This document shows positions 1 through 31,314 of a stretch of 31,314 nucleotides of DNA, piece after piece. Within the stretch, counting starts at the first letter, position 1, and each line of letters begins with the position of its first letter. The stretch is taken from positions 1 to 31,314 of IMG/VR virus record IMGVR_UViG_3300008452_001629, one strand, 5' to 3'. Origin of the DNA: a virus. The notes beneath the pieces were generated by a model, which saw nothing but the letters and a program-made list of their open reading frames with translations, was not told the origin of the DNA and ran no database searches. Position numbers and translations under genes: made by a program.

Positions 1-2
1 AA

Positions 3-179
3 ATCACATTTAAAGACAATTCCGGTTATTACACCGTGACAAAAGATTTTGCCAACACAGATGAGTTAGGCAAATACATCCAGAATGAAATGGCCAATTA
101 TGGCGGAAAAGAAATAGGCATTGAGGAATTTGAATCAATGCAGGAAATGTTAGAAAAACGATATGAGGGTAAAAATTAA
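3..179 (+). CDS. Unknown small phage protein, 5' end across the window edge
   Basis: An open frame with no start in the window runs from the left edge to a TAA at 177-179 (58 residues seen). The missing start is at the right edge: an ATG at 31305 continues in the same frame (M-I-Y-K, then I-T-F-K-D-N-S-G-Y-Y) if the two ends are joined, giving a complete 62-residue protein. It is acidic and rich in Glu, Asp and Asn, with no signal peptide or membrane segment. The stop overlaps the next gene's ATG (163), so the two are probably translationally coupled. No family is recognised. It heads the early block that leads into the ERF gene, so an early accessory role is plausible but unproven. Confidence 0.7.
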   Translation: MTFKDNSGYYTVTKDFANTDELGKYIQNEMANYGGKEIGIEEFESMQEMLEKRYEGKN

Positions 180-369
180 TCACGGTGAATTGCACCAAAA
201 GGTGGCAGACGATTTGAACAAACGAGGGATTCTGCCACCACGAAAAGACAAATGGGAATCGCACAATGTGCAGATGGCCATTTCAAGAAAATTAAATTAT
301 CCCCTAATGTGGGAATCAATCAACAGAATTTCAAAACAATTATACGATGAATCAGGAAAAACAAAATAA
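163..369 (+). CDS. Unknown small basic protein
   Basis: A 68-residue basic protein (many Lys and Arg, one Trp in KWESHN and one in MWESIN). Its ATG overlaps the end of the preceding gene by 17 bases, and its end overlaps the ERF start by 23 bases, so it sits in a tightly packed, probably coupled early operon. No membrane segment or known motif is visible. The basic character and its place just before a recombination gene would fit a nucleic-acid-associated early protein, but that is inference only. Confidence 0.65.
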   Translation: MRVKINHGELHQKVADDLNKRGILPPRKDKWESHNVQMAISRKLNYPLMWESINRISKQLYDESGKTK

Positions 370-958
370 TCCATTAGCCGAAATACAGGCAAAATTAAAG
401 GCACCCAAAGGCCAATTCAATTCATTTGGAAAATACCATTACAGATCAGCCGAAGATATTTTGGAGGCAGTCAAAAAGGTAATTAATCCAATGGGATTTT
501 CAATTACATTGACAGATGATTTAATTGGTGCCGATGGCCGTTGGTATATCAAATCTGTTGCTGAATTGACTGATGGTATAAGAACATTCAAATCAATTGG
601 ATTGGCACGTGAAGAAGAAACCAAAAAGGGAATGGATGGATCACAGATTACAGGTGCGGCATCAAGCTACGCAAGAAAGTACGCATTAAACGGATTATTT
701 GCCATAGATGACACAAAGGATTCAGATGCAACAAATGATCACGGCAAATCGCAGGAATCAAAGCCACAAACCAAAGGTGCAATCCCTGCGCCATCGCAAT
801 TTGATATTGAGTTCAAAGAATTAATTGCAGATGTTAAAAGTGTGATTGCAATTGGTGAATTAAAAGGCATCTGGGAAAAATTAACCGATGAGGCAAAAAC
901 CAATAAAGAAATTCAGCAATTATTTAATCACAGAAAATCAGAATTATCCACCAAATAA
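347..958 (+). CDS. erf: ERF family single-strand annealing protein
   Basis: A 203-residue protein of the ERF family, phage recombinases that anneal complementary single strands and support genome circularisation and recombination-dependent replication. The N-terminal core (about residues 10-122) has the family hallmarks: an LxAPKGQFNSFGKYHYRSAED opening, and the GSQITGAASSYARKYAL block (98-114) followed by GLFAIDDTKDSD. A polar linker rich in Ser, Gln and Lys (about 125-150) leads to a helical C-terminal segment (about 152-203) that differs between family members. Length is typical for small ERF proteins. The ATG at 347 overlaps the upstream gene. It lies two genes from an SSB-like protein, the usual recombinase-SSB pairing. 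Confidence 0.93.
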   Translation: MNQEKQNNPLAEIQAKLKAPKGQFNSFGKYHYRSAEDILEAVKKVINPMGFSITLTDDLIGADGRWYIKSVAELTDGIRTFKSIGLAREEETKKGMDGSQITGAASSYARKYALNGLFAIDDTKDSDATNDHGKSQESKPQTKGAIPAPSQFDIEFKELIADVKSVIAIGELKGIWEKLTDEAKTNKEIQQLFNHRKSELSTK

Positions 959-969
959 ATAAACAACCT

Positions 970-1434
970 ATGAAAAACGAATTGATGGCCGTTGATGGCC
1001 AAATCCTAGAATTGAGCAAAAAAGAAATAACGCAGTTGGCCGAAAACTTTATGGCCAACGCAGATTCAATCAACACCGTGAAATTGGCGGCACAATTGGC
1101 GAAATTCACGCATTTGTCAGCCGAAATGGATAAACTATTAAAAGAGCATTTATTTGTTGATTTGCGCCAAAATAAGGATGGCAAATTATCAGCATTTGGT
1201 GTGGACTTTTCAGAAATGGAGGGCGGTGTAAAATATGACTATTCAGAAACCGAATCGTGGTGCAAAATTCAATTTGAAATTGATCGCCTAAAAGACAAAC
1301 AAAAAGAAATTGAGGCATTTTGTAAGGCATTGAAATCAAAGGTTTCTATATTGGATGAGGAAACAGGTGAGTTGGCTGATTTTTATCCACCATCGAAATC
1401 ATCCACAACCACAATCAAAAAAGTAATTAAATAA
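970..1434 (+). CDS. Unknown protein of the ERF-SSB recombination block
   Basis: A 154-residue acidic, largely helical protein lying between the ERF recombinase and the SSB-like gene. The central KYDYSETESWCKIQFEIDRL region resembles the pattern, common in phage recombination operons, of an aromatic YDYS segment followed by a charged coiled coil (about residues 90-125) and a Lys/Ser/Thr-rich tail. Proteins with this layout are usually left unnamed. A role as a recombinase partner or host-nuclease modulator is guessed from position alone. No catalytic motif is visible. The start ATG is preceded by an A-rich leader (AATAAACAACCT), as in its neighbours. Confidence 0.75.
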   Translation: MKNELMAVDGQILELSKKEITQLAENFMANADSINTVKLAAQLAKFTHLSAEMDKLLKEHLFVDLRQNKDGKLSAFGVDFSEMEGGVKYDYSETESWCKIQFEIDRLKDKQKEIEAFCKALKSKVSILDEETGELADFYPPSKSSTTTIKKVIK

Positions 1435-1455
1435 ACAATCTAAATAAAAAATCAA

Positions 1456-1764
1456 ATGGCACGTTTAGTAAGCATTAAAATTGACCTTTCAAAAATTGAC
1501 AAATCACGCATCTTTGAAAGCCAAAAAACAGGGGCGAAATATCTGGACATCACAGGTGTATTGACAGACACACCTGATCAATACGAAAACAATGGATTCG
1601 TAAAGCAGAACACAACAAAGGAGGAACGTGAGGCAGGATTGAAATTGCCAATTATCGGAAATTTTAAATTGTTGAAAATCTTGGATCAGCCCGGACAATC
1701 TGCACCGGCACAGCCTATTCAACGTGAAGTCAATCCAATTGAATCAGATGAATTACCATTTTAG
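1456..1764 (+). CDS. Small SSB-like protein with acidic DELPF tail
   Basis: A 102-residue protein made of a short beta-rich core (about 1-75) and a Gln/Pro-rich linker. It ends in ESDELPF, very like the acidic DDIPF-type tip by which bacterial SSB recruits partner proteins. The core is shorter than a standard OB fold SSB (about 105 residues), and no clear OB motif can be assigned by eye, so this may be a reduced or divergent ssDNA-binding protein. It lies in the ERF operon, where an ssDNA-binding partner is expected. The acidic tail is what is seen; the binding role is inferred. Confidence 0.65.
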   Translation: MARLVSIKIDLSKIDKSRIFESQKTGAKYLDITGVLTDTPDQYENNGFVKQNTTKEEREAGLKLPIIGNFKLLKILDQPGQSAPAQPIQREVNPIESDELPF

Positions 1765-1766
1765 CA

Positions 1767-2036
1767 ATGAGGAAAATTGTAGATAGTTACACAACACGGC
1801 ACGGTGAATTGAGGGCAATTTATTCCGTTGCAACGGCCAATTTAAAGCACAGGGATATTGAAATCGGTGCGGTATATGAATTGGAATACCGGTTGGGAAA
1901 ACAGGTTTTATTTTTGAAATCTGAATTGGATCACGTAACTGATGGAAATCGCACATTGTTTTTTAAACATCCCGATCCAGAACGCAGATTGATTGGAATC
2001 CCTATTATGTCAATCATTAGATACGTGAAAAAATGA
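1767..2036 (+). CDS. Unknown small protein
   Basis: An 89-residue basic, beta-rich protein starting two bases after the preceding stop. Aromatic and charged residues alternate, with no membrane segment, Cys pair or recognisable motif. Its stop overlaps the next ATG (ATGA at 2033-2036), so the two are probably translationally coupled. I do not recognise the family. Confidence 0.6.
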   Translation: MRKIVDSYTTRHGELRAIYSVATANLKHRDIEIGAVYELEYRLGKQVLFLKSELDHVTDGNRTLFFKHPDPERRLIGIPIMSIIRYVKK

Positions 2037-2143
2037 GCATAGAAACAAAAATAGATTTGGTATTTTATTGGGCCATAGCACAGATGTTTTTTACGATATT
2101 AGGTGCATTAATCAATATTTATAATGAAAACAAAAACAAATAA
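2033..2143 (+). CDS. Tiny single-span membrane protein
   Basis: A 36-codon frame with ATG at 2033 overlapping the preceding stop. Residues about 8-29 (LVFYWAIAQMFFTILGALINIY) form one hydrophobic span ending in a Lys/Asn-rich tail. The ATGA overlap and its place in a gapless gene row support it as real. Function is unknown; small single-span early proteins are common in phages, and nothing here identifies a target. Confidence 0.5.
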   Translation: MSIETKIDLVFYWAIAQMFFTILGALINIYNENKNK

Positions 2144-2297
2144 AACAAACGAATTGGGGTACACGTTCAATCAGGTTTGGGCGCATATCGCAAAAGAATT
2201 AGAAAATAATTTAGAAAAATTAAATAAAATTCAACCTAAACAACAAAAATATGGTAACGTTTCAGCAATATCATCAGGCCAATCCGCATCTTTATGA
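2124..2297 (+). CDS. Unknown 57-residue protein
   Basis: A 57-codon frame starting at ATG 2124 inside the end of the tiny membrane protein gene and ending at TGA 2295-2297 inside the next gene. It fills a stretch that otherwise has no gene. The N-terminus is basic (MKTKTNKTNELG) and the middle is an amphipathic helix (VWAHIAKELENNLEKLNKIQ). The overlaps at both ends match the compact style of this operon. The last 15 residues are read in an alternative frame of the next gene, so the 3' part could be fortuitous. Confidence 0.45.
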   Translation: MKTKTNKTNELGYTFNQVWAHIAKELENNLEKLNKIQPKQQKYGNVSAISSGQSASL

Positions 2298-2526
2298 GTT
2301 GTACAAAGCGATTGCAATGCAGTTAATTCAGCAAAATCGCAAGGTAATTGGATCAGGTTACATATTCCAAAAAATGCGTTTTGAATTTCAGTTCACCACC
2401 AATGGTGATCCGTTCAAAATTAACAATAATTTTGCGCCAATGTATGCACGCAAATTTGTTTTAGAACATCCACAATTTGGACACCTGTTCAAATTTAAGC
2501 AGTTAAAAGGTAGTTTATTAATGTGA
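2251..2526 (+). CDS. Unknown conserved-looking phage protein
   Basis: A 91-residue protein with a pattern seen in many phages: NPHLYELYKAIAMQLI, then a central FEF segment, then FKINNNFAPMYARKF and a PQFGHLFKFKQLKG ending. I recall this N-P-H-x-Y-E-L / K-I-N-N-N / Y-A-R-x-F layout from small unnamed phage proteins in replication and recombination regions, but no function is established. The basic, aromatic-rich composition would fit nucleic acid binding. It is the last gene before the regulatory gap at 2527-2645. Confidence 0.7.
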   Translation: MVTFQQYHQANPHLYELYKAIAMQLIQQNRKVIGSGYIFQKMRFEFQFTTNGDPFKINNNFAPMYARKFVLEHPQFGHLFKFKQLKGSLLM

Positions 2527-2532
2527 TTTTGT

Positions 2533-2540
2533 TACATTTG
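2533..2540 (+). promoter_or_regulatory. Candidate Bacteroidetes -7 promoter box inside a palindrome
   Basis: TACATTTG matches the Bacteroidetes -7 consensus TAnnTTTG exactly. It lies within the perfect inverted repeat GTTACA-TT-TGTAAC (2531-2544), so a dimeric regulator bound there would block it. No good -33 TTTG is visible about 20 bases upstream. The transcript would begin just ahead of the stem at 2550-2620 and the replication initiator gene. Confidence 0.5.
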
Positions 2541-2549
2541 TAACGCAGG

Positions 2550-2620
2550 CACGATCTCACAACATAGTGCCAATGGACTTAAAATGCCATCATCTAATGA
2601 AACCGAAGTGAGATCCGGTG
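2550..2620 (+). repeat. Long-range inverted repeat in the leader of the replication block
   Basis: GATCTCAC at 2553-2560 pairs perfectly with GTGAGATC at 2608-2615. The flanking CAC (2550-2552) and GTG (2618-2620) extend the stem to 11 pairs after a two-base bulge. The enclosed 47 bases contain a smaller possible stem (ATGG 2573-2576 with CCAT 2587-2590). The region is non-coding, lies 25 bases before the initiator ATG (2646), and would be in the 5' leader of the transcript from the box at 2533. It could be a structured leader or part of an origin; the sequence does not decide. Confidence 0.5.
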
Positions 2621-2645
2621 GATTTATTTGGTGGCTTTTTATATT

Positions 2646-3314
2646 ATGGGAAAATTAGTAATCAAAAACAGGTTTGCAACCGTGCCAAATGATTTGGTTA
2701 ATAGCAAAGACATTTCATTAAAGGCAAAAGGGTTGTTTGCTTACATACAATCAAAGCCTGATGGTTGGGATTTTAGTGCTGAAAGAATAGCAAATCAATC
2801 AAAGGAAGGTTTGCCAGCTATTATGGCAGCATTAAAGGAATTAGAGAATTTTGGGTATTTAAAACGTGATAGATATATTGCCGAAAATGGGCATCGTTTA
2901 GTTCAATATACTCTTTTTGATGAACCTGCATTGCAAAATACTAATGAGGAATACCTACATAGAGGTTTTCCTAATGAGGAAAATGCTTATATAGTAAAAC
3001 CATCAAATAATATAAAGAAAGAAAATACAAATAAAGAATCTATAAAAGAAATTATAGAAAGCAAGGTAAATTCATTTCGTGAATCAATGCAATTCTTTAA
3101 AAATGATCTCGGAAATGATTTTGATGAATTTGTGGAATATTGGGCAGAACCTAATCACAAAAACGGAAAATTGCGTTGGGAGGGTGAAAAGTTTTTTAAT
3201 ATTGAAAGGCGCATTGCAAATTGGTTAAGAAATAAAACAAAATTTAACAATGGATCATCAGACACAAAACTTGGTACAAGTGCAGCGAGAATGGCTGCCC
3301 TCAGAAATTTTTAG
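2646..3314 (+). CDS. Winged-helix replication initiator-like protein
   Basis: A 222-residue protein. The N-terminal domain (about 1-95) matches phage replication proteins of the replisome-organiser type: FATVPNDLVNSKDISLKAKGLFAYIQ, then a winged helix-turn-helix (WDFSAERIANQSKEGLPAIMAALKELENFGYL in two parts). A low-complexity Asn/Lys/Glu linker (about 100-145) joins it to a C-terminal domain (about 148-205) with DFDEFVEYWAEPN and WEGEKFFNIERRIANWL, the pattern seen at the end of initiator and helicase-loader proteins. ATG 2646 is preferred to the in-frame TTG at 2628 because it gives the usual MGKLVIKNRF start. The gene overlaps the next one by 65 bases. Confidence 0.8.
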   Translation: MGKLVIKNRFATVPNDLVNSKDISLKAKGLFAYIQSKPDGWDFSAERIANQSKEGLPAIMAALKELENFGYLKRDRYIAENGHRLVQYTLFDEPALQNTNEEYLHRGFPNEENAYIVKPSNNIKKENTNKESIKEIIESKVNSFRESMQFFKNDLGNDFDEFVEYWAEPNHKNGKLRWEGEKFFNIERRIANWLRNKTKFNNGSSDTKLGTSAARMAALRNF

Positions 3315-3996
3315 GGGAACAGCAAATACAATCATTAAGGCGCAAAGCACACAAAACATCAGGACACGATCTGAGGAAGATTTGAAACAGGTTTTGCGTA
3401 TGGCAATGCTTATGGTGGGACTACGTGGGGCAAATATGCCAACAGATGAGGAAAAATACGTATTGCTTGCATTCATCAAATCTAATTACGGAAATCAAAC
3501 ACCAGAGGAAATTGCCATTGCATTTGAATATGCAGTTGCAGGTAAATTGAATACTGATTGCAAATGTTATGAGAATTTTTCGTGTGAATACTTTGGACGG
3601 ATAATGAACGCATACATTGAATATGCAAGGCAGGAAACAAAATTAGTTAAAAGGCCAGAAATAGAAGAAAAAAAGCCTGTGCCATCTGATGCAGAATTGA
3701 AAGAGTTGGCAATTTATAATGTCAATGCATATGTTGCTAAAATCAAATCATTAGATGCAACAGGTGGCAAATTTGATTGGCCAAAAGGATTAGCACATTT
3801 GTATGACTATTTAGTAAAATTTGAAATTTGGGTTTGCCCTGATGCGGATCGTGAACAAATCAAAACACGATTGAAGCCAAAATTTACTGATGACAAATTA
3901 TTCAATGCAGAATGCAAAGGTGAGGCATACAAATTGTTTTGCCATCAATTAGCCGAAATGGATATGACATTGGATGTAAACGGACAAATAAATTAA
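3250..3996 (+). CDS. Putative replication accessory protein
   Basis: A 248-residue protein directly after, and overlapping, the initiator-like gene. A helical N-terminal half contains TPEEIAIAFEYAVAGKLNTDCKCYENFSC and YFGRIMNAYIEYARQ, a pattern recalled from unnamed Bacteroidetes phage replication proteins next to initiators. The C-terminal half is helical, with no Walker motif, so it is not an ATPase of the DnaC or DnaB type. A helicase-recruiting or primosome role is inferred from position. ATG 3250 lies deep in the previous gene; internal starts could also be used, but the shared overlap keeps the conserved-looking N-terminus. Confidence 0.65.
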   Translation: MDHQTQNLVQVQREWLPSEIFRGTANTIIKAQSTQNIRTRSEEDLKQVLRMAMLMVGLRGANMPTDEEKYVLLAFIKSNYGNQTPEEIAIAFEYAVAGKLNTDCKCYENFSCEYFGRIMNAYIEYARQETKLVKRPEIEEKKPVPSDAELKELAIYNVNAYVAKIKSLDATGGKFDWPKGLAHLYDYLVKFEIWVCPDADREQIKTRLKPKFTDDKLFNAECKGEAYKLFCHQLAEMDMTLDVNGQIN

Positions 3997-4001
3997 AAAC
4001 T

Positions 4002-5063
4002 ATGAATGTATTATCATTATTTGATGGAATGTCCTGTGGACAACAAGCATTGGAACGTGCTGGAATAAAAGTGGACAAATATTTTGCAGCTGAAATTGAC
4101 AAATATGCAATTCAGGTGACAATGGCAAATTTTCCAAATACCATTCAATTAGGTTCAGTTGTGAATGTGGATGGATATTCATTGCCAAAAATTGATATTC
4201 TGATTGGTGGATCACCTTGTCAATCATTTTCATTTGCAGGTAAACGCAAAGGAATGGCAACAAAGGATGAACAAGAAATTTTGACATTAGAGCATTATTT
4301 GCAGTTAAAATCAGAGGGATTTGAATTTGAAGGGCAATCGTATTTATTTTGGGAATATATGCGTTTATTAAACGAAACTAAACCAACATATTTTTTGCTT
4401 GAAAATGTGATGATGGGTGAAAAATGGGAAAAGGTTTTGAGCAAAGCAATTGGAGTTAAACCAATAATGATAAATTCAGCATTGTTATCAGCACAAAATC
4501 GCCAGCGTTTATATTGGACAAATATTGGTTTAAAACCATCTGGATTATTTGGTTATTTAGAATCAACAATACAACAACCAAAAGATAAAGGAATTTTATT
4601 AAAAGAAATTTTAGAATCTAAAGTTGATAGTAAATACTTTTTAAGTAATAAAATGATTGATGGATTTTTAAATCATAATAAACGACATATTGAAGAAAAA
4701 AATCAAAGTGGCTTTAATTGGAAACCAACTATAGGAGATAAAAAAGCGGCTTGTTTGAGAGCAAATGCTGCATTATGTCCAACTGATAATACAGTAATTG
4801 TAGGTGGTGATTTTAGATATGATGAAGGATATAGATGGAGAGCAGGAAGTAAATCAGGTACATTATGTACAAATTCGGAAAGCTATGCTAAAATTAATGA
4901 TACGATTAGACGGCTTACTCCAATTGAATGCGAAAGATTGCAAACAGTAGCAGATAATTATACCAATCATGTTTCTGATTCACAGCGTTACAAAATGTTA
5001 GGAAACGGATGGACAGTTGATGTAATTGTGCATATTTTAAAATATATAAACCTAAACCAATAA
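4002..5063 (+). CDS. C5-cytosine DNA methyltransferase
   Basis: A 353-residue DNA methyltransferase that transfers a methyl group from SAM to carbon 5 of cytosine. Motifs appear in canonical order: I, LSLFDGMSCG (about 4-13, SAM binding); IV, GGSPCQSFSFAG (69-80) with catalytic Cys73; VI, ENV (134-136); VIII, QNRQRLYW (165-172); a variable target-recognition region (about 190-300); IX, RRLTPIECERLQ (303-314); X, MLGNGWTVDVI (332-342). ATG 4002 is chosen because motif I normally starts at residue 3-5 and the ATG lies six bases after the previous stop. There is no partner nuclease, so this is probably an orphan enzyme protecting phage DNA from restriction. Codons in the recognition region are more AT-rich than in the flanks. 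Confidence 0.95.
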   Translation: MNVLSLFDGMSCGQQALERAGIKVDKYFAAEIDKYAIQVTMANFPNTIQLGSVVNVDGYSLPKIDILIGGSPCQSFSFAGKRKGMATKDEQEILTLEHYLQLKSEGFEFEGQSYLFWEYMRLLNETKPTYFLLENVMMGEKWEKVLSKAIGVKPIMINSALLSAQNRQRLYWTNIGLKPSGLFGYLESTIQQPKDKGILLKEILESKVDSKYFLSNKMIDGFLNHNKRHIEEKNQSGFNWKPTIGDKKAACLRANAALCPTDNTVIVGGDFRYDEGYRWRAGSKSGTLCTNSESYAKINDTIRRLTPIECERLQTVADNYTNHVSDSQRYKMLGNGWTVDVIVHILKYINLNQ

Positions 5064-5070
5064 CCGACAT

Positions 5071-5304
5071 ATGAAAAAGAATTTAATTTTAAGCGCAGTT
5101 TTTATCACGATTGGGTCAATTGTATGTATTGCAATTAATCAGGTCAGAAAACAAAAAAATGGTGGCAAAAACAAAGTGTTCCAAAACAGAACAGATAATG
5201 CAAATGCATTTATGATGGATACATTTGAACCCATTGAGGATTTTGAAATGGTTTACTTTGATGAAAACAGGGGATTGGTTCAAATTAAACACACGGCAAA
5301 ATGA
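5071..5304 (+). CDS. Small membrane-anchored protein
   Basis: A 77-residue protein with a Lys start and one hydrophobic span (about 5-24, LILSAVFITIGSIVCIAIN), then a basic stretch (RKQKNGGKNK) and an acidic C-terminal half (DTFEPIEDFEMVYFDE). The basic residues after the span predict that the C-terminal part lies in the cytoplasm. It overlaps the VRR-NUC gene by four bases (ATGA). No family is recognised; a role in host membrane takeover or exclusion is possible but unsupported. Confidence 0.6.
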   Translation: MKKNLILSAVFITIGSIVCIAINQVRKQKNGGKNKVFQNRTDNANAFMMDTFEPIEDFEMVYFDENRGLVQIKHTAK

Positions 5305-5726
5305 GAAACGAACACGAACACAGATTGCAAACGGTGTTGGCCAAATATCTTGATTTGAACAATTACACGTTTTTTGCCATTCCAAATGGTGGATGGAGAA
5401 ACAAAGCAGTTGCGGCCAAATTAAAGGCTGAGGGAGTCAAAGCCGGTGTGGCTGATTTATTGATTCTGTTACCAAACCAAACGTTTCACGGCCTATTTGT
5501 TGAAGTTAAAATTGTAGGCAATTATCAACAGCCAAACCAAAAGGATTTTGAACAAAAAGCAAGGGATTGCGGATATGAATACATAATTGTGCGTTCATTG
5601 GATGAGTTGATTGAAAAGCTAAAATATTATGAGGGGCAACGATTTGTGGAACAGGACAAAATTAGTGCCGCATACCGATCTGGGTACATTGATGGAAAAT
5701 TAGAAAATCAAATGACAATACGATGA
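5301..5726 (+). CDS. VRR-NUC domain nuclease
   Basis: A 141-residue protein of the VRR-NUC type (PD-D/ExK fold), which phages use as structure-specific or Holliday-junction nucleases. Seen: Glu near the N-terminus (NEHEHRLQ), IPNGGWRNKAVAAKLKAEG (27-45), the catalytic GVADLLI with Asp52, VEVK with Glu68 and Lys70, and QPNQKDF with Gln80, in the order expected for the family. The domain ends near residue 110; a short C-terminal extension follows. Length is typical of stand-alone phage VRR-NUC proteins. Its place among replication and recombination genes suggests processing of branched DNA before packaging. Confidence 0.88.
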   Translation: MRNEHEHRLQTVLAKYLDLNNYTFFAIPNGGWRNKAVAAKLKAEGVKAGVADLLILLPNQTFHGLFVEVKIVGNYQQPNQKDFEQKARDCGYEYIIVRSLDELIEKLKYYEGQRFVEQDKISAAYRSGYIDGKLENQMTIR

Positions 5727-5950
5727 ATATTAACAGACAAAAGGCCATTGATTGGGCCAATGAAAAAATTGCTGATCCTGATTTTACAGAACAGCCAATC
5801 AAGGTGAATAAGTGGGAAACAATCCACAATCCAAAATTATTTCTGGAAACCTGTGTGGCCCGGCTAACCTACGGATCAGAAAGGGAAAAAATCGTAGTTT
5901 ATAACCGTGTGCGCAATTTTAAAATTTTCTACAATGAAATTTCAAGATGA
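5723..5950 (+). CDS. Unknown small protein
   Basis: A 75-residue basic protein overlapping the VRR-NUC stop by four bases. It contains WANEKIADPDF, LFLETCVARLTYG and YNRVRNFKIFYNEI and looks mostly helical with no membrane span. No family is recognised. The tight overlap and same-strand packing support it as a real gene of the replication operon. Confidence 0.55.
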   Translation: MNINRQKAIDWANEKIADPDFTEQPIKVNKWETIHNPKLFLETCVARLTYGSEREKIVVYNRVRNFKIFYNEISR

Positions 5951-6125
5951 GGATATTTTTGTACACGGTGACATCAAATGTTCCGATGGTATAACACGTG
6001 AGGAGGCAATTGAAATTATTGAGGAAATACAAGAATTGATGATATTTCATAAAATCATAAAACTTGATTTGTGCATTGATCCATATAAATTTCCACGTGA
6101 ATTGTTGGACATAGGCAAAGCATAA
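5934..6125 (+). CDS. Unknown small acidic protein
   Basis: A 63-residue acidic protein. ATG 5934, overlapping the end of the preceding gene by 17 bases, is preferred to an in-frame upstream TTG at 5907 that would lie deeper in the neighbour. Glu-rich helix TREEAIEIIEEIQELM is followed by IIKLDLCIDPYKF. It resembles nothing I can name. The following 45 bases (6126-6170) hold only a 10-codon frame and a leader. Confidence 0.5.
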   Translation: MKFQDEDIFVHGDIKCSDGITREEAIEIIEEIQELMIFHKIIKLDLCIDPYKFPRELLDIGKA

Positions 6126-6170
6126 AAATACAAGGCAATAAATGACCGGAATTAACAAAAAAACAAACCG

Positions 6171-6557
6171 ATGAATACTACAAAAGACAAAATTAAATTA
6201 TTGACATTTTTTGCATTGTGCCAAAATATGTTGGATTTCATTGATGGATCGTGGCACGGTCATCCGGCAAACAAACAGGCCGTTAAAATGGTGACAAAGC
6301 AAATGATTAGGGAATTGGAAAAATCAATGGCCATATTATTCCCGGCAAACAGAAACAATGATCCAGAATTACCAGAGGCATTAGACACATTTCAAAATGC
6401 CTGTACAGCAATGGAGTCATTTTTTATGCTTGGAATGGAAATGGATCAGATGGATGATACAAAGAAAGATTCATTGAATACACAGATTAATATTTTGCTG
6501 AAATCATACGGAATTGATTGTTGGGAAAAACCAATGTCAAACCTATGGAAAAATTAA
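6171..6557 (+). CDS. Unknown helical protein
   Basis: A 128-residue, probably all-helical protein with several Met and Trp residues (FIDGSWHGHPANKQAVKMV, FFMLGMEMDQMDD, SYGIDCWEKPMSNLW). No nucleotide-binding, metal or DNA-binding motif is clear. It lies just before the DUF3310 gene in the late part of the replication block. Family and function are not recognised. Confidence 0.6.
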   Translation: MNTTKDKIKLLTFFALCQNMLDFIDGSWHGHPANKQAVKMVTKQMIRELEKSMAILFPANRNNDPELPEALDTFQNACTAMESFFMLGMEMDQMDDTKKDSLNTQINILLKSYGIDCWEKPMSNLWKN

Positions 6558-6629
6558 ATAAATTTGTTGCGCAGTTGGGTGATGAATAACTGCCGGATCA
6601 AAAGCACATATTTACCTAATCAATACAGA

Positions 6630-6848
6630 ATGACAAATGACAGCCGCGAAATGGTGGATCATCCGCAACATTATCAATCTAATGGAGGCATTGAGGCAAT
6701 TGATGTGATTGAAGGATTCAACCTGAATTTTAATTTGGGTAACGCAATCAAATATATTTTGAGAGCCGATAAAAAAGGCAACAAGAAACAGGATTTGGAA
6801 AAATCCCTGTGGTATATCAAACGAGAATTAGACAAATTTCAGGGATGA
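6630..6848 (+). CDS. DUF3310 (SaV-like) protein
   Basis: A 72-residue protein with the full DUF3310 signature: DHPQHYQSNGGIEAIDVIEGF (10-30, in parts), LNFNLGNAIKYILRA (32-46) and the DLEKSLWYIKREL ending (55-67). The family is widespread in phages next to nucleotide metabolism and replication genes, and its biochemical role is not firmly known. ATG 6630 is preferred to an in-frame TTG at 6564 because the domain starts at once after it. Its stop overlaps the ATG of the broken ParB stub (ATGA at 6845-6848), showing that the ParB-methyltransferase gene originally followed directly. Confidence 0.88.
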   Translation: MTNDSREMVDHPQHYQSNGGIEAIDVIEGFNLNFNLGNAIKYILRADKKGNKKQDLEKSLWYIKRELDKFQG

Positions 6849-6907
6849 TTGAAGAAATAAACATCAAATTGGTAATTCCACATCCAAACAATCCACGTGA
6901 AAAATAA
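6845..6907 (+). pseudogene. Orphaned 5' end of the ParB-methyltransferase gene
   Basis: A 20-codon frame, MIEEINIKLVIPHPNNPREK then stop. It matches the first residues of the ParB-methyltransferase that starts at 7469: of 17 aligned residues after the Met, 14 are identical and three are Ile/Val swaps. Eight of the 14 identical residues use a different codon. The stub keeps the ATGA overlap with the DUF3310 gene, so it is the original start cut off when the homing endonuclease element arrived. The match ends after CGT (6896-6898), which marks the left edge of the insertion. Confidence 0.8.
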
Positions 6908-6942
6908 TAATTCTTCACAATCCAAGTGATTACAAAGATTAG

Positions 6943-6950
6943 TATATTTG
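6943..6950 (+). promoter_or_regulatory. Candidate -7 box of the homing endonuclease
   Basis: TATATTTG matches TAnnTTTG exactly, but lies only four bases before the ATG at 6955, which would give an almost leaderless transcript. No -33 element is evident. It may be a weak private promoter of the mobile gene or chance. Confidence 0.3.
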
Positions 6951-6954
6951 TCAT

Positions 6955-7479
6955 ATGGAAATATTTAAACCGATACCCGATTACGAGGGATTGTATGAGG
7001 CATCAAATTTTGGCAACATAAAATCTTTGAAATCAAAGCATAATAAAATAATTGTGCTGAAAAAATCAAAAGATCGTTCAGGATACGAAATTGTTCAATT
7101 GTGTAAAGATGGACACCATTCAACAAAAACGGTTCACAGGTTGGTAATGACTGCATTTTATGGATTATCTGATATGGTTGTCAATCATATTGATGGCATA
7201 AAATCAAATAATAATATTGAAAATCTTGAATATGTTTCATCATCAGAAAATTCAAGACACGCAATTGCAAATAAATTATGGATACCAAACACATTTAAAA
7301 TTGCAGAAAGTAAAAGAAAAAAGGTTTTAATGATTTGTCCTGAAAGCAATCAGATTTTAAATACATTTGAATCAGCACACGATGCAGCAAGACAAACAGG
7401 ATTTAACAGGGGTAATATTTCAACAGGTTGCAGATTAAATAAAATATTTTATGGCAGAAAATGGCAATATGGGAGTTGA
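6955..7479 (+). CDS. NUMOD4-HNH-NUMOD1 homing endonuclease
   Basis: A 174-residue site-specific endonuclease of the free-standing phage HNH type. NUMOD4 (about 3-28) reads FKPIPDYEGLYEASNFGNIKS. The HNH_3 domain (about 58-100) has VHRLV with His61, VNHIDGIKSNN with Asn77, His78 and Asp80, and NIENLEYV. A C-terminal NUMOD1 DNA-binding segment (about 124-172) contains ILNTFESAHDAARQTGF and ends GRKWQY. All parts are intact, so it is probably active. Its stop overlaps the methyltransferase start (ATG 7469) by 11 bases. The gene has more AT-rich codons than its neighbours. Its target is inferred to be the ParB-motif coding stretch that it separates. Confidence 0.93.
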   Translation: MEIFKPIPDYEGLYEASNFGNIKSLKSKHNKIIVLKKSKDRSGYEIVQLCKDGHHSTKTVHRLVMTAFYGLSDMVVNHIDGIKSNNNIENLEYVSSSENSRHAIANKLWIPNTFKIAESKRKKVLMICPESNQILNTFESAHDAARQTGFNRGNISTGCRLNKIFYGRKWQYGS

Positions 7480-8626
7480 GGAAGTCAATATAAAACTAAT
7501 TATTCCACATCCGAATAATCCTAGAACAATTGTTGACCACAAATTCAAAAAATTGGTGAAGTCCATAAAGGAGTTCCCAGAGATGTTACAATTGCGCCCA
7601 ATCATCGTGGATGATAATTGTGTGGTGTTGGGTGGGAATATGAGATTGCGTGCCTGTATTGAAGCCGGATTGAAGCGTGTGCCAATTATTAAGGCATCGG
7701 CATTGACACCAGAACAACAGAAACGTTTTATTATTACAGACAATGTTGGATTTGGTGAGTGGGATTGGGATATTTTGGCCAATGAATGGGATCAGGATGA
7801 ATTGATTGATTGGGGTTTGGATTTGCCTGTGATGGACATTATTGATGCAGGAACAGCAAATGAGGATGATTATGATGCACCTGATGGTGGATTAGAAACC
7901 GACATTGTTTTGGGTGATTTATTTGAAATTGGGCCACACAGATTATTATGTGGTGATTCAACAGATGCTGATGCTGTTTTTAAACTAATGAATGGTGAAA
8001 AACCTGATATGGTATATACTGATCCACCTTATGGAATAAATGTTGTAAAAAATGACATGGTTGGTGCTGATTTTGGTATTGCAAAAAAAGGCAATTATAA
8101 ACCAATTGCTAATGATGAAACCAAAGATATTGCACAAGAATTTTATCAAACCTGTGTGAGTTTAGGAATGAATCAATTTATAATTTGGGGAGGTAATTAT
8201 TTTACAAATTTTTTACCATTTAGTGATGGATGGTTAATTTGGAACAAAAGAGCAGGAACTGATATTAGAAATACTTTTGCTGATGGGGAGATGGCTTGGT
8301 GTAGTTTTCATACACCAATAAGAATATATGATCAATTGTGGAATGGTATGATAAGAGAGGGAGAAAAAGAAAAAAGAGTACATCCAACACAAAAACCAAT
8401 TAGAATGTTGTCTGAAATAATTGATGATCATATTAAAGGAAAATTAATATATGATGGATTTTTAGGTTCAGGATCAACAATGGTTGCTTCACATCAAAAA
8501 AATAAAATATGTTATGGTGTAGAAATGAGCCCTGATTATTGTCAGGTTATAATTGACCGAATGAAAAAACTTGATCCTAGTTTAGTGATTAAGAAAAATG
8601 GCGAGATTTACGAATCAGATAAATAA
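7469..8626 (+). CDS. ParB-like nuclease domain / DNA adenine or N4-cytosine methyltransferase fusion
   Basis: A 385-residue two-domain protein. Residues about 1-95 are a ParB/Srx-like domain (NIKLIIPHPNNPR, a central IKEFPEML, then GGNMRLRACIEAG at 55-67). Residues about 145-365 are an N6-adenine/N4-cytosine methyltransferase of the beta arrangement: DMVYTDPPYGI (180-190, catalytic DPPY at 185-188) comes before the SAM-binding FLGSGST (331-337), with HPTQKP at 305-310. ParB-methyltransferase fusions are frequent in phages and usually lack a partner restriction enzyme. ATG 7469 is chosen because it aligns with the orphaned start at 6845; ATG 7451 in the same frame would add MAENGN. The first 19 codons are recoded relative to the stub. 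The methylase part is more AT-rich than the ParB part. Confidence 0.92.
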   Translation: MGVEEVNIKLIIPHPNNPRTIVDHKFKKLVKSIKEFPEMLQLRPIIVDDNCVVLGGNMRLRACIEAGLKRVPIIKASALTPEQQKRFIITDNVGFGEWDWDILANEWDQDELIDWGLDLPVMDIIDAGTANEDDYDAPDGGLETDIVLGDLFEIGPHRLLCGDSTDADAVFKLMNGEKPDMVYTDPPYGINVVKNDMVGADFGIAKKGNYKPIANDETKDIAQEFYQTCVSLGMNQFIIWGGNYFTNFLPFSDGWLIWNKRAGTDIRNTFADGEMAWCSFHTPIRIYDQLWNGMIREGEKEKRVHPTQKPIRMLSEIIDDHIKGKLIYDGFLGSGSTMVASHQKNKICYGVEMSPDYCQVIIDRMKKLDPSLVIKKNGEIYESDK

Positions 8627-8629
8627 ATT

Positions 8630-8995
8630 ATGGCAGTTCCTAAAAATGTGACAAAACTGAATAAAAAACGTATGTTGGAAGCCCTTGAAAAGTCATTGGG
8701 CATTGTCACATCCGCTGCAAAGATTGCAGGCATACACAGGGCGCAGCATTACGAATGGATTAACATTGATCCAGAATACAAAAAGGCAGTTGATGATTTG
8801 GCCGATATGACATTGGATTTTGCTGAATCGCAGTTGCATAAACAAATCAAAGATGGCAATACAACAGCCACCATTTTTTATTTAAAGACCAAAGGCAAAA
8901 AGCGTGGATACATTGAACGCACGGAGGTTGTACACGAAACCGGCATAGAATCTGCCATAATAGAATGGACACCGGCACAAATCGAAAACGAATAG
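8630..8995 (+). CDS. Terminase small subunit
   Basis: A 121-residue DNA-recognition subunit that selects the packaging site for the large subunit. An N-terminal helix-turn-helix (about 18-48: LGIVTSAAKIAGIHRAQHY, then WINIDPEYKKAVDD) is followed by the oligomerisation helix segment MTLDFAESQLHKQIKDGN and the typical TATIFYLKTKGKKRGY (about 78-94). A short variable tail ends the protein. The order TerS-TerL-portal and the 31-base overlap with TerL support the call. A packaging initiation site often lies in or near this gene, but I cannot point to it. Confidence 0.88.
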   Translation: MAVPKNVTKLNKKRMLEALEKSLGIVTSAAKIAGIHRAQHYEWINIDPEYKKAVDDLADMTLDFAESQLHKQIKDGNTTATIFYLKTKGKKRGYIERTEVVHETGIESAIIEWTPAQIENE

Positions 8996-10149
8996 CGCAG
9001 AAATGCAACATTCAGTTTTATCAGACATTAAACAGCACCAAAAGGATTAAAGTTCATCAGGGCGGTACACGTTCGGGGAAAACTTATGCCCTGTGTCAAT
9101 ATCTAATCTATAAATTGACATCATCCAAAAAACCATTGGTGATTTCAATTGTGCGTAAAACATTGCCGGCATTAAAAGGATCGGTGATGCGTGATTTCCT
9201 CGAAATATTGGACACATTGGGTATTCTTTATGTGGGCCAACACAACAAATCCGAAAACACATACACATTTGGCAATCACGTTGTGGAATTTCTTTCAGTT
9301 GATGAACCACAGAAAATCAGGGGTAGAAAACGAAATATTTGCTATTGCAACGAGGTCAATGAATTAGATCACGAAGATTTTAGGCAGTTATTAATGCGTA
9401 CAACGGATGAAATGATTTGCGATTTTAATCCGTCAGATCCTGTCCATTGGATTTATGATGAAGTGATTTCACGTGATGATTGTGATATGTGGATCACAAC
9501 CTATTTGGATAATAAATTTTTGCCGGCTGAATTAGTACACGAAATCGAAAGATTAAAAGCAAAAGATCCGGATTATTGGAGGGTGTACGGTGAGGGAAAA
9601 CGTGCGGTGTTTAGTGATCGCCAGATATTTCCAAATTGGCAATTTATTCCAAAGGTTGATTTTCCTGAATTTGATGATGTGTTCTATGGCCTTGATTTTG
9701 GATTTAGTCACGATCCAACGGCCATTGTACAATTGGCAAAGGTTGGTGATAAATTGTACATCCACGAAATTATGTACAAAAAGGGAATGACAAACAGGGA
9801 TATTGCCGATTTCCTAAAAGAAAAAAAACTAAATGAACACATAATTTATTGCGAATCAGCAGAACCGAAATCAATTGAGGAATTGCGGCAGATGGATATT
9901 TTGGCAGTTCCTGCAATAAAAGGTGAGGGATCAATAAAGGCCGGAATTAGTTTATTAAAGGAACACGAGGTGATTTGTTCATCTGAATCACAGAATTTGC
10001 ACAATGAATTTCAGTTTTATTTCTGGGAGCAATTAAAAGATGGAACGATTATAAATAAGCCAATAGACAAACACAATCACCTAATGGATGCAATCCGGTA
10101 TGGGGTTTATACCAAATACAAAAATCGTTCTGATTTTTTTGTGGTTTAA
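8965..10149 (+). CDS. terL: Terminase large subunit
   Basis: A 394-residue packaging motor of the PBSX/Terminase_3 type: an N-terminal ATPase that drives DNA into the prohead and a C-terminal RNase H-fold nuclease that cuts it. Walker A is GGTRSGKT (33-40). The Walker B region is ICYCNE (125-130), with Glu130 as likely catalytic residue, and FNPSDPVHW is at 154-162. Nuclease acidic residues are Asp244 (YGLDFGFSHD), Glu297 (YCESAEPKS) and Asp375 (HLMDAIRYG). Length is normal. ATG 8965 overlaps TerS; no better in-frame start precedes the Walker motif. Confidence 0.96.
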   Translation: MDTGTNRKRIAQKCNIQFYQTLNSTKRIKVHQGGTRSGKTYALCQYLIYKLTSSKKPLVISIVRKTLPALKGSVMRDFLEILDTLGILYVGQHNKSENTYTFGNHVVEFLSVDEPQKIRGRKRNICYCNEVNELDHEDFRQLLMRTTDEMICDFNPSDPVHWIYDEVISRDDCDMWITTYLDNKFLPAELVHEIERLKAKDPDYWRVYGEGKRAVFSDRQIFPNWQFIPKVDFPEFDDVFYGLDFGFSHDPTAIVQLAKVGDKLYIHEIMYKKGMTNRDIADFLKEKKLNEHIIYCESAEPKSIEELRQMDILAVPAIKGEGSIKAGISLLKEHEVICSSESQNLHNEFQFYFWEQLKDGTIINKPIDKHNHLMDAIRYGVYTKYKNRSDFFVV

Positions 10150-10154
10150 TTATG

Positions 10155-10162
10155 TATTTTTG
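10155..10162 (+). promoter_or_regulatory. Candidate -7 box before the portal gene
   Basis: TATTTTTG matches TAnnTTTG and lies in the 32-base gap between TerL and the portal gene, 20 bases before its ATG. A T-run ending in TTTG (10138-10141) lies upstream, but the spacing (13) is shorter than usual. The leader is A-rich (AGAAAAAAAAGCAATACAA). Confidence 0.4.
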
Positions 10163-10181
10163 AGAAAAAAAAGCAATACAA

Positions 10182-11549
10182 ATGGCATCAATCATTGATA
10201 CATTCAAACAATCCATTGCCAAAGCATTATCAAGCGGCACAAATGAGGCATACAATAAACTGATATACACGTGGCTAGGCACGAATATCATAATGAATGA
10301 GGATAATGATTCCACATACATTCGTGATGGTTATCAACGCAATGCTACCATTTATTCAATCATTAACCTAATTGTTAAGGCAGCCACAACAATCCCTGTT
10401 TCTGTTTACCGTGTCACAAACGAAGGCACAGCAAAGCAATACAAGGCAATGACATCAGGTGTGATGGATGGCCCTGCAATTTACAAGGCCAACATATTAC
10501 GCAAAAGAGCATTTGAAGAAATAAAAGATTCGGATTTAGAAGCATTATTGAGCAGGCCAAACCCGGCACAATCATTTTCAGCGTGGTTAGGTGAAATCGT
10601 TGCATTTGGTAAATTAACCGGAAACCGTTACATCTACGGCATCGGGCCAACAACAGGGCCAAATCAGGGTAAATTTACGGAGTTGTACAATTTACCATCA
10701 CAATTGGTTGAAATCGTTTCGGGTGGTGTGATGGAGCCGGTGGCAGGATACAAAATCCAATATAATTCAATGATTGAGGTAAAACCCGAATACATTTGCC
10801 ACATAAAAGATTTTAATCCGGATTACGACAGCAGCGGTTCAAACCTATATGGCCAATCACCTTTGCGTGCCGGCCTGCGTGTTTTATCGGCCAACAATGA
10901 AGCCGTGACCACCGGATTAAAATATTTGCAGAATCAAACATCACGTGGTATGTTGATTTCAAAGGATGGTAATTTGACTGAGGTTCAGGCGCAAGCATTA
11001 AAAGACAAATTCAGAAAGAATTATCAAGGTGCATCAAATGCAGGTGATGTGATCATCACACCAAAGGATTTGAGTTGGGTGAATTTTGGTTTAAGCGCAT
11101 CAGATTTGTCATTGATTGAGCAATACAATGGCACCGTGAAAGATTTGTGTAATATCTATAATATTCCGGTTCAATTGCTAAACAACACAGATGCATCCAC
11201 ATACAACAATATGAAGGAGGCTAAAAAAGCATTGTATCAGAATGCCGTTATTCCTGAATTGATCAAAATTCGTGATGAATTGAATCGTTGGTTAGCACCT
11301 AAATTTGGCAAAGAATATTTCATTGATTTCGATTTCACAGTAATAAGTGAGATGCAGGAGGAAGTGGATAAACTTGTTTCACAGTTGGCAAATGCGTGGT
11401 GGGTTACACCAAACGAAAAACGTGATGCAATGAATTACGCAGTTGATACAGAAAATTCATTTATGGATGACTATTTCATCCCGGCTAATTTAATGCCACA
11501 AAATCCAACAATGCAGGCATTGGAGAATCCGAAGCCATTAAACGTTTAG
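10182..11549 (+). CDS. Portal protein (HK97/PBSX type)
   Basis: A 455-residue portal, the dodecameric ring at the capsid vertex through which DNA enters and leaves. Typical portal features are seen: the early RDGYQRNATIYSIINLIVKAATTIP region in parts, VSVYRVTN, an LLSRPNPAQSFSAWLGEIVAF segment in parts, TGNRYIYGIGP, the HIKDFNPDYDSSGSNLYGQSPL region, QNQTSRGMLIS and a helical stem/crown region with YNIPVQLLNNTDASTYNNM. It ends in a Pro/Asn-rich tail. Length is normal for the family. It follows TerL and precedes the MuF-like gene, the standard order. Confidence 0.94.
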   Translation: MASIIDTFKQSIAKALSSGTNEAYNKLIYTWLGTNIIMNEDNDSTYIRDGYQRNATIYSIINLIVKAATTIPVSVYRVTNEGTAKQYKAMTSGVMDGPAIYKANILRKRAFEEIKDSDLEALLSRPNPAQSFSAWLGEIVAFGKLTGNRYIYGIGPTTGPNQGKFTELYNLPSQLVEIVSGGVMEPVAGYKIQYNSMIEVKPEYICHIKDFNPDYDSSGSNLYGQSPLRAGLRVLSANNEAVTTGLKYLQNQTSRGMLISKDGNLTEVQAQALKDKFRKNYQGASNAGDVIITPKDLSWVNFGLSASDLSLIEQYNGTVKDLCNIYNIPVQLLNNTDASTYNNMKEAKKALYQNAVIPELIKIRDELNRWLAPKFGKEYFIDFDFTVISEMQEEVDKLVSQLANAWWVTPNEKRDAMNYAVDTENSFMDDYFIPANLMPQNPTMQALENPKPLNV

Positions 11550-11552
11550 TTT

Positions 11553-12605
11553 ATGCCGTTGCCAAATCCGCAGGAAGGTGAAAGCCGGAATGATTTTATG
11601 GGCCGTTGTGTTATTGATCCTAATATCATCAATGATTTTGATACCATTGAACAACGTGTTGCGGTGTGTAGCACGTTATATGATCCACAGAAAGAGGAAA
11701 AGGCGCAAGATAATTGGGGGGATGAATTTGAAAAAGAATTGACCAAAGCGGAACGCACATCAGTTCGTGATTTTACTGAGTTTTACAAAGCCGAATACAA
11801 TGATGCCATTGACCTTTATTTAAGGGTGGGGCAGATGACACAGGCCACAGCACAGGGGTTTTTTCAGGATAGCAAATATGTTGGAATGTATGAGCAAATG
11901 TATTCTAAAATCGGTTTGCAATTTGCCAATTGGTATTCCAGAAACATTCAAAAATATATGCCAAAAGCCAATCCGGCTAATATGCAATCAATTTGGGCCA
12001 ACGCATTTGCATTTATGGGAAATCAAGTTGCAGGGCAACGTGTCACGTTAGTATCTGCAACAGCACAGGCAACATTGACAAATACAATTCGCCAATTTAT
12101 GTCCGATCCTGTTTTTATGTCATCTGGGGAAGCCGTGCAATCAAAAATGTTGCGACAAAAATTTGATGGGTTGGCTGATTATCAAGCACGCAGGATTGTT
12201 AGAACGGAGGCAACAAACGCAGCCAATTATGCAACAGAACAGGCAGCGGTCAATTTGTTTGCCGGTCAGGATTTAACAAAAACGTGGCGATCTGGATTTG
12301 ATGCACGTGTTCGTGATGCACACAGGGCAGCAAATGGACAGGTTGTTCCATTTAATAGCAAATTTTCGGTTGGTGGCGAATCATTACAAAGGCCGGGTGA
12401 TCCTAATGGATCAGCAAGCAACGTAATCAATTGCCGTTGTTCAATGATTGTATTGCCAAGAGAGGGAGCAAATACAATTGGCGCACCAATTACGGATTTA
12501 GGATTTGGAATTGCACAGGCAACCGTAATTGATGCCATTATTAGTGCAGATGTAATCACCGGAACAACAGGTGCAATTGTGACAGATGAAAACATTGGCG
12601 GATAA
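11553..12605 (+). CDS. MuF-like head morphogenesis protein
   Basis: A 350-residue minor head protein. The N-terminus (about 1-45) carries the short phage motif PLPNPQEGESRNDFMGRC...EQRVAVC, found at the start of many portal-adjacent proteins. The C-terminal half has the SPP1 gp7/Mu F pattern: RIVRTEATNAANYATEQAA, DARVRDAHRAANGQVVPF, then the GDPNGSASNVINCRCSMIV Cys motif. Such proteins associate with the portal and are ejected or structural in the procapsid. After the domain lies an unusual Ala/Ile/Thr-rich tail of about 45 residues. It starts four bases after the portal stop. Confidence 0.9.
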   Translation: MPLPNPQEGESRNDFMGRCVIDPNIINDFDTIEQRVAVCSTLYDPQKEEKAQDNWGDEFEKELTKAERTSVRDFTEFYKAEYNDAIDLYLRVGQMTQATAQGFFQDSKYVGMYEQMYSKIGLQFANWYSRNIQKYMPKANPANMQSIWANAFAFMGNQVAGQRVTLVSATAQATLTNTIRQFMSDPVFMSSGEAVQSKMLRQKFDGLADYQARRIVRTEATNAANYATEQAAVNLFAGQDLTKTWRSGFDARVRDAHRAANGQVVPFNSKFSVGGESLQRPGDPNGSASNVINCRCSMIVLPREGANTIGAPITDLGFGIAQATVIDAIISADVITGTTGAIVTDENIGG

Positions 12606-12620
12606 AATTAATTTTTACGT

Positions 12621-12654
12621 TCGGTTTTCTAATTAGCTATTTGACTAATTTTGA
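12621..12654 (+). promoter_or_regulatory. Late-type promoter, copy 1
   Basis: Starts TCGGTTTT, then the palindrome CTAATTAG (12629-12636), and ends in the -7 box TAATTTTG (12646-12653). CTAATT recurs at 12645, 16 bases after its first copy. Nearly the whole stretch recurs at 29569-29603. It lies in the gap before the prohead protease (ATG 12669). The TTTT-to-box spacing of 17 is close to that of known Flavobacterium -33/-7 promoters. Confidence 0.7.
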
Positions 12655-12668
12655 GCAAAAGAAAGGTT

Positions 12669-13352
12669 ATGATTTACAAACAAACATCCATTGGGATTGA
12701 TGACATTGATGAGGCAAACGGTATTGTTTCTGGATATGGTTCAATTTTCGGCAATATTGATTCAGATAATGACATCATTTTGCAAGGTGCATACACCAAA
12801 ACATTATCTGAAAACGGATCACGTGTAAGATATTGCAACCAACACAGAATTGATCAGCCATTAGGTAAATTCACCGAATTGCGTGAGGATGGCACAGGAT
12901 TGTATTTTGTTGCGGAAGTTCCAAAAACAAGAATGGGCGAGGATATTTTGTTGTTGATGAAAAATGGTGTGATCACGGAAAATTCCGTTGGTATTATGCC
13001 AATTGTAAAGAATTACAGACAGGATGGTGTGCGTGAATTAAAAGAGGTGAAGTTGTACGAAATTTCGTGCGTTACATTAGCCGCAAACCCAATGGCATTG
13101 ATTACCGATGCAAAGGGCGAAATTGATCAAAATTTATTGGCAAAACGTTTCGATGTTTTAGCCAAAATGATAAAGAAAGAAAACGTATCCGATGAATTAG
13201 GGTACGCAATCGAAGGTGAGTTGATGAAATTGAAATCATTGTTTATTGATGTAACCACACGGCCGGCAGAAATTGTCACCGTGCCGGAAGTTAAACAGGT
13301 GGAGATTTCCGAAATATTTTCATATTTAAACAAACAAATTAAGTCAAAATAA
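12669..13352 (+). CDS. HK97 family prohead protease
   Basis: A 227-residue serine protease (U35-type, herpesvirus-assemblin-like fold) that cleaves the capsid delta domain during head maturation. Seen: IVSGYGSIFGNIDSDNDIIL with the opening loop, catalytic His59 in CNQHRIDQPLG, catalytic Ser106 in ITENSVGIMP, and the ELKEVKLYEISCVTLAANP segment (124-141). A C-terminal helical extension (about 150-227) may act as a scaffold. ATG 12669 is used; the in-frame TTG at 12651 lies inside the promoter's -7 box. It ends two bases before the capsid gene. Confidence 0.92.
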   Translation: MIYKQTSIGIDDIDEANGIVSGYGSIFGNIDSDNDIILQGAYTKTLSENGSRVRYCNQHRIDQPLGKFTELREDGTGLYFVAEVPKTRMGEDILLLMKNGVITENSVGIMPIVKNYRQDGVRELKEVKLYEISCVTLAANPMALITDAKGEIDQNLLAKRFDVLAKMIKKENVSDELGYAIEGELMKLKSLFIDVTTRPAEIVTVPEVKQVEISEIFSYLNKQIKSK

Positions 13353-13353
13353 G

Positions 13354-14550
13354 ATGACAGAAGAAATCAAAAATCAATTAGATGAATTAAATTCAGCTAT
13401 TGATAGCCGTATCGCAAAAGCGGAAGGCCAAGCAGTTGCATCAGCAACAGGAAAAGCGGATGAATTATTAAAATCCGAAATCAAGAATTTAGAAACTAAA
13501 TTCACAGAAATCCACAGCCGTATTGATGCAGCAGAGGTTGCAGCAAAGAAAACAGCATCAGGAGCAAACGCACAATCATTCAAACAATCTTTGGTTGATG
13601 GTATCACAAAGGGTGGTTTAGATGGTTTAATCAATGGCAACAGCCGTTCAGCTAAATTTGAAATCAAAGCAGGCGATATGACTGTGGCGAATTCATTTAC
13701 AGGTGAGGTTATCCCTGCACAATATGTTCCGGGTATCAAGTACGATCCAACGCGTCCGGTACACGTTCGTCAATTATTGGCACAAGGTTCAACAACATCT
13801 GAGGTTGTTCGTTATGTACGTGAATCAGCATATGATAACGGTGCAGCAGCAACAGCACAGGGATCAACATTGACTGAATCAGATTTCGAATTGACTGCAT
13901 ACGATGCAAACGTTCAGAAAATCGGTACTTATTTCCGTATTTCTGAGGAGATGTTAGCTGATACCCCTCAATTGACATCATACCTTGCAGCACGTGCGCC
14001 AGAGAAATTATTAACGGTTGAGGATACACAATTGCTTTATGGTAATGGAACTGCACCAAACATCTCTGGTATTTCTACATCAGGTGCAACAGCATTCTCA
14101 GCAGGTGCATTTGCAGATGCAGTTACAGCAGCAAATCAGTTTGACGTTTTAACCGTAGCAATTAACCAATTAGCATTGGTAAACTACCGTCCTGATTACA
14201 TTATGTTGAATCCAACAGATTTCAACAAAATCCTTTTATTGAAGGCTACTACAAACGAGTATTTGCAAGAGCAAGCGTATATGGGCTTACAACCACAATT
14301 CTTAGGAATACCGGTTGTAATCAATACAGCAATCACGGCAGGAACTTACTTAGTAGGTAATTTTGCAATGGCTACTCAATTATGGGTACGTGAAAACCTT
14401 TCATTAGAGTTTTTCCGTGAGGATGGAACAAACGTTCGTGATGGTTTCGTGACCGTTCGTTTGGTTGAAAGAATTGCATTAACTAACTACGCACCATTGG
14501 CAATTGTTAAGGGTGTATTTGCAACGGACATCGCTGCAATCGGAGTTTAG
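13354..14550 (+). CDS. Major capsid protein (HK97 fold)
   Basis: A 398-residue major capsid protein. Residues about 1-75 form a charged coiled coil, the delta domain that acts as internal scaffold and is removed by the preceding protease. The HK97 core starts near residue 100: FTGEVIPAQYVPGIKYDP, VRQLLAQGSTTSEVVRYVRE, KIGTYFRISEEMLADTP, LLYGNGTAPNISGI, YIMLNPTDFNKILLLKA, FLGIPVVINTAI and the final FVTVRLVERIALTNYAPLAIVKG. Codons lean to C-ending forms (TTC, TAC, AAC) and CGT more than in other genes, as expected for a very highly expressed gene. A strong terminator follows. Confidence 0.96.
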   Translation: MTEEIKNQLDELNSAIDSRIAKAEGQAVASATGKADELLKSEIKNLETKFTEIHSRIDAAEVAAKKTASGANAQSFKQSLVDGITKGGLDGLINGNSRSAKFEIKAGDMTVANSFTGEVIPAQYVPGIKYDPTRPVHVRQLLAQGSTTSEVVRYVRESAYDNGAAATAQGSTLTESDFELTAYDANVQKIGTYFRISEEMLADTPQLTSYLAARAPEKLLTVEDTQLLYGNGTAPNISGISTSGATAFSAGAFADAVTAANQFDVLTVAINQLALVNYRPDYIMLNPTDFNKILLLKATTNEYLQEQAYMGLQPQFLGIPVVINTAITAGTYLVGNFAMATQLWVRENLSLEFFREDGTNVRDGFVTVRLVERIALTNYAPLAIVKGVFATDIAAIGV

Positions 14551-14577
14551 TTTTAATACCGATTCAAATTAAGAGAG

Positions 14578-14607
14578 GCCACCTAAATTTTGGGTGGCTT
14601 TTCTTTT
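14578..14607 (+). terminator. Rho-independent terminator after the capsid gene
   Basis: GCCACC (14578-14583) pairs with GGTGGC (14593-14598) around a nine-base loop and is followed by TTTTCTTTTT. It lies 27 bases after the capsid stop and immediately before a -7 box. Confidence 0.85.
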
Positions 14608-14615
14608 TATATTTG
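14608..14615 (+). promoter_or_regulatory. Candidate -7 box before the connector operon
   Basis: TATATTTG matches TAnnTTTG directly after the capsid terminator and 19 bases before ATG 14635. A TTTG at 14589-14592 lies 15 bases upstream, a little close for the -33 element. The terminator-then-promoter arrangement would uncouple capsid output from the connector genes. Confidence 0.5.
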
Positions 14616-14634
14616 TTCAAAAAATAGCACAATT

Positions 14635-14895
14635 ATGGGCAAAGTTTTAATGAAAAAAACGGTATTTGATAACAAAACAGGATACCATAGAGCCGGTGAA
14701 ATCATAATGGTTTCGGCTGATGTTGAAAGACATTATTTAGCACATAACTACGCAGTTAAACCAGAGGAAGAAACACCGATTGTTGAAATTGCAGAAACCC
14801 AAGTGGAGGCCGTAGAGGTTGAAACCAAAGAGGAAAAAATAGTTTACAAGACAAAAGGCAACAAAGCAAAAAAGGATGCGGCAGATCAAGATTAA
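14635..14895 (+). CDS. Small protein between capsid and connector genes
   Basis: An 86-residue protein. The first half (VLMKKTVFDNKTGYHRAGE, then IIMVSADVERHYLAHNYAV) has the pattern of the small phage proteins that sit right after the capsid gene: a beta hairpin, a 'G-E-x-x-x-V' turn and a helix. The second half is Glu/Val/Lys-rich and disordered-looking. ATG 14635 is preferred; an in-frame TTG at 14590 lies inside the terminator. It overlaps the connector gene by 20 bases. Function is not established. Confidence 0.65.
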   Translation: MGKVLMKKTVFDNKTGYHRAGEIIMVSADVERHYLAHNYAVKPEEETPIVEIAETQVEAVEVETKEEKIVYKTKGNKAKKDAADQD

Positions 14896-15385
14896 TGATG
14901 TAATTGGTGTTCCAATTATTTCACGTGCAGATGCAAAAAATTACATTCGTATTGATACAACGGCAGATGATACGTTGATTGATATGATGATTGAGGCAGC
15001 GCACACAGCGGCTGAAAATTATATGAGCCGGGATATTATCGCAAAGGAACGCACGTATTATTTGGATTATTCTGATTCAGGTTTTATTGATGTTCCATTT
15101 GGGCCGGTGGCATCCGTTGATGATGTAACCGTGAAAGGCATTGCCGTTTCATTTACCGTTTATGGATTAGGTGATCCGATGGTGGAAATTGAGCCATTAG
15201 GATCAAACATTAAAATTGATTTCACAACGGAGGGAATGAATGATGGCCTATTGAAACAAGCATTGTTGATGATGGTTTCCACATATTATGATAATCGTAC
15301 AGATTTCGTGACAGGAATGACCGTGAATGAAGTTCCAAGCGCATCCGCTAAATTATTGGATGGCATAAAATCTGTATTTATCTAA
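14876..15385 (+). CDS. Head-tail connector protein (gp6-like)
   Basis: A 169-residue head-tail connector of the HK97 gp6/SPP1 gp15 class, the ring that docks under the portal. Typical features: ISRADAKNYIRIDTTADDTLIDMMI at the start in parts, AAENYMSRDIIAKERTYYLDY, the beta segment FIDVPFGPVASVDDVTV, and the C-terminal LKQALLMMVSTYYDNR helix. Length is normal. It shares its last base with the next ATG. Confidence 0.88.
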   Translation: MRQIKINDVIGVPIISRADAKNYIRIDTTADDTLIDMMIEAAHTAAENYMSRDIIAKERTYYLDYSDSGFIDVPFGPVASVDDVTVKGIAVSFTVYGLGDPMVEIEPLGSNIKIDFTTEGMNDGLLKQALLMMVSTYYDNRTDFVTGMTVNEVPSASAKLLDGIKSVFI

Positions 15386-15729
15386 TGGCAACAAGCAACA
15401 ACGCATCAATTTTAAAACAACGGATTCTGATTAAACGTTTATCACGCACATCAGATGGATTTGGAGGCACAACACCGGGTGGATATGTAACCATTGACAC
15501 CGTATGGTGCAGGGTACAGGAAACCAAAGGGCCAATTGATGAAAGAATGGGAATCAGGTTGAAATCAACGGAAATTGAAATCACGATCCGAAAGGAAACG
15601 GCCGATTTGATTGCCAATGAGGATGTGTTGCAAGTTGAAGGATTTTCGGCATTGTATCGCATCAATTCCGGATTTCAAACGTTTGAGAATTTCTGGGTTA
15701 AAATGACAGCCACCAAAATTGAGGGATAA
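15385..15729 (+). CDS. Head closure / head-tail adaptor protein
   Basis: A 114-residue protein of the SPP1 gp16-like head-tail joining family. Seen: LKQRILIKRLSRTSDGFGG at the N-terminus, VTIDTVWCRVQETKGPIDERMG, EIEITIRKETADLI, then the beta-barrel end YRINSGFQTFENFWVKMTATKI. Its position after the gp6-like connector and before the gp10-like protein is diagnostic. It overlaps both neighbours by one base. Confidence 0.87.
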   Translation: MATSNNASILKQRILIKRLSRTSDGFGGTTPGGYVTIDTVWCRVQETKGPIDERMGIRLKSTEIEITIRKETADLIANEDVLQVEGFSALYRINSGFQTFENFWVKMTATKIEG

Positions 15730-16175
15730 TGGCAAAGAAAAGCGGTGTTGATTCGAAGCAATTAGCCGATTTGCAAAATAAGATTGAACAATTGGGCAAA
15801 TTATCCAAACAGGAATTGTCTAATGAATTGGTAAAAACTGCAATGTTTGCAGTTGCAGGAATGAAAACTGATGCCAGACACGACACCGGTAATTTGAGAA
15901 ATCAAACCGGATTTGAAAGGCAAAATGAAAATACGGTTGTTATTTTTTCACGTGCGCCATATGCGCCATTTGTGGAATTTGGCACAGGTAGATTGGTAGA
16001 TTTACAGCATTTAACAAAATTAGGATTCCCAGCATCTTATGCAATGCAATTCAAGGGCAAAGGGATCAAGAAAGTAAATTTACCGGCACGGCCTTTTTTC
16101 TTTACAAATTTGCGTAAAGAATTGGGCGATTTAACAAACAGGTTAGAAACCAAAATTAAACAATTGACAAAATAA
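15729..16175 (+). CDS. HK97 gp10-like neck/tail protein
   Basis: A 148-residue protein of the HK97 gp10 family. The pattern DARHDTGNLRNQTGFERQ, then IFSRAPYAPFVEFGTG (about 76-92), and the ending LPARPFFFTNLRKEL are hallmarks: the 'TG-L-R' turn, 'Y-x-x-x-V-E-F-G-T' and 'P-A-R-P-F'. It helps join the tail to the head. The N-terminus is a charged helix. It shares one base with each neighbouring gene. Confidence 0.88.
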   Translation: MAKKSGVDSKQLADLQNKIEQLGKLSKQELSNELVKTAMFAVAGMKTDARHDTGNLRNQTGFERQNENTVVIFSRAPYAPFVEFGTGRLVDLQHLTKLGFPASYAMQFKGKGIKKVNLPARPFFFTNLRKELGDLTNRLETKIKQLTK

Positions 16176-16615
16176 TGTTAGAACCGATACAATTCATCCG
16201 CAAGGCAATCATCACACGTTTGACAAATAATGTGGTGATTGGTGGTGTGACATTTGGTGTTTATAACCGTGTGCCATCAACGGCATCGTTTCCATACATT
16301 TTGGTGTATTCTGTTTCATCTGATGAAACCGATTTCAATCAATCATCGTATATCACAGAAACAATCACACGGATTGAAGTGGTGACACGTTTCCAATCTG
16401 ATTCAGGCGGTGAAATCACAGCCAACAGCGCAATCAATAGAATTTTAGAATTAATTAGAACACGATCAAACGGATATTTTGATTTATCTGCGGATGGATT
16501 CAATGTATTTACGTGCGTAAAGGAGTCATCAACGTACATTGTGGATGATGAACCAGATCACACGTATTTTCGTGGTATTGTAGAAATAAGCAATAAAATC
16601 CAACAAACAATTTAA
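16175..16615 (+). CDS. Tail completion / tail terminator protein (DUF3168-like)
   Basis: A 146-residue protein of the tail terminator class that caps the tail tube before head joining. Seen: LEPIQFIRKAIITRLTNN, then VYNRVPSTASFPYILVYSV, the 'V-P-x-x-x-x-x-P-Y-I' signature of DUF3168-like proteins, ITRIEVVTRFQSD, and the final ISNKIQQTI. It ends the neck gene group; the lysis cassette begins one base later. Confidence 0.82.
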   Translation: MLEPIQFIRKAIITRLTNNVVIGGVTFGVYNRVPSTASFPYILVYSVSSDETDFNQSSYITETITRIEVVTRFQSDSGGEITANSAINRILELIRTRSNGYFDLSADGFNVFTCVKESSTYIVDDEPDHTYFRGIVEISNKIQQTI

Positions 16616-16616
16616 A

Positions 16617-16904
16617 ATGGAAACAAGGGATGCCATTATTGGCCTAGCATCATCAACAGTCACGGCATTTATATCGTGGATATTAGGGAAACGCAAAGAA
16701 AATGCGGACATCAGTACAATACAATTAGAAAATTCCCAACGTGTGATTGATATGGTTACCCAAATGAATGAAAAGTTGGAGGCAAAGGTTGATCAATTAA
16801 GCAAAAAAGTTGATGAATTAACGGTTGAAATTGAAAACCTGCGTGAAGAAAATCACAAATTAAAGCACGGCAGACCGGTAAAAAAGAAAGAGGAAAACGA
16901 ATAA
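16617..16904 (+). CDS. Candidate holin: one membrane span plus coiled coil
   Basis: A 95-residue protein with one N-terminal hydrophobic span (about 6-24, AIIGLASSTVTAFISWILG), a basic stop (KRKE), and a long charged coiled coil (about 33-83) with a Lys-rich end. It overlaps the endolysin start by one base and heads an endolysin-spanin row, so holin is the best guess. Single-span holins exist, but the long cytoplasmic-looking coiled coil is unusual. It could instead be a membrane anchor for another protein. Confidence 0.55.
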   Translation: METRDAIIGLASSTVTAFISWILGKRKENADISTIQLENSQRVIDMVTQMNEKLEAKVDQLSKKVDELTVEIENLREENHKLKHGRPVKKKEENE

Positions 16905-17392
16905 TGAAAGATCAAATCACATTGGACAGAATCAAATTGATGCACCCGAAATTGCGTGCGGAGGTTGGAATCATTTACGATGAAATTGTGAACGCATTAA
17001 GAGGCAAAGCATTTTGCAGATTTACGCACACGTTGCGCACATTTAAGGAACAGGAGGCGATATATGCACAGGGCAGAACAAAGCCCGGCCCAATTGTTTC
17101 AAAGGCAAAACCGGGATTAAGTTTACACAATTACGGATTGGCAATTGACATCGTTTTAATTGATGGCAAATCTGTTTCGTGGGATATGAAAAAGGATTTT
17201 GATGGTGATGGCAAAGCAGATTGGATGGAGGTTGTAGCCGTGTTTAAAAAGTACGGATGGGAATGGGGTGGTGATTGGAAAAAATTCCCAGATGCGCCAC
17301 ATTTTCAAAAAGCATTTGGAAAAACACCATCGCAATATTTTGCATTGTGGAATGCTAAAAAAGTGGATTCACAGGGTTACGTAATAATTTAA
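16904..17392 (+). CDS. M15 family L-Ala-D-Glu peptidase endolysin with EF-hand loop
   Basis: A 162-residue zinc peptidase that cuts the peptide stems of peptidoglycan, of the T5 endolysin-like M15C type. Zinc ligands and surroundings are clear: SLHNYGLAIDI (73-83) gives His75 and Asp82, and DAPHFQ (130-135) gives His133 after GWEWGGDWKKFP. Between them, DFDGDGKADWME (98-109) fits the 12-residue EF-hand loop (D98, D100, D102, G103, D106, E109). The T5 enzyme is known to be calcium-activated through a loop in this region. There is no signal peptide, so release depends on a holin. Confidence 0.92.
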   Translation: MKDQITLDRIKLMHPKLRAEVGIIYDEIVNALRGKAFCRFTHTLRTFKEQEAIYAQGRTKPGPIVSKAKPGLSLHNYGLAIDIVLIDGKSVSWDMKKDFDGDGKADWMEVVAVFKKYGWEWGGDWKKFPDAPHFQKAFGKTPSQYFALWNAKKVDSQGYVII

Positions 17393-17393
17393 A

Positions 17394-17843
17394 ATGAAAA
17401 AATTCCTAATCATCGCCATCGTTTTGTTTGCAAGTTGCAAACCATCAAAAACAATCATCAAAGAAAATACGATTGTTAAATACGACACGATTCACACATC
17501 GGATGTAATCTATAAAACAAAGGCAATTCGTGATTCAATTATCATCGAAAATCCGTGCGATTCTGCCGGCATTTTAACGACCTTTTATTCCAAATTTGTG
17601 ATACCACAAGGCTCAATCACTTTGCGTTCAACACGTGGCAGAATTGAGGCCAAAATTGACATTGATTCAATCGAATCTGTGTACAAATCCAAATACCAAT
17701 TGTCAAAATCGGACAATGTTCGAATTTCGAACAAAGAGGTGATTAAAAATGTTGTTCCTGCGTGGGCCATTATTACCATCTTTTTTGAATCGGTCATCAT
17801 TATCGGATACGTGTTTTATAAAATGAGGCTTTTTATTTTTTAA
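17394..17843 (+). CDS. Unimolecular spanin (u-spanin)
   Basis: A 149-residue protein with a lipoprotein signal peptide (MKKFLIIAIVLFASC, lipidated Cys15, Bacteroidetes-style LFASC box). A periplasmic segment rich in beta and Ser/Thr/Ile follows (about 20-118). One C-terminal transmembrane span (about 121-142, VVPAWAIITIFFESVIIIGY) precedes a short tail. Lipid anchor at one end and inner-membrane anchor at the other is the defining layout of T1-type u-spanins, which fuse inner and outer membranes in the last step of lysis. It starts two bases after the endolysin. No separate Rz/Rz1 pair is present. Confidence 0.82.
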   Translation: MKKFLIIAIVLFASCKPSKTIIKENTIVKYDTIHTSDVIYKTKAIRDSIIIENPCDSAGILTTFYSKFVIPQGSITLRSTRGRIEAKIDIDSIESVYKSKYQLSKSDNVRISNKEVIKNVVPAWAIITIFFESVIIIGYVFYKMRLFIF

Positions 17844-17869
17844 CTTGCATAAAAATAAGCAGGTAAAAA

Positions 17870-20800
17870 ATGGCATCATTAACCGGGAATTTGGTTGCGG
17901 AAACCTATAAAGCATTATTAAAAACCATTGATAATGACATCCTAACAGCAAGCGAAAAGCAAATCACAGATGGATTGGGTGGTGGATCAAATGTTTTCAT
18001 TGATTCAAATGGGTTTTTAAGAGCCAACAAATACAAAGTCACAAACGGATTAGCCACGCAATTTTTAAAGGCTGATGGATCATTGGATGCAAATACCTAT
18101 TTGACATCCATTACAGGTGCGCAGGTGATTACGGCATTAGGGTACACACCGGTGACAAATGCACGTACATTGACAATCAATGGCACAACGTATGATTTAA
18201 CTGCAAACAGATCGTGGACAATTGCCGGCACATCAGCCGTGTGGGGGAATATCACAGGGACATTGTCCAATCAAACAGATTTGCAAACGGCATTAAATGC
18301 CAAATTCAATAATCCAACCGGGACAATTTCACAATACATTCGTGGTGATGGTTCATTGGCTACATTCCCAACATTACCGGGAGGTTTGCCAACAGGTGGC
18401 ACAGCAGGCCAAATTTTGGCCAAAATTGATGCAACCGATTACAATACCCATTGGATTGATAATTTTGCCACACAGACCAAAAATGAGGTCAAATTGGGCG
18501 CAACATTAGCCAAAGGCACAGCGGTTTATGTTTCTGGATCAACCGGTGGCAGCGGAACAAATATGATTGTGATGGCTGCATCAAATGCAAGTGAGGCATT
18601 GAGTTCCAAAACGTTTGGTTTACTTGAAACAGGTGGCGCAACAAATGATTTTGTTAAATGCGTGACATTTGGTTTGATTGCCGGATTGGATACATCAACA
18701 GCACAGGCAGGTGATCCGGTTTGGTTAGGTGTAAATGGAGCATTATTGTTTGGTGTTGCCAACAAACCTGTTGCACCGGCTAATATGGTTTACATTGGGG
18801 TTGTGACACGTGTACAATCAAACAATGGTGAAATCTTTGTAAACGTTCAAAATGGATTTGAAATTGAGGAATTACACGATGTATTGATTCAATCAAAAGC
18901 CAATAATCAAGGTTTATTTTACGAATCATCCACAGGATTATGGAAAAATAAAAGCATTGCAACGGTGTTGGGTTATACACCACAGGCGCAGTTGAATGGT
19001 ACAGGGTTTGTGAAAGCATCAGGCACAACAATATCATACGACAATTCAACGTATTTAACCACAGCAGATGCAGCAAGTACATACCAAAGGTTAGACAGAA
19101 TGGCCATTAATTTGCTTGCAAGTGACATTCAATACCCTAATAACAATGCAGTAATTGCAGCATTAGCATTGAAAGCAAATGCGGCAAATCCTGTATTCAC
19201 AGGTAATATGACAATTTCAGGTGCAGAACCAAAATTGTTTTTTACCGATACAGATAATAATCCAGATTACACAGTTTTTATTGATTCGGGTGTATTTTAT
19301 ATATACGATCAAACAGCCGGCACAACTCGTTTTTCAATTAGTTCAACAGGTAATATTAGCTCAGGGGTTGGAAAATCAATCACAGCAGGATCATTTGTAA
19401 AAGAAAGCGGAACAGCAGCGCAGTTTTTAAAGGCAGATGGATCAATTGATTCAAGCACGTATGTGACATCAACAGCATTGGCTGATTATTTATTAATTAC
19501 AACAGCGGCATCAACATATCAGCGATTAGATAGGATTGCATCATCATTATTTGCAAGCGCAACAAATTATCCAAATAACAACGCAGTCATTGCCGGATTG
19601 GCTTTAAAAGCAGATGCCGCAAATCCTGTATTTACAGGATCAATGAACATTCAAGGGTTAGAATCTAGGATTAATTTTTACGATGAAAACAATTTAAGAA
19701 AGTTTTTTATTGGTTATAGTTCCGGACAATTATCAATTTATCAGGATGCAGGATCAGCAACAAGATTCCAAATAAATTCAAGCGGAAACATAACAACAGG
19801 AGTTAATAATACAATTACATCTTGGGGTTTTATAAAAGATGGAGGCACAGCAAGTCAATTTTTGATGGCTGATGGTTCAGTTTCAACAGGTGTTGTTACA
19901 GGAACAGGTACAACAAATTACATTCCAAAATGGACATCAGCAAGTGCGATTGGTAATAGTTTAATTTTTGATAATGGAACAAATGTTGGTATAAATACGG
20001 CATCACCTGCAACAATTTTGCACGTTACAGGCGGAACATTAATGACAGGAGGTTGGAATAAAACAGCCACATTACAGGCACAATACCCTACATTGATTTT
20101 TAATTCAAATGCATCAAAATGGGGTGCAATTGGATATGATCATTCAAATGCAATGTCATTTTGGGTAAATGGAACAAGTGACAACGTAAATGGTACAGGT
20201 TTAAATGCATTTCAAATTTATAACACAGGAAGCGCAGATTTCAATTATAGTTTAACCGTTGCAAATGCCTTAAATGTTGGAAAAGTTGGTGATGTAATTT
20301 ATACAAAATCAAATGGAACATCTTATAGTAGATTTTTGTATTCAGGTGCACATCTAAATGTAGTATTTTCAGGTGGAACAGATGCAAACAATGGAGGATT
20401 TGGTATAAATAATTACGAGGATACGGTACGATTGTTTAATATGAACAATGCAGGTACAGCATTTTTTGCAGGTAATGTTTTAGTAAATGGAGCAACAACA
20501 TTAACAGGTATTCAGGGCGGTGTTGCAGTAAATGGCACAACAAGTTCAGGGGTAGTTTATAGATTATCAAATACAAATCGTGGTTATACATATATGTCAC
20601 AAAATGGAAATATGAACGTTGAAACCACATCAGGAAGTATTTCATTAGCACCTAATGGATCACCTGCGGTTACAATTGCAACAACAGGTGTTGCTACATT
20701 TTCAAATACAATTATTGCAAAACAATCACAAATTTCAAAATCTGTTACTGATTCTGATTGGTTAAGCACTTGGGACAATACAGCTACAAACGGCCATAAA

Positions 20801-22258
20801 ATGTATTTTGGTTATGGAAATGCAGCAGGAACAAGATTCGGTTTATATATAACAGGAGGTGACGGAACAAACATTGATTTAACCGTAGCTAATAAATTTT
20901 ATGTGATGGGTACAGGTAACGTGTTAATTAACACGACAACAGATGCCGGATATAAACTAGATGTAAATGGTACGGGTAGGTTTAGTGGAGCGGTAACGGT
21001 TAATACTGGAACTACTAATCAAAATGTTAAAATTTTTGGAGACAAAGTAGGTATTTCGAGAACTTCAGATGCTGCGGAGGTAGTATATTTTTCTAAAACA
21101 AATACTTTGGGAAGTGATGGAACTGCTAATATACACGGATACGATGGTATTGTATTTAGAACACAAGGAGCAGAAACTGTTAAATTAACTATTGCCTCCA
21201 CAGGAGCCGCCACGTTTTCGAGTAGTGTTACGGCTTCAAGATTTGAAACAACATCTGCAAGCAATGGAGCATTTGGAATCAATCAAAATGGCGATGATGG
21301 TGTTAGTTATAGATTTTATCAATATTCTACATCAGGGACTACATATGTTATTAATACTCAAATGGGGGCATCAGGAGAATATGATATTTGGCAATATTCA
21401 GGTGCTTGGAGAAGAAATTTAAGAATTGCTGCCACAGGAGCAGCCACGTTTGCGAGTAGTATTGCGGCAGTAGGTAGTGTAAGTGTTACAGCATCAAGTT
21501 CATCAATTTCACCTTCTCTCGTTTTAAGTCAAACAGGTGGTAATACATATAGTGCGGTAGGTATAAATAGAGCAGATGGCACAGGAATTTCAACAGGATT
21601 GGGTTCATCATTAGTTTTCAGAAGTGGCGATGCATCAGATTTCCCAATTCAATTTGCTACTGCTAATAATATTAGAATGACAATATCAACATCAGGATTT
21701 CTTGGTATTGGAACACAATCTCCATTGGCACCAATTCACGCAAGTGGTGGAACAGCAATGACAGGTGGATGGGTAAGGACGGCAATGCTTTCAGCGGTAT
21801 ATCCTGTATTAGCATTTAATTCTAATAATTCGAAATGGGCAGGAATTGGATATGATTTTAGTGGTAGTCAGGCATTTATTATTTGGGTTAATGCAGGATC
21901 AGAAAATGTTTCAACAGGAACAGGTGCGTTGGTTATAGCAGGAAGTGGTGCAGCAACATTTGTTTCATCAGTCACGGCCACATCGTTTTTTGAATCATCA
22001 GATTTAAGAAAAAAGAAATTAATTGAAAGCAATCCAATTATTGCAGGAATTGAAAATTTACAGGCCAAATTATATGAAAAGAATGGCAAATTAGAATTGG
22101 GATATTTTGCACAGGATGCCGAAAAAATAATGCCATATGCAGTCACAAAAAATGCTGATGGATTTTTAAATTTATCATATCGTGAAGTTCACACGGCTAA
22201 AATTGCAAGATTGGAACAAAGGGTTGCAGAATTAGAAAAACAATTAAACGCAGCATAA
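17870..22258 (+). CDS. Large tail fibre/appendage with C-terminal S74 chaperone
   Basis: A 1462-residue trimeric-fibre-type protein, probably the host-recognition appendage. The N-terminal part has collagen-free fibre repeats such as ALGYTPVTNARTLTINGTT and FLKADGS. Two near-tandem units of about 130 residues (from about 19059 and about 19499; shared YPNNNAVIA and NPVFTG) follow. A second duplicated unit (about 20006 and about 21721) shares TGGW...FNSN..KW. Later repeats use GAATF.SSVTA. The last about 90 residues are an intramolecular chaperone of the Peptidase S74 type: SSDLRKKKLIESNPIIAGI, LGYFAQDAEKIMP, then a coiled coil ending EKQLNAA. The Ser-Asp dyad predicts self-cleavage after trimerisation. 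A segment near 20930-21480 differs in codon style, suggesting module exchange. Confidence 0.88.
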   Translation: MASLTGNLVAETYKALLKTIDNDILTASEKQITDGLGGGSNVFIDSNGFLRANKYKVTNGLATQFLKADGSLDANTYLTSITGAQVITALGYTPVTNARTLTINGTTYDLTANRSWTIAGTSAVWGNITGTLSNQTDLQTALNAKFNNPTGTISQYIRGDGSLATFPTLPGGLPTGGTAGQILAKIDATDYNTHWIDNFATQTKNEVKLGATLAKGTAVYVSGSTGGSGTNMIVMAASNASEALSSKTFGLLETGGATNDFVKCVTFGLIAGLDTSTAQAGDPVWLGVNGALLFGVANKPVAPANMVYIGVVTRVQSNNGEIFVNVQNGFEIEELHDVLIQSKANNQGLFYESSTGLWKNKSIATVLGYTPQAQLNGTGFVKASGTTISYDNSTYLTTADAASTYQRLDRMAINLLASDIQYPNNNAVIAALALKANAANPVFTGNMTISGAEPKLFFTDTDNNPDYTVFIDSGVFYIYDQTAGTTRFSISSTGNISSGVGKSITAGSFVKESGTAAQFLKADGSIDSSTYVTSTALADYLLITTAASTYQRLDRIASSLFASATNYPNNNAVIAGLALKADAANPVFTGSMNIQGLESRINFYDENNLRKFFIGYSSGQLSIYQDAGSATRFQINSSGNITTGVNNTITSWGFIKDGGTASQFLMADGSVSTGVVTGTGTTNYIPKWTSASAIGNSLIFDNGTNVGINTASPATILHVTGGTLMTGGWNKTATLQAQYPTLIFNSNASKWGAIGYDHSNAMSFWVNGTSDNVNGTGLNAFQIYNTGSADFNYSLTVANALNVGKVGDVIYTKSNGTSYSRFLYSGAHLNVVFSGGTDANNGGFGINNYEDTVRLFNMNNAGTAFFAGNVLVNGATTLTGIQGGVAVNGTTSSGVVYRLSNTNRGYTYMSQNGNMNVETTSGSISLAPNGSPAVTIATTGVATFSNTIIAKQSQISKSVTDSDWLSTWDNTATNGHKMYFGYGNAAGTRFGLYITGGDGTNIDLTVANKFYVMGTGNVLINTTTDAGYKLDVNGTGRFSGAVTVNTGTTNQNVKIFGDKVGISRTSDAAEVVYFSKTNTLGSDGTANIHGYDGIVFRTQGAETVKLTIASTGAATFSSSVTASRFETTSASNGAFGINQNGDDGVSYRFYQYSTSGTTYVINTQMGASGEYDIWQYSGAWRRNLRIAATGAATFASSIAAVGSVSVTASSSSISPSLVLSQTGGNTYSAVGINRADGTGISTGLGSSLVFRSGDASDFPIQFATANNIRMTISTSGFLGIGTQSPLAPIHASGGTAMTGGWVRTAMLSAVYPVLAFNSNNSKWAGIGYDFSGSQAFIIWVNAGSENVSTGTGALVIAGSGAATFVSSVTATSFFESSDLRKKKLIESNPIIAGIENLQAKLYEKNGKLELGYFAQDAEKIMPYAVTKNADGFLNLSYREVHTAKIARLEQRVAELEKQLNAA

Positions 22259-22259
22259 T

Positions 22260-22703
22260 ATGCAATGGATAAACGTGGCATCAAATCAAACGTGTTCGTG
22301 GGATAGTTTACAAAATGCCTGCGATAATGGATTTTTTTTACAATTGCTACCGATGCCACCATCTGGACAATCGGCATTGCGTTGTGTTCGTAAAGAATTA
22401 ATCCAATCATATATTGAAATCCAATCAGCACCATTGGCCGGTGTGCCAAACAATGAATTGGTAGTGAAAAGCCAATTAGTAGCAATTCAATACACATATT
22501 ATCAATTAACACCGTGTGATGGCGGTGCAGGTGCGTGGACACGAATTTTTCCAACATTAGGAGTTGGCCAACGCTATATTTTGCCCGGTTTTACTAATAG
22601 ATTTTTTTATTACAATGGAATATCGCAAGGGCCACAGGTAATGATTCCATCAGGATACAACGGATCAATTCAAATTGTAACAGGTTCAACGTATTGTCCA
22701 TAA
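22260..22703 (+). CDS. Unknown Cys-containing protein next to the fibre
   Basis: A 147-residue protein starting two bases after the fibre stop. It has five Cys (12, 21, 42, 86, 146), many aromatic residues and Gly/Pro turns (ILPGFTNRFFYYNGISQGP, IPSGYNGSIQIVTG), and no signal peptide. It looks beta-rich. Its position after the fibre would fit a fibre-tip or adaptor role, but there is no recognised domain. It could also be a fibre assembly factor. Confidence 0.6.
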   Translation: MQWINVASNQTCSWDSLQNACDNGFFLQLLPMPPSGQSALRCVRKELIQSYIEIQSAPLAGVPNNELVVKSQLVAIQYTYYQLTPCDGGAGAWTRIFPTLGVGQRYILPGFTNRFFYYNGISQGPQVMIPSGYNGSIQIVTGSTYCP

Positions 22704-22707
22704 TCCG

Positions 22708-22715
22708 TATATTTG
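22708..22715 (+). promoter_or_regulatory. Candidate -7 box with TTTGCAT extension
   Basis: TATATTTG, followed by CAT, matches TAnnTTTG in the 39-base gap before ATG 22743. The same TATATTTGCAT string recurs at 23951. No clear -33 TTTG is at the expected distance. Confidence 0.45.
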
Positions 22716-22742
22716 CATATTAAACAACCAAATCAATATAAA

Positions 22743-23138
22743 ATGAAAAAGAAGTACGCAGAAATCATTGTTTTGTCACGTGTATTAAGCCATTTTGCTG
22801 GTGAGCAAAAGACAAAAGCACAAAAGAAATTGGCTAAAATCAACGAGAAATTGAAGCCATATTTGGATAAATACGAGGAACAGGCAGAGGAATACCGTTT
22901 GGACAATGCATCAGTTGATAAAGATGGAAACCTGATTTTAAAAGAAAATGGCGGTTATTCATACACAAAAGATGGATTGAAAAAATTGACTGAAAAATCA
23001 AAGGCATTAAATTTAACTGAGGTTGATTTTGAGGCAATACAGGTTGTCAATCCGGAGGGATTAGAAGAATTTGGATTCTTGAAAGATTGGATTGAGGGTG
23101 TTGAGTTCACAAATATTGATGAGGAAATAGAATTATAA
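22743..23138 (+). CDS. Unknown charged helical protein
   Basis: A 131-residue protein that starts with MKKKYAEIIVLSRVLSHFAGEQKTKAQKK and continues as a charged helix/coiled coil (to about residue 60), then an alpha/beta half (DKDGNLILKENGGYSYTKDGLKKL, DFEAIQVVNPEGL) with an acidic end. ATG 22743 is chosen because the upstream in-frame TTG (22713) lies in the -7 box. The family is not named, but its layout (charged helix, then a short folded part) is seen in small proteins of phage tail regions. Confidence 0.6.
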   Translation: MKKKYAEIIVLSRVLSHFAGEQKTKAQKKLAKINEKLKPYLDKYEEQAEEYRLDNASVDKDGNLILKENGGYSYTKDGLKKLTEKSKALNLTEVDFEAIQVVNPEGLEEFGFLKDWIEGVEFTNIDEEIEL

Positions 23139-23141
23139 AAT

Positions 23142-23489
23142 ATGAAAACAATTGAACCAATTTCCGTTTGGGATAACGGCAAAACACAGGTGGCCACCAT
23201 TTTAAATGCGTATGCGGTCAATGTAACATTAGGCAGTTCGGCAACATTTTGGTATGGAATCTTTGTAAAAAATGAAGATGGAACGCAGGGTTTAAATTTG
23301 TCATCCGGAAATTTATTGATGACAGGCGAAGATTATGCACAATGGGCGGTTGATTCATATGCGTGGGATTGGGTTGCAGAGCAATTGAATTTGACAATCA
23401 CAGGCGATTACATTCCACCTGTGCCACCACAACCAGAACCACAACCAGAAACACCAATTAATCCGGCAGTCGAATCACCGGCAGTTTAA
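23142..23489 (+). CDS. Unknown protein with Pro-rich tail
   Basis: A 115-residue protein: a beta-rich core (about 1-90, with VWDNGKTQVATILNAYAVNV, ATFWYGIFV, GLNLSSGNLLMTGEDYAQWA) and a Pro/Glu tail (PPVPPQPEPQPETP). It lies four bases after its upstream neighbour and shares the gap-free junction with the first tail-tube gene (ATG 23490). A virion or tail accessory role is likely from context. No family is recognised. Confidence 0.6.
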   Translation: MKTIEPISVWDNGKTQVATILNAYAVNVTLGSSATFWYGIFVKNEDGTQGLNLSSGNLLMTGEDYAQWAVDSYAWDWVAEQLNLTITGDYIPPVPPQPEPQPETPINPAVESPAV

Positions 23490-23939
23490 ATGGCATTAGT
23501 AAACGGCACAAATGTTGTTTTGTATGAAGGCGATGTGGCATTGGGACATTCCAAATCAGCCACTATGTCTTTACAAATGGATATGGCCGAATTTACCAAT
23601 AAAGATTCGCAAGGTTGGAAGGAAGTGTTGGCCGGTAAACGATCGGCATCCTTTACAGCCGAAGGATTAGTGGATTATTCCGATCAGGTCAATTTTAACC
23701 AATTTGCAGAACGGATAATTACACGATCTGAGGTGCAATGGGTATTTCAAACGGCCGGGATGTTTTACTATGGATTGGGATACATTAACAATGTGGAGCA
23801 GGTCAGCCAAATGGAAAACGTTTCCACATATTCGGTTGATTTCACAATTTCGGGCCGGATTTATACAGATCAGCGATTGATTTGGAATTTGGTGTTTACC
23901 AATTGGGAAAACTTAAATATTCAATGGCAAAATCTATAA
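23490..23939 (+). CDS. Tail tube protein paralog 1
   Basis: A 149-residue protein of the TP901-1-like major tail protein type: NGTNVVLYEGDVALGHSKSATMSL, DMAEFTNKDSQGWKEVLAGKRSASFTAEGLVDY, and the closing YSVDFTISGRIY. It aligns along its length with the next gene (NGTN start, 'T-x-K-x-S-x-G-W-x-E-x-x-x-G-x-R' and 'G-L-V-x-Y'). A C-terminal extension follows (about 130-149, LIWNLVFTNWENLNIQWQ). Codons are ordinary, unlike the next gene. It may be a minor tube protein or a ring at one tail end. Confidence 0.75.
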   Translation: MALVNGTNVVLYEGDVALGHSKSATMSLQMDMAEFTNKDSQGWKEVLAGKRSASFTAEGLVDYSDQVNFNQFAERIITRSEVQWVFQTAGMFYYGLGYINNVEQVSQMENVSTYSVDFTISGRIYTDQRLIWNLVFTNWENLNIQWQNL

Positions 23940-23950
23940 TGCATTTTGAA

Positions 23951-23958
23951 TATATTTG
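23951..23958 (+). promoter_or_regulatory. Candidate -7 box before the main tail-tube gene
   Basis: TATATTTG, followed by CATAAAA, matches TAnnTTTG in the 52-base gap before ATG 23992. With the terminator at 24423-24460 it would make the second tail-tube gene a private transcription unit. The leader (AAAAATTAAACAAAAAT) is A-rich. Confidence 0.5.
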
Positions 23959-23991
23959 CATAAAATAAGAGCATAAAAATTAAACAAAAAT

Positions 23992-24402
23992 ATGGCAACA
24001 TCGGGAGTATTTAACGGCACGAACCTATTGATCAAAGTTGAAGGGACGGCCATTGCACACACAACATCGTGTTCATTGTCTATTTCACAAGACATTGCAG
24101 ATGCAACAACAAAAAATTCAGGCGGATGGTCTGAGGGAATCAGCGGTTTACGTTCAGGTGAAATTTCATTTGATGGTTTAGTAAACTACGCATCGGCTGC
24201 AAACGCTGAGGAATTAGTTGATTACGTATTGAATCGCACAATCATTACTTGCATATTCGGTACATCAGCAACAGGTGATGTGATTTACACAGCGGAAGGA
24301 TACATTGCATCAATTGAGCAATCAGCAGAAATGGAAGCAGCGGTGACATTCTCTGGATCAATCACATTGACAGGCGCAATCGTAAAATCAACAAACGCAT
24401 AA
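23992..24402 (+). CDS. Major tail tube protein (paralog 2)
   Basis: A 136-residue TP901-1-like tail tube protein: FNGTNLLIKVEGTAIAHTTSCSLS, DIADATTKNSGGWSEGISGLRSGEISFDGLVNY and the closing VTFSGSITLTGAIVKS. It has its own -7 box and a GC-rich terminator, and its codons are enriched in C-ending and CGT forms like the capsid gene. These are signs of heavy expression, so this is the better candidate for the main tube subunit. It is clearly paralogous to the preceding gene but divergent. Confidence 0.85.
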   Translation: MATSGVFNGTNLLIKVEGTAIAHTTSCSLSISQDIADATTKNSGGWSEGISGLRSGEISFDGLVNYASAANAEELVDYVLNRTIITCIFGTSATGDVIYTAEGYIASIEQSAEMEAAVTFSGSITLTGAIVKSTNA

Positions 24403-24422
24403 TTTGTTGAATTAAAATACAT

Positions 24423-24460
24423 CCCCTGCATCGGTAATATGGTGCAGGGGTTTAGAGTTT
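24423..24460 (+). terminator. Terminator after the major tail tube gene
   Basis: CCCCTGCA (24423-24430) pairs perfectly with TGCAGGGG (24443-24450) around a 12-base loop, followed by TTTAGAGTTT. The stem is strong; the T-tract is interrupted, so termination may be partial, allowing read-through into the tail chaperone genes. Confidence 0.75.
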
Positions 24461-24479
24461 ATCACCTAATCAAACACAA

Positions 24480-24869
24480 ATGGAAAATCGCAAACGTGGT
24501 TATTGTCAATTGAATATTGGCGGTCAAGATCGCACACTACATTTTTCGATGAATTTTTGGGTTGCATTTGAGGATGCAAGCGGATACAAAATTTCGGAAA
24601 TTGATCAAGTTTTTTCAAACGGAATTTCATTGAACACCATTCGTGCATTAGTTTATGCAGGATTATTGGCATATGATCAAGAAAATGGAATCAAACCTGA
24701 TTACAATATTTACACCGTTGGTTCGTGGATGGAGGATTTGCAGCCAGAATCATTGACATTATTAACAAACACATTAATGGAATCACGTGTTTTGGGTAAT
24801 GACTTAAATGCAGGAGTTCGCAGAAACGTTGAAAAATCCACAAAAAACCCAAAGCAGATCAACCCCTAA
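24480..24869 (+). CDS. Tail assembly chaperone, short form (G-like)
   Basis: A 129-residue tail assembly chaperone that coats the tape measure protein before tube polymerisation. Seen: RGYCQLNIGGQDRTLHFSMNFW, FEDASGYKISEID, NTIRALVYAGLLAYDQ. This matches the 'beta strand, F-x-x-N-x-x-x, then L-x-x-L-x-Y-A-x-L' pattern of siphophage chaperones. It lies between tail tube and tape measure genes. Near its end an A AAA AAC heptamer sits in frame 0 (codons ACA AAA AAC), so a fraction of ribosomes should shift to -1 and make a G-T fusion of 234 residues with the next frame. Confidence 0.85.
   Translation: MENRKRGYCQLNIGGQDRTLHFSMNFWVAFEDASGYKISEIDQVFSNGISLNTIRALVYAGLLAYDQENGIKPDYNIYTVGSWMEDLQPESLTLLTNTLMESRVLGNDLNAGVRRNVEKSTKNPKQINP
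24842..24848 (+). promoter_or_regulatory. Programmed -1 frameshift slippery site
   Basis: A AAA AAC, one of the canonical X XXY YYZ heptamers, correctly phased to the chaperone frame. Reading on from 24848 in -1 gives PKADQPLTWDRMLDFYIG with no stop, joining the downstream frame before its ATG. A modest stem (AGCA 24853-24856 with TGCT 24882-24885, and CCC/GGG inside) could act as a stimulator. Confidence 0.85.
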
Positions 24870-25183
24870 CGTGGGACAGAATGCTTGATTTTTATATAGG
24901 TCAGGCAGGTATTTCACCGGATCAGTTTTGGCGCAATACTTGGAAAGAAAATGCGTTGTTGGGGGAAAGTTGGAGTGTGAACGTAAATTTGAATTGGGAG
25001 ATGGCACGTTTCATTTCCACAATGATTGTCAATTCGAATGCCACCAAAAAATCACAGGTAATTTCACCTGATAAATTATTCTCGTTGCCACAGGATGTGT
25101 ATTTGGAGAAAGGCAAACCGAAATCAACACCGGAACAATTCAAAGCATTTTTAGAACAAATTGAAAAAAGTCAATCCAAATAA
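24848..25183 (+). CDS. Tail assembly chaperone frameshift extension (T-like)
   Basis: The -1 frame part, 111 residues after the slip at 24848. It has WDRMLDFYIGQAGISPDQFWRNTWKE, which fits the typical start of T-type extensions: an aromatic helix, then 'G-x-x-S-P-x-x-F-W'. The rest includes FISTMIVNS, KLFSLPQDVYLE and a Lys/Glu-rich helix. An ATG at 24881 would give a 100-residue protein, but separate translation is unlikely given the phased slippery site. Its stop lies in the loop of the terminator at 25172-25201. Confidence 0.82.
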   Translation, partial: PKADQPLTWDRMLDFYIGQAGISPDQFWRNTWKENALLGESWSVNVNLNWEMARFISTMIVNSNATKKSQVISPDKLFSLPQDVYLEKGKPKSTPEQFKAFLEQIEKSQSK

Positions 25184-25201
25184 TGGGTTGGCTTTTTTTT
25201 T
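25172..25201 (+). terminator. Terminator overlapping the chaperone stop
   Basis: CAATCC (25172-25177) pairs with GGGTTG (25185-25190, one G-U pair) around a seven-base loop that contains the stop codon. Nine T follow after GC. It is immediately followed by TAACTTTA (25201-25208), one base off TAnnTTTG, just before the tape measure ATG, so termination and re-initiation may be adjacent here. Confidence 0.65.
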
Positions 25202-25212
25202 AACTTTACATT

Positions 25213-27519
25213 ATGGCAGAGGAACTAAAAGTACGAATAACCGGTGACGCAACCGATTTTGATTTGGCATTATCGGATGCGCAAAAATCATTGGTTAAAT
25301 TTTCAAAGCAAGCAGCAGAATTGGGCAAAACAATGTCCACATATGTGACTGCGCCATTATTGGCGGCAGGTGCTGCATCAATTAAAATGGCATCCGATTT
25401 CAATGAATCATTGAATAAAGTGGATGTGTCATTTAAAAGCGCATCAGGATCAGTCACCGAATTTGCAAAAACATCTTTAAAATCATACGGTATTGCATCA
25501 GGTACGGCATTGGATATGGCATCCAATTTCGGAGATATGGCAACATCAATGGGATTGGGTGTTGGTGAGGCATCCAAATTGTCCACATCATTAGTTGGAT
25601 TGGCCGGTGATATGGCATCCTTTAAAAATATTCGAATTGATGTTGCACAAACAGCATTAAACGGAATTTTTACCGGTGAAACAGAATCATTGAAACGATT
25701 GGGTATTGTAATGACCGAAGCCAACGTGAAAGCATATGCGTTTTCACAGGGCATCACAAAGCAATACGATACAATGTCACAGGCAGAAAAGGTGATGTTG
25801 CGTTATCAATATGTGATGTCGGTGACAAAGAATGCACAGGGTGATTTTGCCAGAACAAACGAAAACGCAGCCAATCAGATGCGTATGTTTGGGGAAGGAA
25901 TGAAACAATTGAGTGCTGAAATTGGTCAGGTTATGTTGCCGGCAGTTACATCAATTACAAAGGCAGCAAATGGAATGATTACAGGATTTTCCGGTGCAAG
26001 TGAAGGCACAAAAGGATTTGTGGTTGCATTGGGATTAATTGCGGCAGGAACAGGGCCATTATTGTTTTTGGTTGGTACAATTGTTCCGAAAGTAATTGAG
26101 GGATTCAATTTAATGACAGCAGCAGCGGTTAAATTTAATTTAACATTAAAAACAGCCGGTGGAATTGCAGGATTAGCAACATTATTGGGATTGGCGGCAA
26201 CATCTGCATACGATTATGCAAAGGCAATGAATCCTGATAATAAGCTAACAGAGCAAGAAAAAAAGGATGCAAATGCGATTCGAGAAAAAAACAAACAAAT
26301 ATTAGCATCCATTGAATTGCTTAAAAAGCAAAAGGCAATGGCAGGTGGCCCGATTACCGGGATGAATACGGCACAGGGAATATCAAAAGAATCATATGAT
26401 ATTCAAATTGCAGCACAGCAAAAATTATTGACTCAAAACAATGCGTTAATTGCCGGAATTGAAAAGAAAGCAATTGCGGATGCAGCAGCCACAAAAATTG
26501 CTGATGCAGCGGCATTAAAAGAGCAACAAAGAATTTCGGGCGCATTAGGTGGTAAGAAAGCAAAAAAAGGAGCAAAAGCGGCAAAAGATCCAAATATCGA
26601 ATTATACAAAGATGATTTCGAATTTTATCAGGATTATTCAAAGCGATTGCAAGCCGAAAAGGATAGGGTTGCGAAAGAGGATTTGGCAGCATCAGATGCA
26701 ATGGCATCAAAATATTTAAGTGATCGCCAAAAAGAGGTTGAAAATTTAGCATCAACATATGATCAGCAAGTCGCAGCAAGACAGCGATTGCATCAAAGTA
26801 CAACAGCGATTGATGAAAAATACCAATCAGATAGAGCAGCAATGCAAGCCAAATTCGATGAAGAAGATTTGGCCGCAATGACTGAGAAATTTGATGAAGT
26901 AAATGCAGTTATTACCAAATTTGCAGATGAAGATGCAGCCACAGCAGCGGCAAATGTTGCGGCACAAATGGAAAAAATTATGGCCGTTGGTCAAATGGTT
27001 GCTGATGTAGCAGGGCAAGCATTTGGAGCATTAGGACAATCTATTGTTGATTCAATGGGATTGGCATCAACAGGATTGGAAGGATTTGCACAAGTAATGT
27101 TGCGCACATTGGTTGATTTAGGATCAATGATTTTAAAACAAATCATTATGAATCAGGCATCAGCAATGGCATCATCAATTGCATCAGCATCACAATCAGC
27201 GGCAGCAACAGGGCCATTGGCCGTATTTGCACAGCCAGCATTTATTGCAACGGCAGTTGGTGGAGTTTTAGCAGCATTTGCAGCCATTCCAAAGTTTGCG
27301 GCAGGTGGTATTGTATCAGGCCCAACAATGGGTTTGATGGGTGAATATCCGGGCGCAAAATCAAATCCAGAGGTGATTGCACCATTGTCTAAATTACAAG
27401 GGATGTTGGATCAAGGAAGCGGAGGCAATACAGCAATGACAGGTGAATTTGTATTGCGTGGTCAGGATTTGGTAGTGGCATTAGCAAGAGCAGAAAAGCA
27501 ACGAAATAGAATTGGATAA
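25213..27519 (+). CDS. Tape measure protein
   Basis: A 768-residue tail length-determining protein. N-terminal LKVRITGDATDFDLALSDAQ and the helical YVTAPLLAAGAASIKMASDFNESL are typical phage tape measure starts. A hydrophobic stretch (about 265-300, GFVVALGLIAAGTGPLLFLVGTIVPKV in parts) may help DNA enter the host. A long Ala/Lys/Glu coiled-coil region (about 340-590) precedes a hydrophobic C-terminal part and the closing AAGGIVSGPTMGLMGEYPGAK. From the usual rule of about 0.15 nm per residue, the tail should be near 110-115 nm. It follows the chaperone pair, as in most siphophages. Confidence 0.93.
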   Translation: MAEELKVRITGDATDFDLALSDAQKSLVKFSKQAAELGKTMSTYVTAPLLAAGAASIKMASDFNESLNKVDVSFKSASGSVTEFAKTSLKSYGIASGTALDMASNFGDMATSMGLGVGEASKLSTSLVGLAGDMASFKNIRIDVAQTALNGIFTGETESLKRLGIVMTEANVKAYAFSQGITKQYDTMSQAEKVMLRYQYVMSVTKNAQGDFARTNENAANQMRMFGEGMKQLSAEIGQVMLPAVTSITKAANGMITGFSGASEGTKGFVVALGLIAAGTGPLLFLVGTIVPKVIEGFNLMTAAAVKFNLTLKTAGGIAGLATLLGLAATSAYDYAKAMNPDNKLTEQEKKDANAIREKNKQILASIELLKKQKAMAGGPITGMNTAQGISKESYDIQIAAQQKLLTQNNALIAGIEKKAIADAAATKIADAAALKEQQRISGALGGKKAKKGAKAAKDPNIELYKDDFEFYQDYSKRLQAEKDRVAKEDLAASDAMASKYLSDRQKEVENLASTYDQQVAARQRLHQSTTAIDEKYQSDRAAMQAKFDEEDLAAMTEKFDEVNAVITKFADEDAATAAANVAAQMEKIMAVGQMVADVAGQAFGALGQSIVDSMGLASTGLEGFAQVMLRTLVDLGSMILKQIIMNQASAMASSIASASQSAAATGPLAVFAQPAFIATAVGGVLAAFAAIPKFAAGGIVSGPTMGLMGEYPGAKSNPEVIAPLSKLQGMLDQGSGGNTAMTGEFVLRGQDLVVALARAEKQRNRIG

Positions 27520-27521
27520 TT

Positions 27522-29450
27522 ATGGCATACGGTGTGAAATATCGTTTGGAATTTGCCGACATAAAAGGCAACAAACGAAAGGTTGAGATTTTCAAAAATG
27601 GGTACACCGGTGAGGTTTTACCAATGATTGGAACAGGTGAGCCGGTTGAAATAGAGTGGAAGGCTGAGGAGGATTTATATGAGCCATTGATTGGATCATT
27701 ATGCACGTTGAATTTATTAGTAACGGATGATGTTACCTATGATGATTTTTATCTGTATGATGAACGTGAATACAAAGTGGTGGTTTATTTTGAGGCATCG
27801 GCCGGATCGTGGCAAACATATTGGTCAGGATGGGTTGTAAACGATTTATATTCACAGGCATTGGTTTCCACACCATATTCATTGTCAATCACAGCAACAG
27901 ACAATTTGGGGCAATTAGATGGGTATGATACGTGGATGCCGGCAGTCACGGTTGATAATCAAACCCTTTGGAAATTTATGTGGAATGCATTGGCCAATTT
28001 ACAATTGGGTTATGACATCTACATCAGCAATGATTTAAGAATTTCAACAGATACAGCGTGGAAAAACGTATTTGATCAGATTACAATCAAAAAATCAGGA
28101 TTTTACAATAATTCATACATTATCAATGATTCAAAAATGACATTGCGTTCAATTTTACTTGGATTCAATTGCCGTATTTTTCAATCATTTGGCCGTTGGT
28201 ATATTGTCAATTGTTCCTCTTATGGTGATCAACGAATCATTGCAGGCATACAAGCAGGAACATACACAGGATCAGGTATTTTAACAGCCAAACAAGGGTT
28301 TTTAAATGCAGGATCAGAGGAAATCAAATATTGGATTTATAATGCATCTGGGGTTGAGCAATCAACGGTGACAACCAATATGTTGAAAGTTGTGCCAACA
28401 AATATGCAGCCGATTGGTCAAAATTTGTTTAGAACACCACGCAGGCCGGTCAAAAAATATCAGGAAATTGTTGATATTTCACAGCAACAGGATGATTTAA
28501 ATTTGAACGCATCGTTTGAATTTGACTATGAGAATTGGACAACAACATTGGTGACAACGGAATTTGTACCTGTTCCATTTGCCGGGCGCAAATCACTTAA
28601 ATATGTAGGCACAAGCGCATTGGGTGTTTACACGGTAAGATTGTCAAGCACAGGGGCAGCATCAGCCATAAAAGGGAATCAATATCAGGTTTTAATTTCA
28701 GTTAATATTGACAGAGGCGGAAGCGATAACAGATTGCCGTGGTTTTTACGTATTGAATATTCACCGGGTGTTTATACATATTGGAGTAATGTGAATAAAA
28801 CTTGGGGTACATCACCGGGATCAGTTTTATGGAATGAAACGCAAGTTGTTGGAGCAGGTAGATTTGAAACGTTTAAATTCACAACAGGTGCAGCACCAGA
28901 ACCCGGCACAATGCAATTGGGTTTTTCATATCCATATATTGATGCACCGGGATCATACACAGGGATGTATTTGGACAATTGTGCAGTTAGAAATATTGAT
29001 AGGGATCAAAACGTTTATAAAGAGGCTTGGTTTATTCGGGAGCAATCAGGCACATTTGTGACATCTGATGTTTTAGAACATACAGGTGTGGTTCAGGCTG
29101 ATTTGGATTCCGTTGTATTTTTAGGGGCATTTACGGACAACAATGCATTTAAACGTGCGCAGGATGCCAATGGTTTATTTTTGGAACAGATTGTCACGCA
29201 ACAAAGATTGAATGATTTCAGGCAATATTCAATGCAATATGAAGGGGATTTGTACAATATGGATGATTATTCTGTGATGACTATGGCCCATAAATTATGG
29301 ATCAAATTTCCGACATTAACAGAAACAGATTCAGCCATTGTTGATTCAATCCGGGTGCAGTTAAAATCAAATCTTTACACGTGTCAATTTCATATTCCAA
29401 ATAATTACACGGATGTTGAAAGCACATATAGGGTTTCATATCAGGAATAA
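27522..29450 (+). CDS. Distal tail / baseplate protein
   Basis: A 642-residue protein right after the tape measure gene, the usual place of Dit/Tal-type tip proteins. The N-terminal part (about 1-140) is beta-rich (VKYRLEFADIKGNKRKVEIF, GEPVEIEWKAEEDLYEPLIGS in parts, YWSGWVVNDLY). A helical-beta middle follows. Residues about 325-490 look like a jelly-roll carbohydrate-binding-like module (LNASFEFDYENWTT...FAGRKSLKYVG...MYLDNCAV). A C-terminal part has TYRVSY at the end. Hub and possible sugar binding are inferred from position and shape, not from a named motif. The gene ends before the structured 166-base gap. Confidence 0.75.
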   Translation: MAYGVKYRLEFADIKGNKRKVEIFKNGYTGEVLPMIGTGEPVEIEWKAEEDLYEPLIGSLCTLNLLVTDDVTYDDFYLYDEREYKVVVYFEASAGSWQTYWSGWVVNDLYSQALVSTPYSLSITATDNLGQLDGYDTWMPAVTVDNQTLWKFMWNALANLQLGYDIYISNDLRISTDTAWKNVFDQITIKKSGFYNNSYIINDSKMTLRSILLGFNCRIFQSFGRWYIVNCSSYGDQRIIAGIQAGTYTGSGILTAKQGFLNAGSEEIKYWIYNASGVEQSTVTTNMLKVVPTNMQPIGQNLFRTPRRPVKKYQEIVDISQQQDDLNLNASFEFDYENWTTTLVTTEFVPVPFAGRKSLKYVGTSALGVYTVRLSSTGAASAIKGNQYQVLISVNIDRGGSDNRLPWFLRIEYSPGVYTYWSNVNKTWGTSPGSVLWNETQVVGAGRFETFKFTTGAAPEPGTMQLGFSYPYIDAPGSYTGMYLDNCAVRNIDRDQNVYKEAWFIREQSGTFVTSDVLEHTGVVQADLDSVVFLGAFTDNNAFKRAQDANGLFLEQIVTQQRLNDFRQYSMQYEGDLYNMDDYSVMTMAHKLWIKFPTLTETDSAIVDSIRVQLKSNLYTCQFHIPNNYTDVESTYRVSYQE

Positions 29451-29478
29451 TTTTGTTTTTCATAGGTTTAGGAGTGCG

Positions 29479-29508
29479 CATCCGTTCATCCTATGGGTGA
29501 ATCGGATG
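29479..29508 (+). repeat. Strong imperfect hairpin downstream of the tail gene
   Basis: CATCCGTTCATCC (29479-29491) pairs with GGGTGAATCGGATG (29495-29508) with one bulged T and one G-U pair, a 13-pair stem with a TAT loop. No T-tract follows, so it is not itself a Rho-independent terminator; the real one comes at 29529. It may protect the 3' end of the tail transcript or be part of a small RNA. Confidence 0.6.
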
Positions 29509-29528
29509 TTGATTAGGTTGAATGCAGA

Positions 29529-29565
29529 ATGGTCGTGGAATTATCTACGGCCATTTTTGTTTTAT
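29529..29565 (+). terminator. Terminator of the tail operon
   Basis: ATGGTCGT (29529-29536) pairs with ACGGCCAT (29547-29554, one G-U pair), followed by TTTTTGTTTTA. It closes the structural operon just before the second late-type promoter. Confidence 0.8.
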
Positions 29566-29568
29566 TTG

Positions 29569-29603
29569 TCGGTTTTGCTAATTAGTTAAATGACTAATTT
29601 TGA
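29569..29603 (+). promoter_or_regulatory. Late-type promoter, copy 2
   Basis: Starts TCGGTTTTG, then CTAATTAG (29578-29585), and ends in the -7 box TAATTTTG (29595-29602). CTAATT recurs at 29594. It is the near-identical partner of 12621-12654, differing by one inserted G and three base changes. It lies between the tail terminator and the phosphoesterase ATG at 29617. Confidence 0.7.
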
Positions 29604-29616
29604 AAAAAAACTACAA

Positions 29617-30600
29617 ATGGGTTTAAAACACGATCAAATCAAGGATCATTTTTTTTCATCGCCATTATCAATGAAACATTTTTCGGAAAAATACCACGAA
29701 ACGTATGGGTATGCAGATGCAAAGCAAATGCGAAAAATGATGAGCCGATACAATATTTTATCACGTGTAAGGGCTGAAAAGACATTGGCTGATTTACCAA
29801 AGGCACAAATCGAAACATTAACGTGGGAGGAAATTGATAATTTTGGAATTGAGCCATCAATTGGTAAAGAATACACATCGGCACGATTACCTGATAATTT
29901 AAAGAAAATTGGCATATTATCGGACATTCACGTTCCGTTCCATTCAGTTGAAGCCGTTGTGTGTGCCATTAAGTATTTAAAGGATCAAAACATTGATTGT
30001 TTGTATCTAAATGGCGACATTTTTGATATGTATAGTCAGTCCAGACACGAGAAAGAAAAAGATTTGAGGGATTTGCCACGTGAAATTGAAATGGGCCGTA
30101 ATTTTTTGCAAAAACTGCGTGATATATTTCCTGCAATACCAATTTATTATAAAATGGGTAATCACGAAAATCGTTGGCAAAGATATTTAAACGAACAAGC
30201 AGAGGAATTTGCCCAATTACACGAAATGCAATTTGAGCAATTTTTTAGATTGGATGTATTGGACATTAAATATGTTCCTGATTGGCAGGGAATTGAAATG
30301 GGCGATTTGTTGGTGTGTCACGGTCACGAATTGATGGCCGGTGGAATGAATCCATCGCAAAGCACGTTCAATAAAACGTTCTGCAATACGTTGATTGGAC
30401 ACGTTCACAGAACAACAAACACCATTAAAAAGACAGGTTTTAAACAATACATCCACACGTATTCCACAGGATGTTTGACACAATTATCACCAAAATACTA
30501 TCCATTTGCACAGCACAATCACGGGTTTGCATTAGTAATGATCACCGATGGGAAGGCAAAGGTTGAAAATCTAATGATAAAAGATGGAAAAATTGTGTAG
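29617..30600 (+). CDS. Calcineurin-like metallophosphoesterase with N-terminal helical domain
   Basis: A 327-residue protein. The N-terminal about 90 residues are helical and basic (SMKHFSEKYHETYGYADAKQMRKMM), with a helix-turn-helix look. The phosphoesterase domain (about 97-327) has all metal-binding blocks: GILSDIHVP (Asp103, His105), LNGDIFD (Asp134), KMGNHENRW (Asn182, His183), VCHGHE (His235) and IGHVHRT (His262, His264). It should be an active dinuclear phosphatase or nuclease; the substrate is unknown. ATG 29617 is chosen because the in-frame ATG at 29590 lies within the promoter and would precede the transcript. It is a single-gene unit between two terminators, a layout typical of accessory genes. 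Confidence 0.88.
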   Translation: MGLKHDQIKDHFFSSPLSMKHFSEKYHETYGYADAKQMRKMMSRYNILSRVRAEKTLADLPKAQIETLTWEEIDNFGIEPSIGKEYTSARLPDNLKKIGILSDIHVPFHSVEAVVCAIKYLKDQNIDCLYLNGDIFDMYSQSRHEKEKDLRDLPREIEMGRNFLQKLRDIFPAIPIYYKMGNHENRWQRYLNEQAEEFAQLHEMQFEQFFRLDVLDIKYVPDWQGIEMGDLLVCHGHELMAGGMNPSQSTFNKTFCNTLIGHVHRTTNTIKKTGFKQYIHTYSTGCLTQLSPKYYPFAQHNHGFALVMITDGKAKVENLMIKDGKIV

Positions 30601-30648
30601 TTTTGCATTGGTAGTAAAGGTTTAATGATTCATACAGTTGTTGTTTAG

Positions 30649-30681
30649 AAAGGGCAGATCCGATGGGTTTGCCCTTTTTTT
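30649..30681 (+). terminator. Terminator after the phosphoesterase gene
   Basis: AAAGGGCA-type stem: AGGGCA (30651-30656) pairs with TGCCCT (30670-30675), with two flanking A-T pairs, followed by a T-run to 30681. It closes the last rightward structural/accessory unit. Confidence 0.85.
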
Positions 30682-30697
30682 ATTACACTATTTTTTT

Positions 30698-30745
30698 AAT
30701 AGGTTTTTAATAGGTAACCTATTTTTTACCTATTTTTTACATATT
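30698..30745 (+). repeat. Symmetric AATAGGT heptamer array (operator or iterons)
   Basis: AATAGGT occurs at 30698-30704 and 30709-30715, and its reverse complement ACCTATT at 30717-30723 and 30728-30734. The four copies are arranged in dyad symmetry around 30716, with 11-base steps in each arm. A weaker copy, ACATATT, follows at 30739-30745, again 11 bases on. Steps of one helical turn suggest side-by-side binding of a regulator or replication protein on one face of the DNA. Confidence 0.75.
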
Positions 30746-30789
30746 TTATGACCGTTAAATAAATAATTGATATTTTTTTGATTATTTTT

Positions 30790-30829
30790 GTTTGAAATTG
30801 TTTGAAATCAAAATAAAAGTGTAATTTTA
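30790..30829 (+). promoter_or_regulatory. Candidate early promoter with duplicated GTTTGAAAT
   Basis: GTTTGAAAT occurs at 30790-30798 and again at 30800-30808. TTTG of the second copy (30801-30804) lies 17 bases before TAATTTTA (30822-30829), which is one base off TAnnTTTG. The next gene's ATG is at 30851 after a CAA-rich leader. Best candidate for the promoter of the early block. Confidence 0.55.
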
Positions 30830-30850
30830 CATCAACAAACAACAACAACA

Positions 30851-31132
30851 ATGGAAAACATAGCAAAATCATTAGAAAACAAAACAATTTTAGTTGTCAA
30901 TGCAACAACACGTGTTAATTCAGTTTCAAAAAAATCAAGAATTACAAATCAATTAATAGCATTAGGATCAATTGTTTTTGAAAGAAATGATGGTGTATTT
31001 TTTGGGCCATTAAATTTTTTGGATTCAGAATGGCGAGCATTTTACAGATTTGAAAATAATACAATTGAAATTGACCAATTTAAAAAACCACAATCAAAAT
31101 CAATTACAATTAAGGAATTTAAAATAGTATAA
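30851..31132 (+). CDS. Unknown small basic protein, first gene of the early unit
   Basis: A 93-residue basic protein (pattern TILVVNATTRVNSVSKKSRITNQLIALGSIVF, then DGVFFGPLNFLDSEWRAFYRFENN, then a Lys/Ile tail; in parts). Probably alpha/beta with no membrane span or metal motif. It follows the regulatory gap with the heptamer array and the candidate early promoter and has an AACAACAACAACA leader. An early takeover or regulatory role is plausible from position only. No family is recognised. Confidence 0.65.
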   Translation: MENIAKSLENKTILVVNATTRVNSVSKKSRITNQLIALGSIVFERNDGVFFGPLNFLDSEWRAFYRFENNTIEIDQFKKPQSKSITIKEFKIV

Positions 31133-31143
31133 AACAACACCGA

Positions 31144-31161
31144 GCCGGGCGGATTCCCGGC
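31144..31161 (+). repeat. GC-rich hairpin in the leader of the last gene
   Basis: GCCGGG (31144-31149) pairs perfectly with CCCGGC (31156-31161) around CGGATT. It is a conspicuous all-GC stem in an AT-rich genome, located between two early genes and followed by AACCTTTT. It may slow transcription or shield the upstream mRNA; the four-T tail is weak for a terminator. Confidence 0.5.
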
Positions 31162-31182
31162 AACCTTTTAAACAACAACAAT

Positions 31183-31293
31183 ATGTGGAATCTATTAAAA
31201 ACAATTGACAAAAATGATATTGCAGGTTTAGTTATCGTTTTAACAGCCGGTGCAATCTGTGTGAAACTTATGTACATCGTTGGCAACATTTAA
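31183..31293 (+). CDS. Tiny single-span membrane protein
   Basis: A 36-codon frame: a short amphipathic start (MWNLLKTIDKND), then one hydrophobic span (about 13-35, IAGLVIVLTAGAICVKLMYIV). The leader AAACAACAACAATAT repeats the CAA-rich leader of the preceding gene. It stands 12 bases before the ATG that continues across the circular junction. The family and function are unknown. Confidence 0.5.
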   Translation: MWNLLKTIDKNDIAGLVIVLTAGAICVKLMYIVGNI

Positions 31294-31304
31294 TCACTAC
31301 GGCA

Positions 31305-31314
31305 ATGATCTACA
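31305..31314 (+). CDS. Start of the gene interrupted by the window edges
   Basis: ATG ATC TAC A at the right edge continues in frame with AA ATC ACA at positions 1-8. It gives M-I-Y-K followed by the 58 residues read at 3-179. This is the 5' end of the same gene and indicates a circular sequence. Confidence 0.6.

What the first reader, a model, noticed from the sequence alone, without database searches (positions are those of the whole stretch)
6845..7525. Homing endonuclease that decapitated a ParB-methyltransferase gene and supplied a recoded new start
Before the HNH gene lies a 20-codon stub whose protein matches the start of the intact methyltransferase after it: 14 of 17 aligned residues are identical and the rest are Ile/Val swaps. 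Eight of the 14 identical residues use different codons (for example AAC/AAT, CCA/CCT, CGT/AGA). The stub keeps the ATGA overlap with the upstream gene, so it is the original start. The recoding leaves the protein intact but changes the DNA over the very motif (IPHPNNPR) the element abuts, which would protect the new copy from the enzyme. An alternative is that the element arrived with flanking DNA from a diverged homologue.
Basis: partly seen in the sequence, partly recalled or inferred. Interest (0 to 1): 0.82.

Follow-up and report, generated by a model that had tools for sequence, protein, structure and literature searches.

The report
Phage homing gene swapping a gene's start
A selfish DNA-cutting gene in a virus of bacteria has cut the beginning off a neighbouring gene and brought along a differently spelled replacement beginning; the same trick recurs at unrelated genes in many other phages and is the mirror image of mobile genes known from fungal mitochondria.

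Summary
The 20-codon stub (6845-6907) before the HNH gene is the original start of the ParB-methyltransferase gene: nine related contigs without the HNH gene carry that DNA directly after DUF3310, ATGA overlap included. The new start differs from all 195 ParB starts compared. The diverged tract runs past the duplicated 17 codons to codon 24 (7475-7540), then identity to close relatives returns abruptly to 97-98%. None of 862 HNH-less pairs shows such a strong patch at the gene start. So the imported unit is about 6895-7540: HNH gene plus a 66-nt foreign start.

It is not a one-off. The same stub + HNH + diverged start occurs in VRR-NUC, terminase, a small HNH-nuclease gene, dUTPase-like, helicase-like and a second ParB gene; the two copies are never more than about 74% identical in DNA. 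For terminase, phages without the HNH carry the 'new' start naturally. That divergence probably also protects against the enzyme and against deletion between repeats (untested). A phage, start-of-gene mirror of fungal mitochondrial mORFs; I found no report of it.

The parts
6630..6848 (+). DUF3310 gene, upstream neighbour; its stop overlaps the stub's ATG (ATGA)
   Evidence: Pfam PF11753 E 2.6e-19; same gene directly before the ParB gene in 9 HNH-less relatives
6845..6907 (+). Stub: original start of the ParB-MTase gene, MIEEINIKLVIPHPNNPREK*, cut off after NPR
   Evidence: 6845-6894 matches the true gene start in L005-L010, L015, L017, L018
6895..6899 (+). Left junction of the imported unit, inside the codons for P-R of NPNNPR
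   Evidence: Alignments to HNH-less relatives end at 6894; some relatives also have CCACG(T), so the join lies in 6895-6899
6955..7479 (+). NUMOD4 + HNH_3 homing endonuclease gene, 174 aa, intact, I-HmuI-like
   Evidence: Pfam; PDB 1U3E chain M E 4e-14; closest relative L193 56% identical, sitting at the same ParB site in another phage
7469..7479 (+). Overlap of new gene start (ATG 7469) with the end of the HNH frame (..TGG CAA TAT GGG AGT TGA)
   Evidence: Sequence; L193 (TGGCAATATGAATATTAA) and the VRR-NUC elements (CAATATGCGTAA) have the same kind of overlap
7475..7540 (+). Replacement start, 22 codons, diverged from all known alleles
   Evidence: 44-46 of 66 nt identical to the nearest backbone relatives against 79-82 of 84 just downstream; Fisher P 2e-7 to 1e-4
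7541..7541 (+). Right border of the diverged tract: identity to HNH-less relatives resumes
   Evidence: Codon alignment
7469..8626 (+). ParB-N domain + N6/N4 DNA methyltransferase gene restored with the new start
   Evidence: Pfam PF02195 and PF01555; an in-frame ATG at 7451 is also possible

Best explanation
This is a free-standing HNH homing element that recognises the conserved start of ParB-domain genes (the NPNNPR codons). It breaks or nicks the recipient there and is copied in together with a short flanking tract from its donor. The recipient's own 5' end is left upstream as a dead stub. The donor tract gives the gene a new, functional start, because it encodes nearly the same protein in different DNA. 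Recombination with the recipient resumes about 66 nt downstream. The new start codon lies within the 3' end of the HNH frame, so enzyme and replacement start are inherited as one unit. Shown by comparison: the stub is the original start, the imported unit spans about 6895-7540, and the same architecture occurs at other genes. Inferred: active cleavage, the exact cut site, and that the divergence protects the new copy from the enzyme and from excision by recombination between repeats. I put about 0.85 on the architecture and origin and about 0.6 on protection as a selected function.
For: (1) Nine HNH-less relatives carry the stub DNA as the real start, directly after DUF3310. (2) The patch has a sharp 3' border at 7541. 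Against L018, 21 differences fall in the first 66 nt and 10 in the next 264. Among 862 close HNH-less pairs, one has as many as 15 in the first 66 with few elsewhere, and none reaches 21. (3) The patch reaches beyond the duplicated part here and in VRR-NUC (34 codons against an 18-codon stub; L010 33/102 against 11/321 differences, P 4e-14). (4) A sister HNH (56% aa) sits at the same NPNNPR site in another phage, L193, with its own stub and a diverged restart. (5) Parallel cases: VRR-NUC in L010, L020, L034, L067; a small HNH-nuclease gene in L167, L437, L439; terminase in L256/L378, L198/L380, L264 and seven more contigs; dUTPase-like L212; helicase-like L311. (6) For terminase, 22 HNH-less contigs carry the new-type start as their ordinary start (61-71 of 75 nt identical to the new copy; stubs only 45-52 of 75). 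(7) The HNH is full length with conserved HNH residues and matches I-HmuI.
Against: No cleavage data. The ParB patch's donor lineage was not found: the closest of 195 natural starts, L103, has 54 of 66 nt, although its peptide also has TIVDHKF. A few more distant HNH-less ParB pairs (L386/L391, L167/L178, L442/L450) show milder localised divergence at the start, so such patches can exist without an HNH gene present now. At this ParB site only the window and L193 (= L461) carry the element with a clear stub. The window is a metagenomic contig.
Confidence: 0.8

Rival explanations
1. Recoding in place: the element duplicated the recipient's own start and selection then rewrote the copy synonymously to escape the enzyme.
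For: Most changes are synonymous or conservative. The changes hit the shared core CCAAACAATCCA in both ParB cases. In all copies checked the two starts are at most about 74% identical, with no recent near-identical duplicate. Silent recoding was used to escape another HNH enzyme.
Against: The divergence continues past the end of the duplicated segment here and in VRR-NUC. In terminase the new start is a natural allele of HNH-less phages. No intermediate states were seen.
Confidence: 0.15
2. Mosaic by chance: an HNH gene landed next to a ParB gene acquired from another phage by ordinary recombination; stub and HNH have nothing to do with each other.
For: These phages are highly mosaic between DUF3310 and the terminase (other small ORFs occur there). 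Some HNH-less pairs show local start divergence.
Against: The stub ends at or just before the HNH in many independent cases at different genes, far above background. A sister HNH is at the same site with the same overlap. The VRR-NUC patch was found in all 4 HNH-bearing alleles and in none of 32 HNH-less ones in full.
Confidence: 0.04
3. The stub still has a job, for example as a leader peptide or translational coupler that feeds ribosomes to the HNH gene, and is kept for that reason.
For: In VRR-NUC and L212 the stub is fused in frame to the HNH, which borrows the gene's start. In the window the stub keeps the ATGA coupling to DUF3310.
Against: In the window, L193, L167 and most terminase cases the stub ends in a stop and the HNH has its own start tens of nt later. 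The stub needs no extra explanation beyond being a remnant.
Confidence: 0.1

Closest known systems
Fungal mitochondrial mobile ORFs (Allomyces macrogynus atp6; Glomus sp. atp6, atp9, cox2, nad3; PMC3630166)
   Same: An endonuclease gene inserted in a gene with a duplicated, diverged piece of that gene. The native piece stays close to relatives in DNA (91-98%); the imported piece is 64-81% in DNA but 94-100% in protein. Origin explained there by transfer from a diverged homologue.
   Different: There the 3' end (C-terminus) is replaced and the native C-terminus is the remnant. Here the 5' end is replaced, in phages, by HNH/NUMOD4 enzymes, and the HNH frame overlaps the new start codon. L214 may be a phage C-terminal counterpart.
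Free-standing homing endonucleases of T4-like phages (seg, mob; PMC2988022)
   Same: Free-standing HNH gene, conserved target gene, co-conversion of flanking DNA by break repair.
   Different: In T4-like phages insertion and cleavage sites are usually separate and genes are left whole, or split in two. Here the target gene is cut at its start and rebuilt from donor DNA.
mobA / gene 60 bypass of T4 and mobE in Aeh1 nrdA (PMC2988022, PMC5009743)
   Same: A homing endonuclease inserted in a coding region, with the gene still working afterwards.
   Different: Those split the gene into two parts or add a bypassed insert; neither supplies a diverged duplicate of the start. The terminase relatives found here have a bypass-like gap as well.
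I-HmuI (Bacillus phage SPO1, PDB 1U3E)
   Same: Same NUMOD4 + HNH protein family, matched over nearly the whole length (E 4e-14).
   Different: I-HmuI is encoded in a self-splicing group I intron (own knowledge; also PMC2988022). The stub and duplicated start argue against a spliced intron at this insertion.

Membership tests
HNH homing endonuclease, I-HmuI-like (NUMOD4 + HNH_3) | NUMOD4 and HNH_3 domains above curated cut-offs | tested here: met
   51.4 bits against 23.4 and 51.1 against 24.8
HNH homing endonuclease, I-HmuI-like (NUMOD4 + HNH_3) | Sequence relative with solved structure, conserved HNH motif residues | tested here: met
   1U3E E 4e-14; invariant VHRLV, VNH, NLE, N, H across 10 relatives
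HNH homing endonuclease, I-HmuI-like (NUMOD4 + HNH_3) | Site-specific nicking or cleavage and super-Mendelian inheritance | not testable with these tools
   Needs biochemistry and phage crosses
Group I intron-encoded endonuclease | Removal of the insert from RNA would join the flanking exons into one frame without duplication | tested here: not met
   The gene restarts after the HNH with its own ATG and repeats codons 2-18; joining the flanks would duplicate the start. Rfam was not searched.
Intein | In-frame fusion to the host protein on both sides | tested here: not met
   Stub ends in TAA at 6905; the HNH has its own start and stop
Fungal mORF-type terminus-swapping element | Native terminus matches HNH-less relatives in DNA | tested here: met
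   50 nt of the stub, 98-100% in nine relatives
Fungal mORF-type terminus-swapping element | Imported terminus diverged in DNA but conserved in protein | tested here: met
   36 of 51 nt (71%) but 14 of 17 aa identical to the stub, the rest Ile/Val
Fungal mORF-type terminus-swapping element | Replaces the C-terminus | tested here: not met
   Here the N-terminus is replaced, so it works like a mORF but is not one of that described set
Fungal mORF-type terminus-swapping element | Donor lineage of the imported piece identified | tested here: inconclusive
   Not for ParB or VRR-NUC; new-type starts occur without HNH for terminase

The most novel reading that the evidence does not exclude
Phages carry a widespread, unnamed class of HNH elements that home into the first about 15-25 codons of conserved genes and rebuild the gene with a start that is physically part of the element. 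The end of the endonuclease frame doubles as the new gene start, and constant DNA divergence between stub and replacement gives immunity to self-cutting and stability against excision. Repeated invasion would then shuffle the 5' ends of terminase, nuclease, methyltransferase and nucleotide-metabolism genes across phages.
Probability: 0.6. Interest if true: 0.8.

Novelty: new variant of a known kind. Interest (0 to 1): 0.7.

Why it matters
It explains how a homing endonuclease without a self-splicing intron or intein can insert inside a coding region and leave the gene working. It gives phages the start-of-gene counterpart of a fungal mitochondrial phenomenon. It also offers a simple signature (short stub, HNH, diverged restart) that points to the target gene, the near-exact insertion site and the presumably resistant allele from sequence alone, which makes HNH specificity directly testable. 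It bears on annotation too: orphan 15-25-codon ORFs before HNH genes and odd gene starts after them are expected remnants.

Tried and rejected
Whole-gene replacement by a distant ParB-MTase: rejected, because identity to close relatives returns at 7541. Exact search of IMG/VR for a 24-mer of the new start: no hit. DNA search of isolated phages: none. An overlapping intein reading for the window's HNH: rejected (stub stops), although relatives do have a terminase intein. Survey of 22 regions of named phages with NUMOD4-HNH genes: no case; the top borderline score of 46 in L291 looked like a chance or HNH-HNH match. Survey of genome contigs: one clear case, L311, in 80 loci. A frame error in my first codon comparison of the stub (and the mis-framed translations) was corrected. 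Structure prediction was not run, since the family was clear from sequence. Literature searches found no phage element described with this arrangement, but only open-licence papers were searched.

Full report
WHAT IS THERE. The window is a 31.3-kb IMG/VR virus contig. Gene order around the finding is DUF3310 (6630-6848), a 20-codon stub (6845-6907), a NUMOD4/HNH_3 endonuclease (6955-7479), a ParB-N + N6/N4 methyltransferase gene (from ATG 7469 to 8626), a small terminase-like gene, large terminase. The peptide similarity (score 88) is far outside a background of 600 random placements (maximum 48).

THE STUB IS THE ORIGINAL START. A search with the terminase protein gave 66 related contigs. Nine of them (L005-L010, L015, L017, L018) have no HNH gene there. 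In these the ParB gene starts directly at the DUF3310 stop with the same ATGA overlap, and the first 48-50 nt match the stub, mostly at 100%. Homology to the stub ends at 6894.

THE RESTART IS A SHORT FOREIGN TRACT. Compared with the closest relatives, codons 3-24 of the new copy (7475-7540) differ at 20-22 of 66 positions. The next 84 nt differ at 2-5 (Fisher P 2e-7 to 1e-4). Over 330 nt the nearest relative, L018, differs 21 times in the first 66 and 10 times in the remaining 264. Among 862 close HNH-less pairs only one reached even 15 in the first 66 with few elsewhere. The tract includes codons 20-24 (LIKDD to TIVDH), which are not in the stub. An in-place rewrite of a duplicated start would not touch these; a conversion tract from another allele would. 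The same peptide TIVDHKF occurs naturally in L103, the closest natural allele (54 of 66 nt). The actual donor was not found among 195 distinct ParB starts.

THE SAME ARRANGEMENT ELSEWHERE. In four relatives (L010, L020, L034, L067) an HNH gene sits in the VRR-NUC gene. The first 18 codons are native and fused in frame to the HNH, and the whole VRR-NUC gene follows with a start changed over 34 codons, then a sharp return to identity (L010 P 4e-14). None of 32 HNH-less alleles has that start in full. L100 has native codons 1-18 with part of the changed tail, a possible footprint. A scan of HNH loci for 'peptide before resembles peptide after' found more cases. L193 has a ParB gene with the same NPNNPR site and a sister HNH of 56% identity (its score of 46 alone is borderline; the shared site and sister enzyme carry the case). 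L167, L437 and L439 have a small HNH-nuclease gene. L256/L378, L198/L380, L264 and other contigs have terminase. L212 is dUTPase-like, again fused in frame, and L311 is helicase-like. The rate was about 6 of 80 diverse viral HNH loci, counting L193 and the C-terminal case L214, and 1 of 80 genome-contig loci. None was found in 22 regions of named phages. DNA identity of the two copies was 49-74% in these cases. Because the scan was on peptides, near-identical DNA duplicates would not have been missed.

WHERE THE NEW START COMES FROM. The terminase cases are informative. Contigs with an HNH have a stub that ends at the Walker A motif, the HNH, and a new start. Twenty-two HNH-less contigs have the new-type start as their ordinary start, 61-71 of 75 nt identical to the new copy, while the stubs are at 45-52. 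So the replacement is a natural allele from another lineage. The simplest general account is homing with co-conversion: a break in the recipient's start, copying of the HNH plus donor start, and re-joining downstream in conserved sequence. T4-type free-standing elements are known to co-convert flanking DNA (PMC2988022). What is special here is that the recipient's 5' piece is left behind and that the new start lies partly inside the HNH frame (window ATGGGAGTTGA, L193 ATGAATATTAA, VRR-NUC ATGCGTAA).

DOES THE DIVERGENCE PROTECT? Inferred, not shown. Both ParB stubs contain CCAAACAATCCA at the junction, while the restarts have CCGAATAATCCT (window) and CCTAATAACCCA (L193), three changes each. 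CCAAACAATCC is also the commonest natural form in the window's clade (26 of 47 alleles). For the HNH enzyme gp210 of phage PhiPA3, a target gene with 17 silent changes was used to avoid recognition, and one substitution reduced nicking (PMC11620839). Divergence would also stop deletion of the element by recombination between stub and restart. Natural divergence may simply be filtered by these needs.

COMPARISON WITH KNOWN SYSTEMS. The closest parallel is the fungal mitochondrial mobile ORF, which replaces gene C-termini with diverged foreign ones (PMC3630166). The logic is the same, but the end, enzyme family and genomes differ. T4 mobA/gene 60 and Aeh1 mobE/nrdA are homing insertions in coding regions without a supplied diverged terminus. 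The protein itself is an ordinary I-HmuI-like HNH enzyme. I therefore call this a new variant of a known kind.

LIMITS. No biochemistry; one metagenomic contig for this exact insertion; donor unknown for ParB. Milder start-localised divergence also exists in some HNH-less pairs in more distant ParB lineages. The literature search covers only open-licence full texts.

Noticed in passing
L256, L198 and about 30 further contigs (L375-L378, L380, L381, L384-L386, L388-L394, L396, L397, L399-L408, L412, L414, L415, L417, L418): The terminase Walker A codons are interrupted by about 36-40 non-coding nt, e.g. GGT ACA TCT TCC TCG|GTTTAACCCCCATTGCTTCGGTGGTGGGGGTGAGAT|TCA AAA ACA: an in-frame TAA at once, a C5/G5 hairpin, matching codons on both sides (TCG/TCA, GCT/GCA), and gap lengths of 36 or 37 nt, so not a fixed multiple of three. 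It looks like a translational bypass element as in T4 gene 60, and in 9 of these contigs an HNH plus replaced terminase start sits just upstream.
   Followed up: partly
L409 (position 6090 after orienting to the pattern strand): The same hairpin gap motif interrupts a different P-loop gene (YGGAA|gap|AGGGKS), suggesting the gap is mobile between unrelated terminase-like genes.
   Followed up: no
L037 3434-3946, L038 5420-5932, L039 2961-3473, L061 2432-2944, L069: An intein-like insert in the large terminase (..GGTR|CLKGDTL.. to ..IISHN|SGKT..) contains an HNH endonuclease read in a shifted frame, while the intein frame stays open throughout (0 stops in both frames, 19-21 in the third): apparent dual coding of intein and endonuclease, kept in the diverged L061.
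   Followed up: partly
L214 1605-2376: Possible mirror case: HNH at the end of a cysteine-cluster nuclease-like gene, with a diverged copy of that gene's C-terminus (GEDTKC..CPV..FCP) after the HNH, as in fungal mORFs.
   Followed up: partly
L100 4001-4102: VRR-NUC gene without HNH has native codons 1-18 but codons 26-34 like the HNH-linked replaced start: a possible footprint of element loss, or a natural recombinant.
   Followed up: partly
L067 4404-4502; L386/L391: ParB genes without an HNH at the start show short divergent patches at or near the NPNNPR target codons, perhaps resistant alleles or footprints.
   Followed up: partly
L022 4250-4756, L024 975-1481, L067 3480-3986: A different NUMOD4/HNH gene sits just before DUF3310 at the end of the preceding gene, in the same phage family.
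   Followed up: no
window 7830-8626 against L007, L008, L011, L015 and others: In most relatives the ParB domain (about 119 aa) matches but the methyltransferase domain is absent; where present, the middle of the domain differs strongly, suggesting exchange of the methyltransferase or its specificity.
   Followed up: no
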